Of a stretch of 64,000 nt of DNA, positions 1 through 64,000 are shown in pieces. The translations under genes and the position numbers were made by a program. The stretch is from Morchella semilibera (Eukaryota > Ascomycota > Pezizomycetes > Pezizales > Morchellaceae), in assembly GCA_009192285.1 (NCBI GenBank), contig WBVU01000021.1, positions 402,995 to 466,994 on the forward strand, read 5' to 3'. Positions within the stretch are counted from its first letter, which is position 1. Every line of letters starts with the position of its first letter. The notes under the pieces are model-generated. The model was not told the origin of the DNA. It saw nothing but the letters and a program-made list of their open reading frames with translations, and did not search any database.

Positions 1-349
1 ATTGTCCTGGTACGACGGCGCGATGGAAGAGTGACGTACGCCCAGAAGCGGGGTTCGGTTATAACTCGGCAACCACTACCACACCTTATGAGTGGACCCT
101 TGGTTACCCCACCTCGTAGAAAGTCGGAGCAGTAGCGGGGGCATTGCGGGAGATTTGCTATTGGAGGAGTTAGCGGGTTTAAGGGGGGTCTTTTATGTAT
201 AAATAGCTAGTAGGATTCCCGTAGTCTTAGGGGAATTATCATCCTCTCAAGCGAACGGAATCCGGTCTACAATATTACAAGTTTAAAAGCTACAGAACTA
301 TCGCTTAGCATTAGCCATATCTTAGTGACTTCTGAGATATCCCTTTACA
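1..349 (+). repeat. 5' LTR (partial)
   Basis: This matches 7227-7574 almost base for base. It contains a TATA box (TATAAATA at 198-205), the likely promoter of the element's RNA. Its 5' end is lost at the window border. Confidence 0.93.
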
Positions 350-854
350 CTATATTGTACCTTATCCGGTCGCATACCCTATGACTGTGGAGAGAGCCAT
401 CTATTGGTACCTCCGCCTCCACGTCGCAATCAGAGAAAACCTTTGGACTCTCTGTCCAACTCTGCTCCTACTATAAGCGAGCCTACTACTTTCTCGAGAC
501 AACACTTCGATTACCTTGTGTGATTGCTAGGTACGGATAGTACACGGGCACTCGGTATAAGAAGTAGTAATCAAGAGGATTAGTACATGCTTCGCTTCCC
601 CTGTGAAACCTCCTTTCTCGTTCCTTGAGGCAGCGCAGAACACCTCTACTGCGGTTACCTCCAACACCAAGGCTTCTTCTCAGAAGCTCGCACCATCGCC
701 ACCTTCAAGGAGAGTATCCTTGAGCCCAACTCCATCCCCTCCATCCTCATCACGCTTCGCCAAAACTCCCACGGCTTAGCGCACTCAGTACCTTGGTTCA
801 CTCCTCTACCTTGGTGCATCAACACCCCCGACTTACCCATCGAATTCTTCAAAA
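350..854 (+). other. LTR element leader, non-coding
   Basis: This stretch lies between the left LTR and the first long frame of the retroelement. It should hold the primer-binding site and packaging leader, but I could not assign a primer tRNA to the sequence just after the LTR. No coding frame is supported. Confidence 0.5.
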
Positions 855-1685
855 ATGTCCCTCCCACTAGCGTTGACCTCACAGGAAGACCACAACATGG
901 CGGAAGCTATCGTGGTCCGAGACAAGGACACCGCCATGGCCCAGGCCCATCCAACAATAGCCAGCAGGGCCAGAGACACCCCCGCCACAGAGCTATGGAA
1001 GCCAGCCCCCCTCAAAGCCAAAGCCCCGAAAAGGGTCCGCAAACGAGACCCGAAGAGAATTACACGCAGCTCCGCCAGCATGGACCTCAACCCCTTCGAG
1101 ACTCCAACCAGGCAAACCACTATTACAGTGAGGCGCTCTGGTTCGGATGGGGATATGAGCGACGCCAGCTACGCGAGCACCTCTTCCATCGGCGAGCAGT
1201 TCTACGAGCAAGAGACCCCACGACCCCTCAGGACCGAGGTACTCGTCCAGGGCATGAGAGGTCTCGCCGCTCAGACAGACTTGGCCCTTCAGGCAGAAGC
1301 TAGGGCAAGGGAGCACCAACACGGCCAGGTAGTCCAAGGCGGACAACAATTGGTGGGGGAATTACAAGGGAAGTTCCGGGAGGTAGAGGGGCAACAAGGG
1401 CAGATGACCACCGCCCTAGGTACTTTGGCTAACCAGTTCCAAGCCTATGCGGAGAATCAACAGGCAGCAACTGAGCTAAGATTCAGGCAAATGGCCCTCG
1501 AAAATGAGCAACAACGGCAACAAACCCAGGCGCTAGCAGCCTATATACAGGCTCAGCAAGCAGAGAAAAACCTGGAGCTACCCGAGGGGCTAGCGGCAAC
1601 TGTGACAGCAGCACAGGAAGGCCCACCCCCAATGCCACCTGCCCCCGTTGCCGACGCCATCCACATCAGCAAACTCAACTTGTGA
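855..1685 (+). CDS. LTR-element first ORF, gag-region protein (276 aa)
   Basis: This is the first long frame inside the Ty3/gypsy element, starting at an ATG in an AAAAATGTC context. The N-terminal third is basic and Ser/Thr/Pro-rich. The middle (about residues 130-245) is rich in Gln, Glu and Ala with regularly spaced Leu, as expected for a coiled coil that could multimerise. The C-terminus is Pro-rich. No capsid or zinc-knuckle motif is visible here; these are in the following frame. Its position before gag and on the same strand makes it part of the element, not a host gene. Whether it is the front part of Gag or an accessory protein cannot be decided from the sequence. Confidence 0.6.
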   Translation: MSLPLALTSQEDHNMAEAIVVRDKDTAMAQAHPTIASRARDTPATELWKPAPLKAKAPKRVRKRDPKRITRSSASMDLNPFETPTRQTTITVRRSGSDGDMSDASYASTSSIGEQFYEQETPRPLRTEVLVQGMRGLAAQTDLALQAEARAREHQHGQVVQGGQQLVGELQGKFREVEGQQGQMTTALGTLANQFQAYAENQQAATELRFRQMALENEQQRQQTQALAAYIQAQQAEKNLELPEGLAATVTAAQEGPPPMPPAPVADAIHISKLNL

Positions 1686-1785
1686 CTGGAGTCTCCCAGT
1701 AGTCTCCCGGGTCTCCCGAGAGTCTCCTGAGACTCCTCGATAATTTTTGAGTCTCCTGAGGCTCAGGAGACATCAGGAGACAAAT
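1683..1785. repeat. GTCTCC-rich repeats and palindrome inside the LTR element
   Basis: A cluster of AGTCTCC copies ends in a palindrome (GTCTCCTGAG facing CTCAGGAGAC) between the first two frames of the retroelement. It could fold into an RNA hairpin. Any role is unknown. Confidence 0.6.
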
Positions 1786-1797
1786 GAAGTCTTGCTG

Positions 1798-3165
1798 ATG
1801 CAGCCAGAATTAAGGAAAATGCTGAAAGAAGCCCTGAAAGCATTTAAAGGAAAGCAGCCACGGGTTGAGTCTGAGAAGGATTCCCCAGGAGAAGGAAGGG
1901 CACCGCTACCCTCACCCCCAGCCAACAGGAGGAGGAGTAAATCCCCGCCTCCACCCCCCAGAAGATCCTACGATAAACGTAGGAGGGAGGAGGAGCCTGT
2001 ACTGGAGAAGGGAGCGGTAGGAAATGGTGGAGGAAATGGTGGGGGAAGAGGAAGAAGAAGGCACAGGAGGGATGACAGTCCAAGCTCATCGGACTCATCC
2101 AGCTCCTCCGATGATAATAGGAGACCAAAGAGAAGACGGGACAGGCACCACCGACGAGCAGAGACGCAGTCACCGGTCCCCCGCAGCCATCGCAAGGGAG
2201 AAACCCCTAAGCAGGCCAAGATCCCCTTCTCTGGTAAACCCGACGAAGATGTCCGCCATTGGATCGATCGAATGGAGATCCTAATGGACCTCCAACCCCG
2301 AGTCACCTGGGATGATAAGACTCGAATCCTTTGGGCATCCTTGGAATTCACCGGGAGTGCAGCAAGCTTTTGGCGCAACTTTAAGGAAAGGCTTAGTGTA
2401 GAACCTAGGCTCGGTACTTGGGAACGGTTCAAGCAGGAACTTCGCATCCAGTATGGTAATCGCACAAGTCAAGAGCAGGCCAAACAGAAGATGGATAATC
2501 TCCGTCAAACTGGTCCTATCGATGATTACATCAATGAGATGCAAAATCTCGAGTGGGACGCTCGAGTAGGCCCAATCGTCATGAAATCCATGATTCTAAC
2601 AGGAATAAACTCCACGTTGGAACAGAGGCTATCCGCTGCGATTGAAGAACCATCTGAGTTCTCAGATTGGTTAGCATGGGTTCGAAGAGTGGGAAGAAAA
2701 GATGCTGAAGTCAGAGCCCGCCAGAAAATCCTGCGAGGAAGAGAACCAGCAAGACCCCAGGAAACTCAAGGACCCAAGCACCAAGAATCCAAACGCCAAC
2801 GACCCCGCCCCCGTAAAAAGGAGCGCAACGAGTCCCGTCCCCGTAAAAAGGAACGAGAGGACTCCCCACACAAACCTCGACCAGCTACTGGTAGCCTGGG
2901 AGCCACCCAAGCAGAAAAAGACCAATGGACGAAGGAAAATAAATGCCTCCGGTGCGGAAGAGAAGGTCATTGGACGAAGGAATGTTACTCGACCTCAAAA
3001 GTCAGAATGACAGGTGGGACGGAGAGATCAAGTGGGAAAAAGAGGAAACGAGAAGATAAGACTTCGAGGGCGAAGGAACCGGAAGGGGAGAATGAGAAAA
3101 GGCAGAAACTGGGACCTCAAGGCGAGGCATTTAGGGCCAGGATTACGGCACTCGGGGAAGATTAA
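1798..3165 (+). CDS. LTR-element Gag: capsid and CCHC nucleocapsid
   Basis: This is the structural protein of the retroelement, forming the virus-like particle and binding its RNA. The first in-frame ATG is at 1798; the frame is open a little further upstream without an ATG. The N-terminal part is highly basic with Ser/Asp runs. A capsid-like (retrotransposon gag) region follows, with W-x-x-F-K-x-E-L and DNLRQTGPIDDYINEM. Near residue 385 is one CCHC zinc knuckle (C-L-R-C-G-R-E-G-H-W-T-K-E-C). The tail is Lys/Arg-rich. It lies directly upstream of pol on the same strand, as usual for Ty3/gypsy elements. Confidence 0.88.
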   Translation: MQPELRKMLKEALKAFKGKQPRVESEKDSPGEGRAPLPSPPANRRRSKSPPPPPRRSYDKRRREEEPVLEKGAVGNGGGNGGGRGRRRHRRDDSPSSSDSSSSSDDNRRPKRRRDRHHRRAETQSPVPRSHRKGETPKQAKIPFSGKPDEDVRHWIDRMEILMDLQPRVTWDDKTRILWASLEFTGSAASFWRNFKERLSVEPRLGTWERFKQELRIQYGNRTSQEQAKQKMDNLRQTGPIDDYINEMQNLEWDARVGPIVMKSMILTGINSTLEQRLSAAIEEPSEFSDWLAWVRRVGRKDAEVRARQKILRGREPARPQETQGPKHQESKRQRPRPRKKERNESRPRKKEREDSPHKPRPATGSLGATQAEKDQWTKENKCLRCGREGHWTKECYSTSKVRMTGGTERSSGKKRKREDKTSRAKEPEGENEKRQKLGPQGEAFRARITALGED

Positions 3166-3540
3166 AATTGTTATATTTCTTATGGTTTTCTTTTGGGTTA
3201 TGAAAAATTAGTTATTAGGGCACGGGAATAAAAACTCTTTATAAAAACTATACTGCAAGAAAGCAATGGCCAATGCCAGAAACCAAGACTCGAGTCTAGA
3301 AGTTCGGAAATCAGAGGGGCCACACAGATAGCGGACAGTAGACGCACTGCGCACTGTTGACTTGCCATAACCCTGTGGAGAGACTGCCGATGCAAAGTAA
3401 GAACTCGTGATTAGGGCAAGGTATTCTTTGGGCATGACGTGTCAGAGCTACCCCGCACTTAGCTATATAAGAGACCTCACCCGCCGCAAGGAGAAGAATG
3501 TCAACCATCCTTCGTTATTTCTACTACAACCTATATTACA
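3166..3540 (+). promoter_or_regulatory. gag-pol spacer with TATA-like motif
   Basis: The 375-bp gap between the gag and pol frames has no long frame. It carries a clean TATATAAG at 3464-3471, about 77 bp before the pol ATG, followed by a pyrimidine-rich stretch. This is what a fungal core promoter looks like, but no function is shown; it may equally be a chance motif in an untranslated spacer. Confidence 0.3.
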
Positions 3541-6500
3541 ATGACTACCATCGCCCGAGAAACCCGCCTCGAGATAGAGATCTCTTGGCTCAATCCTAAA
3601 ACCAACAAACACTTCACCCACACTGTCCAAGCCTTGCTAGACAGCGGCACCGAGACATGGATCATGTCTTGGAACTGTGTTAAACAGGCCGACATTCCAG
3701 TTCAGACTCGCACCACAACCCTCCTCATTAAACAAGCTGATGGCTCACGTATGCCACACTCCGGTACTCATATTACCCAACCCCTCACACTCCGCATTGG
3801 TAACCACCTCGACAGGCTAGTCACCTGTGAAATAGGTACCTTTGCTGGGGAAGATCTCGTCATACCACATCGATGGCTCGAAGAGCATCAACCTACGATA
3901 CATTGGGGCCAGAATAAGGCTACCTTCAATAGTATCAAATGCCAGATTAAGGGTTGCATGATGACAGAAGGAGACATGTACGAAGAAGGTTGGCAAGAAA
4001 AGGTCGTTAGACTTCTACGACACATGCCTGAACCAGACATGCCCCTTGAGTCACACCCTTTCTGGGCAAGAAACACGGGAAGCGAGACCCTCGCTAGTGC
4101 TATCCCGGAAGAGTTCCAAGACTATGCAGATGTGTTCTCCCCTGAAGGAGCAGGACGCCTGCCGGAACATAGTGAGTGGGATCATACAATTCCTCTCTTG
4201 GACGGAAGCCAACCTCCGTGGGGTCCTATCTATGCATTGTCACCCCCGGAACAGAAAGCGTTGAGGGAATACCTGGACGAAATGTTAGCGGCAGGTAAGA
4301 TTGTCCCATCTTCCAGTCCAGCAGCGGCACCAATCCTCTTCGTCCCTAAACAAGACGGGTCACTACGGTTATGTGTCGACTACCGCGGGTTAAACTCCGT
4401 TACAGTCAAGAACCGGTACCCACTGCCTCTCATGACAGAGCTGGCAGACTCGACGAAGGGAGCTCTCTTCTTCACCAAGATCGATCTCAAGAACGGTTAC
4501 AACCTAGTAAGGATCACCGAGGGAGAAGAGTGGAAGACAGCTTTCCGGACCAAATACGGCCACTTCGAATATAGAGTAATGCCTTTCGGCTTGACAAATG
4601 CCCCGGCGACGTTCCAGGCAATGGTCAATACCATATTCAAGGACCTGTTAGATCAGGGCCTGGTGGTTTACTTGGATGATATCCTGATATATTCCAAGTC
4701 TAGAGAAGAGCATGTAGCTCTCGTGCGCAGGGTGCTGGAGCGGCTACGGCAAAACCACCTATTCGGCAACCTGAAAAAGACTGCTTGGTTCCAAACGGAG
4801 ATAGAATTCCTAGGATTCAAGCTATCAGGTAGCGGTACCCAGGTCTCACCCGAGAAGGTGAAGGCTATCACTGAGTGGTTGATACCCACAAAGGTGAAGG
4901 AGCTTCAATGCTTCCTGGGATTCGCCAACTTTCTAAGGCGGTTCATCTACGGGTATTCTGCGGTATGCAAGCCCATGACAGATCTCCTTAAGAAAAATGC
5001 TGTATGGAAGTGGGGCCGGGAGCAGCAGGATGCTTTTGAGGGGCTCAAGAAGCTATTTACCACCGCTCCTATCCTCCGACACTACGACGAACATCGCATG
5101 GCTGTCCTTGAAACAGATGCCAGCGACTGGGCAGAGGCTGCGGTCTTGTCACAGGTGTTCGAAGATGGCAAGTTACATCCGGTGGCTTACCACTCTCGCA
5201 AGTTCAACGAGGCCGAGGTCAACTATGAGATCTATGATAAAGAGATGCTCGCAATAGTTTCCGCCCTCCTGACTTGGAGACATTGGCTGGAAGGTACGGA
5301 CATACCTATCCAGATCTATTCTGATCACCAAAACCTTCAGTACTTCACCACGACCAAGAAGCTGTCAAGAAGACAGGCCCGTTGGGCAGAAAAGATAGCA
5401 CCTTTTCACTTCAAGATCCACTTCCGACCAGGCGACAAAAACGGGAAACCTGACGCATTGACCAGGCGCCCGGAGTACGCCATGGAAGGGGGAGTAGTTC
5501 GAGAGCAGCCAGTAAAAATGCTCCTCTCACCTGAACACTTCGCGGAAAGAAACCTCCTTCCCGGACATTTTGCCAGGAGGACACAAGCGGGAATAGAACC
5601 TCGTAAAGAAATCCTCTGCAATCCCTCATCGGAAGTGCGTTTAGTGGATCAGTGGGTACACATACCAGGAGTGGGAATGCCTGCGGCTCTGCAGAACTGG
5701 TATGAAGAAGAGGGTCGATGGACTCGTAGGATAGTTCCGGATGAACTCCCTGACAACGAAGATCCCGAGGACCTGTGGACCCGGCAGACTATCTTGCGGG
5801 AAGCTGCAACAGAGTGGGATCCCGATCAGAATACAGCGACTCATGAGGGACGCTGGGTAGTGCCTGGGCATGCAGTCAAGCAGGTCATAGAAGACCATCA
5901 CGACCGACCCACGGCAGGGCATCTAGGCAGAGATAAAACCTTGGAATTGATTGACAGGAACTACTGGTGGCCAGGAATGACCACGGATGTAGCCAAATAT
6001 GTCAGCACGTGCGATGTATGCCAAAGAGCCAAACAGCGACGACGACATATGTCTCTTCCACAGCCCCTAGAGTTAGCCACGACCCCTTGGTGCGACATCT
6101 CCATGGATTTTGTAGTGGAAATGCCCAAGGAGCGGTCAAGTTTCCGGAACGTCATGGTTGTAGTGGACCGCTTCAGTAAAATGGCGCACTTCATCCCAAT
6201 GACAGGAATCAACGCGGAGCAAACCGCACAAGCCTTCGTCAAAGACATCTGGCGCTTTCACGGACTCCCGCGATCAATAGTATCGGACCGAGGAACACAG
6301 TTCGTGTCAGCTTTCTGGACCGCGATCACAGAACGACTAGGGATTCGTAGAAGACTCTCGACCTCGTTCCATCCGCAGACAGATGGTCAGACGGAAAGGA
6401 CCAACCAGCATATGGAGTCCTACCTACGAGCGTTTACGGCCGGCACAGGTAAGAAGTGGAGAGACCTACTTCCTATCTGCGAGTACGCCTACAACAACGC

Positions 6501-7089
6501 CAAACACTCCTCTACCGGGCAGTCACCATTCTACTGCAATTATGGGTTTCACCCACGCTCAGACTGGCCTACGGAGGTGGAGATTGCGCAGCTGGACGCC
6601 GAAGGGAACAACCACCTGGACGAAATTCTCGCCGCCCATGAACTGGCTCGAGTGACCTTGCAGCAGACGTACGATAAAATGGCGTCACGACCGGGTCCCG
6701 CAGCACAGCAGTTCGAACCAGGGCAGAAGGTCCTGCTAGACACAAGGAACCTCGGAGGATATAACAAGTGGTCAGATAAGTTCACCGGACCCTTCGAAGT
6801 ACTAGCCAAGATCGGCAACCGAGCGTACCGGCTAGACCTACCAGCGGACTGGAAGGTTCACAACGTGTTCCATGAGATGCTCCTGAGGCCCTATCGGGAA
6901 GATGCGGACCCCAACAGGAAGCAGAACCCGCGCAAACGGCTGGCAACCCCAGAGCCCCAAGAGGCGCTGGCTGACGAGAATGCCAAACCAGCTATAAGCA
7001 ACCGTCCTCGCACTCGGAGTCAAGTGACAGTAGCCCCGGAGTCCGGAGCACGGCAGACTAAGAGGCAGCGACGGTTGACAGAGCAATAA
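3541..7089 (+). CDS. LTR-element Pol polyprotein (PR-RT-RH-IN), 1182 aa
   Basis: This is the enzymatic polyprotein of the Ty3/gypsy element. The order of parts is: aspartic protease near residues 30-40 (A-L-L-D-S-G-T); reverse transcriptase at about 240-420, with the Y-L-D-D box; RNase H at about 510-640 (E-T-D-A-S); the integrase zinc domain at about 790-840, with the H-H-C-C pattern; the integrase DDE core at about 855-1010; and an integrase C-terminal region near 1080-1110 ending in V-F-H-E-M-L-L-R-P-Y. The basic tail has no recognisable chromodomain. The proteins are made for copying the element RNA into DNA and inserting it. The frame is open from end to end. Confidence 0.95.
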   Translation: MTTIARETRLEIEISWLNPKTNKHFTHTVQALLDSGTETWIMSWNCVKQADIPVQTRTTTLLIKQADGSRMPHSGTHITQPLTLRIGNHLDRLVTCEIGTFAGEDLVIPHRWLEEHQPTIHWGQNKATFNSIKCQIKGCMMTEGDMYEEGWQEKVVRLLRHMPEPDMPLESHPFWARNTGSETLASAIPEEFQDYADVFSPEGAGRLPEHSEWDHTIPLLDGSQPPWGPIYALSPPEQKALREYLDEMLAAGKIVPSSSPAAAPILFVPKQDGSLRLCVDYRGLNSVTVKNRYPLPLMTELADSTKGALFFTKIDLKNGYNLVRITEGEEWKTAFRTKYGHFEYRVMPFGLTNAPATFQAMVNTIFKDLLDQGLVVYLDDILIYSKSREEHVALVRRVLERLRQNHLFGNLKKTAWFQTEIEFLGFKLSGSGTQVSPEKVKAITEWLIPTKVKELQCFLGFANFLRRFIYGYSAVCKPMTDLLKKNAVWKWGREQQDAFEGLKKLFTTAPILRHYDEHRMAVLETDASDWAEAAVLSQVFEDGKLHPVAYHSRKFNEAEVNYEIYDKEMLAIVSALLTWRHWLEGTDIPIQIYSDHQNLQYFTTTKKLSRRQARWAEKIAPFHFKIHFRPGDKNGKPDALTRRPEYAMEGGVVREQPVKMLLSPEHFAERNLLPGHFARRTQAGIEPRKEILCNPSSEVRLVDQWVHIPGVGMPAALQNWYEEEGRWTRRIVPDELPDNEDPEDLWTRQTILREAATEWDPDQNTATHEGRWVVPGHAVKQVIEDHHDRPTAGHLGRDKTLELIDRNYWWPGMTTDVAKYVSTCDVCQRAKQRRRHMSLPQPLELATTPWCDISMDFVVEMPKERSSFRNVMVVVDRFSKMAHFIPMTGINAEQTAQAFVKDIWRFHGLPRSIVSDRGTQFVSAFWTAITERLGIRRRLSTSFHPQTDGQTERTNQHMESYLRAFTAGTGKKWRDLLPICEYAYNNAKHSSTGQSPFYCNYGFHPRSDWPTEVEIAQLDAEGNNHLDEILAAHELARVTLQQTYDKMASRPGPAAQQFEPGQKVLLDTRNLGGYNKWSDKFTGPFEVLAKIGNRAYRLDLPADWKVHNVFHEMLLRPYREDADPNRKQNPRKRLATPEPQEALADENAKPAISNRPRTRSQVTVAPESGARQTKRQRRLTEQ

Positions 7090-7182
7090 TCCCGATACCT
7101 TCCCTCATCATGGCTTTTCCCACAGGGTTTTTTCCATGGAAGGGTTTAACGGTCGAGGACGACGGCTTGGAAGGGGGAGTAG

Positions 7183-7574
7183 TGTTACAGGATTGCTGGG
7201 AAGTGCGGTACTGGTAGTACAATAGTATTGTCCTGGTACGACGGCGCGATGGAAGAGTGACGTACGCCCAGAAGCGGGGTTCGGTTATAACTCGGCAACC
7301 ACTACCACACCTTATGAGTGGACCCTTGGTTACCCCACCTCGTAGAAAGTCGGAGCAGTAGCGGGGGCATTGCGGGAGATTTGCTATTGGAGGAGTTAGC
7401 GGGTTTAAGGGGGGTCTTTTATGTATAAATAGCTAGTAGGATTCCCGTAGTCTTAGGGAATTATCATCCTCTCAAGCGAACGGAATCCGGTCTACAATAT
7501 TACAAGTTTAAAAGCTACAGAACTATCGCTTAGCATTAGCCATATCTTAGTGACTTCTGAGATATCCCTTTACA
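7183..7574 (+). repeat. 3' LTR (complete)
   Basis: This is the complete LTR, TGTTACAG to CCTTTACA, with TG..CA ends and a TATA box at 7424-7431. It is almost identical to 1-349. Confidence 0.95.
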
Positions 7575-8928
7575 GATCTCCAATGGTACGTCTTCACCTC
7601 ACCATCTACAACCTGGGACCTATTATGGTCACCCTCTTCACCCAGAACTTCCACCCCATGACTATATAACGATAGTCGCCTTTCTGTACTCCTCGCCCTT
7701 ATTTAATAGAGTGACCGCCGCGTCTGGTAAGCTTATTTTCCCGTATGACAAAGCACCAACAGTATCGCCAACCTTGCAGTTACCCCAGGAGATTCTTGAC
7801 TAAATGAGTATTATTATTAAGGTAGTGATCAACTCCCCTTTCACTCTAGGGTGGAGTCAAATTTCGCCAGGTACCAGTATCTAGACGGATTTGGATATGC
7901 TCTGCCATATAGTCTACTGGCACAAATAGGAGGATCAGCCAATCGAAGCCCGATTTCTTTAAACCAGTTAGACAAACTCTTTTCTCGATGTACAGCAACA
8001 GGTAGGTCATGGAACGCCCTGAGGTACAAACACCAAATGTCAGCGGCGTTTACTAAAACGGTCATTGATGTGTTCCATCGCTTATTACCCACCACTGTGC
8101 TTGGGGTGAAATTGTATTGTCCTAATTGCGCTAGCAACCATGCTATCACGAGAGACAATACGCAAGTACGGACCGGCAGTTAGGATATAGCGTCAGGATG
8201 TAGAATCAAATTCAAATTAGTGACCACTCATTCCTGCTTCCAGGAAACAGGTTTCGAAAGAGATTTGGCCGTCCTTCCGTTCCATACTAATTGAATATGG
8301 TACCGCTCACCATAAAGGTGACATAAACTGCACCGCGAATAGCTTTCCAACCAGACAAGATATCAAAGATCTATGAGATAATGTTGTAGGTATAGGTATA
8401 ATAAAGGTTTTAATCTTTCATATCTCTGATATCTTATCTGGTTGAAAGGTTATTAGCCATGCTATCCACCTATTTTGTATGTAAAAAGTACCAAGACTCT
8501 GTGAAGTGGAACAGTATTATGTCCTGGGCGCGTAGGAAGTGATTGGCTAGAATAAAGCAGCATTCAGCGAAGTCTCTAGCATTTCACAAGTAATTTCAAG
8601 ACTGATAATGTAGCAAACAGCTTACCCGGACATATTTCACAGCAAAAATTGAAGATCACATGACTTTCATGCATGAGAGGGATTTCGCAAATGTCTCACG
8701 CGCCCAGGACATACCCCTACACTGCAAAATTGTATTGTAGCCAAGATTTATTTAGTCTTCGGCTAGCCTGGCTGGAATCTAAAGCTCTCACTGGTTCATA
8801 AGCACACCGAGTGAGATACCAGCATGCCACCATATATAGATTTTTCCGGATGGGGAGGTCGATAAAAATGACATGAAATCACGCTTTTGATTCCTATTTC
8901 ATATCGCCACCTGACGAGCTCTTCAGAC
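7575..8928. other. Gene-free relic DNA with one inverted repeat
   Basis: No convincing gene was found. An imperfect inverted repeat (8338-8372 facing 8420-8454; core TCCAACCAGACAAGATATC against its diverged complement) forms a possible 117-bp hairpin, perhaps a decayed MITE. Confidence 0.5.
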
Positions 8929-9314
8929 TAGTGTTGGGCACAAGCCGAGCTAAGCTAGTTCGAGCTTTGGGCTCGAGCTTTAGGCTCGGACACGTCGAGC
9001 TCTCCTCCCCACGAGCCTAAAGCCAGCTCGAGCTAATACCGGAAAAGCTCGAGCTAAGGCTCGAACGATCTAACTTATTAGTAATGGGTTGATATTGGCA
9101 AGATTGTAAATATAGCATAAGAATAGTTCCTCTAAGAATCACCTGAAAATGAAATATATATCGATATGACTATTTTTAGCTACACCTTTGAGAGCTCGAG
9201 CCTAGGTTCGAGCTATATCCCAGAGCCCGGGTGCACCGAGCCTTTCTCCCCACAATCCGGGCCAGCTCGAACTTTAGGCCAGGCTCGTCTCGAACAGGCT
9301 CGTGCCCAACACTA
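8929..9314. mobile_element. hAT-type MITE with 8-bp target duplication
   Basis: This is a 386-bp non-coding element. The ends are perfect 13-bp inverted repeats, TAGTGTTGGGCAC at the left and GTGCCCAACACTA at the right. They are flanked by an identical 8-bp duplication, CTTCAGAC, at 8921-8928 and 9315-9322. An 8-bp duplication and TAG-type ends are hallmarks of the hAT superfamily. The interior is dense in CTCGAGC/GCTCGAG-like words in both orientations, giving extended imperfect arms. It has no transposase, so it would have moved with enzyme supplied in trans. A degenerate patch of similar words at about 9708-9790 may be another relic. Confidence 0.88.
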
Positions 9315-9322
9315 CTTCAGAC

Positions 9323-12033
9323 CTCACAGGCACCCCCGACTTCCGCTGGCAAACAGGGTAACAACAGCCTGGGCTACGTTGAGAGTTATAAGTTTCTCTA
9401 TAGTATGTTGTGCGACTGAACGAACAAACCTAATGAACCCCTCTCGCGGAACATAGCTCTCTCAGCTGTCTTTTCCCGAGCTTGTGTACCATGCAAAATT
9501 GCAGAAAGCGCCTGATTCTAAATAAAGAAAAGAGCTGTAACCCTAACTAACCCTAACTAACCCTATTATCGGCTTGCACTTCTAGTGAACGAGGATCAGA
9601 TATCAAGGCTCCCCTCTCCATCCCGTCTTTCGCCAAGGGGGCCCCGGAACAGGGTTATTGGCAGGTCAGGGGCGCTAATAAGCGGGGATCCAAACCATTA
9701 AACCCGGGCTTAGTTCGAGCTAGGCTCAAGGCGAGGCCTTTGGGCTTTGGGCCGGGCATGGTGGTATTTTAAGCTCGGGCTAGCCCCTTCGAGGCCTTGC
9801 TACAGGTAGGGTGGCCGCGCAGGCAGTCGCGCAGGCAGCGGCGGAGGCATATGCGCCATTAGCCCACTCAGGCGTACATACTTTCTATCAGCACCATGCC
9901 TAAGGCTACATGTGGCATGCTCTGAAGTACATCGAGTACAGGAGAGCATCTGGTCTTTCTGTCAAATATCAATCCAAAGATGTCAATTGCCATGCGTCAT
10001 ATAGAGGAGTAAAATTCACATAGAGATCTAGAAACGAACAAAAGCGGTCTCGCGCAAGGCACCATTTCCCATATCAGTTTTGTGCTCGCCACTGTGACGT
10101 CATTTTACCCGCTAAAAGTGCGTCAAGGTTCTACCATGACCGTTTATCTGTCGAAAGGTACATATCTGCTCGCCCAGATATTTGGTCATATCGCTGATAT
10201 GAATTAAGTGGCCGTCCTTCGTAGGGGCGCAGTTGCTCCCTGTGCTCTCTGAGCCATCGCGCCTCCATAGAGGCGACAAAGCACGGGGTCTTTTGTTGGG
10301 AGGATAACTTATGAACTGCCTTCCAATATCTAGTACAATGCTATCCTGTATATCGGGATATATCGTCAATCCAAGAATCTTACCTATAAGATGTATTCTT
10401 ACCCTAGTCCGGGGAGGCATTATTACATTTTATTATTTGCAACCTTTCCCTGGGTAATACCGACTTTGGCTCGTTTCGTTGAGACACTAGTTGGTTGGTG
10501 GTCGTGGAAGACTGCTAATTAACGCAATCAGGGTCACTCTTGCCTACTGAACAAAATCCGGACCTTTAAGATACACAGATGTAGACTCTGCACTAAACAC
10601 TGACATTACGGAAAATGAACCACATATAGTTTAAGTTACTAAATATCAGGTTTACAATGGGTTTAAAATATACCCTATTATGTTTGGGTTAAACAGTAGG
10701 GGCCGAGGACACACAATATATCAACTGCAATTAACTCCACCCAACGTATATTCCACCCGATATAGAGACAAATACATCGTCTATGTTTATCCACGGGATT
10801 CAAGTCTACCCTGATTTATTTTAATGAAAAGGAAATTATATTTTTTAGAAAAGGGTGTGGCTGGTGCGATTCATTACTTACCCCCAGTACTAGTACTATC
10901 TGTCTATCACAGTTTCTTAGTGATCATTTATGCATCCCTTAACGATTTTACCTACCTAGGTGTGCACTTAAAGGAAGTGATGAACTTTCTACACAGGAAT
11001 TCTTTTATAGGTTCTCTAGAGGAGTGGGGGTGTTTTTGAAATTAGAGTGTCAGAAATAAGACCTGGGCCATAAAAGGATCACTCACAATTTGGATAAGAG
11101 GCCACCACTAGCCTTTTGAGATCTCACATATAGCAAAAGGCATGTGCTGTATTGACTATCCAACATATGAGGTAATTGAATTTTTTCACGCTTAATGGGA
11201 GATGTTGAGAATAGTTGTGTTGTATCCGGCGTATACTACTTAAAGCTATAAATCTTTCACAGGACTACGACGCCCTCCTTTGTTTAAACTCAATAGAGCT
11301 AGGATAGCGGTGAAGTTGGTTAAACAGCAACTTTATAGCGTGCGCTTATGTGGAGATATCATTTCAGGGGATTTAGAAACTCAAATGAGTTCTCACATCT
11401 AGTTCTCTATGCGCTACCTTCAATTATTCTCAGGCACCTGGGAATCTGGCAGCCTTTCTTGCAACCGTCCAGGAAGTTGGTCCCAAAAGAGAGAACCGCC
11501 TGTCGGTGGGCCTAGATGCCAGAGGATTTTGTTATTCCATTTCCCTACTTAGCGAATTCCTTGTTGAGCGAGGCTTCACATGCGGATATTCCTTGGCTGC
11601 TTGTTTGGTGGCCTGCTTTGCGTGGCAGGCGGTCGATTATCGCTAAGCAGGAAAAGTGAGCTGAATAGCCCTAGCCAACCCTAACCGGCCATAGCTAGCC
11701 TAGCCCTAATTAACCCTAGCTAAGTAACTACATGTAGTTGTAGGGGGTTCGGACACCGAATTAGCAGCTTTGTTCGTGCTCCTGGAATTATGGTAGCCCT
11801 ACATTTGTTATCTATTACTGAAGTACGACAAGTAGATACCAAACATAGCTTAGGAACATAGTTTCAAAATCATGCCTTTGGACCGTATTATCTCAGAATC
11901 CATGTTTATAAGAAAATATCAAGGACTGGACATCTCTGCAAGACCTAAAACACCCTTTGCACTCTCGCATACCTGCTAAAGGAGAAAGGCATTATCATTA
12001 CTCTACATACTAGGTCCACAGTGATACGAACCC
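9323..12033. other. Gene-free stretch with telomere-like motifs
   Basis: No supported gene. A short CCCTAACTAACCCTAAC tract lies at 9541-9564, and a degenerate CCCTAA-like patch at about 11665-11725. Composition is otherwise unremarkable. Confidence 0.5.
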
Positions 12034-13659
12034 TTAGTTAGAAACCATAGGAATCTCCCCCTGATTATTTCTTATCTTAGTATCAGCACCCCATCCCACC
12101 AATAGCCTGACAATATCTGCCTGCTTGTCGCGCGCCGCGGCGTGCAATGCTGTGTCTCCGTTATAATCTACAGCGTCGATCGGAGCATCATGTTCCAGGA
12201 GGGAACAAATAATATGAGTATTCCCCATGGTAACTGCGGTGTGTAGAGCAGTTCTATAGGAGACCATAACGTCAGTTTTATAGCTCCATCCAACAAAGAG
12301 CTGCCTATGCGGATGAAACATAGCTTGGGTCAACAGACCTGCCTAAACTATCCTTCCTGTCTGTTCCTGCACCAAAGAGTAATAGAGTCGATACTATCTC
12401 TTCTCGCCCCAATTTCACAGCGCGCTCCAGAGGGTACTGTAATTGATTGTCTTGTCCATGCACATCAAACCCACGGCGAAGTAAGGTGTGCACTTCAGCT
12501 GTTTGCCCCCTGCTGATGGCATCATGAAGCACACATTCAGGAACCGGGTCGGTCAGAGGAGGAGGCCCTTGGGGTATGGGTGGAGGAGCGTCGGTAAGTG
12601 TACGACCAGTAATATATCTAGTTCTTTTCTCACAACTATTGATAGAACCTGGGATGTAATCGTCGACTTCTCGGAGGGATGTGGAGGTAATATTCTGGGG
12701 AGAGAGGTTGGGGTTTGGTTTCAATGGTTTACACCCAGCGACCGGCAGGCTGAACACTGAGTCGTTTGATTGGTGACTGAGAAGAGAGAATTTCTCCGTC
12801 TGGGCCCAATCACTGTCAGTTGATAGCCAATTAGTAGATTCCGGTGTGCTCTTATATGGACGGGAACCAAGTAACTGTGACTCGAACGACAAGTGGAAAG
12901 GTGACCTTTTTGATGATATCTGATTGTTTTTGCCTGTCGATGTGACGCCCCCTTTACAACTCGTTGTGCTTGGATATCTCTGCGGTGTCATAGACCTAGC
13001 CTCTGGAAATGTGTAATTATCAGAGGCTATTAGGTAGGCATGGTCTTCTTCTAACGATGTCTCTCTATCGTGAGACCTGTCGGAAGTTCTATAGAATGAG
13101 CTATTCCTATTTTAATCTTAAAGGATGTGTGCTTAGATGCTTACCTCGTAAAAACATTAACCATCAAGGTTAGAGCCGAGTTTTGGTCCTTTAGCTGATC
13201 AAGAGTTCTGTGGTGTTCTCTTGACCTCAAGATCCACCATATACGCTCGCGTGGTTTCATTTTCCTTGGTCCTTTGGGGCCAGGCACCTCCGGAAGCACT
13301 GGTTCTGGGTTTTTGCAATTTTTCTCGGCTTGCGCAGCGTACGTGTCGTTTCGTTGTTTAGCTTGAATGATCATCGGAAGAAATCCCCGGTGCAGAGCCT
13401 CAAGTAAGGTTAAACTAACGGCAAGGGTACAGGATAGAAGTTCAATATCTGTAATGTTACGCAGCTCGGACCTGACTATCCACCTTTGAATTTGTTTGAG
13501 ACTCAAAGTAAAGCCGGTGATTACAATCTCGAGGTCTTTGGCGATATGAGGTGCGTCGATTGTGCTGGATATAAAATTGTGAAGTGCTGAGACTATGTGA
13601 TCTCCGAAAGCGAGCAGTGAGCTGATCATGCCAGGATCCACTACGTAGTCCATCTCCAT
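12034..13659 (-). CDS. Ankyrin-repeat protein with fungal PigL/Helo-like N-terminal domain (490 aa)
   Basis: The gene has three exons on the minus strand: 13659-13145, 13076-12339 and 12253-12034. Introns 13077-13144 (68 bp, GTAAGC..CAG) and 12254-12338 (85 bp, GTCTGT..TAG) restore one frame of exactly 491 codons. The second splice rebuilds a canonical ankyrin unit start, G-R-T-A-L-H, across the junction. Residues 10-170 resemble the N-terminal domain found before NACHT or ankyrin modules in fungal STAND-like proteins, ending with a basic W-I-L-R segment and the helix Q-N-S-A-L-T-L-M. The middle is Ser/Pro-rich and probably disordered. Residues about 353-490 are four ankyrin repeats, with GDTALHAAARDKQADIVRLL the clearest. 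There is no NACHT domain. Family knowledge suggests a protein-protein interaction or self-recognition role; the exact function is unknown. Confidence 0.82.
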
Positions 13660-13978
13660 AGTAGTTGAATTTGGATATGTTGAAATAGAAGGAAGCTCGG
13701 TGATATCTTTTCATGTTATTAGCGAGCGTTTCTAGGGAAAAAAATCAGGGGTAGCCGCCCACGTATAGGAGCGAAGAGTAGCGAGAACCTTTTTGCTCAC
13801 CACAAAGAGATCGATCAGTGGGACGTATTATATAGTGTCTCGAGCGCCCGAGCTAAAACGAACTTGGGGGGGAACAAACTGGCTGTAGTTGTGAGAATAT
13901 ATCGACGTCCCCGCGTGGTACTGCGGGTGTTGCTAAGGTCATGACAGTGCGGGCGCATCGCACCATAGCAGACCTAAC

Positions 13979-14098
13979 TCTAGGGCAACGACGAAAACAC
14001 AGGTCCCAGGATTAGATACCGGCCTAAGCGCCTGTGCTTTGTCCGCCAAAAATCCCTATTCGTCGTTTAACCTGTTTCGTCGTTGTCCCCAGGGTGCT
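13979..14098. repeat. Inverted repeat with GGGCAACGACGAAAAC arms
   Basis: GGGCAACGACGAAAACACAG at the left faces CCTGTTTCGTCGTTGTCCCC at the right, about 120 bp apart. The same arm sequence recurs at about 60154-60713, so this is a dispersed MITE-like family. Confidence 0.65.
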
Positions 14099-14546
14099 CT
14101 GTCCGTTTGCATAAACCCGGGCACTTAGGGCAAAATGACCAAGTCGTATGCATCAGCTAAATGCGGGAAAGGACACAGCGGAACTCTGAGAAATTTGACA
14201 GGTCATATGCCTAAAATCCAGGGTTAGGTCTTTTCATGCAAAGATCCTGGTAGTCCCCCCTCGACCTTGCAGCTGAGTACTCTTCGAATTGGTCAAATGC
14301 CAGCACCTTGCAGCCGAGCAGACTAATCAGGCCAAAAGCACCTTGCAGAGGCACCGCAAAAGTCCGTTCAATAAGACTGTTCTTACGGGTCCATGGCATA
14401 AGCCATAGGAAAATGGTGTGGCTTACACTGGGAACCTGCAAAAAGAGACTGGTCTTACCCAGCGGACCTTTGCGGTAGCCCGATCATCCGATGGGACTCG
14501 TACAACACATGGCGGGTACCGCAGAGTCGCGAGACCAGCAGGGGTA

Positions 14547-14754
14547 TCTGATAGACGGTCAGTTCAAATTACAACCCGAGACACTTAAACCCCTTATGGC
14601 AACGTGACGAATATAACGCTCAATAAGTCTGAGCTGTAGTTTCCAGCATGCGTGACCATTTGTGACACCTTTTCAATTCTGTGCGCTTTTTATAGCACGG
14701 TTACTAGAAAGGGTTTAAGTGTCTCGTTGCTATTCGGACTGACCGTCTATCAGA
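14547..14754. mobile_element. TA-flanked MITE, family A, copy 1
   Basis: The arms are long inverted repeats of about 48 bp starting TCTGATAGACGGTCAGT and including GAGACACTTAAACCC. Both ends are flanked by TA (14545-14546 and 14755-14756), the duplication left by Tc1/mariner-type transposases. It is non-coding. A second copy is at 43690-43884 and a solo arm at 14903-14950. Confidence 0.75.
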
Positions 14755-14902
14755 TAGGCCAGTCTTTGAACGCCAACATGTAAGTTTTGGTGTAGGTATC
14801 GCGAATACCCCCGTGTTAGTGGCTAGGGAAGCTGGGTCCGTTGGGTCATTGGGTTTCCGGCGATTAATTGCCTAATATAGTAATTATTTAATTATTTCAC
14901 TA

Positions 14903-14950
14903 AAAAGGGTTTAAGTGTCTCGTTGCCATTTAGGCTGACAGTCTATCGTA
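14903..14950. repeat. Solo arm of MITE family A
   Basis: The sequence AAAAGGGTTTAAGTGTCTCG and the following GGCTGACAGTCTATC match the right arm of the element ending at 14754. No partner arm is present. Confidence 0.6.
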
Positions 14951-17004
14951 GGATATGAGTGCCAGCGGGTAAGGTGCGTCCGGTTACACCTACTTAGTTA
15001 CAGCCACTCTACCCACCAAAAGCCCCAAGAGAAGACTTCCGCAGCCAGTTACCAATGATGCCCCGAATCAATAAAGAATAAGATCGATGGCTTACGTTCT
15101 TTATTCATGAACTATACAAGTCATCTCCGGCCTTCGGCCGGTCGGAATAATAAAATCAAGTCTAAAAATGACAGGTCATCTTGCTGGGCCACCTGCTGGG
15201 CCACCCTGGAATCAGGATCTCCATATACCACGACCTACTATTCGACGCCTATGCTACCGGGACCGCTGGACGGCACCGATACACCTAGGATACCTGGGGC
15301 GGCATCGATGGCACTGGGGCATCTAGGATATACGGGAGAGCATCTAGGATCTAGTCGATATGCATTTTTGGGTCTGCAGGTTAGTATATAGGGCACGCAA
15401 CACTAAGAGGCATATGGATGATGCGCGCAAGGTTGTTGCTTCACTCTCAATTGCATAGGAATTACTTTATTCTCATTTGCAGAGGGAGGAGTTGCGGGAT
15501 TGCGAAGTATGCACCTGATCGGGGTAGGGACTTAGGGAAGGCTTGCGGGATCGATTAGGAGATGTATACCAGGTTGATAGGAATACTTGTCTAACGGGTG
15601 CGAGGTCGGGGTTCAGGGGCGGGAGCAAGGATAGGCTCGAGGACGAGGAGGGGACGAGAGCGGGGGTGGGGACAGGTTCTACTCTGGATACGCCGGAGTC
15701 GGGACGGGTTCAGGTTCCCAAAGATCAAAGATATCTCTAAGAGCGCAAGGAATTGAATCGGGAAATGACTCCCTCTTCCGCCTAAACTGTGCGGCGGGTA
15801 ATGTGTGTATGAAAAGTGACCAGCTGTGGAAATGAATCAAATTACTATGTAGAAAGGCATCTAGAAATGAACCCTAGGTGTAAATAGACACATTTATTGA
15901 GCATGTATCCTAGAGATATATCTAGCAAAATGTATTATACAATTATAAAACCACCGGAGGTCGAACCTGCATCATTTTTAATTTTCACAAAGAAATTACA
16001 CCAGCCCGCCCAGCAACGAGCGCGGCTCATCAGCGAACATTGCCCACCACCTTTCCCGTTGCAACGAATGCTACCCATCAAATTTTGGTGTATGCTCGTT
16101 GAAGGGCCGCGCTCTCTGATGGGCAAGCTGGTCTATCAGCTAGGCCACACCTTGATCAGATATTATTATTTGCTGGTAAAAACGAAAATAAAATTTTATG
16201 TATTAAGAAATGTGTAAAGGAAAGTGTGAGGAAATGGATAGGGAAAGGCATCCTGGAAATGAATCCACAGTCCCATTTCCAAGAGAGGTTCCCCAGAAAT
16301 GAATCTTTTGATTCATTTTTTCTTTTGCAGGGAAAGGCATCGTTTGATTCACTTCCAGGTTTATTAGAGTGGGAGTTCAATTCTTTCTTTCGTTTTTTCG
16401 AGCTTAGGTTTTGGAAGAAAATCCAGGCACCGTAAATGTTTCAAATGGAACTAAGGATTTGGTTTGGATCGTTTCCCATAGTAAAAGGTGCCTTTTCTCT
16501 CTGTTTGATCGCTTTAGGTGATACATTGGCCATGGGTGATTCATTTTATATAGAAACATAAAAGCGAAAGTAGTGCACTTTTCGATATATTCATTTGTAT
16601 AATTGATAGAGTGGTAAACCACAAGACCTAGGCCAAGTTATATAGAATATTTATACTCGAGCCACAAAAAGGGTCATAATGTTAATATCAGGTGATAGTT
16701 TAATGGATTCCTCCGGAAATATACCTGCCACTGTAAGTGAATTACTGGTGTCATGTACCTCGAGGGTCCTCAAAGTGATGCAGCGGCGACTAACTTCGCA
16801 GCTACTGGCCACCGTGCGCAAGAGTTGGGGAGTGATTGGATTGCATCAGGCGGATCTATATAATAATAGTAAATGGGAATACAAATGGAAAAATATACTG
16901 GGTCTAGTTTTGATGGTCGCGACACCAGAATAGATATTGAGCTCGTTGCATCACTTTAAGGACCCCCGGGGTACACGTCAAGATACCCCTAGGTAATGAA
17001 TCAT
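14951..17004. other. Gene-free stretch with tRNA-like boxes
   Basis: No supported gene. On the minus strand, an A-box-like TGGCCTAGCTGATAG (16147-16132) and a B-box-like GGTTCGACCT (15967-15958) lie about 165-190 bp apart, much further than in a tRNA gene. This may be a SINE-like relic. Diverged copies of GGAAATGAATC words recur between 15755 and 16350. Confidence 0.4.
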
Positions 17005-17640
17005 TTAGTTAATCTCCCTGAATTGTTCTGGCTGTAATAGATGTATGCTGGTGGCTGAAATGAATAGCATCGCTGTGCCAAAGGCCGTGCCCACGAGCCA
17101 GTCCCAGCGGTAGCATACAACACTGCATAGAAATGGAATGTAATGGATTATTCTGGGGATAAGGCGATAGGTTCCGGAAATAGAAAATGTACAGTATATT
17201 AAGTCTTCAGTGAAGACTGGAATAAGCTTAGAGGAGAAAAAGCGATAGGAGCGTAATATACGCTTCATGACTGAAGAAGGCTGGGATTCCTCCGTCAAGT
17301 TGGTTTATGTTTTATTCAATGGACCCCTTGATCCTGTGGGCCTTTGACTGCAACAACTTGCGCGCAAAAGATGTTTCCGGGTTTGGGCGAATAGTTAGGA
17401 TCAAACGACCACAACATATACATATTTTGAGCATATGAGAGCCCAGCAACACGGATCACAGATATTTACCAGCGCATCCAAGCCTATAGCTACTTCCCTA
17501 CGATAAGAGATTAGTAATTCCGCCTTACAATGGCAATGTTCCCAAGGTCCGCGTCCCAAATTGCATCCTAGTAGACCCACGCAATATTCTAGGGGGTACT
17601 GGGGTGTGTTCCGGCGCATATCTCGAACGTAATGAGTCAT
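17005..17640 (-). CDS. Possible small two-exon membrane protein (148 aa), tentative
   Basis: I do not recognise this gene by name. Two minus-strand segments read like protein: exon 1 at 17640-17470 (ATG start, Cys-rich, ending A-I-G-L-D-A-L) and exon 2 at 17280-17005. The second holds hydrophobic stretches, Y-I-P-F-L-C-S-V-V-C-Y-R-W-D-W-L-V and G-T-A-M-L-F-I-S-A, that could be membrane helices. A GTAAAT donor and a CCCAG acceptor join them in phase over 149 codons. The proposed intron (17281-17469, 189 bp) is longer than the other introns here, so the model may be wrong or the gene may be a relic. No paralog was seen in the window. Confidence 0.3.
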
Positions 17641-18004
17641 CCCTGCAAGGCTTGGAAAACGACCAGGAAATGAACCATAGTCCTTATATAATAGTTAAGT
17701 GGAAAAGAATCACCAATTAATGTTTGGACTAATAATCATCAGTCATCAAGTGCCTGCAGGGAAACGGATCCGGGAAAGGGTCAAAGCCCAATTATATGTT
17801 TCTCAATTTGAAAAATTCCCTTTAAAGTTTCAAATAAATCAACACACACAGTTCATAGGGCTCGAGCATGGGGACGTCAAACTATGAATTAGGTGTAATC
17901 CACTAGTCTATAGGTTTATGATCCTGCCCAGCAGATGTGGTTCAGGTATGTATCAAAGGTGTTTTCTGTTTTCAGTTGCCCTGTGGTACATCCGGCCCAC
18001 CAAG

Positions 18005-18563
18005 AGTGTTTAACTTAAACACTATTTGTTTAAAGCAGTGTTTAACTTAAACCATGGTGTTTAATCTAAACACTACATATCGGGTAAGTGTTTGTTTAAA
18101 CTACAAAATTTGTTTATTCAAACACTACATTGTTTATTCAAACACTACATTGTTCATTTAAACACTACATTGTTTAAGTTAAACACTTCATTGTTTGAAT
18201 AAACATTGATATTGTTTGTTTAAACACTACATTTTTTGGTACAAAATGTAGTGTTTATTTAAACAAATGACGGTGTTTAAGTTAAACAATACTGTTGTTT
18301 AGATAAACACTACAAATTCGTTAGCTGGCAGTGTTTAAGATCAAACACTGCACATAGTTTAAACAAACACTGCACATGGTTTAAATAAACACTGCAATAT
18401 GGACTCAAAAATGTAGTGTTTAAACAAACAACATATTTCCTTGTAGTGTTTATCGGCGGCAAAATTTATTTAATTAAACACTCTGTTGTTTAAGTTAAAC
18501 ACTGCATATTTAAACACTGCATATATATTATATTTAAACACTGCATATTTAAACACTGCATAT
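18005..18563. repeat. Left subterminal palindrome array of the CACTA element
   Basis: Dozens of GTTTA/TAAAC half-sites are arranged as direct and inverted copies, typically AGTGTTTAA then N then TTAAACACT, with TGTTTATTCAAACACTACAT variants. In En/Spm such repeats are the binding sites of the TnpA-type protein that brings the ends together; that role here is inference. Confidence 0.88.
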
Positions 18564-18763
18564 ATATTGAGCCCCCCCAAGAAACACCACGCGCGCATGC
18601 ATGTTTTAATACCTATATCTATAGCTACATCGATGCATCTCCGTCCTTTCCTACATTCTCATCCTCATACATCTCACCCTGCAGGCCTGCGCCTGATCGA
18701 TCATCCATTCACGTACCCAACAGCTCTATATTATATATATATCGACGTACCTTTTTTGTCACA

Positions 18764-19249
18764 ATGTCGGATCTAGCTACTACCTCAAATGATGAACGCC
18801 CAACTAGCGGCAGTGTCGGGATTGTTTGTAAGTACCACACCTTGTATAATATATCTAGATGTCGATTCAAGTCATGATCAGTCCCCATATTCTAATTGAT
18901 CTCGTTGTTTTATAACTTAGACGTCGGAGAAAGCCTCTACCCGGCAATGCCTTTTCGCACAGGGGAAATGTACCGTATCATCACCGCTATGTCCACCGAA
19001 TATGTCCCAACCAAGGGAGCTCAGCTGCGTGTTCGCTTGAATGGCACCACTTTTCTTTGTGGCTGGGTTAGGAAGGACGACTACGCCGACATCATGCATC
19101 ATCTTGAAGCTGGGAGAAAGGTTCGTGGTAGAGTCGTCGATAGAGAACATTGGTGGTGGGGTACCGTTAGTTGCTTTTGGGGCAATATGGATTGGGAGGT
19201 TTACGGAGTCGAGGCAGAAGGAGTACAGGAACAAGCGCAAGCCGTTTAG
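18764..19249 (+). CDS. Small orphan protein of the CACTA element (130 aa)
   Basis: There are two exons, 18764-18827 and 18921-19249, joined across a 93-bp GTAAGT..TTAG intron to give exactly 131 codons. The upstream ATG gives an N-terminus of about 21 residues before the splice; without the splice the second exon would lack a good start. The product is soluble-looking with Trp clusters near the end (E-H-W-W-W-G-T-V) and alternating hydrophobic strands, which might suggest a small beta fold. I do not recognise it. It is the first gene after the left subterminal array and on the same strand as the transposase, so it is probably an element gene rather than a captured host gene. Confidence 0.65.
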
Positions 19250-19470
19250 CTATTAGCTTTATCTAGTAGCCCTACATGTAGCTATTTAGTTTCCTCGGTC
19301 CGGTACGCAGCTAGTTCTGCAGAGCCTCAATTAAGCACATGGTTGTACCTGCATCTCGCTTAAATTATCACGTGATACACAAGCGATTTCATTCGATTCG
19401 ATTCCCCGCTTTACAGCATGATTCCATGCAAAGTACGTACATCTACACACATTACATTGCATTGGCCATC

Positions 19471-22400
19471 ATGAGTCAGTCCCAGCGATCACAAACACCC
19501 TTCTCTCGATATTGCGACTGTTCTATGTTCGATGGATTGCCTCACATGGTTACAACTCGCCGATCATGGCAGCGGCATACTGCAAAGAAACGTCAAGATT
19601 TGATGAGAGCACAGTTAGCAGATGCGTCTGGTCGAGATCGACCACATGCTCATGTAGCACCACGATCCTCATCACCACATAACCCCGATGAACTGCAGTT
19701 GCACTCCGATCAAATACAGCCGGCCCCTGGTTCTGAAGACTCGCAAAGTTCATTGGCCTCTAGCTCAAGCGCTTCCGAATATGGGCTGCCGATGGCCGAG
19801 GCGCCTCTAGTGCCAGTTGAGGAGCTAGAAGTGCGGAACTCCGACCCTCAGCATATCCGGCCTCAAACGCTACAAGATTCCGAATCACAGCTTGGCAGTT
19901 CCAGTTCTTCTGTCTTGTCGAATGAAGCACGTGCCCGTACACATAACTCTAGCGAGTATGATTTACCTATTGGGCCTGTTCTCTCTGACGAAAATATAGA
20001 ACTAGAAGGTATGGTTGTATTCGTATATATTGGATAAAAAAGCTGTGTATTGATTTAGTTTATAATCTACCGAATAGAAATACCGAGTTCCCCGCCAGCT
20101 ATCATCGATAACGACACGAACCCAAGCCCGCCTATCACCGATAATGACACGAACCCCGAGCGACAACATTCTATGTCCGAGAAACCATTTGATCAACAAA
20201 CAGGAGGGGATGTGTTGAATCAATCCAGCGATCAATCTCATTTTCCCAGTATTCGTTTGTCTGATGGCACTTCCGAGGACACCTCTTGCGATGATGATGA
20301 CGACGATGATGATGGTGATTCTACGGTATCTACTTCCTCTGAAGATGTTGGTCAAATGAATCAAGGTTTTATCAGTCTTGAAGATTCTTCAGATAATGAT
20401 TCGAGTGAAGATTTTGGCCAAATGAATTATCTCCATTCCGATGATGAAAACGATAAACAGTCTGATACACACGCGGATGACGATTCCATGCCTATTGAAT
20501 CCGACTTCGATTATGAAAATCCTATGGGCAAAACTCTCACAAGACGGGAACTGGTCTCTTTTGCTCTTAACGACATTGGTTTGAAGAATAGAATTTCAAG
20601 AACTGGTGTTATGGATACAAAAGCTTTGCTTGCTGTTGTTGCACCCCAGTACGCAAGACCTCTGGATCATCGAACAGCGAGGAAAAGAATAGCTTTGAGG
20701 ACTGGGGTTAAGGAGATATTATACGATTGTTGTCCGCATAGTCATATGTCATATGCTATGTATCCCGAGCTTGAGAGATGCCTAGAGTGTGATCATCCCC
20801 GATGGAAGGAAAACAGTGTTCCCTATGCAACTCATAGTTACATACCCATTACGCACCGCCTACGGTTACTATATTCCAACCGTAAATGGGCGACCTCTTT
20901 ATCTGCTTATCGATTCCATGCCGAGCAAGATCGACATCGTGGACTCCGATCTGATTTTTGGTCGAGTGATCTGTTCGTCGAGTTGAAGGCTAATAAAGGC
21001 CTATTCACTCAAGACACGGACATCGGTTTTATGTTGAGTACGGATGGTGTGAAAGTATTTAAAAGTAGGCGCAGCTTTAATATATGGCCAATTCTATTGG
21101 TATGTATGACGACCCCCCCCCCCGATTTTCCCCGCCCTCAAAATTATATCAGTTTCAATGCCAGCATATAATATATCCCTAAATTTTATAGATGATTTCC
21201 AATGTGGATGGGGGATGGGCGGCTCATGATAGAGGCTAATATATTGATAGATAAATTTAAATATTCCGCCTGCCGAGAGATTTAAAAAACGGAACATGCT
21301 TCTTGTCGGTTTTATACCTGGTCCAAACCATCCAAAAGACATCGATTCCTTCCTCTTCCCACTTATCCAAGAGCTATTACGACTGGAGACTGGGGTAACA
21401 ACATGGAACGCAGCGCGTAAGCGTGCCTTCATACTTCGAGCACATGTTTGTGTTATTGGCGCCGATATGCCTGGCAGAGAGAAGCTTATGAATTTTAAAG
21501 GGAATCGGGCAACGTCGTATTGCCCTTACTGCCATATACATGGTATCCACAATAGAAGTATTTATTGCCCATTAACAAAGCCTAATAATCCTCCGGGTAG
21601 TGTCAATGCTGAGGATTGGATTTCATATGAACCTGACCGGCTCCCTTTGCGCACTGACGAAGTTTGCCGCAATATTGCCAATCATGTCGTCGAAACCGGA
21701 GACGATAAGGCGGCTCAGAAATATGGTATTAGAGGGCCCTGCTGCTTGGCTGAGTTATCGTCTATTGATATACCGCGCAGTTTCCCACCCGATGGGATGC
21801 ATCTATGGTGGGAGAACATTATCCCAGACATTGTTAAGCACTGGCGGGGCAAGTTTTTTCTCTGACGCCACAAATGCACGGATTTTAGCTGCCGATGATA
21901 TCAACTCGGATGACGTTCAGCCACAAGCCCCCGCCCGCCGACAACCAATAAACACACAATCCGCGAAAAAGTTCGTGAAGACCAAAGATCCATACAATAT
22001 TCCGCCGGCGGAGTGGTACGCGATCGGGAGAGATATGACAGCAAGCGCGGCAACATTCCCAGCTAGTTTTGGGGATCCTCTACGAGACTTTGCGGAGCAC
22101 TGTCATCATTTGAAGGCAGCGGAGTGGAAGATCTTTACTATGCATCTTGCCCCTATCTATCTTAAAAGACGTCTCCCTGATCGAGATTATGAGGAATTCG
22201 TTAGTCTAGTTGACGCATTACAGTTGTGTGGCGACTTCGCAGTTACCGAAACTGAAATAGCCTCGATCAGGCAGCGATTGATTAGGTTTTACAAATACTA
22301 TGAAGATCGCTATTATGAGATGAAATGGGAGAGGCTATCTGCCTGTTTGCCTGTATTTCATCAGATTCTGCACGTTGCCAGTGGTATACTTGCCGCTGGG

Positions 22401-23264
22401 CCCATGTATGTCTATTGGCAATGGCCAATGGAGCGGGTATGTGGTATTATCGCAGCCTCTGCGAAGTCCAGGGTGGCCGCAAACAGGAATATGGCAATAT
22501 GCATGCTACTAAACGAGCAACGTAACCATCTACCATATGTCATGGAGGGATCAGGTCTTTCCCGTGAGGAATTCGAAGACTCCGATGGGAATGTTTTACT
22601 CCACCGGGCGTTCATCTCACGTCTCGGAAAATTAGCCGCGGGAAATGGATCTGACAGCATAGAAGCAGATGATAATAACCGCGCTAGTTCTAGCTCCCCC
22701 GCTACCAAAAGGGGCTTTGGTGCCCCCTCAAGAGAAGGAAATTTGAATACTTGGCATCGCAGAGCCCTGAGAATATATATCCTCCGATTGCGCGCACGAG
22801 AAAATCTCAATATTATATTACGTGATATTCCTGTGGCGGATATGCCAAAAGAATGTGTGCGCTGGTCGACGTATACAGCATCTCCGGACCGAAATAACAA
22901 TATTGACGAACCATTTACAATACAGTCATCAACAATGCGAAGAGGAAATTCCACCAGGGACTCCTCAATGGTCCGGTATGATCATATCGAAGAGGATGGT
23001 TCAGTTGTTAGTTGTTTTGGGAGGGTCTTGTTCTTTTTTACTGTTGAGTTCTCCGAGCCGGCACCCACCATAGAGCCAACCCGTACACTCGAGTTGGCAT
23101 ATATGCAGCCATTTACTGTTGAGCGCGACGGAAGATTGATATACCTTATTGCAGACAACATTGCGAGAATTGTAATTAGTGTAAATAACATTCGTGAGCT
23201 TGTTGGTCTTGTCGTCAATGGGCAGCGGAAATATTTAATACGCCGCTATTCATGTCTATTTTAA
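19471..23264 (+). CDS. Tnp2-family (CACTA) transposase, about 1190 aa, one apparent frameshift
   Basis: The exons are 19471-20008, 20078-21099 and 21251-23264. Introns are 20009-20077 (69 bp) and 21100-21250 (151 bp, GTATGT..GCTAAT..TAG). The N-terminus has a C-x-C then H zinc-like motif, Y-C-D-C-S-M-F-D-G-L-P-H, followed by an acidic Ser-rich linker. A second Cys cluster, D-C-C-P-H..C-L-E-C, precedes the Tnp2 core. The core shows L-S-T-D-G-V, W-P-I-L-L joined by the splice to I-N-L-N-I-P-P, then G-F-I-P-G-P-N-H-P-K-D, the Cys pair in Y-C-P-Y-C-H, and D-G-M-H-L-W-W-E-N. These match Transposase_21/Tnp2. At the T run near 21855 the frame shifts by one base; both sides are clearly homologous to the family, so this is a recent lesion or a sequencing error. 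The enzyme would cut and paste the element at its ends. Confidence 0.9.
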
Positions 23265-23537
23265 TAATTAATAAAATCTGAATAAAATGTTTAGAACACT
23301 CAATAAATCAGTCCTAAATAAAGTATTTATAATATCTATTATGAAAGAAGTATATATTCCTATCACTTTATACATATTTTGTGCTGGTAATTATTCAAAG
23401 TCGACCATTGATTATGCCAAGACGCGCCAAAACAGGATCAAGATCAACACCCCACAGTTCCTCGTATCAACATCACGTCCCCCACCATCACACATCACCA
23501 CAAGCGCAAGCGTGCCACCCAATACCCCCATCAAACC

Positions 23538-26290
23538 ATGAGTACCTCCGAGGATGCTTTCGCTAAATTCATGGCGGACTATATGTCAAAGGCAAGGGAG
23601 GAATGGGAAGCGATGAGCAATGCTGCCGGTGATGATCGCGGTCGGAACATAGGAGCGGCGGCGCGAGGGGGTGCGCGTGCAGAACACACCCCTAATCCGG
23701 ATGCAGCGCGTGGGGTTAGAAGTAAAGTATCCCTGGACTGTTTCTCTCGATAAACAATGACTGAACTAACTTGATTCAATGAAATAGATAAATCACCACT
23801 AGAGCCGCGAGCTAAGTCTGGGCGAGACGAGCCTGAGGCGGCACCCACTCGTCAAGATGCAACAGAACAATCAGAGAGCCCGACACCTAAAGCACGATCT
23901 ACACGGCCCTGGATCAAAAATATCCCACGACGTGTACACGAGAACCACAGTGACACCGACCAGAGCGAAACACCGACTGTCAAACACACCCGAGGACATC
24001 AAGAATACGAATCTGAAGGATCCCCGACCCCAAGTAGGCGTCAAACACATAAGGCGACTACCGACAAAAGTGGCACTTCTGATAAGCGCAGGCCCAAGAA
24101 CCGTCATTCACTTGATGGGCGTGGTTCATCTAAGAAGTCCGATAAACCTTCCGGTAAGCGTGATAAGCATCGCGAGATTGCTTCACCTGATGAACGTAAC
24201 GGGAAGCGCGATGGATCCAAGAATCGCAAACACACATCGAATAAGCAACAAGCGAAGCAAAAGCCCTCGAAGATCCACACCATATCCGATGATGATGGTG
24301 AGGACGGGAATGGCTCGGAATCATCGGATGACGAGTCACGATCAACCGAGCGACCGAAACGAAATTGGAGGGATCAGAGAAGTGTGGGGTATCGTGATCG
24401 ACTGGGTATGGGCAGGCGCATGGGGTTGGATCCAAACGATATCGACTACAACGTACTCGTTCGTCAGCGCCGAGAACATCTCAAGACAACAGCCAGTAAA
24501 TGTGGTCACCCTCTGGACAAGCCTTTTGAGGATTTCGGCGACCGTCTCCTACATAAACTTGTCAAGACATTAACTATTGAGATGCAGGAGATGTTTGGTG
24601 AGAAGTGGGATTATGATCTCACTCGCGACTGTTCTCATTCAATCTGCCTGGATGCTGTCCGTAACGCTAACTCCAGAAAAAAAAATGGTAGGAAGGCGAG
24701 GTTAGCTAAAGTGAATGAGGATATGGGGGTAAAAGACGGATCTATCGGTGGTGTTGATAACTCTAATAAAAAAGAACAGCGTTCCGGACCAAAAGAGACT
24801 GCCATTGTTCCAACCAAAAGAAAAAAGGCAAACCGAGATAGGGATATTGATCCGGCCAACAATTCCGACAGTCCGGGTTCGGATTCTAATGGTCAGGTTA
24901 ACCCCAAACGGCGCGCACCCGGCACAACACATAAAAATTCCTCCATCCCCCCTCTATACACTCAGGGCTACAAGTCTCAGAGACCAATGGAGTCTGAGCC
25001 TGCCACACCTATTAACGCGAGAGAGCCCAAAGTCATGCTCCCGGATCCCATGTTTTCTGCTAACTCCATCGCCTCTCTGGTATCAGATCCATCCGTCATC
25101 TCTTCGCTCCCAAATGCTCTACCAGAGTCCAGTCCACTTCAGGGTTTTACACCTTATGCGACCCCGCGGAATCATGGGTTCGTCCCTAATTCACAGGTCC
25201 AGACCCTGGTCACATCCACTCAGTACGGAAGCCCTGAACGGAATGCCAATGCCATACAATTTAATTCCTTCCCTGATAATATTGCTGACAGCCAGGTGGT
25301 TCAAAGTGTGCATTACCATCCCGACCCCCCTCCAGGAATACCAACTGTCAAGATACATATCCGGGGTTCCGAGAACTTCTGGATTTCTTATGATGCTAAT
25401 TTTAGAATCTTCTCGGATGCTATCGCGGGTGTTTTGACATGGGGACCTAATGATATCCTGATGTATAAGGCGAGACACGGGTCTAAAAAAGATAAAGAGT
25501 GGAAAACGATTGACGACGACGCGGGGTGGCAAAAACTGGTTAAGATGTACGGAGAAATAGGAGTTGTTGTCAGAGTTTCCGATGATAATGACTTCAAATC
25601 GCCGGGGAACTCAGAGACGGAGGATACAAATTCGGATACGGAGTCGGATAAGGTATTTACTAATGCATCTGTAACGTTCATCTTGTTAATTTTACCCGTT
25701 AGGAAACGCGTCCGGGCAGGAAATCCCCGGTTAGGAAGGTCTGACAAATTTCCTCCAATATATTCGTTTCGTTACATGTAGTCGTGGGCTAACTAAACCG
25801 TTACTAGAACCGGCCGATTCCACCAATCGGCAATAGGGTAAGTATGCCTCCTCCTCCTCCCCCAAAGAGGAAGGGAAAAGGATCTGGAGATGGAAATGTC
25901 GGTCAGGATACGGTACTGAACAGTCAGATGGGGCGTGAGGAGGACAGTCAGCTGGATCGCGAGGAGGAGAGTCAGGTTGCTGCCACTCAAAAGCCACAAC
26001 AGATGGCACCTGTCAAGCGCCAACGTGGCAGACCACGTAAGAATATCCCCACCCAAATACCACAAGGAATGGAGCCGTCTCAAACCAACAACACCAGTAC
26101 CGGCGGAGCGAAGCCGAATAGCACCTCCGCCATCGAGGATTCCAATAAGGACACAACTGCCGAAGGGGAGTCAAAAACATCAACAAGATACGGGAGAGAA
26201 GTCCGCCAAAGTAAGAAGCCATGGAGGAGTCCCAAGCCAGGATGGACAAGATCCGGACTAATCAACTTGCAATTGCCAGAGACAAATTGA
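23538..26290 (+). CDS. AT-hook DNA-binding protein of the CACTA element (855 aa), TnpA-like
   Basis: There are four exons: 23538-23721, 23788-25652, 25703-25738 and 25808-26290. Introns of 66, 50 and 69 bp have GT..AG ends, and the last has a clear GCTAACT branch site. All phases agree and the total is exactly 856 codons. The first half is very basic and Ser/Asp-rich, so disordered. A compact region follows at about residues 260-345 (V-G-Y-R-D-R-L-G-M onward). A second folded-looking stretch lies at about 575-660, with W-I-S-Y-D-A-N-F-R-I. Near residue 768 is an AT-hook, K-R-Q-R-G-R-P-R-K, preceded by a Pro run. An AT-hook suits the AT-rich subterminal palindromes at both ends. By analogy with plant TnpA it probably binds them and helps the transposase; this is inference. 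Confidence 0.75.
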
Positions 26291-26705
26291 AGGAAAGAAG
26301 GGAGAATTTCGCGATCTAGGATTTTAATCTGGCAGTTACACATTAATTTTAATCACAAATAGGCTTGGGATCGACCACAACGAATCGGAGGATAAAAAAA
26401 GGGGGGGAAACTGTAACGGGAATATAGCTATATAGCTATATATATAGCTATAGATTCACACATGCAGGTATATATATATACACCCCCGAAACTATGTATA
26501 TTACGACAGTAGCTAATATAATTTATATAGCTATAGACGTACGTACGTACGTACGTACTACGAGTCGATATACACGATAGGGTACGGATAGAAGGAGGAT
26601 GGGTGTATAGATTCTAAAGGGCTTATATGGTAATATATAATATTAATCAATCAACCTATATACTACGTACGTGCAGGGCGAGTGCGGGGAGTGCTGGGCA
26701 ACAAT
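26291..26705. other. AT-rich 3' part of the CACTA element with microsatellites
   Basis: No gene. It holds runs of TATAGCTATA (about 26423-26455) and an ACGT tetranucleotide repeat at about 26528-26550. Confidence 0.7.
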
Positions 26706-27047
26706 GTGTGTTTAGTTAAACACTTCAAATATATAGATGTGCAGTGTTTAATATAAACAATAAACAGTGTTTAAGTAGTGTTTAAATAAACAGTGCCTAT
26801 GAATGAAAATATTGTAGTGTTTAATTAAACAAGTGGCGCGTTAAACACTACTTAAACACTATTTAAACACTATTTAAACACTAATAGTGTTTAAGTTAAA
26901 CACTATTTAAACACTACTTAAACACTATTTAAACACTAATAGTGTTTAAGTTAAACACTATTTAAACACTACTTAAACACTATTTAAACACTACAGTTTT
27001 TAATGTAGTGTTTAAGTTAAACAACACTTGTAGTGTTTAAATTAAAC
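26706..27047. repeat. Right subterminal palindrome array of the CACTA element
   Basis: This is the same motif as at 18005-18563. Here AGTGTTTAAGTTAAACACT and ATTTAAACACTACTTAAACA alternate in near-tandem order, ending about 22 bp before the right TIR. Confidence 0.88.
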
Positions 27048-27073
27048 CCTGCCAAGATGTACTACGGGGGTTG

Positions 27074-29529
27074 GGGTCTTCTATAGATGGGGCAGGTGGT
27101 ACGTTCAGTTAAACAACTAGATCTCTTCATTTAGCCGTTCACCCCCACAAACAGAACTCACTACCTCTGCAGGCGCCTCTCGAATACTTACAAGTAAGAA
27201 AATTAATAAATTGGAAAGCTCAGATTCATTTCCTTACCCCGCGTACACCCATTCAAAATTAAGGCGACGCCCACATATCCCAGTACTGAGAAGGTGAACT
27301 CGGAAAACTGTGAGGAAAAGGGAGAGAAGGAAAAAATAACGAACCACTCTAGAGGTACCCTCCGGAATGAAATAAACACTGCGTCTAACCAAAGTGTGCG
27401 AACAATGTACCACTTACAATGAATTTCTACTAGACTCAAGTGCCCTTAAAACATAAGTCAGTGCGGTCGGTAGAGATGCTCGGTGGTGCATATATATCGA
27501 GATCATCTGGAATTAATGAGTTAAGCCCAAGAAGAAAACAGTAATCATAGAATATCACTCGATCTTGATTTTCAACAACTTATTACTTATTTATTTATTC
27601 ATGTCTGGTACATGCATGCAAATGGCGGTCCCCCCCCCCCGTGGCCGCCCTCGCGAGCGACGTGAGAACAAGTAATCTCCCTCGTCGATAAAGAAATACT
27701 GGGAAGAAGCTATTGCCTCTGGGCTACATGCATGTATGGAGTATAAAATAGATAGATATAAATTGAAGAGAAAATAATAAATTTTAACAGGTGATTGGTC
27801 ATTCCTATATACATACATGCAGCCCGGAGGCTATGTGAAACAAAACGGGATATTACTTTGATTTCATCAGTTACATGCAGATCATGACAATATCCAGTGT
27901 ATCTTTCTCCCAAACACCCCTCCATACGCTGTCACCCTAACAAGCCAAAACAAGCAAAGAACTAAAAAAAAAACTCTATCAACATAAGGATACCGTCAAT
28001 TTTGGCTTAGCACACACCTTAATATCACTGCCCCCGTAACAGTCTACGCCCCATGATATCCCCTTTCAGCCCCCGTATATTCTTTTTCTTCTCCCCCGTA
28101 CCAGGAGATGATATTACCGGTTTTTGGGCCGTGGGACGAAGGACAATTGTAGATGTGTGGTCACTGGGACTGGTGTTGAAAGTATAGCTAGGTGACACAA
28201 GATATAAGCTTCGAGAAGGGCACAGTTTATCAGTCTATCTAATGTAGTGGAAAGGGCGGCTCTCCTGGGACGGCATATGCTGTAATTCATGGCACAGCAG
28301 GCACTAGTAGTATACAACATACATAGTAGTTCGTAGTTAGGGAGTGAGCGCGCCAGGTTGGCTAGTATTGCGGAGGTCGTGTATGTAGCCTGTTTTCTGT
28401 CAGGTTGAGGGAAGAGGGGAGGAAAACAGGCCTGCCCCAGAGGGGAGTGGTTCCATTGCCATAGCCAAAGGGCTGGATGCAATTAATGAAGTAGACAAAA
28501 AAACAAGAAGGAGTTCGCGGCCAGGGTTAGGGTTTCTACTAGCCTCGTTGTTTTTTTCTTTCCCCTACTGCACCCCCGATGTGGACATTTGCATAATGCC
28601 TAATCTCGATAAATAATTGTTTAGTCAAGAAGTTAGCCTAATAAGCACCCTTAGTCCTGAAAAGAGGGGTTTTAATCTACTTAGTCTCGTGCCCATCCCC
28701 TAAATTGGTTAGTTGGTGTTGCAGTATTTTTGGCTTGTCCAAGTCACTGAGTACTAACCTCCTGATACTGAACACACTACTAAAAGGAATACAGATTAGG
28801 TCTAGGAACGAGACGACTCCCGATCGGCTAAGTCATTATCAACATAAGCAAAGCACACCCACCACACACTATATTAAAATTGCAAGCTCGCCTAATTCCG
28901 CACCCTGCATAACTCTATGTCCGTTCGTCCCACCAGCCTTAGGTAGCTGTTAGGTACTTGTATATTCATTCCTTCCGCGATCGCGCATAGTCTCGCTGTG
29001 CGCACGGCTTACTAGCTACTCCACGGCACTATAACGCAACGGTGTGGCCCAGGCCCGGGACCACAGGCGTCCACTGTGTCTTATTGGCATGCAACCTCTA
29101 CATCCTGTGGACGGGGGTGGGGGGGGGGTACGACAATTAAAATACTATCCACCACCATCAACGAAGTTGATACTTGTACTGTTCGTCACTGTCAGGTTAT
29201 GGAAGTACTAAATTCCTTCAATCCGGGATTCCAGTAAGAGAATTAAAGTCAAGAACTTCCTCCCGACCACACTCGATCGCCGCATGTGCCCCCACATGGC
29301 GAATCAGCTCAGATGGGTAAAAAGGTATTTGACCCCCCCCCCCCGCGGCTCCGTAAATAAGTCTCTAACTAGTAGTGCACTGCCGATACTTCTTTTTCAT
29401 GCATGCTTCCAATTTGCCAATCTGTTAAGCTGTAGGGGCGGCCAACTTCCACAGGCCATCGTGAAAAGAAAAAAAAAGGTTCATCATAGCCAATCACTCG
29501 CCCTCACGCCAAGGTGACATAGGCCGCAA
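27074..29529. other. Gene-free stretch
   Basis: I see no supported gene. There are C runs at about 27632-27641 and 29331-29344 and a TTAGGG-like motif near 28525. Short frames here lack domain features and splice structure. Confidence 0.5.
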
Positions 29530-30010
29530 ATCACATCTCCTCACTCGGTCATGGGGTGTCACTCGTAGTCATTAGATGGCTGGAGCATCGTTGGCCATAG
29601 GGGAACAGTTTTTAGACATATACCGCTAGAGATGCCGTTAGCGGGGGGGGGGAGCTGGCAACCGTGAGATAATTAATCCTCTGGACCTACCGATCTGGCG
29701 CAAGCTCTGTTGGGGTGTGGAAACAATTTAACCCCTGACGTGGGAGCAGCTGTAGTCGTTAGCTACGTGTATGGAAATAACTTCTAAACAGATATTGCTC
29801 GCCCGGCGATGCGGGAGTGCTGCTTGGAGCGTCATATGTTGGACACATGTGAAAGACCCTTTAGATAGATGGGGAGTGCTGACTTCTTTCACCGAAGTGA
29901 CATTGGCCACATGGAACTAATCTTGAACGCCCAACATCCCCACCGGGGGGGTCTTCAACGTTGGGTACGCCGAGATAGTCCCCCACAGCGCCGCTAGCCA
30001 AGCACACCCC
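29530..30010. repeat. Degenerate minisatellite, cluster 1
   Basis: Diverged copies of a core like CGTTRGCNACRTGGRARTA recur here, for example CGTTAGCTACGTGTATGGAA at about 29757, CGTTGGCCATAGGGGAACAG near 29589 and CATTGGCCACATGGAACTA near 29901. The same core forms a larger cluster at 46250-47260. Confidence 0.5.
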
Positions 30011-31095
30011 TAAACACCTGCAAACACCCAATTGCAACCCAGCCCCCCCGGAGGACTCATTCTCAATTCCGCCGGCTACACGCATCGGGGGACCGCCACC
30101 CCCACGCGAAAAAAACCCACCAAGCACAGCGCCCGCCGCAAGCACCATATCGTCATGCACCGCCGGGAAGAGCCCGTTTGCTAGCCGCTGTGCGGCGTTG
30201 GGGTGTTGAGGTACCCCATGCGCGCGCTGGGGTACGTCCCGCGGCTGGTATAACAGGTTTGTATGGGATCTGCACATGCGTCCTCGCCGGCGTGGCTACA
30301 TGAGGGCGCGTGCTTCCTTGGCTCCCTCGTCCATCACAGCCACCTACCTGGAACGTATCTGGAGGGGGTCGCAATAAAAAAAACAGTTCTCGGCGGTCGG
30401 CAGCGTATTCGAGAAAATGGTACTGGTATACCCCAGCCACCCCATCCGGCACCTCCGACTGGTGGCATCTCCCTCCGGCCGTGTTGTCGATACACACGCA
30501 CGCACGCACGCACGCAACGCACTATTCCCCGGGATGCTCGCGGGCGTCTAGTCGTTGGTTACACACCGAACCTCTCCCTAGGTACCCACTGTGAGGAGCC
30601 CCGGTCGCCGAGCCTCAAACTGGCGTGGATGTGGAGGAGTGTCCTCATTTGAGCTAGATGGGGGGGGGAATTCTATTTGCGGAGGGTAAAGGCTGGTTGG
30701 CTTGGGGATGTGGGGTTGGGCGTGGAGCTGCTGCAGCTTAGTGTTGGGCGGGGTTGTAGGGGTGCTTGCGTGAGGGCCAAGCGTGGTGAGGCCGGGTTGA
30801 GCTTGCGGCGCGGAGCGAGGGGGTATGACTACCGGGAGGGAGGTGGACGGCGGTGTCGGGCATAAATCAGTACCTTCCTATGTCGGCGGGCGGTTTTTGC
30901 TTTGTGATTCCGGCTTCCCGTGACGGTGGCTTAGGCTTCGGACGCGGAGAGGTTGGGAATTCGTTTAGTGGATTTGTGGTAAAGGTAGATGTCTATCCGA
31001 GTACAGGTAGATTGGTTAAGTACACAACAGGCTTAGCGGCGGAGGTTCCCCTTCGGAACTGAGCTGCTTGCCCCTGCTACACAAAATCAACAGTC
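30011..31095. other. GC-rich gene-free block
   Basis: GC-rich DNA with a CACG tetranucleotide repeat at about 30492-30518. Long frames exist on both strands but overlap each other and show no domains, as expected by chance in GC-rich DNA. Confidence 0.5.
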
Positions 31096-32790
31096 CCAGA
31101 CATTCAACCACCTCCCCTCTCCCCCTTCCCCCTATGACCCACCCCAAGCATGCCTATTACTTTACTATTTTAACAATGGATTCCGAGTCACTTGTCACCC
31201 ACTATACCTTTTATAAAAATATCTCTCTCAGCTTTAATTGAGATTGTTGAAGCTTTTGTTCACCAAGAAAAACTTCAAATTTCAAGCTTTTGGAAACTTT
31301 AGTAATTCTCTGTTACTTCAGCAAGCGTTTTCATAATCCGTTTACCATTACTACCAGCGATCTTTTCCACAATCTTTTTATCAAAGAGTCTAGAAAAAAA
31401 GTTTTTTCATTGGAATATTCTATTACTCTAATATTTACCAAAACAGTCTCTGTCATCATCTGTAATACTATCATCAACTTTTACGAAAATTCAAACTAAT
31501 TGCATTTCAGGAAAAATATAGTCAATATACTTTAGAGATATGTTTGTAGAATCTTTATTGCTAATGTAGATACAGCTATTACTAAATTCAAAAGACATTT
31601 CAAGCCTTTGGAACCCACTGCTATCTACTAGAGTAATCAAAACTGTATAATAATTAAGGTTCCTAAAGTGATGTTGTATGTTGGTTCTTTTAGATGATAA
31701 TTTGAACAGTTTTTATCAATAACGAAAAATTGTTATTTCAGTCACTTTTATTGATACTACCACTAAATGACAAACATTTATCAAGCTTTTTGAAGGTATT
31801 AAATCGTTTTCATAGGTGATTAATAGAATTCATACAGTGATGGACTTTATCAGCTATTCTTTTGCATTCTCTTGAATTAGAATATATAGGAAAATAAACA
31901 GTTAAAACAATTTTACTACAAGCTATTTATAGGTTTTCCTTCTATAGCTTTATACTTCTTCATGAAATAAAAACCCCCAAAGAAAAGAAGTTAATAAAAT
32001 GAATATACAATTATAATTCATATTAGAAATTCATAAAAAAATATTTTATTAACACAGGCTTGAACGTCAGAATTGATTTTAAGGCTATAAAAACTATTAT
32101 AGTCAAAATATATTTACTTTATAAGATTTTCCGACCAATAATAAATATAATAGCTAGAATAGAAGCTTTGTTTTATTAATTCCTGAAAAATTAGATTCAG
32201 CAATAAATTTACGTAATTCAAATTAATACTAAATCTCTGTTTTATCATATTTATAACTATATATTAAATTCTTATCAATTTCTCCACAAACATGTATTTC
32301 TTATAAACTCCTTTACAAATTGGTGTATGTTTTCTTATAAACATCTCCATATCTCCTTGTAGATTCCTTATAAATTTTTTCATAAACTTTCACAAATTTC
32401 TTCTACACTCCTTTACAAACTCGTATGCATACTTTATCAAACTCTTGACAAATGTTGATGTAATTCTTATAAACTCCTTCAAAAACTCGTATACATCACA
32501 CTACATTCACTTATAGCCCGACTATATTTCAAAGATTTCAGTCTATTCAGTTTTCAGTCAATATGGGTCCTATTTGTTTGATTGGATGCAGTTCAGAATT
32601 AGATTGTTACTAAAATTGAGTGTGAGGAAGGGAGCTATACGTCAGTAAAAATCATCTATTAATACATAGTCTCGAAAAGTGAGTACAGACGTTTTATGTT
32701 TAGTGTAGTATCTAAATAGCTAATATAGTACCCATATAACCAATATGGTACTAATTTGTTTATTAGCTCTCAGTTATCACAGGGTGGAGC
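31096..32790. other. AT-rich island with degenerate tandem repeats
   Basis: A sharp switch to AT-rich DNA with no genes. At about 32265-32500, words such as CTTATAAACTCCTTTACAAA recur every 35-60 bp as a degraded tandem array. A decayed repeat or heterochromatic island is likely. Confidence 0.6.
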
Positions 32791-33290
32791 GTACGGAGTG
32801 AGGTTGCGGGAAGAAGGATTAGTCAGGAGTTTTCTATGGTGTTCTATGAGTTCCTAAACAGGGATTGTATGAGTCAACGTTGCGCATGTATTTCTAATAG
32901 AAGGATTTCTTTTGGGTTCTATGGGTTTCTATGATATCAGTCAGCGAAGGGATTTTGGGGCTATATATAGGGAGCTCTCTCCCTCGCTTGTAGGGATTCT
33001 CTTTCTTTTCTTTCTTTTTCACCGCAACCTTCCTATCCTTTAGCCAATACAAAGCTCTAGGATCTCTAGTTACTCTGGAATCCCCCTCGCTCCTACCCCT
33101 TCAAAGGTAGGAGGAAACCCCATAGCCCTCGTCTCGTAACCTTCGCCTCGCCCTGTCCCTCGTCTCAGAAGCCCGCCCTTTATCTTGTCTAAATCTCGTA
33201 CCTATTTGCCTCACCTCGTCCCATTCTGGTTGTGTACCTTGGCACTCCTTGCCCTCGTCCTCGCTTCGTTCTGTGATATCAGTTTTGTAC
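32791..33290 (+). repeat. Probable LTR or leader relic, copy 1
   Basis: It contains GGGTTCTATGGGTTTCTATG near 32915, a TATATATAGGG motif near 32962, a pyrimidine-rich run, then CTCGTC-rich DNA. The same order of pieces recurs at about 34735-35120, suggesting relics of one LTR-type family. No coding part is recognisable; very old and broken. Confidence 0.35.
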
Positions 33291-34475
33291 TAAAATAGAA
33301 ATCTCTTTGCATTTGTTACTCTTATATAATGTAGCATTTGCTAAATCAATAGTCCAATCGCTGCTACAATATTCCTTTACTAGCTAAAATAAGGTCCAAT
33401 CATGAGCTGTAATCTAGAAAAAATATATATTTGCTCATAAAGTAGAAATTTTACACATTTGATAGTTAAGTATTTGTTGAAGTCTATGAAACATCTGTCC
33501 CAAACAGATACAAAATTCCTCCCTCTGCTTCCTGTGCTACCCCTACTTTGTAGTGGCGAGATAGGACAATTATTTTTTTGCTAATATGAAAATAGTCAAT
33601 TGCTAGATGGCTGGTGCTTGATGGTGGGTGTGTAACAACCAACTAAGCCGGGTGTTGATAGGGTTAGGGTTGTATTATAACAAATCTTTTGGTTTATTTA
33701 CTTATTAATTTTGAAGAGGTAGTTTTTTTTTTTTTTCCTGACCCACAGCTGGTATATGATAGGCACTAGCAGCAGAAGTATATCATGAACCGCTAAAGAG
33801 GAGATTAAGTCAGGATCCGAAGCTGGAGACTGACAGAATAGCCTTTACATGTGCGCGTATCCTTAAGCTAGTTGTTGCTGGTGGTATGTCGGAGTGGAGG
33901 TGTCGTGTGATGACTGTATTTTCCGCCACTCTCGCAATTCAATGGTCACAGCGGTATGGGATTTGGACAGAGATCGAGAGTCAATGTGAGTGGCGATTAA
34001 TACCTTTCAAAGTGTCGTGTGCTAGATGGAAAAGCGGTTGTATGTATCCATGGTGGGAACGGAGGTATCAAAAGTTGGTGCATATATGTGAGTTCTTGTT
34101 GGCCATCGTGTAACGGTGTAACGGAGTAACCCGGCGCAAAGAAAAAGATGACAATGATGATGCAGAAGGACTCAAGTAGCACAGTCTACGCGACAAGGGG
34201 ACCGACAAAGACAGAAGCAATACCGGGCAGGCACAAGCACAGGCACCAGCGAAGACAAAGGCAAGGGCAAAGGCACAAGAGCATAGGGCAGAGAGAGTGA
34301 GGACCGAATGAACCTCAACGAGAACGATGAGAGGTACTATGGTTTTCTTCTGTAGAGGACAGGGTTTTAGGTACGAGAGGCTATAGCTTGAGAATAGTAT
34401 TAAATTCCTATGTACCGAGATAATAGGAAGACGAGACAGAGAAGAAAGAAGGAACGAACTAAGGAAAACATCTAA
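33291..34475. other. Gene-free stretch
   Basis: No supported gene. A telomere-like GGGTTAGGGTT is near 33659 and a T run near 33724. Confidence 0.45.
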
Positions 34476-35280
34476 CCATGCTATTTAACACTTCTCCTCC
34501 ACCAGTCCGTTATGACTCATACATTAATCCATAGAAACCCACAGAATCCTATCGCATCCACACCTCATATTCTTCCCCACCATCTTCGCTATTTACATTA
34601 CCAATCCATCACGCCATCAAACCTCCTAGAACCCAATGACGACACCCCCTCTTCAACATACCTCCTCCTCGCTTAACATTACCCCAACAACGACGACAGC
34701 TATCACGGCGTACTACGGACTACAATGGAAGGAAGGATATTCAGGAATGGGTTATGGTTCGGGTTTTCTCTTTTCGGGTTCTTCGGGTTTCTATGGGATT
34801 CCGTTACATGGATTATGAGTCATCATGGACAGGGGTAAGGATTAGTATATATATTCGGCTATGGGTTCTTCTTCCTTTCTTTCTCTTCTCTTTTCTCTCT
34901 ACTTCGTCTTCCTGTTATCAACCCTCATACATAGGGTTCTTGTCTCGTCTTTAGTCTTGGCTTGTCTCTAGGAATATAGGATCGTATCTCTAAGTATCTT
35001 TGCTTGGCGTGTCGCCAAGGACCACGTGATTCACCCGCTCTGCCATAGTCATTCTCGTCTTCGTCTTCGCCCTTGTCATAGTCTTCGCCTTCGTTATAGT
35101 ATTCGTCTTGCCATAGTCCTCGCCTCGGTCTCGTATTGCCTCGGTTGTGAACCTTGGCTCTCTGTTCCCTTGTCTTCGCTTCTCTCCGTAACAACAGCGC
35201 TTCGACTACCGAACCCTCGGGATCGATGCCAAGACGCTGGGACACATCGGCAGTGCGTTCTAGTAGGTGAAATATTATAG
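34476..35280. repeat. Probable LTR or leader relic, copy 2, with inverted piece
   Basis: It shares CGGGTTTCTATGGGATT, a TATATATTCGG motif and a pyrimidine run with 32791-33290. An inverted counterpart, CCATAGAAACCCACAGAATC, lies at about 34531. The charged frame on the minus strand here is low-complexity TCGTCTTCG repeat, not a supported gene. Confidence 0.3.
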
Positions 35281-38200
35281 CCTTAGTAATCCGAGTAGAG
35301 TGATCGAGGAATCACTTGCAACTGTGCTTCCTGCGAAAGGAACAACTTGAAATTGGGGTGGTTCTGTCCTGAGGGTGTTAGGTTTTCGTTTTATCGATCC
35401 TAGAGCGCATAGAAGTTTATATCCCTCCCTGTTGGTGGCGGCGGGGGTAGATACGTCGCTTGAGGACTTTACTGCGCTCTTCCTCCACTTCATTCTTTTT
35501 TTTTTAGGGGGGGGGATGTGTTGGGCTTGCTAAAGCTAATTTAGAAGATTCGGACATTCGGGAGTGAGTGTCGAGCTGTGTATTATGTTATTCATACGGT
35601 TCTGTGGGCCCTATGGCCTTGGTAGGTTTATCACAAACACCCTAGCTCGTATCGGAGGAGACGACGCCTACGCCGGTCTATGGGTTTGCTCGTGGTCGGT
35701 CTCTTCGTCCCCGCATAAGCGACGGAGGCAACGAAGTTAGGCATCCATGGCCACTATACTGGCTTTGTGATCCCACTTGCGGGTCAGGGGGTTTTATCAT
35801 GTGTTCGATGTGCCGCTCGCTCGGGTGCTCCGTCGACATGAAGCTTTGAAATGTTCGGCTGTGGGATATTAGGGGTTTTGGTGCTAGTCGTAAATGGTTT
35901 GAAGCGTGGCAGGTGTCGCGGTTGGATAATTGGACGTAAGAAATGGAACTCGAGCTTCCAGAATGTACTTGCAAATGTACGGAATTACTATGGTGGTTTG
36001 GTAGGTCCTTTGTGGCTTTGATCCTCGGGAATCATGGATCTCAAAACAAAAGAAGGCGGGGTGAAACCTCTGTACGTTTGTAGGGGGACATGGATTTTTT
36101 GTCCACATGACTACCATGATCTTTTGGCGTCCGATGAGGTTTGCGGGTAGATAAAACAACGATTGAAGGTGCGGATAATATTACTCCATAATGCTATCTC
36201 GAGTGCTGTGGGAGTTGGTAGTGGTCGCTGTAGGTAAATTCTTGACGAGCAGAAAAGACCTATCTGGCAGTATCTGTAATTCTTGAGAAACTGTTCAACA
36301 CCCCCCTAGGTACTGGCTCGGCGAGGAGACGTCCAACAGATGGCCTCGTGGATAGGATTCACACAGACGACCGCGGCAGCCCTCAACGCGGCGAGTGCAG
36401 TTGATATTAAATATATGACGCTGGCTAGCTAGCCAGCACTAGGGACCATAATACAGGTATATGCACGCACCTAATCTACCCGTTATATCTAGGAGGTATG
36501 TTGTGCCTGCACGGATATCTGTAACCCTAACCCTGAGAACCCACTTTCAAAGGTCCGGAACGCGTTGGAAGGATTCCCTTGTGGTACGTTGATCCTGTGA
36601 TTCAGTACATACATCAGCACGAGGTTCTGAAATATGGGGATGCTGGTTCGACTTGTTTAGATATTGTGGATAATATGTTTCTGAACCAGGGAGCCAGGCA
36701 GTCTTGAATGGTGCCTGGTAAGAATTCTTGGCTAGCTCCGGACTGAGTGACAGGAATAGACAGCTGGCGCGATCAAATGTTTGTTTTGTGTACTGAGAAT
36801 TTATAATCCGCGTTGCTATCATGTGCTACGCAGCTAAGACCCCCCCCCCCCTCGGTTCAGCGCCCCGGGAGCACTGCCCTGATTACTGGAGAAGGGAGTA
36901 GATGGTGTGGAAGTGGTGCTTAGTCGCGATATGTTTTTTTTAAAATACTAAAAACCTTTTTTAGGATTGCGCGGCTCTAACTACGCGTTAAGAAGCGGGC
37001 GTCTTGGCAGCCGCATGAAAGTGAGACGGGTGCAGTAATGCCAGGTCGAGTGATTTCTGGTGATTGCTTATTATCGCCCTCGTTGTTCTTTTTCTCAACA
37101 TAGTAGATCTTCCATAGGAACGACGGATCGAGGCCTGAACGCTTTGAGGCTCAGCGTATTCAGTCTGGCTTCTCTCTATGGGGTTCTTCCCAGGTCTCGG
37201 CTCGGTTTATACTACAACATACTCGCAACCCCATAGCGTTTCTGAACACAACCGCTATTACATTCCATACAAAAATGTATAAGTGTCACGCCCCGATTCC
37301 GAGCCGGCCTGTCGTGCCCCACGTACAACGTCTTTCCAGAAGCCACCTGCCTCATATGATATGATACCCATTGCATATCATTTTAATTTCTAATACCGGA
37401 TGCCCCCAAATGACCCTATGATCCCATAACATTCAAAATCAAGGCCGCCCACGCAGGATGGAATCATTCTGCTGAGCCCGATATTCCGGAAGATATGGGT
37501 CGAGACGAGCTGCAGAGCTTTGGCCGCGGCTAGCTACATATACATCTAGATGACCCTTTGACCCCATCCTCGGCGCGTTGCACGTTGCACGTTGCGGGGG
37601 TGACGGGGGCTGTTGGGGGCGCCACGGCTACAGCATCGACTACCGCTGCGGATTGCGCTCCTCGGCATTGTTCTAGCATCTCTAGAAGGGCCCTCCCTGT
37701 TTGGGGAACCACTAGCTGGAATAGTCTAATAGCTATTGTATATATACAGCACTTCCGGCCCCATCCAAGCAAAATCGGCGAACCAACGAAATGATAACTA
37801 GGTATTATGCATAACCTTTCTTACTTGGGTTTCTTATGATGCCAGTTGTAAGCGATTTGGTAATGTCGTTATTATTAATATAAGTAGTATTCGTCGTTGT
37901 TGAAGGGGGAGAGAATGGTTATAAAAGTCAGGCGAGAACCCAAGCCTGTGCGATTTACATAGTCATTTTAAATTCCACTCGCAATTGCATTTTAATTGGT
38001 TATGGGATGAACATTAATGTTTCTAGGACTTCCTTCGTTCGATGGATATATATCTACAGCTAGTCTTCCGGCGGCCTGGCACATGGGTATTTCAAGCTAT
38101 AGCTTTAATGGCCCTCGACTGCCGCCAGTACACAGGCAAGCATCCTGTGAGGTTAGGCCCCCACACACCACTCGGGGTTTAGAGAACTGCCCTCACACTT

Positions 38201-38529
38201 GACTACTTGTGTGCCTGAATAAGCTTATTACATGCCTGCTGGCCATACGGCCGTATTGCAGTATCCTTTCTCCGCATGGGACAGGACATCATGGGTTAGG
38301 GTTTTTTTGTTTAATTCAGTATGTCATGGGTTAGGGTTGAGGCTATATATGTTTTGGGACCATTGTTTTAAATAAATAATTGAGGGAATGATAAGATTAT
38401 CGGTAAAATACACATGCTAAGAAAGACGTCCCGTACAGGGTAATCGGGGAACGAATGACAAAAAATATAAAATTAAGGAGATAGCCATGAAAACTGTGGG
38501 GGGGGCATGATATAAACGGAATCTGATAA
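35281..38529. other. Gene-free stretch
   Basis: No supported gene. It holds a C run at about 36840-36851, telomere-like motifs near 36521, 38296 and 38333, and a TGTCACGCCCCGATTCC word near 37287 that resembles an LTR start but has no partner. Confidence 0.45.
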
Positions 38530-41373
38530 CTAAATGTGCGGCCAAAAGTCCTCGAAGGGAACCGTCTGGTAAGAGCCCGGCGGGAGACTCCTCAAACAGA
38601 TGAACGTTTCCACAAAGATGAATGCTCTGGCCGAGCAGTACGCTATTACACACACAGTGGCTACTAGATTTCTCACCGATCTCATTGCCTTCTTTCCACC
38701 TTCGGAATCGAGCAGAGCTTCAAGGAAGACCCCTAAAACTGCGATTGCCCCAACCAAGCAAGCAGTAACAACAACCGCAACAGCCACGTAAAAGTCAATG
38801 TAGATTATAACCCGCCCGGGCTTTGAAATATGCAATTTCCATATCCGAGGATGCGCGAGCATCGCCCCGTAGATTATGCCACCTCCTGCACTAAGCGGGA
38901 TGGCCATTACTACGAGGAATATGATCGCTCCTCCGACCATGAGTAGGTTCCCGTTGGTAATGCTAAGCAGTGCTCTAGCAAGTCGTCTGGGATGTCTTAC
39001 CATTGACCCGGGCTTGGCTGCCTCTTTGACCCCCCATATCGCACCGACCCCTAGTCCAGGGATTGCGACGAGGACGGAGGAAATTCTCCAGAGCAACCGC
39101 TCAGCAGGTGTAGGGAAATAGGAGTTCCACAAACTGGCGTGAAGGCCACCGTATATCAGGCAAAGTGGGACCAGCGCCCAAAACATCTCCCCTACACGAA
39201 AGCGCCCCGCCTTCTTTGATGTTTGAGGTCTTTTCAGCACGATAGGATAAGTCATATCCTGCTTTTTTAAGGCGGGGGATACGATTCCAGGGCCCTTTAG
39301 GTTCCGCATTGCAAACGCCGCATCTCTAAAGATCTGGAGATCAGCTTCCGTGATTACGATATCTTCGGCTATGTGTGACTCGAGCGCGTTCACGGGCGAG
39401 TGATAAGTGGTGGGCGTTTGGATGCCAAAGCCTCCTCGCGGGTCGACGAGTATGTGGCCAGGCCTCAGTGTTAGACGCTTCCGACGCCTCCATTCTTCCG
39501 CAGCTGGCTGTGGGAGTGTAACTCTTTCTAACTCCCTAGGATCAGATCCCTTATAGACTAATGGTAGGCCATCTTGGGTCGTTATCTCCTCTAGCACTTG
39601 CTCCGAGGAATATATCCCTTCTTTCTCCGGGTCTTCGGGAATGGCGGGGCCAAGGGCCTTAGTGCTACTATTCTCGCCTAAGTACATCGAGCCTTAGCCT
39701 TCTACTTTAATCATACCCAAGGAGGTGCGTAATACGGAATATGTTTGAATGGAGGGAGAACATGAAATACCTAAGCGATCCGACACAGTAGGTAGCAACT
39801 CCGGCGGCTCCGACATCTCAGCACTCTCAGCGGAAAGCCGCTCTCGCTCTCTATGTTCTTCGTCCGGCGGTTTACTTAACCGTGCACTGCGAGCTATGTA
39901 CAGGGCGTCTTTTCCAGGCTCTGTAACGTAGAAGTATAGTTTACTTTCTTCTTCTAGGAGATATATAGCTGCACACATCCTGATGTCCAAGGTGCGAAGA
40001 GTGAGTGAGATCGCGGTACCAGCATCGTGGGGCTTTTTCCACCAACATATATAGACGGAGAGAGCGATAAGAACATGAACCATGACGTTCAGTTCAATGA
40101 TGGTGATCGGAAGGCCACTACTCTTTCGCAAGAGACAGTTGAGTGCCATCCACGAAGCCTGCCCGCATACCAGAAGCTTGGCAAGCATATTGGACTTCCC
40201 TTTATCCTCGACCTCGGGTGTCAGCCGTGCCAACTGTTTTGGGGTAATAATTCCGGTTTTGAGAAGATGTACAAGTGTCTCGGCGGATATCTCGCGCTCA
40301 TATTCCGGATGGTCATAAGCACTCAAAGGTGAAAATCTGTAACCACCCATTACCGCAAAAAAAGCACCCCCCATGTCAAACTCCCCATCAGATGACCTCA
40401 AACTTTTAATTCCCTCGGTAAAGCGTTGATATACCCCACGAATCCCCGTCTTGGCCCCGGTGGATTTGTTCCCAGTCAAGGCTCTGTATTTATATAGAGC
40501 TCTTCTCAAGTCGCATTTTGCCCAAATTGCCGCATCCATAATTTTATTGAACTCTGTCTCCCGCTCTTTCGCCCTGTTCTCACGTAAGAAAGGCCTGATT
40601 AACCATGACCGAAAGCGGAAGAGCCGTTGCCTGAATCCACCTGTCGAATTTTCCGGGGGCCGGTTGCTCTCCGAGTCTTCTCCAGATGCAGCGGCAGGAG
40701 GAGGAGGAGGGACCCCAGCCCGACCTTGCTTGTGCAAGTGGACCTTATCAATTGCAATTTGAGCGTTGGACAGTGCTTTCATTAGTCGGTCTAGCGCTGG
40801 ACCCTCCTGGATGACGATTTGGGAAATTGTTGACGTTATCTCATCCTTCCGCGGCGAATCTGGGTCCGGAAGCCCTGGGGTTGTTCGTTCGGCCGAGTTA
40901 CTGTCTTCATCGTTCGATAGCGGTCTTGCGAGTGCCGTGGGTCCCGCCTTCCCCACGCCTGTCGGGTTGGTTTGGTCAATTCCGAGCGTCTTCTTAGCCT
41001 TTCCCACTTCCGCCTCCAGGTGTTCTAGCGCTGCGCAACGTCTCCAAGCAACCAAGACCATCCTTGCCTTTCTCCACTGGTTGAAGGCCATTGCAAGGAC
41101 AATCTCCGGCGAAAAAAGCCCTATAATAACATATATGGCTTTATCTTTGAGTCGTTTTCGCAGGGTGGGTTTAGGTAGAACATCTGGGTGAATGGCGGTC
41201 CAGATGCAGATAACGAGTGTAATAACGCAGGTGAAAAGTAGATCGAGTGTACCACGCCCCCTGGGTGAGGGAACATATGAGGGTTCTGGTTGGATTCTTT
41301 CAGTTGTGCTGTCGGTGATGGGGGCAGCGCGGGAAAGTGCCCCAGCCAGTAAGGCTAGTAGAATTGTTGACAT
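38530..41373 (-). CDS. Fungal multipass membrane protein (916 aa), function unknown
   Basis: This belongs to a widespread fungal integral membrane family without an assigned function. The start at 41373 gives a signal-like hydrophobic N-terminus, then G-R-G-T-L-D-L-L-F-T-C and C-I-W-T-A-I-H-P, the usual opening of the family. Next come G-L-F-S-P-E-I-V-L and M-G-G-A-F-F-A-V-M-G-G-Y, the helix E-L-N-V-M-V-H-V-L-I-A-L, and W-W-K-K-P. The C-terminal half has G-G-L-H-A-S-L-W-N..F-P-T, L-L-W-R-I-S-S and the closing L-P-P-G-S-Y..F-W-P-H. About nine membrane helices are expected. An in-frame TAA at 39694-39696 splits the frame; an intron at 39678-39770 (93 bp, GTATTT..GGCTAAGG..TTAG) removes it and gives exactly 917 codons. 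Without that splice the gene would be broken. Confidence 0.85.
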
Positions 41374-42041
41374 TGTGGATACGCCCGGAAGTAATGTTCG
41401 GAATGTCAGAGGCCGTAGGGGTCATATATCGCGAGAGGAACAAACGATATCTATAAAGATATCAAGGGGGAGTATTTGTACAGGGTATGAGGTATGCTCT
41501 ATAGGATCGCAATGTTGCTGGGCTGGCGGCACACGGAGGTTTATACCCACAGTTGGTGACCTAGCTGATAGTTAGCGGACTAAGAACAAGGAAATATAGA
41601 GTGTTGCTGTCACCGAAACTCATGCTGGGTATGAGAGGGGTATTACAAACAATTATCCGTAATCTACGAACTTTGGGGTAAGTGATTCGATAATCGCAAC
41701 ATCACAGAGTGCCTATGTCTCAAGATTGGAAGGTCTAGCAAAATGGACCACCTCTGCATTAGCCTTGATATCAGTAATCCCGACTCACAAGGCAGGGTTA
41801 CTTGGCAAACGAATTTCTTGTGGTGGTACCTAACCTATGGGATACTATCCCCATCGTTGCCTTAGCCTTCCTAGCTAGTCAACATTTCCGCCAATAGCCA
41901 AAGGAGGAAGTTTGCATGATGCGCTCTACAAGCACTCTAGTGTTGGACAGGGTCTGGAAGCTTGGACGGAATAGGTACCTAGCTTTATAAGGTTATGATC
42001 TGAGACGGATAGGTAGACTGTTTAAGCAGCGGGGTCTACAA
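41374..42041. other. Gene-free upstream region of the membrane protein gene
   Basis: It should hold the promoter of the minus-strand gene ending at 41373. I see no clear TATA box and no other gene. Confidence 0.4.
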
Positions 42042-42043
42042 TA

Positions 42044-42295
42044 GAGTCTTTTGGCTAACCGTAGAAAAGTCTAAACGGAAAGTCCCAAAAAAATGAGAAG
42101 TTCCAAGACCACTCTGCATGTGATATGTCACCTTTAATCAAAAGACTTAGAAATACGGGTTGAAGACATTTTGAGTCCCCAATATTGAGCATTGCGCTGT
42201 CAAGGTATTCCTAATACCATGTAGGCCAAGTCCCTCTAATGCATGCGCAATGGTCTTTCTTGGGTGTTTTTCTACGGGCGGTAGCTAAAAGACTC
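42044..42295. mobile_element. TA-flanked MITE, family B, copy 1
   Basis: The ends are inverted repeats, GAGTCTTTTGGCTAACCG at the left and its close complement (GAGTCTTTTAGCTACCG) at the right, flanked by TA at 42042-42043 and 42296-42297. Non-coding, about 252 bp. A related copy lies at 44092-44351. Confidence 0.7.
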
Positions 42296-42297
42296 TA

Positions 42298-43687
42298 ACA
42301 GAGTAAGTAATCCTAAGGAGGCGCTTTGGAGGCTGCCCCTCGAGATGCTAGTCCTCGGCTATTGAGACGAGATTGATAACTCTGGGGGGGTTGATTGCCT
42401 GGCCAATCATTTGGAACATGCATGCATGCACGAACAGGGTTGGCGGATGTACTACGGGTGTAGGGTAAGTCTGTACTCGCTACCCACCATAAGCGCCAAT
42501 ACCTGCACGGCCAAGACGATTCTCCATGTCCTTCTTCTGCCCAGTCCTGATCGATGGATAAGTGTCAATTACATTGAGGGAAAATGACTGAGGTGTTTGC
42601 ATAAAGACACCCAACCCTCGCACCTTGCAAAAACCCTCGGATGCAGCACATGAACACTTAGATGCAGCATGGTAGGTAAGAGGTACCCAAATGCAATCCT
42701 TGATCTGATGCAACTCTTATTGGATTAGAAGGGGAAGTAATACACCAAATCAGTGCGCACAGCTGTAGAGTACTCCCTGGTGCTTTTACCTGTCGCAAGT
42801 AGTTAGCGGTTATCTACCTCCATAAATCACTGACTTGTACCTACTCAAATACTTCTTTCTCTAACGAGAGGATTGCCAAGGCATATCCTGTCTATGATAT
42901 TTAATCACAACCCATAGCAAGAAATTCAGAGCGTTTACTCCAGATGCTCCCAGCACTCAGATCCAAGTATCAATTGCCTTAACAAGATCCTCTATAATTC
43001 CATAAGTGGGACAGAGGTCGAAAACTATCTATTATAACATCTAGGGACATCGTGGGGAAAGCCTGCTGAAGTCTGGAGTTAGTGAGAGGGGAGTTCTCAG
43101 GTTAGAGTGTGCGCAGTAGCATTCTTAGTGTAACACGAGTAGTGCATCCAAATTGTCGCGAATCTTGAGTGTATTTGTTTTCTTTTTATGCCATGGAGCC
43201 AATGTTACCTACTAGCGAAAATGCGGCTGAACTGCATTGGTGTATTTCCTCTTTTAATCCAATACGAATTGCATCTCAGGACTTGCATATTCGGGTATTA
43301 AAACCCAGATGCGCATGTCTTTGATTTGCGTCAAAAATCGTGCATGTTTTACTTACAGGCAGAAGCTGTGCTCGTGACGTTACTGTGCAGTACCCAGTTG
43401 CAACCTGTGCTCCATGCAGAAGAAAATATGTGCCGGATCGCGGGAGTGGATGGATATCCGATGGAGTCGGCCACCGTAGAGGCACAAAGCAGACAAGTGA
43501 CAAAGACAGGGATAATTTATATGGAGAATTGTCTTGGCCATATAAATGTTGGCGCCTAGTTCTTATCGTGGATAGCGAGAAGGCCTGGAGGGCGAGTTCA
43601 AGTGAGGCTCTTCAATGTTTCTTTCTCAGAGCCAATGAAAAAATTGGTTGAAGTGGTGTGTACAGGGTTGTCAAAGTCGCCCTACTC
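42298..43687. other. Gene-free stretch
   Basis: No supported gene; overlapping short frames only. Confidence 0.45.
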
Positions 43688-43689
43688 TA

Positions 43690-43884
43690 TCCCTTAGACG
43701 GTCGGTCCTGATTGAAACGAGTGCACTAGCCCTTTTTGGAATATATGATGGAATCAACGCTTGGAACGAGAATTGTGTAATCTTTGGTATCAGTGACAGA
43801 TTATGATCCACCAGAAAACACTCTATCACGATAACCACAAACGGCTAGTGCACTCGTTTCAAACTTGACCGACCGTCTAAGGGA
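43690..43884. mobile_element. TA-flanked MITE, family A, copy 2
   Basis: The inverted repeats of about 45 bp start TCCCTTAGACGGTCGGTC and include GAAACGAGTGCACTAGCC. TA flanks both ends (43688-43689 and 43885-43886). The arms align with the MITE at 14547-14754 (shared TAGACGGTC and ACGAG-CACT words), so the two are one family. Confidence 0.75.
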
Positions 43885-44091
43885 TAGAGCATCCCGGCGT
43901 CCATTGTAGGTCCCGGCATCTTGGGTCCATCAAGGAGGTCCACTACGCCGGGGAAGGGAAATGCGACGCTACTGGCCGAGAAAGGGCCGGGGTCTGCTGT
44001 TCCTGTGTCATAGAGATAAACTCCCTACTCGTTGATAGATACCCCAACACGAAAGGGTTGCTGTAGATCGTTCTGGACTGTGACAGCAATA

Positions 44092-44351
44092 GAGACTTTT
44101 AGCCACGGTGTGAAAGGCAACGAACAAAAAATTATTAATATGCTGCATGTGTTTGCCTCTTGGCGCGCATAAGGGCTCACAAGTACTGTGAGAAGGAAAT
44201 CATAGGTATAAGGACTGAATATACCCCCATGCGTACCTTCAAGTCTTGTAGTTGAAAATATTATATCATATCCCACTTGCATCTAACTTAGAAGTCTTGG
44301 GAATAAATAATTTTTTGTTCGTTGCCTTTCACACCCGTGGCTAAAAGTCTC
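44092..44351. mobile_element. TA-flanked MITE, family B, copy 2
   Basis: The inverted repeats of about 45 bp start GAGACTTTTAGCCAC and run through GTGAAAGGCAACGAACAAAA, nearly perfect between the arms. TA flanks both ends (44090-44091 and 44352-44353). The 260-bp interior has no transposase. Confidence 0.8.
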
Positions 44352-44353
44352 TA

Positions 44354-46249
44354 ATGGATGTCGGTGGTCACCAAAGGCTTGTTGGTATGTAGAGTACCCA
44401 GTGACAACCCTAACCCTGGCCAGCTTACCTGCTCAACTCCGGATCTCCCTCAAAAGGCCCAACTTCGTGAAGAAGGCCAAGCTATGGAATGCCCCTAGGT
44501 TCTAGTTTCTAGCTCTAATATACTTATTATGAATTATTCAAACTATTATCGTAGTGGGCTCTTCTAGCCTATGGCCATATGAACGGTCTCTAAGTTGTTG
44601 GTGTCGGTATTGCAGCCACTACAGAGGAGGTACCCTTTTAGGTAATTAATAACTGGAATACCTTTCTATCTATTTCATATAACTACAGCCCACCCGCAGC
44701 GTGAACAATATATCTTTGGATAGGATAGGCGCTCTGGCTTAGGGCACCTATCTGTCTCTCCTGTAACGTTTCTACTGCTGAGTACCTCTCCAACCCTGTA
44801 GTTTATTTAAGTTGGTGTACTGGGACTTCAGCGTCCGTTATGGAGTCCATTGGGCGGTGATTTGGCACCTGAAAGCACATGGAGATAATCAGCTAGTACG
44901 CGTTGGAAGCCGCCATGGAGGGTATTCTGTAGTAGAGGGGTATAACTCCCCGCTATCTATATACACACGCCGCGTTCATATCTGCATCGGCGTTAATTTA
45001 TGGCCAGCATAATCGTTAATCGACTCCAGAGACATATGACCCCCGGTGGCGGGCACGCTGTTCGCCTGTTGATACTGCGTTTCTGTAAGGACCCGATGCA
45101 CGAAGCGTTACGATGGTGTTCTAGAAGCGTCAGAATTGTGGCGTTAGCCGTACTCTACCCAGCTTTACTCACGTCGTCGGGGGCGCATACATACATGTAG
45201 CTGGCTATTAGGTACACTTACTAGGCGGAGGAGAGGAGAGCGCGGGGTAGGGGCTCCGGATGTTGTTGGGGTTCTTTTCGTTTGTGGGGATGGCCGGAGG
45301 TTCGTGGTCACTGTGGACGTTTTAGTGTTTTGTGGGGTGGCGGGTGATGTGTGTACGGAGACTTGAATTGGGGGGTTGATGGTGATGGTGACGGTGGTGT
45401 TGAAGAAGAATAGGACCTACCATCACCATGAGGCTCAACTCGTCGCGTCGCAGCGAGAGGCTTGGCACCAAAGCTATGATTTGAGGCGAGTGAATTTTGA
45501 GCCGCCTCCTTGGCACCGCAACCATTTCAGCCTCATTGCATCGTCCACTCTCAACCCCCACACCGCGTCCTCACAAGAAACTACAACGAGTCTACATCTC
45601 TGGACACCAAAGCGCACTTTCCCCAAAATTTCACGCTCGCAGAGTATCACTCGGTTGTCATCGCCCTTTATCCACCCCCCTAGTCGGAGGGTTGGGGGGG
45701 GGGGGCACACTGGTATCAGGGTAGTCCCTAGGTTTGTGGTCCCCTAGCCAGGTCTGCACACGCTGACGGGCAGCCATGAATGCCGGGGGATCGGTGCTAA
45801 TGTCCCGCCGAGTGTTAATCTAGGACGTGCTGAAACCATGTGGTGGGGCAGTGGGCAACATCTAGCCGACCGTTACTGCCATAACGACACTCTACACCCC
45901 GGCATAGCGTCCAAGGTCGGAACTCTCAGCGGACGGCCACGCGCGTCGTGCTTTTACCCCGTGCACTCCCGTACCGTCGCTCTTGGGGTTCGTTCGGAAG
46001 CAGCTACAGCTACAGATAGCTTCACCACGCATCTGCTTGGACCCTGGGAACCGTGTTCTCGAGGTGAGAGGGAAGGGTAACATCGATGCTCTCGTTGGGT
46101 GGTGATGGAGGGGGAGCATTTGCTATGGTTGGTACACTTCAACATTGGCCGCGGATACATACAGGTAGCTGACGGGGTGCAGTATCGGTTTGGGCAGTAG
46201 TTACCGCCATTCTAGGATGTCAGATATCAGCCTCCTTCGAACTTCACTT
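44354..46249. other. Gene-free stretch turning GC-rich
   Basis: No supported gene. A telomere-like CCCTAACCCT is near 44408 and a G run at about 45693-45704. Confidence 0.45.
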
Positions 46250-47260
46250 TCTTGCAGATTCTGGATCGAGCAGGCCCACGGCACCCTTGGATGCAGGTAC
46301 GTACTCTAGAACGGCGTCGGTTGATGTGGGAGTGTTTCGTGGGGATGGGGGTTCTCAAACTGTTTTGGGCGCCATTAGTAGCGCGGGGGTATATAGGCGC
46401 TGGGAACGTGGGACTGCTCCTTGGCCTGCCCCCGCGCCCGTTAGTGACGTGAGTGCAGTCTTCGGAGCGTCGTTGGCTACAATGCCAGACACCCGCGACA
46501 TGGGAAGATGTCGTTAGCCATATGGAAATACTCGAGCGCCGTCGGCAACGTGGGGGTGCTCTAGGCGGGAGGCTCCTTGCGGCGGTGTTAGCTACGTGGG
46601 TAGAGTGCTTAGTGGCGGGGGTGTTGTCGGAGGTGTCGTTGCAGGGGTTGGGGCGCTCCGTGGGCTATAGATACCCCGCGCTTGCGTAACTGAGTCGTTG
46701 TTGGGGACACGGAAGTCCTTTGGCTGGTGGAGAGGCCATTGGCGACATGGGAGTTGTCTTGCTGCAGAGTTCCGTTGGCGACAGCAAAATAATCTTTCGA
46801 TTCCTCCCGCTTTTGTTGGCAGCGTGGAATTAAGTACCCCCTGACAGGCGCTGACGCCGCCGGCGGTGTGGAGATGCACCTTAGTAAGTTCCCTCTTAGC
46901 TAGAATATCGTCTGTAATATAAAAATTAAAATAATTGAATACCCCCTACTTCCCGTTAGTAATGTGAAATACTTGTCCACTATCTTCCGCAACATAAAAG
47001 TAGTCTATGCATACCCCGCGTTCGCCGTTTGCAGTGTGGGAATACCCTTTGACAGCCGCTGATCTGATCCCGCCGGCGATGTGGTCATACCCGTCTGTGC
47101 ACTTAGGCGACGCTGGCGGTATGAAAATAACCTTTCAACACCTCGCTGGCGAGTGGAAGGACCCTTTCGCTAGAGCTACCCCTCCGACGACGTCGCTGCT
47201 GACGTGGGGGTGCTCCTCCGCAGGCGACGGCTTGTGTCGCGTCAGAGCCATCGCTGGTAG
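46250..47260. repeat. Degenerate minisatellite, cluster 2
   Basis: About twenty diverged copies of one unit recur every 35-50 bp. Examples are TCGTTAGCCATATGGAAATA (46511), CGTCGGCAACGTGGGGGTGC (about 46540), CGTTGGCGACAGCAAAATAA (about 46773), CGCCGGCGATGTGGTCATAC (47071) and CGCTGGCGGTATGAAAATAA (47111). The shared core is CGYYGGCRAYRTGGRARTA, often followed by CCTTT. It is not protein coding in any steady frame. Confidence 0.65.
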
Positions 47261-49663
47261 GATATAGGTGCACCCCCCCTCTTCGTGACGCGCTCTGAGC
47301 CTCCGCGCTGGTTGGCGCTTTCTCTGCGTGTTATCTGGCGTGTGGATCGGTATGCGCTTTAGTGTCTTGTGGTGCGGGGTCCGGTAGTCTTCATCTGGGT
47401 TAAATGCAAATTCGGATACCTTGTGGCAAAGAATCTTACTACATGCGCCATCGTCCCGCGGCTCGCCACTTTCAACTTTTCCGTGCGTGCTGTGCTAGGG
47501 CGTACACTTCGGTCCCAGATGGGTTACTTCTGCCACCCGCCCCTCCATCGTCAACTGGCGTCACTGCCGCTTAGTCATAGGCTATCACTCGGGTGTGGGT
47601 GCCGTTAAGTTGCTGGGATTATTGTTGCGAGCCGGGGAAAAGATCTCCTCCCTGCAATAATTGTGGCAAGATCCAGACCACTATCATCTTATGTCATTAC
47701 TGCATTTGTGCCATTAAGGCAATTACTGTTATAAAAGGGCAGCTAAATTCCCTCCTGTATTAGAGGTAGGCATCACAAGAATTACTTCCGCTACAATAGT
47801 CAATATTTCGGGCATTATGGTCGGCGTGATCTTGGCGCGCTCGTAGTAGTGGGGCCGTCGTCTAGGAAGCCTGTGTGAGGTAGTGGTGGAGGGCTTGGTC
47901 TCCCGGGTGGTGGATGGAACCCTAACCCTGGGTTTGGGGTGACGGAGGCGACACTGGGAGGGAGTTGTGGGTTGTTGCATGTGTGCGTGGTTCTCTGCAG
48001 CCTCCGGGCTCGCTTGGGTGGGGGTGTGGAAGTTGTGGATCTGGCTATGGTGGACTGGGCGAGCGGGTTAGTCGATCTCTAGCTTGCGGGTTTGGTGAAG
48101 GTTACGGTCTGGTCCTGCGTTGCTTAAGAGAGCGCCGGGGGGGGTTAAACATAGGGTTGTTCCTTAAAACGGTACTTGTAGCTGATTGCCGGGGACAAGG
48201 TCCATGTGGGGACTGCGGTCTACGCGGGTTGTGTTTATACCTATGTTTGCGAAGATTATTTGACGGGTGGGGGTTTGTGGAGGTGGCCGGTGGGGTATGT
48301 TTTTCTTCGCTCTCTTCCTCGCTTAGCGGTTTTTTTTTTTGGCGGCCGGTCCTCAGTGGTGGGCTTTTGGTTATTAGTTTGGTCTGTCAGTCTCTCTCGA
48401 TAGAGATGACGTCGGAGGCCTTCTAGCGGGTGTGTAACACAGCTTCCGCTCGTTTACCGCGTCGGCGGTAGTGTGTGCGTAGGCTTTTAGGTCTGAGGCA
48501 TCGGGCTTTCTACAACCTTGCTGGTGGGGTATCTACCTACCCATCTCCTCGTTTGTCCCCCCACCCCGGGACAGAGGGGTACAGATTCCATTATTGCACC
48601 CCGCGCCGTCAACGTTCTCTATGGTCGCGCCGTCCTTGATAAACCGGTTCTCGGAGCAGTCGCTTACACTTTTGGTAGGACACCATGCTCTGCACTAGGC
48701 CTCCAACCGCGTTCTGCCGGACATTGGGCGCTTGTAGGCTTGTTGGCGTATTTTAGACGTATGGGCGTGCGCCCATGAGGTTGGTCGGGTCTCTGCTGCT
48801 CTATCGAGCTAGAAGTAGCTGTGCTGTGGGTTGCGGTGTATAGATGATCGGCGGCCCCCGTGGCTGGGCTGGTAGAGCAGAGGCCATGGGGGGGGGGGGG
48901 GGGGGGGGTTTGGGGGAAGAGGGCGGTGGTAAGGGGAGTGAGAAGCGGGAGCACATCTTCTGCACTCGGCAGACAATCAGGTAACGGGTATCGGCACTAC
49001 ATCTACATGCGCTTTATCACCGCGGAATGGTAAAGTGTATATACCCCCCCTCTGTTCCCCCTTGGGCGGCGGTAGAGGGCCGGGAGTACGCTCAGGGGAT
49101 AAAATGGCGCGCCGCCACACCTGTGAGGCTGCATGCGGGCACGAAGAAAGTAAAAAAAAAAAAAAAAAAAAAAAAGGTGATGGCAGGACGGTAATCATAG
49201 CGGATCACTCGGGATGGCTAGTCGAGTGATTTGTCGTGACGGGATATCGGCGGTTGTGTTTCTTTTTGCCCTGGACAGCGCGTTTAAGCATACCGTTAAA
49301 AAAATATTAGGAAAAAAATACCATGAAGATACATATGTAGGCAAAGAGACGCTAAAGCCAACGGGGTTATGACCAGACATAGGATCAATAGCATCTGGGC
49401 TCAGCATTTCCTGGTTCGTCACTTGACTGCATGTTTTCTTGGTGTTTTTCTCTTAACAAGAAGTCCAGTGAGCTTAAACACCCTGATCATGCTATCAGGA
49501 GTTGTTTCCAGGTCGCCATCCATTTCACTTTATGGGGGCGGGTGGTGGCGGACATCTTGGCGCCAAGACACTTCCCACTCTGCCGATGAGTCACTCCACA
49601 TCCGGTTTTATTACGACGGGGATAATGGGATTATATAACTCATGATTGGACTTTGCACACCAA
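47261..49663. other. Gene-free GC-rich stretch with long homopolymers
   Basis: No supported gene. It holds a 21-base G run at 48888-48908 and a 24-base A run at 49152-49175. The long plus-strand frame at 47965-48426 is Gly/Leu/Arg-rich low-complexity translation of G-rich DNA. Confidence 0.5.
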
Positions 49664-49745
49664 GCCCTGATGGTCTAGTGGTATGATTCCTGCTTTGGGT
49701 TCTCTTGAATGCAGGAGGTCTCCGGTTCAATCCCGGATTAGGGCC
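49664..49745 (+). tRNA. tRNA-Pro (anticodon UGG) with a 10-nt intron
   Basis: The acceptor arms GCCCTGA and TTAGGGC pair over 7 bp, and the discriminator is C as usual for proline. The D-arm and A box match the eukaryotic tRNA-Pro pattern, TGGTCTAGTGGTATGATTC. The anticodon stem is CCTGC with GCAGG; the loop reads TTTGGG, then a 10-nt intron after position 37, then T. The T-arm is TCCGG TTCAATC CCGGA. Mature length is 72 nt. No long T run follows immediately; a TCTTTTTG stretch starting about 10 bp downstream may serve as the Pol III terminator. Confidence 0.93.
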
Positions 49746-52700
49746 TGTAGAAAATCTTTTTGTGTCGTCGCACCATGCCCCCTTTCCTCTCCCTACTTTT
49801 GTCGTCGGCGCTTTTTAAGGGTTGCGGCCTCTGGGGATTTGCGGTGTGCTGTTGGGAGTTGGGGGCTTGTCCGGCTTGGGGGCGCGTGCGGCGGGCTTTG
49901 TTCAGCCTAGGGGGAATCTTGCTTTGGGGGTATCCCAGAGGTAAGAGCGATAGATTAGCACGTTCTGAATAACGGCAAGGACTTAGGACTCGGGGATATC
50001 CTAGAATGCTTCCCAAATAGGACGTAGCTATTTGTATGATATTATCGATTAGTAATCGCTACACCTTGTTGGTACTTGCGGTGGGGATAAACTTCCTTCA
50101 GGTCTGCGCAAGGGGCGGACGCTGTCGTAACAAATAGGTGGCGCCAGAAGCTTATTCTCGGGCAAGTACAGGAAGGATGGGGAAGTCATACAGGATCCGT
50201 GTCACCGTTTAGTGGGGTTTAGGCTTTGTAGTTTTTCACCGAGCGGGAAGGGTTTGGAGTACTAGGAGAGAATATTGAGTGTAACCTTGTAAAGGAATGT
50301 TTGGTTTAGGATCTAACTCACTCCCGATCACTGTCTCTCTATTGCTTTGTCAAAATCAAGAGTGTCCTTAAGTAATGTCAAGGACCCAGTACTTATAAAG
50401 CAATTGTAGTAGCAATTGTAAGAAGGAGATGCCGGAGTAACAAGGTGCGGATACTTACTGCGGCTGACGTTAGAGTTACAGAACGATACACGGGATGATC
50501 TGGCACTTGCAACATATCCTGTTCAGATACGCGACGCTCCTGAAAAATTCCAAGGAACTAAGATGATTTGCTATAATTGGTTTCAATAACCCATGCCACC
50601 GGTAATAGTTTGTGAAATAGGATAGTGACTTTACGTGTAGTGGAATTACTTAATAGGGCCCTGATTCACTCTGAGGGTAGGATTTGTGATATTTTTAGGT
50701 AAGGAGATATGAAAAAAGACTTTTTACTTTCATCCCGTATTGTTCAATTGGAAGAGTGCCTTAATAGGGTTTCGGTAAATGCAACCTCCTCTATTGTTTT
50801 GGATCTGTATCGGGGTTTACCACGAGATTCTGTCGACTTCGAGAACAGTGACAACCCTCCGAGGATCGCCGAAAGGATTAGAATACTATAGGCAGAGAAC
50901 ATCTCTCGATAGGCTCTCTTACCAATAGAGGTAAGCACTCCCGGGCTTTGGGTACGCCATATAGGCTCCTTGTATGAGTCTTTGGATCCTCAGCGCGGGT
51001 GGTGGGGGCATGAGCTATTACTCAAATGAGTGATAGACAATGAGGACACCCATTTCGTGGGTTGGGAGTAATGTGACCTCTTATGAGAGTGTCACAATAT
51101 TTGTAGGGGATCAGTCACCAGCTTGACTGGAAGTAACAGGAACTCTAAGCGGAAACCACCAATCTTTGGTTATCACCTTACCAAGAGATTGATGGATAAT
51201 AAGGAGCTGTTTCTGTGAAGAAACGTAGCCCGCTAGGCAGTGTCCGCAACGGCCAGGTCCAGATTGTAGATATCTATTGATGGCTTGGCAGTGCTTGTAG
51301 ACTGGACGGGCTATATGGCCATGGTCTCTCCAGTCCCTGACTTTGCCAGGACTATAGATAAGGCACCGGACGATAGGTATCTATGAAATCATGGGTGATC
51401 ACTCGGTTTGGGCGACCATATTGGATTATCAGTGTGGGACTTCATATTTTGAGCTCTGGTACGAAATAGTGCTGGCCCTCGTGCTAGGACCGCAAATATC
51501 GGTAGGCACCAATGCGGGGCTGTAGATGTCAATGCAGGACTGTAGATATCTGCATGGCAAGCGCCACAGCCTATGCCAAGATATAACCATATAATCCAGA
51601 CTACAGTCGGTAGTCCTAGCCCAATAGCCGGTGGTCGGTCCCCGATACCTGCTCAAGACCGACTACAGCCCGTAGTTGGTCCGGTCCCTACCCCCAGGAC
51701 CGACGGACTGCCCCATTGCGAATCATATAGGTTTTGTGATCTGCCTCGATGATATCATGCATATCATGCCGCGGGAAATTGGCGCTCCATTTTCTTTTTC
51801 TAACCTTTATTTACGCGATTCATGAATTAAGAAAGGAGGAAGGGAAAGGAAAAACCTAGATTTATGGGTTGAGTCTAATCAAGCTTTTTATTCTCCAATA
51901 ATAGCATCTCCACTAATGCTGCAATTCTCGACCAACCTGCAGTGGGGCTACGTTTATCCCCTTACAACTAAAGCTAAACACGGTATTTGCGCGATATGAT
52001 CAGGGTGACTAGCATATCACGATGCTGTCTGTCTGTGCGTGTGTACGTTTGGATAATAGGGGTAAACATGTACAGTGGGTTAAATTCTCACCCAGAGTCT
52101 ATTTGTAGCAGTGTTGGACGGGGTATGAGTAAACGACATCATCTTGAGAGAGAGGACATACAGTGTCGTAATTACCAGGGAAAGCAAACCAGTGAAAGAA
52201 CTCAAGCGCGGGTGCACCTGAGCCCTTTCAATTTGGTCCGGCATAAACGGTTACTCTTGGGTCGTGCGTGCGCGCGTCATGTTACAATCGATATCGTGAT
52301 ATTGGGCATGCTTGGTGGAATACGCCAGACCTTTCTTCCCGATACTGTTTCATTAACGACTAGATATGAAGTTTGTTCGACTGATAGGGCCTCAAATCAC
52401 GACCTAAAGTGTTCTTCTCTGATCGGGTGTTTGCTTTAAACTCTTATCATCCTCATGGTGCTAGTCAACAATCTCCAAACCACCTTTCAGTCCCGGGGTG
52501 GTATTGTAGTTATTGTATAATCTCGCTGCTGCTTGTCAATATTGGAGCATCACAATGTCTTGAACCGCGGTTGTGAGGACGGGACTTTAGGCCTATCTGC
52601 ATAGACCTGATAACCTCAACGGTAGGGTTGAGTCTTCGGAGAGGCTGCCGTATATTATGGGGGTAGGATGAGTTTAACGAGCGTCATCGAGCAGCTCGCA

Positions 52701-55700
52701 TATTAATCCGGCCTTGATACTTTATTGGCACTAGAGGAGAGTAGACTTTCTTGTTCTCTCTTGTGCTGGCTGGCACTACGTTTATTTCAGCGTTTACGTG
52801 CAACTGCCTGTTCACCCATGATGCGTATCTGACGCCAGAGGCCTGTAAGGCCGCCTTCACCACTACTTTCATCAGCGGTATAAAGCCTGGCAGCTGCCCA
52901 AACATCCCAGGTCGTCATTTTCCATAGTAGGCTGTCATTACCACAATCTCTTCAATGTTGTATCTTTCCTTGTTTTATTGGTAATGCTTAGAAAGTACAT
53001 AGTACAGCGATCTGTACTTATGGTGTGAATTCACACTTCTGTGCTCTGCCGGCGCCTGACGTTTGCTAGGCCTTCCTTACTCCCCTTCGCTGGCAGGTCA
53101 GAATGCCCGGCCGGTGTCAAGGTGGTTTAGCTCCTCTCTTGGTCTGGAATCCTTTTTTCTCCTTGTGTGACAAGCGAGAGATACTTGGTAGCGCTTGTTT
53201 CTTATGATTTCTTGTCAACCTGACTCGCATGCTTTTACTAGCAGCGGGAGCGCTATGTTGGCTTAGTCTTCCTCCGCTTTGGTTAGACTAGTCTTGAGGC
53301 GAGGTAAGGTAAGCTTTCCCTTTAAGCTTTTGCTATTCTAGTCAGGTAGTGCTCGGAGTGGGTTCTCCACATTGTCCTTGTTAGATTTGAACTTCTAGAC
53401 TGGTATGCCTTCATTCCGGCGTTACGAGGCTCTTCCTTTGCTTCACCAGTATCAACACCCTAGCTGGCCTCCTTCACCGCTACCGCCCCTACGCTGCATA
53501 TAGACCAGCGTGGAGGGGTGTATACTCTCTTCATTATCGCACTTTCACCCATTTCTGCTGATATTTGACCGGCGTAATAGTCTCCCTTGCTGTGGTATCA
53601 CATCCTCTGGACGAACGATATCCACACAGTGCCAATTCCTACGCGAGATTTTCCTCCCAAGAGTGGTCTGTAGCCCCCTTTCTCGTGTACCTTTCCACTC
53701 GCCTGTGCCAGCCCTAGCACGGTAGTGGTCCTCTCTCGTATTGTGATCCTGGATGCTGCTCTGCCGACCTAATTGCCGAATTTCCAAGGTTGCCACCCAA
53801 CCTTTGGTTATACATAGCCCTAAACCTAAAGATCTGGCAAGTAGAAGAATGGAACATTGATTCGCTCTCAGGTCCTGGCTGGTTCCGGTCTTTCGTTATA
53901 ATCAGTCCCCAGGTAGATGGACAGACAGGTGGTGGCTTGGTAGCCCTCCTTGCGCCATTGTCCTATTTCTCCTGCCCGATAGCGGCTATGGCAGGTGTTG
54001 TGACCGGATCGCTTAACTCGCTGGTGTCAGCTACCCAGATGGGTGCTGTCTATACTCGCTGTGCATCAACGGTTGACATTTCTACCTTGTCCGGCACCCC
54101 CGTCGGCTGTTGTGGTTGACTACCTATGCGGCGGCTTTCATCTTCTTGCACTCAAGCACCCCTCTCATCGCCGGTCTTGATGGCTTAGCCCTGCCAGGGG
54201 CTCTTTGGAATCTGCTCGGCGGTCACGTCAGCTCCTATGTATGTATCAGTAACAGACTCCCCCGTGTGAGGGGACGTGGGTTGTGCCATGTATGGGTTAA
54301 CCGATGGGATACCCCCCCATTGAACCTTGGGCGTTATTGTGATTGTGTAGATACGTTTTAAGAGTTCCTGTATGAGCGTTATCTGCTGGACTCAGTCTGT
54401 AGTATCACCACCTTCTTGGCGCGTGGAGTGATTGCGCACCTAGGCTATGCAGGTGTTTTTGGTGGCGGAGAACGAGACGCCACTGTTCCTGGCCGGCGGA
54501 TTCGGGTTGGGTGGTCTGTTGACGATCGAACAGGCGGTTTCTGTTGCGTCCTGTGAGTGTTGTACGCGCTAGGATTGGGGGGATGGCCGTGCACTCCACG
54601 CAGTTGATCTACTTGCCCTTCCCTATTTACCTGTCTAGTCTCCTTATCGGAGCGTCGAGCAGTATCTTCCTACCAGGTTGTAAGCCCACGATAAAGCATT
54701 CTTTTTCATAAGCGCCTTTTCGGGTGTGCGCTCTTGTCCCGATAGTTTGGGTCGCCGGTTGGTATGGTAGCCGAAACACTATAGTATACACCCCTAGCAC
54801 ACTCTCCATTAGCCCATAAGGAAATCATAGTCAGTACTCCGAGTTGCTCTAAGTCCTAGTTGGGTCTGGTCAGCCCTTGGCGGTGCTAGCTTGCACGCTT
54901 TGGGAAGGTGGGGTTAGGGTTGCGTACCTCGCCCGCTTGCTAAACTGTTGGTGGGTGTAACGAACCTTAGAGGTCTGCGTGGTGGGGATGAGGGGTTTAT
55001 ATAGATTTCGGGGTGGCGTGTGGGCCATTCTATTGATGCGAGGGGCGGGGGTTTGTTTCTGTGCGCCAGGGTTAGGGCTTGGGTTGACGGTGTTCTAGCG
55101 TGTTTCTTTGTGCAGTCACGCACCCACACATTGAATTTTCCCACTCGTTGACGTTTCTGGACTAGACTGGGTGCACATGGGGACTAGGAGTGGTGGGAGG
55201 ATTTTTTTTTTTGGTTTTCGTTTTCAAGGGTCACTTGCTCCCGGCGCTCTGTAGGTACGGTGGTCATGGGCTCGAGTGGGACCATCTGATAACTACCTGA
55301 TCGACAGCATAATGAAGCTGTCTGTCAAGGTGTTATTGGTTTCGCGTTCCTCCTTCCACCGACAGCCCCCCCCCCAAAAAAAAAAAAACCAAAAAAAAGG
55401 GGGGGCCACCCAACAACCCCCCTGGAATTAATGTTTTCGGGACTTTGCGCGCCAGAGTGCATCTACCGAGAGGTAATAACATCTTCTCTGAGGACTTCCG
55501 AAAATGCCACATGCTCCACCCATCGGCAGCAGCTTGTTACGTCCCTTGCCACTTCCGCAACCACAACACTGAGATCTTCCAATGGAGTCTTAGCTGGGGC
55601 GGTCACGGTTTTCTCCCCAGCATGCCCCGCAGGTACTCTACTAGGTGAAGGAGAGAGTGGAAGTTTCCGAGCATGCGTGTGATTCTTTGCTTTTATGACT

Positions 55701-56442
55701 GTACCTGTTTTTCCGCCTCTGCAGCCTAGGTTTGCTGCTAACCATTGGTGCAACAGAGTCAGGGGGACTCGGTATACCTACTATCCTTGGTGGGTACGCT
55801 TCATCTCTAGGAGACCAAACATCTCGGTGTAAACCACAGCGCCGGTAGGTGAAAGCCCCGCCGTTGCACCAGAGTTTATGGAAATCAAACAGCAATTGGA
55901 AGGCTAAGTGGGAATGGAGCACTTAGGAGGAGGCGGGATTTAGTAGGAAGTAGAGCACTCCAGCCATGCAAGCGATAATCTCAGCGCTAGGATGATGGGA
56001 CGAAATATTTCCATCGTCTAGCGATTCTAGGCTGCTAGTCACCCCGCAAAACATTGACAATTCACTCAAGATTTAGTTTTGTGCTTTAAGCCATAGTTTT
56101 GGAGGGCTCAAAAGTTCTGTGGCAACAATGCCGGGGGACCAATACCATCCATTGAGCGTTCATAGGGCGTGGCCCTAGAGGACCCATTCCTTTCTTGTGT
56201 GGGATGTGGGGAGATTCCGCTGCTGGGATAGTCATAGTTAGTCACTGTGGTAGTAGTGATCTCCTGGACTGATTGGCTGATTGATTCTTTGATAAACGGA
56301 CAAGTTCCTCTCCTAGAGACATAGAGGTATGCAACCATGTATTGGAGCGGAGAGAAAGCAGAAATAAGACCTTCCTCCCCTCTGATTCTCGCCACATAAG
56401 GACGATCTGCATATCACGGGCCAGCAAGAAAAGGCGAGACTC
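49746..56442. other. Long gene-free stretch
   Basis: No gene could be supported in 6.7 kb. Around 52950-54600 the plus strand is pyrimidine-rich and frames are broken on both strands, which suggests an old decayed element that I cannot identify. Telomere-like motifs occur near 54913 and 55066. A stretch of C, A and G homopolymers lies at about 55366-55406. At 55463-55753 (-) a short frame contains P-L-E-D-L-S-V-V-V-A-E-V, faintly like exon 1 of the gene family further right. Confidence 0.45.
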
Positions 56443-57023
56443 TCAGTCCCTAGCAATTCTGCTCTCCGGCAACTCCCCCTCCGCCCCGCTCTGCACTAAA
56501 GGCTCAGGACTCCGCGCCACCTTACACTCCCCGGTAAGCATCTCCACAACCCTGTTGCTCTTCACCCCATACTCAACCATCGCCCTCCACTGCGCCTCCA
56601 GCGCTTGCAGCCGCCACACCTCCCTGCCCGCGTCGAGCGGTACCGCCTCGAGCAGACACGCCCGCAGTCGCTGCTCAGCGTCTACCAGGTTAGATACCGC
56701 CCCACAGAGCCTGACAACGCGCTCTTTCCATCCATCGGGGTCCTGGTCGGTGGGGGCTGGGCGGGCTTTAGTAGGGGTTCTGCATACTGTGGGAGGATGG
56801 GATGGGTACCGCTTGCCTTGGCCTCGGCCTCGGCAGGAGGTGATTCCAACTCTTTCAGGATGGAACGCAGGACGTCGGCGAAGGGGTCTAGGATGGCCAG
56901 CTCCTGTTGGCAAACCGTGTTGACGAGCGCGGGGAGATCGTTAGCGTTGGTGGGAGATTTGGAAGCGCCATCACCGTGGGGTGGGGTAGCGTGGGGCGGG
57001 GGTGTGGTGCCTTGGGGGTTCAT
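56443..57023 (-). CDS. Tandem orphan family member 1 (168 aa, EQxLR/AxD family)
   Basis: Function unknown; one of four related neighbours. The exons are 57023-56817 and 56742-56443. The intron 56743-56816 (74 bp) has a GC donor in its best consensus, AAG|GCAAGC, a TACTAAA branch site and an ACCAG acceptor; the phases give exactly 169 codons. Residues 1-28 are Pro/Thr-rich. Residues 30-61 form a predicted helix with Q-Q-E-L-A-I-L and S-I-L-K-E-L-E. Exon 2 has a second helix with D-A-E-Q-R-L-R-A-C-L-L at about 90-100, and the protein ends I-A-R-D. No signal peptide or membrane segment is seen. It is the leftmost member, on the same strand as the others. A run of C on the coding strand precedes its ATG. 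Confidence 0.72.
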
Positions 57024-57807
57024 GGGTGCTGGGGGGGGGGGGGGTTGGGTTGAAGTTTCTTGTATTGTGTGAGGTAAAGAGACAATTTTAATTCAGAGGA
57101 GTAATCGAGTGGAGGAGCCCTGTCTCTCATTCTCCGTTCTTTCTTTCGCCTCCTTTTATCCTCATAAGTTACACGTTACCTCTTGGCACAACCCGTAGCA
57201 CAAGTGTTGAGGGTGTGTATCACAAAAAAGTCGAAGATTGGGTTAGGGCTGGGATTAGGGTTAGTTAGTTGTAGCAAGAGACGGATCGGAACAAGACCGG
57301 GATCGGCAAGGGTGGCAGATCGCGGCCTGAACGGCCCGAGGCTGATGAGCCTACCCGCCGCTAGCAGTTTTGCCTGCAGGGATCTTTCTTTAGTGCTTGG
57401 AAATGAAATCGTGAATAGAAAAATACATCCCCGAATTTAAAAATATATATTAACGACTACTCCTTCCCTACTAACTATTCGACCATGTATCTTTCTGCAC
57501 TTATATCTACGTTTGGATACCGACTGTAAGCTCCCGTGGGGGAGGGGAGGAGCAACTAGAAATCTTCAATCATAAATACCAAACCACAATTAGCCGTTAA
57601 CCTATCGTGTGGGCTGTAACTATAGCCAACTTCTAGTCTCCACCGACCGCCAATGCGCCTATCGTATCTGACCAGTTCCGCACCCCTTCCTGTTTCTCAC
57701 ACTCGGAGGAGGCAGCAACACAGCAAAGATCAGGTCTCAGTAAACCATATATAATACATCTCGACCCGGAAAAAGAAGGCGAGATCAACAACGACATGTG
57801 CTTTAAC
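57024..57807. other. Intergenic region between family members 1 and 2
   Basis: A G run at about 57031-57042 sits just upstream of the member 1 start. A telomere-like GGGTTAGGGCTGGGATTAGGG lies at about 57240. No other gene. Confidence 0.5.
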
Positions 57808-58446
57808 CTAGTCCTTAGCAATACCTCCCTCCCCAACCTCGCCCTCCGCCTTATCTTGCACCTTCCCCGTGCCTCGGGACAAAAAAATGGTGCGCATGGG
57901 CTCCGACTCCTCGTTCAGCATTCTCGCGCTCCTGATCAGCTCTTCTTCAAACGCCGTCGACTCTCTCTCCTGCGCCTCCGCCGCCCGCTGCTGCCACACG
58001 CTGCCTTCCTGTGACAAATCTTGGAGTAGATAGGTGCGGAGGCTCTGCTCGTCGCGGACGAAGGTGGCCAATTGATTGAACAACCTGCTCATGTTCCTGT
58101 AGCGATCCACGTAGTGCATGTCATGCTCTGAGATGTGTCCGGTGGGCCCTGGGGTGTGTGTGTATTAGTGCTTTGCGTGTCTTCATAGACGTGGGGGAGG
58201 GGGGGAGGTCGGGTACCAACCTGGGGTGTCGGAGTAGCATTTACAGTGGGGTTTGATCTCCTTCAGACAGGCCCGCATGGCTTCGGTGGCTGTGCCGAGA
58301 ATTTGGACCTCCCGCTTGTTGAGCTCGTCAAGGGCCGCGAGGGGGTCTTTGGAACTGGGTTCGGAGAGGTCTTCGTCCTGGGACGCATCGGCGTCCGGCG
58401 GGGGGCTGGCGCCGGTGGTAACGGTGAAGGTCTTGTAGGCGCTCAT
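57808..58446 (-). CDS. Tandem orphan family member 2 (188 aa, EQxLR/AxD family)
   Basis: The exons are 58446-58221 and 58148-57808. The intron 58149-58220 (72 bp) has a GTTGGT donor and a CCCAG acceptor; the join gives exactly 189 codons. The acidic Pro/Asp N-terminus leads into a helix at about 35-65 (L-N-K-R-E-V-Q-I-L..M-R-A-C-L-K-E-I-K). After a His/Asp linker, exon 2 begins a long helix with V-R-D-E-Q-S-L-R-T-Y-L-L at about 106-117, then Gln/Glu-rich helical sequence, and ends G-G-I-A-K-D. The two helices and the A-K-D ending match members 1 and 3 at the same places relative to the intron. No known domain is recognised. Confidence 0.78.
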
Positions 58447-59186
58447 AGGTGATGGGTGGGGGAATTGCGGAAAGCGCGGGGTAAGTTAGGTTAGGTTATT
58501 TAAGAGCCGCAGGGTTAGGGTTTGCTTTTGAGCATCGGCCTCAGTTAGGATGCATTTACGATACATACTCTTTCCCTAATCCTGAGCGCTATAAACCCAT
58601 GGAAAGTAACTCGCCAAATAACAGGTCCATGTCCATATTCTATTAAATATGTGCTTTAGCTGCACAGTCAACCTTTTCTTTTCAAGATGGGTAAATAAGT
58701 TGACCCGTATAAATCTCTGACGTTGACGATGATAACCATGTGAGTATCACTACCACTTAGGTCACCGGGGGAGCTGAGCGGTTTCCGGATATCCTGGATG
58801 CCCCCTGAGTCATGTGGGCAAGCCTTACTTTGTGTTGCTCGATAATCCTACGGTACTGTGAACCCTCACGCTGGCACTAGTTGTGGGAAATGAAGACCCC
58901 AAAATTGAGGAAGCCCTAAATATTATTGTTTACAACTCGCTTGTCATAATCTAGTATTACCAACTACTAGCTCTAGAACCTGAAAAACACCCGAGTCCTA
59001 CGAGAAATATCTCTCTTCATTCCGAGCTTACACAATCCGGACATCGCTAAATACTACTTCATTGTTTACGCAGTCGGGCAGGAAAGTTGCATAAATTTGC
59101 AGCTATTATCCTATTTATTTATAACCGATACAAGGAAATATTTTCATAATGTACAGCACAGAAACATACCAGATCGCACCAAACAC
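58447..59186. other. Intergenic region between family members 2 and 3
   Basis: A telomere-like AGGGTTAGGGTTTGC lies near 58510, upstream of member 2. No other gene. Confidence 0.5.
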
Positions 59187-60035
59187 TCAGTCCTTAGCCA
59201 TATCAATGTCTGGCTCCTCATCACCGGGCTCTTCCGGTACTGGCCCATCAGGCGCCTCCCCCGAAAAAATGCCAGCATCAGATGGCTGCCAACTCAACGC
59301 ATCGGATACGCTCTGCTCCTTCAACAGAAACGCCGTCACCATCTTGCGGTGCTCCACCATCGCCTGCATCCGTAGGTCCCCAGGCCCGTCGAGTATCGAC
59401 GAGAGCAGAATGCCGCGGAGGCTCTGCTCGGCCTGAAGGAGCCCACGGACCTCGATACATAGTTCGCTGAGCTTCTTGGAGGTCTCTAGGAAATCATTGC
59501 CCTGCGCTGAGTCGTGGCCTGGCGTGAAAATGGGAGTTAGCTTTCACCGGTGCAAGGGGGAAGGGTAGAGTGGAGTGGCACCTTGGAGCCCGGTGGACTG
59601 GCGGCAGGACTGTTGCTTGATGTCCTTGGTGAGCATCTGCATGGCGAATGCTAGCTTGTTGAGGAGGTCGATCTCGCGTTGGCTGACATCAGTCATCCAT
59701 GAATGGATAGAACTGCCGTGGAAGGCAGGGCTTGTGATGGAGACACCTCGGGCACTGGTAGGGGCTTCGGGGGCTTTTGTGGGGAGGCTAGGGTCTTTAG
59801 TAGGGATGTTAGGGGTGTCGGTGGGGACGTCGGGGGTGCTGGTGGGGACTTCGGGGGCTTTGGTGGAGACGCCAGAAGCTTTGGTGGGGATGTCGGTGGT
59901 GCTGGTGGGGACTTTGGCGGCGTTGGTGGGGGTGCCTGTGGGGACGTAGCGGCCATCGGCATACATGGCGTATACTGTACCCACGACGACAGACGCAACA
60001 TCGATAAGGGTACCGATCCTCCCGAAGGGGTCCAT
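59187..60035 (-). CDS. Tandem orphan family member 3 (261 aa) with heptad Thr/Pro repeats
   Basis: The exons are 60035-59582 and 59518-59187. The intron 59519-59581 (63 bp) has a GTGCCA donor, a GCTAACTCC branch site and a GCCAG acceptor; the total is exactly 262 codons. The start chosen is the ATG giving M-D-P-F-G-R-I-G; an upstream in-frame ATG exists but its extension is only low-complexity Pro/His. Residues 10-25 are hydrophobic and could be a signal anchor. Residues 31-97 are about eight heptads of the type V-P-T-x-x-P-x, encoded by a 21-bp tandem repeat. The family helix follows at 117-140 (S-Q-R-E-I-D-L-L..L-T-K-D-I-K), then in exon 2 Q-A-E-Q-S-L-R-G-I-L-L at 180-190 and the ending D-M-A-K-D. 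Confidence 0.75.
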
Positions 60036-60153
60036 TGGGGCCGAAGGGGGGTGGGTGGGTGGGTGGAAGGGGGGGTGGGGTTGTTGTGGGAGCTGATGAG
60101 TGAGGTCAACGCGGAGGATGACTAAGCAAGGCAACCTGTGTAAGTCAACTTTT

Positions 60154-60713
60154 GGGCAACGACGAGCCTGGGACAACGACGAAAACGCAGATTTCAGTCA
60201 ACTGGTTGCGGACACCTATATCCGGAGTAGGTACGACATTGGTTTTTTTTTTGCTATCACCTTCCTAATCAAGTAATAACTTGGCACCTTTGTTGCTCTT
60301 TTATGCCAAGACCTATCAATGATATTGAGCGGTAGTCCAATAATTGCCTAATCGGGTATTAAAATACCCAACGCTCTAGAACTATTGCCTAAATGGGCAA
60401 CTTTGGGGCGACATTCATTTGGTCTCTTACCAAAAACCCAACTTTTGGAAATTCAATAACTCCACAACTATAAGTGATAAAATTAATTGGACTCTGTCAT
60501 GATGTAGAGCGGAGGCTAAAGCATCATTTAACAGAGAGAAAATGATTGTAGGTATTGTGGCTGGAAAGCCATTACTCTCCAAATATTGGGGTCAAATGTC
60601 CTCCGGTTACAGGTGTCCTCAACCATAAGTGGTTATATTAGCTTGAGCGCCACTGTCTTGACTGACAAACACCCCTGTTCGTCGTTCGACTAGTTTCGTC
60701 ATTGCCCCCGGTT
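60154..60713. repeat. Inverted repeat with GACAACGACGAAAAC arms, copy 2
   Basis: GGGCAACGACGAG and GGGACAACGACGAAAACGC at the left face CGTCGTTCGACTAGTTTCGTC and ATTGCCCCC at the right. The arms match those of the inverted repeat at 13979-14098, so the two are one dispersed family. It lies just upstream of family member 3. Confidence 0.55.
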
Positions 60714-60718
60714 CGACT

Positions 60719-60824
60719 GTACTTGTGCAGCCGAATTCTAACTAAATCACGCGGTGCTGGTTGGCAGGCTTCTTGTGCTACTCACAGGTCATGTGATTCA
60801 GTTAAAACTCGGCCGCGCAAGTAC
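60719..60824. repeat. 106-bp hairpin
   Basis: The left arm GTACTTGTGCAGCCGAATTC and following TAACTAAATCAC face GTGATTCAGTTA and AAACTCGGCCGCGCAAGTAC. The arms are about 32 bp with few mismatches. Confidence 0.7.
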
Positions 60825-61029
60825 GAGGTGACGGAAAGTACATGAACTCGATATATATACCACAACTCGATTTACCACTCACAATCTCAACTACATGTGA
60901 CTCTAATGAAGCAACAATGGGGTAATCAAAGTCTGTTGGGGTGGGTGGATGAGGTTACGGGTGGGGTCTTTAGTAACTTAGATATTTGGCCAATAAGAAA
61001 AGTCATCTGGATTGTATTTCTGAGTACGC

Positions 61030-61663
61030 CTCTCTACCACCACAATTAATGCATCATTTGATGCATCAAATGCAACGAAGGATATTAATGCATTACAGCA
61101 ACGAATTCAGACAACAACAAATTTACTGATACTTTAACTGTGAATAGTCAATGGCGTGTCTGAAGTGATTGAAGTCATATCAATTCATAGCATGGCGTAA
61201 TAGATTAGCTCTTCATTGTTCTATTGTAAGGTGACAAAAGTTCCCGTAATTTTGTAAAAGGGTGGGCCATGAACCAACTATAACTTGGCGACCACTCTAC
61301 CACCACAATTAATGCATCATTTCATGCATTTACTCATATAAAAAGGATCTGTGAATGCATCGAAGGATGCATTAAATGCAACGAAGGATATTAATGCATC
61401 ACAGCAACGAATTTACTGATGACACCAACACATTTACTGATACTTTAGCTGTGAATAGTCAATAGCATGCCTGAAAAGCTTGAAATTATATCAATTTATA
61501 GCAAGGCGTAATAGATTAGCTCTTCAGTAATCTAGTATAATGATTCAGGTTCAATTCTCCGACAGCTTTCTTTTTTTCCAGGAAATTCTCCATGTCCTAA
61601 TTAGACTGATACATTAGATAGGATTTTGATGCATATACTGATTCATTACTTGTGGTGGTAGAG
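61030..61663. repeat. MITE-like element with internal direct duplication
   Basis: CTCTACCACCACAATTAATG occurs at 61030 and again at 61295, and its complement closes the element at about 61645-61663 (TGTGGTGGTAGAG). The two left copies begin diverged direct repeats of about 190 and 245 bp that share GCAACGAAGGATATTAATGC and GTGAATAGTCAAT. One copy probably arose by local duplication or nested insertion. Confidence 0.6.
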
Positions 61664-62548
61664 CAGTACCTCGGGGGTTACATGTGGTACACGGGTGTGT
61701 CTTTGCTGCGCTTGTGTAGCGGGTAGAGGGTTGTGGTCGTGTCTTCTGGTTGGTCTGGCTGCTGCATGAGGTGGGGGGATGAAACGACTAGCTTGTCTGG
61801 GATGGACGCCTCTGGGGCATGCCGGACGTATGGCCCGAGAGGCTATGGAGGGTGGGTGTGTAAACCTCGGCGTTTGCAGCCAACCAGTCAATGGAAATTG
61901 GGAGATCTCCCCATGATTGTACTAGCGCCTAGCCTAACGGTCTAATTCCCATACAAAAAAGATTCCTCTGAGGTTTACACACCCACCCTCTATGCCTTCT
62001 CGTGCCATACTTATGAAGTGCAATATCGGGATGGGGCTCGTATTGCACATACCCAACACCAGTGCGGCGCCGCCCACTGCGCCGTGCAGCTTTATTATTG
62101 GGATTAGCAAAGCGACACTCGCGTCAGTAGGAGTGGTAGTTAGCCCCATGGGCGGGTGGTATAGTATAATGTGGCTTTTTCGCCCCACTCGCCGGCTGGC
62201 AGGTCGGCGCATACATCTAGCGCCCCACACCCTAGCTTGCGGCTAGCGTTTGGCGTGTCGTTCCTAACCGGTCATGGCCAGCTCTACGGGCCACGGGCTG
62301 TCCTGGTGATTGTGGGGTTGGCTACACCAAGAGTCGCTCTCTACATTGGCATCATGAACTCTCACTCGTGCTTCACGGACGGGCTGTGTCGTAATTTTAT
62401 TTATGCTTCTTATATGCGTGCAACCCGCACTGCCTCATCGTGGTCTTAGTGCGGGCTGCACAAATAAAATGACAAAGGAGATGTAACCCTCCCCACAACG
62501 ACCGAGAAACCGCAGCGCCACACAAGTTCTCCCAACCGCCCCCAACCC

Positions 62549-63172
62549 TCAATCCCTCGCCACTCCGCCGTCCTCCCGCGGCCGCGGCGCCCCCATCTCA
62601 AGGTTCCACCTCACCGCCCCAAACCCCGGCACCCCCCGCAGCCTCAACCTGCTATCCCCCAGCGCACGGTTCAGCCGCTCCATCTCTCTACGGACGCCGT
62701 CCGTGATGGCGCGCACCAGCACCTCAAACTCCTGGTCCGTCCCCTCCGCGCCATGCTGCAGCAGCCGCCGAACCCGCCGCTGCTCCCGGATCAGGTCCAC
62801 GCTCTCGACGTAGCCGTGCAGCTGGAACTCGCGGCTCAGGTTTGTCTCCAGCTGGCGCTCGGCGCGCTCGAGGTCGGCGCTGGCGGGCTGGGTCACTGCG
62901 TTTGTTAGCCGCGGGCTTGGAGGGGGGACAGGGGGGGGGGGACGTTTTAGCTCTGAGAGGAGGTGGATCAGCTTTGTGCTGTCGCGGATTAGGGACTTGA
63001 CGGTTGAGGCTTGGAGGCGGAGGTGGGCGAGTTCGCGGTCGTGGAGGGTGGCGAGGCGGGTGGGCAAGGGGGGCGGGGGTGGTGGGGGGCTGGGGGTGTA
63101 CTTCCTGGGAGGGGGGGTGGGGGACGGCGGGGAGACGTGGTATTCGATGAGGTCGGGGTCGCTGGTGGACAT
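62549..63172 (-). CDS. Tandem orphan family member 4 (207 aa, EQxxR/AxD family)
   Basis: The frame is open from 63172 to 62549 without needing a splice. The N-terminus is Pro-rich with a run of seven Pro. The family helix is at about 40-64 (L-H-D-R-E-L-A-H-L..S-L-I-R-D). Residues 78-95 are a Pro-rich insert encoded by a C-rich stretch that carries a GGCTAACAAACG branch-like site and an ACCCAG acceptor. This is exactly where the other members have their intron, so an in-frame intron may be removed here; a donor at a GTCCCC would give 42 bp, but the C run makes this uncertain. Exon-2-like sequence follows, with I-R-E-Q-R-R-V-R-R-L-L at about 128-138, and the ending is G-G-V-A-R-D. No function is known. 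Confidence 0.7.
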   Translation of the reverse strand: MSTSDPDLIEYHVSPPSPTPPPRKYTPSPPPPPPPLPTRLATLHDRELAHLRLQASTVKSLIRDSTKLIHLLSELKRPPPPVPPPSPRLTNAVTQPASADLERAERQLETNLSREFQLHGYVESVDLIREQRRVRRLLQHGAEGTDQEFEVLVRAITDGVRREMERLNRALGDSRLRLRGVPGFGAVRWNLEMGAPRPREDGGVARD

Positions 63173-64000
63173 GGTGTGGTGTGGTGTGGTGTGGTGTATG
63201 CGGGTGCGGCGTTGGGTTTGGAGGTTGATGCAGGGGCTTGGCTGCAGGGATGGCTGTATCCTTCAAGTACCCCGCAAAAGCAAAGTTGGTCATGATAAAA
63301 AAAAGCACATCTCCCCGCATTCTAGGTTAGGGGCCTTCGTGCCTCCTTTCTGGACACTCGTCGGAGAATCGTGCTTCTATTTCGTACAATTAACCCGATT
63401 AAGTGCATAAAAGTGCGGTGGAGAATCCTCTGGCTGGCGGTGTGGTGGTGGGGTAGGATGATGGTACAGGTCTGCTTAGGTTCGCAGCACTGGGGCTCTC
63501 TTTCAGGGAGGCGGGCAGGAGGGGGTAAGAGAAGTCGGGTATCGATATTCTTGGTAGAGGATGAGGTTTCGAGTCTCTCTGCTCGCCAGCACATTTCTAC
63601 ACTATCGTGCTGGTCTCTCCCAATACCTAACCCTTAGTGCTTCCTGGGTACTCGCGATATTGGACGTACTCTACTCGGGTTCATTTTGTGGTAAATGATC
63701 AGAGGGCTAGGGCTCCGGGTTTACCCTAGGGCGGGGTTAGGGCCTGCTTTGTTTTTTATTACCCCTCTTTTTTGTTTGTTTCCGATTGTAGGCTAGCAAT
63801 CATATACTTGGCAGCCAGGAGGTGTGGCAAAGAGGGGCAGAGAGGGGAAGGTGACAGGGGGTGGAATAAACTATATAAACGGGTTGCCTCCCACCCTGCT
63901 CTGTGCAGAGTAATTTACTCCGGGGTGGATGTGCCCAGGTGTCTTCTCACTCACACTCACCCCCGGAGTATTACTCCCACTACTACATGTAGCACCCGCT
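63173..64000. other. Right flank, gene-free, with a terminal hairpin
   Basis: A TGGTG pentanucleotide repeat (about 63172-63195) lies just upstream of family member 4. At 63908-63978 an inverted repeat, GAGTAATTTACTCCGGGGTG facing CACCCCCGGAGTATTACTC, could form a hairpin. No gene reaches the window edge. Confidence 0.5.

Follow-up and report, generated by a model that had tools for sequence, protein, structure and literature searches.

What joins four small genes that lie in a row on the minus strand of a morel contig, and what could their proteins do? In the window, by which we mean the whole 64,000-nucleotide stretch of Morchella semilibera contig WBVU01000021.1 that was analysed, a sequence-only reading had described four such genes with common helix motifs and A-[KR]-D C-termini, and this set of four was verified. 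The gene models, computed directly, are as follows (window positions):

56810..57023, (-): m1 exon 1, Pro-rich N-terminus and helix 1
56757..56809, (-): m1 intron, predicted, 53 nt, GT-AG, phase 1
56443..56756, (-): m1 exon 2, helical hairpin, tail IARD
58221..58446, (-): m2 exon 1
58149..58220, (-): m2 intron, predicted, 72 nt, GT-AG, phase 1
57808..58148, (-): m2 exon 2, hairpin (AlphaFold-predicted), tail IAKD
59582..60035, (-): m3 exon 1, hydrophobic stretch near the N-terminus, Pro/Thr repeats, helix 1
59519..59581, (-): m3 intron, predicted, 63 nt, GT-AG, phase 1
59187..59518, (-): m3 exon 2, helical hairpin, tail MAKD
62549..63172, (-): m4, probable member, single exon with Pro-rich N-terminus, helices and tail VARD

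An intron at one homologous place had been claimed for all four genes; it was found in m1, m2 and m3, always in phase 1, whereas m4 is one open frame and intronless. The second-helix motif E-Q-x-[LV]-R-x-x-L-L likewise fails for m4, which reads EQRRVRRLL, and a length of 169 codons given for m1 was not borne out: the model presented here has 176 codons including the stop, and the single 169-codon variant tried is without an AG acceptor. The distance from the start of the helix-1 motif to the intron is 100, 97 and 100 nt in m1, m2 and m3, and that from GAGCAG of the second helix to the end of the stop codon is 234, 243, 243 and 237 nt in m1 to m4, respectively. The GC content of the four genes is 0.44–0.51 at codon position 2 and 0.71–0.85 at position 3, that of the region being 0.48.

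Homology was assessed with leave-one-out profiles and 2000 shuffles made per gene, the counts being those of shuffles that were scored. The held-out profile found m1 at 58.8 bits (0 of 1752 shuffles as high), m2 at 31.0 bits (0 of 1792) and m3 at 32.5 bits (0 of 1664). The result for m4 was weak (3.4 bits; 7 of 1335 as high); when m5, m6 and m7 (see below) were joined to the training set, 2 of 2970 shuffles scored as high as m4. By these directly computed profile scores m1, m2 and m3 are homologous beyond chance; m4 is a likely member of their family. Common ancestry via old tandem duplication, as had been proposed, is upheld for m1 to m3 by the held-out profiles and by the place and phase of the intron, and is likely for m4.

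The array beyond the window and its C-terminal tail

The array runs on past the window on the same strand with m5, m6, m7 and m8, up to C17:498,738, the whole of m1 to m8 spanning about 39 kb. The two helices of m5, m6 and m7 are separated by an intron, whose phase is 0 in m5 and m6 and 2 in m7; m5 and m6 contain repeats of about 20 residues, and m8 is without a clear start.

A cross-group profile comparison took in m1 to m7. With training on m1 to m3, the shuffles that scored as high numbered 35 of 2694 for m4, 327 of 2824 for m5, 117 of 2839 for m6 and 17 of 2885 for m7; with training on m5 to m7 they numbered 26 of 2557 for m1, 113 of 2798 for m2, 734 of 2911 for m3 and 38 of 2907 for m4. 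Training on all seven domains left 2 of 2970 (m4), 2 of 2978 (m5), 0 of 2987 (m6) and 1 of 2986 (m7). A profile of exon 2 of m1 to m4 did not have m5 to m7 among its matches up to E 20. Since the similarity between m1–m4 and m5–m7 is weak, what links them is the tail, the common strand and the plan of the genes.

The tail was counted over 265 kb of the 56.8 Mb genome. Of the 423 open frames there with a length of 100 aa or more, 7 end in A-[KR]-D, where direct computation gives 0.20 expected, and all 7 fall in the m1–m8 cluster, on its strand. Three of them, m6, m7 and m8, are not among the four genes that prompted the motif, and the choice of m6 and m7, made on helices and intron, preceded any sight of their tails. 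The exception is m5, which ends in GGD and carries A-A-R-D codons out of frame. The variants IARD, IAKD, MAKD, VARD and AARD have outlived nearly all other sequence identity. Their codons differ among the six tails compared as DNA, a sign of selection at the protein level.

Two known kinds of C-terminal signal invite comparison. Peroxisomal PTS1 proteins have the consensus [SAC]-[KRH]-[LM]-COOH; they are alike in carrying a short C-terminal tripeptide, and the first two residues of A-[KR]-D fit the consensus, but the final residue is D in 7 of 7 cluster tails, not L or M. Tails of the Hsp70/Hsp90 type end in EEVD, for TPR clamps, and are unlike the five variants listed above.

Divergence, predicted structure and searches

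Rapid divergence, also claimed earlier, is supported by the exon 2 identities to m1 (34% for m2, 28% for m3 and 20% for m4) and by the pair m5/m6, the sole pair recent enough for a dN/dS measurement. In the N-terminal part of this pair a dN of 0.52 and a dS of 0.26 were computed, which gives a dN/dS of 2.04 over 105 codons (Fisher p 0.016), an amino-acid excess that comes from one pair with limits set by hand; exon 1 taken alone yields p 0.25. Exon 2 of m1/m2 shows the opposite trend (pN 0.432 < pS 0.582; p 0.027), and pN and pS do not differ in m1/m3 and m2/m3; diversifying selection is therefore not shown for m1 to m4. The C-terminal part of m7/m8 is constrained (pN 0.286, pS 0.62). The intron of m5/m6 is identical in 49 of 49 nt and has no other copy in the genome within 3 mismatches. 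It was rejected as a neutral yardstick, being more alike than the synonymous sites (pS 0.217), so that constraint or conversion is possible.

For exon 2 of m2, AlphaFold predicted a hairpin, with ten-residue pLDDT means of 74–93 over residues 11–80, followed by a tail predicted to be disordered (pLDDT <50); m4 predicted alone had a mean pLDDT of 53.8. Foldseek returned 73 rows up to E 10, with none at 0.001 among the 50 matches listed. ESAT-6/CFP-10 and the CHMP4B hairpin, which are among these rows, likewise have two long antiparallel helices, without a significant match (best E 1.8 among the matches listed), and no sequence relation to these proteins was found.

Pfam gave no match above its cut-off in m1 to m5, m7, m8 and the first 183 aa of m6, nor did it reveal a HET, NACHT or similar domain in these sequences. 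Matches below the cut-off, to Pec_lyase_N in m2 (0.026–0.07), DUF7858 in m4, DUF6480 in m1, DASH_Dad3 in m5 (0.38), DUF7801 in m6 (0.0085) and Gemini_mov in an m3 ORF, were not believed. A sequence search of the PDB yielded a single row (E 0.045). The earlier statement that no named family fits holds within the Pfam, PDB and other sequence searches made, and the open-licence literature searched contained no description of the m1–m8 family. Other places of the genome gave weak matches (E 0.117–3.36).

The genes had been likened to effector-like clusters. A role as secreted effectors is not favoured: m3 alone, of the seven proteins that have a start codon, shows a hydrophobic 17-mer close to its N-terminus (score 1.74 at residue 7, from hydropathy only and not from a signal-peptide predictor).

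What the family may do

The evidence supports a gene family with m1 to m3 as its core, m4 as a probable member and m5 to m8 as candidates. We consider, with a probability of roughly 0.45, that it is a lineage-specific Morchella tandem family whose proteins are helical adaptors, in which the hairpin diversifies and a docking peptide at the C-terminus stays fixed. We infer that the genes are expressed. Their proteins would probably act within the cell, with helix 1 (exon 1) and the helical hairpin (exon 2) as a rapidly changing contact surface. Next would come a spacer of free length, a short linker in m1 to m4 and a long coiled coil in m5 to m8, and then the C-terminal peptide, mostly hydrophobic-A-[KR]-D-COOH (all but m5), which may dock the members to one common partner. 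The homology of m1 to m3, the tail excess with its varied codons, the dN/dS of m5/m6 beside the constrained end of m7/m8, and the predicted hairpin of m2 were counted in favour of this proposal, as were the tails of m6, m7 and m8, which lie outside the four genes that prompted the motif; the weak cross-group scores, the failure of the exon 2 profile to list m5 to m7, the differing intron phases and the GGD of m5 were counted against it, as were the dN/dS from one hand-bounded pair, the opposite trend in m1/m2 and the limitation of the tail count to 265 kb.

Diversification of the hairpin would most simply mean conflict or recognition, and a self-recognition role of the cluster is possible. The specific version, a conflict or self-recognition array of yellow morels whose intact members share a partner via hydrophobic-A-[KR]-D and whose hairpin is positively selected to tell a rival or nonself ligand apart, we regard as unlikely. 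A plainer account, quite conceivable though with the odds against it, sees an ordinary, weakly constrained tandem family of coiled-coil or structural proteins that changes by drift, gains repeats by slippage and has no recognition role, the tail being a leftover of common ancestry or a general signal for localisation or stability. The repeats in m5 and m6, the pN < pS of m1/m2 exon 2, the constraint on the end of m7/m8 and the fact that the searches found no defence, HET or secretion feature all agree with it; the dN > dS of m5/m6 and a tail that persists in varied codons do not.

That m1–m4 and m5–m8 are unrelated neighbours, with a common tail and plan by coincidence or through a local regulatory quirk, is quite unlikely. 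The weak cross-group scores, the unlike intron phases and the absence of m5–m7 from the exon 2 matches fit this view, but both groups lie on one strand and have an intron between two helices, the seven-domain training leaves hardly any shuffles as high for m4 to m7, and the tail excess is confined to the cluster. Very improbable is a last view, which takes the frames for decaying or untranscribed DNA in a region rich in transposons and not for working genes. Retroelement ORFs do occur at the end of the contig and close to the array, m3 is adjoined by a short inverted-repeat element, m5 is without an in-frame tail and m8 without a clear start; however, m1 to m4, m6 and m7 have intact frames with a codon-position GC bias, no Pfam match rose above cut-off, and the tail is kept while its codons vary.

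Fungi have lineage-specific, fast-evolving tandem gene clusters of the effector or nonself-recognition type, which are usually spotted because they carry a known domain or a signal for secretion. The Morchella array resembles them in its tandem order, small genes, strong divergence, lack of relatives found and dN > dS in one recent pair (m5/m6). It differs in that A-[KR]-D is kept across the array, in that no sign of secretion was found, m3 perhaps excepted, and in that the searches turned up neither HET nor NACHT nor any other known domain; it is held together instead by a C-terminal tripeptide. Should the tail prove to be a docking code, it could serve to isolate the partner directly, and this would open a way to what an orphan family does. 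That would matter in Morchella, a genus in which little is known of the genes for recognition and development. Two vegetative-incompatibility candidates of Morchella importuna, mimpvic32 and mimpvic33, are described, one a CorA-like protein with 8 introns, the other of 1311–1324 aa with 2 introns (PMC8940278). They are likewise polymorphic recognition candidates of the same genus, and by these descriptions their sizes and gene structures do not fit m1–m8.

Upstream motifs and nearby repeats

One short motif upstream of m3 recurs in the array:

60117..60128, (-): TGCTTAGTCATC, 93 nt upstream of the m3 start

Outside the window TGCTTAGTCATC is found upstream of m5 and m6 and near m8, with a variant at m7. 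The element TGCTTAGTCA was noticed post hoc, and its test left out m6 (a recent duplicate) and m8 (no start). An 8-mer was common to 3 of the 6 promoters, which 57 of 3000 random sets equalled; 9-mers and 10-mers were common to 2 of 6, equalled by 1716 and 641 of 3000 random sets, respectively. As a common upstream element TGCTTAGTCATC/TGCTTAGTCA is suggestive only.

A near-identical 25-mer had made a common promoter of m3 and m5 a candidate. When up to 3 mismatches are allowed it occurs at 40 places (reversed control 0), several copies forming inverted pairs about 370–400 nt apart; as a short dispersed element has this 25-mer for its terminal repeat, it was dropped as evidence for the family. 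The 400 nt that precede m1, m2 and m4 contain CCCTAAC (3 of 8 genes; 9% of random windows).

Gene models and kinship of the four genes

The tandem family is real, has no name and is longer than first reported. Inside the window it comprises three genes for small helical proteins, m1 to m3, and probably a fourth, m4, for which the following models are predicted (window positions).

57023-56810 and 56756-56443, minus strand: m1, 175 aa (176 codons with stop)
58446-58221 and 58148-57808, minus strand: m2, 188 aa (189 codons with stop)
60035-59582 and 59518-59187, minus strand: m3, 261 aa (262 codons with stop)
63172-62549, minus strand: m4, single exon, 207 aa (208 codons with stop)

The predicted introns of m1, m2 and m3 (53, 72 and 63 nt) are all GT-AG introns of phase 1, located 100, 97 and 100 nt, respectively, downstream of the start of the motif in helix 1, the helix of exon 1; from the GAGCAG of the second helix (exon 2) to the end of the stop codon there are 234, 243, 243 and 237 nt in m1 to m4. 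GC contents at codon positions 1, 2 and 3 of the four genes are 0.59-0.72, 0.44-0.51 and 0.71-0.85, that of the region being 0.48. The sequence-only reading had counted 169, 189 and 262 codons in the first three genes, of which the latter two counts were reproduced and the first became 176; the intron that it had placed at one homologous position was found there in m1 to m3, but is absent from the single-exon model of m4.

When each gene was held out and scored with a profile trained on the other three, m1 reached 58.8 bits (shuffles equal or higher, 0/1752), m2 31.0 bits (0/1792) and m3 32.5 bits (0/1664). Because these scores exceed every scored shuffle, m1 to m3 are, judged by sequence, one family. 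The profile check on the four genes thus retrieved three of them above all shuffles, but gave m4 only 3.4 bits (7/1335), and the membership of m4 by sequence is weak.

The array past the window and its C-terminal tail

The genome searched has 56,756,124 bases on 23 contigs, the contig of the window (WBVU01000021.1, here C17) having 568,217, of which the window takes up 402,995-466,994. The top non-member found with the full-length profile of m1 to m4 was the exon 1 ORF of m5, 2.4 kb beyond the window edge (E 0.016), and that of m7 was among the matches (E 3.9); with a profile of exon 2 only, m5, m6 and m7 were all absent up to E 20. Three genes with the same plan, a short helix-bearing exon, a small intron and a second helix that contains E-[QR]-x-L, were found by eye on the array strand, where an ORF, m8, also lies.

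C17:469702-468784, array strand: m5, predicted, read by eye
C17:494286-492972, array strand: m6, predicted, read by eye
C17, start 498639 (or in-frame 498738), end 497275, array strand: m7, predicted, read by eye
C17:496205-494478, array strand: m8, ORF ending in VARD

The intron phases of m1 to m7 are 1, 1, 1, none, 0, 0 and 2. Upstream of m8 no start, helix 1 or helix 2 was seen; its C-terminal part is common to m7 (E 3.3e-14).

The genes m5 to m7 were picked before their tails were known: m6 ends in AARD, m7 in VARD and m5 in GGD, with m6-like A-A-R-D codons downstream in a different frame. The 265 kb of C17:303,000-568,217, window included, contain 22,719 stop-to-stop frames, of which 12 have A[KR]D as their last residues. 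Among the 423 frames of at least 100 aa there are seven, namely m1, m2, m3, m4, m6, m7 and m8, where 0.20 would be expected, given that the motif fills 32 of 67,859 internal positions (binomial P 2e-9); the motif came from four of these seven tails, the independent part being 3/419, with m7 and m8 mutually related. The A-[KR]-D endings ascribed earlier to m1 to m4 are all in this set. Five classes with these residues in another order each ended 0 or 1 of the 423 frames. The codons vary among the six tails of m1 to m4, m6 and m7 (GCT/GCG/GCC; AGG/AAG/CGC/CGT; GAC/GAT).

With the two-helix domains of m1 to m7 (limits set by hand), shuffles scored as high as the held-out m1, m2, m3 and m6 in 0/2693, 0/2942, 0/2905 and 0/2987 cases and as high as m4, m5 and m7 in 2/2970, 2/2978 and 1/2986, a result flattered by the recent duplication that links m5 to m6 and by the choice of m5 to m7, made by eye on these very helices. 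After training on m1 to m3 the counts were 35/2694 for m4, 327/2824 for m5, 117/2839 for m6 and 17/2885 for m7; after training on m5 to m7 they were 26/2557, 113/2798, 734/2911 and 38/2907 for m1 to m4. A single origin of m1 to m4 and m5 to m8 is probable, resting on tail, strand, order and gene plan.

A putative promoter element, TGCTTAGTCA, has four copies in the 265 kb, every one in the cluster and on the array strand (m3, m5, m6 and near m8), its counterpart in m7 being TTCTTAGTCA; the distances from element to start are 93, 102 and 103 nt, and 107 nt for m7 with the upstream ATG. The after-the-fact control was lukewarm, random sets doing as well in 57/3000 (8-mers), 1716/3000 (9-mers) and 641/3000 (10-mers). 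Genome-wide there are 19 copies of TGCTTAGTCATC versus 2 of a reversed control; the 16 outside the array may mark other promoters or a repeat. Just upstream of m3 lies a short element with inverted ends of about 25 nt (window 60203-60625, C17:463197-463619), whose ends occur at 40 sites genome-wide (at most 3 mismatches), one end as a lone copy upstream of m5.

Relatives, selection and possible function

Searches with m1 to m5, m7, m8 and residues 1-183 of m6 gave no Pfam match above cut-off, and those with m1 to m4 no NCBIfam match. A protein database search, which depends on shared 5-residue words, gave none at E ≤10 with the m1 to m4 alignment (7997 candidates scored) or with m2 (183 candidates); since the database contains Morchella sextelata proteins, a close annotated relative in it is unlikely. 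Own-genome searches with single members found only cluster genes below E 0.1, and the m1 to m3 consensus found m2 (E 2.3e-34), m1 (4.0e-26), m3 (1.4e-9) and no other up to E 10. These searches are insensitive, because m3 fails to retrieve m1 or m2, and may have overlooked distant members. The family is apparently lineage-specific.

For exon 2 of m2, modelled with m1 and m3, AlphaFold predicted helices at 7-46, 50-79 and 82-89 (block means 74-93 over residues 11-80 and below 50 in the tail; overall mean 73.5, pTM 0.55), and for m4 alone four helices of low confidence. Foldseek gave no significant structural match.

The m5 and m6 introns are identical over 49 nt (C17:469501-469549 and C17:494115-494163); identity is 69% in the aligned exon 1 and 73% in exon 2, there over the initial 255 aligned bases. 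The 105 N-terminal codons compared give dN 0.524 and dS 0.256 (Fisher p 0.016; 0.25 for exon 1 alone, 0.033 for exon 2 alone). Although the exons differ even at synonymous sites, the introns do not; they may be under constraint or have undergone conversion, and are therefore unsuitable as a neutral reference. In the C-terminal 96 codons of m7 and m8 pN is 0.286 and pS 0.62, by which this part is held. In exon 2 of m1 and m2 pN is below pS (0.432 and 0.582, p 0.027), and in that of m1/m3 and m2/m3 the two do not differ. Diversifying selection is therefore indicated by these rates in one pair outside the window, m5/m6, but they do not show it for m1 to m4.

We infer an adaptor layout, in which a variable helical module would be joined by a spacer of free length to a fixed C-terminal peptide, where the array members would meet one partner. 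A single shared partner is suggested because the tail outlasts nearly all other sequence. Since hydropathy gave no sign of secretion, m3 perhaps excepted, the proteins are likelier to act inside the cell than as secreted effectors. The m5/m6 pair suggests a role in conflict or recognition. The tail provides a handle for testing the function of the array.

Surroundings

Contigs C21 and C22 gave the same matches at near-equal coordinates, which would fit a pair of allelic or duplicated scaffolds. Two adjoining minus-strand ORFs at window 12305-13710, one with weak ankyrin repeats (E 2e-4, below the Pfam cut-off), may be a single NLR-like gene. The opposite-strand ORFs at window 21251-21865 and C17:485408-487378 have similar starts (INLNI.PA.RFKKRNMLLVGF) and by the look of it are copies of one mobile element; the neighbours of the former (window 20059-23264) had no Pfam match. 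A long retroelement polyprotein ORF (window 3463-7089, plus strand) is 86% identical to a M. sextelata protein over the part searched, and the contig end seems to carry a sequence resembling it. The window's only Rfam match at gathering score is the following.

Window 49664-49745, plus strand: tRNA gene
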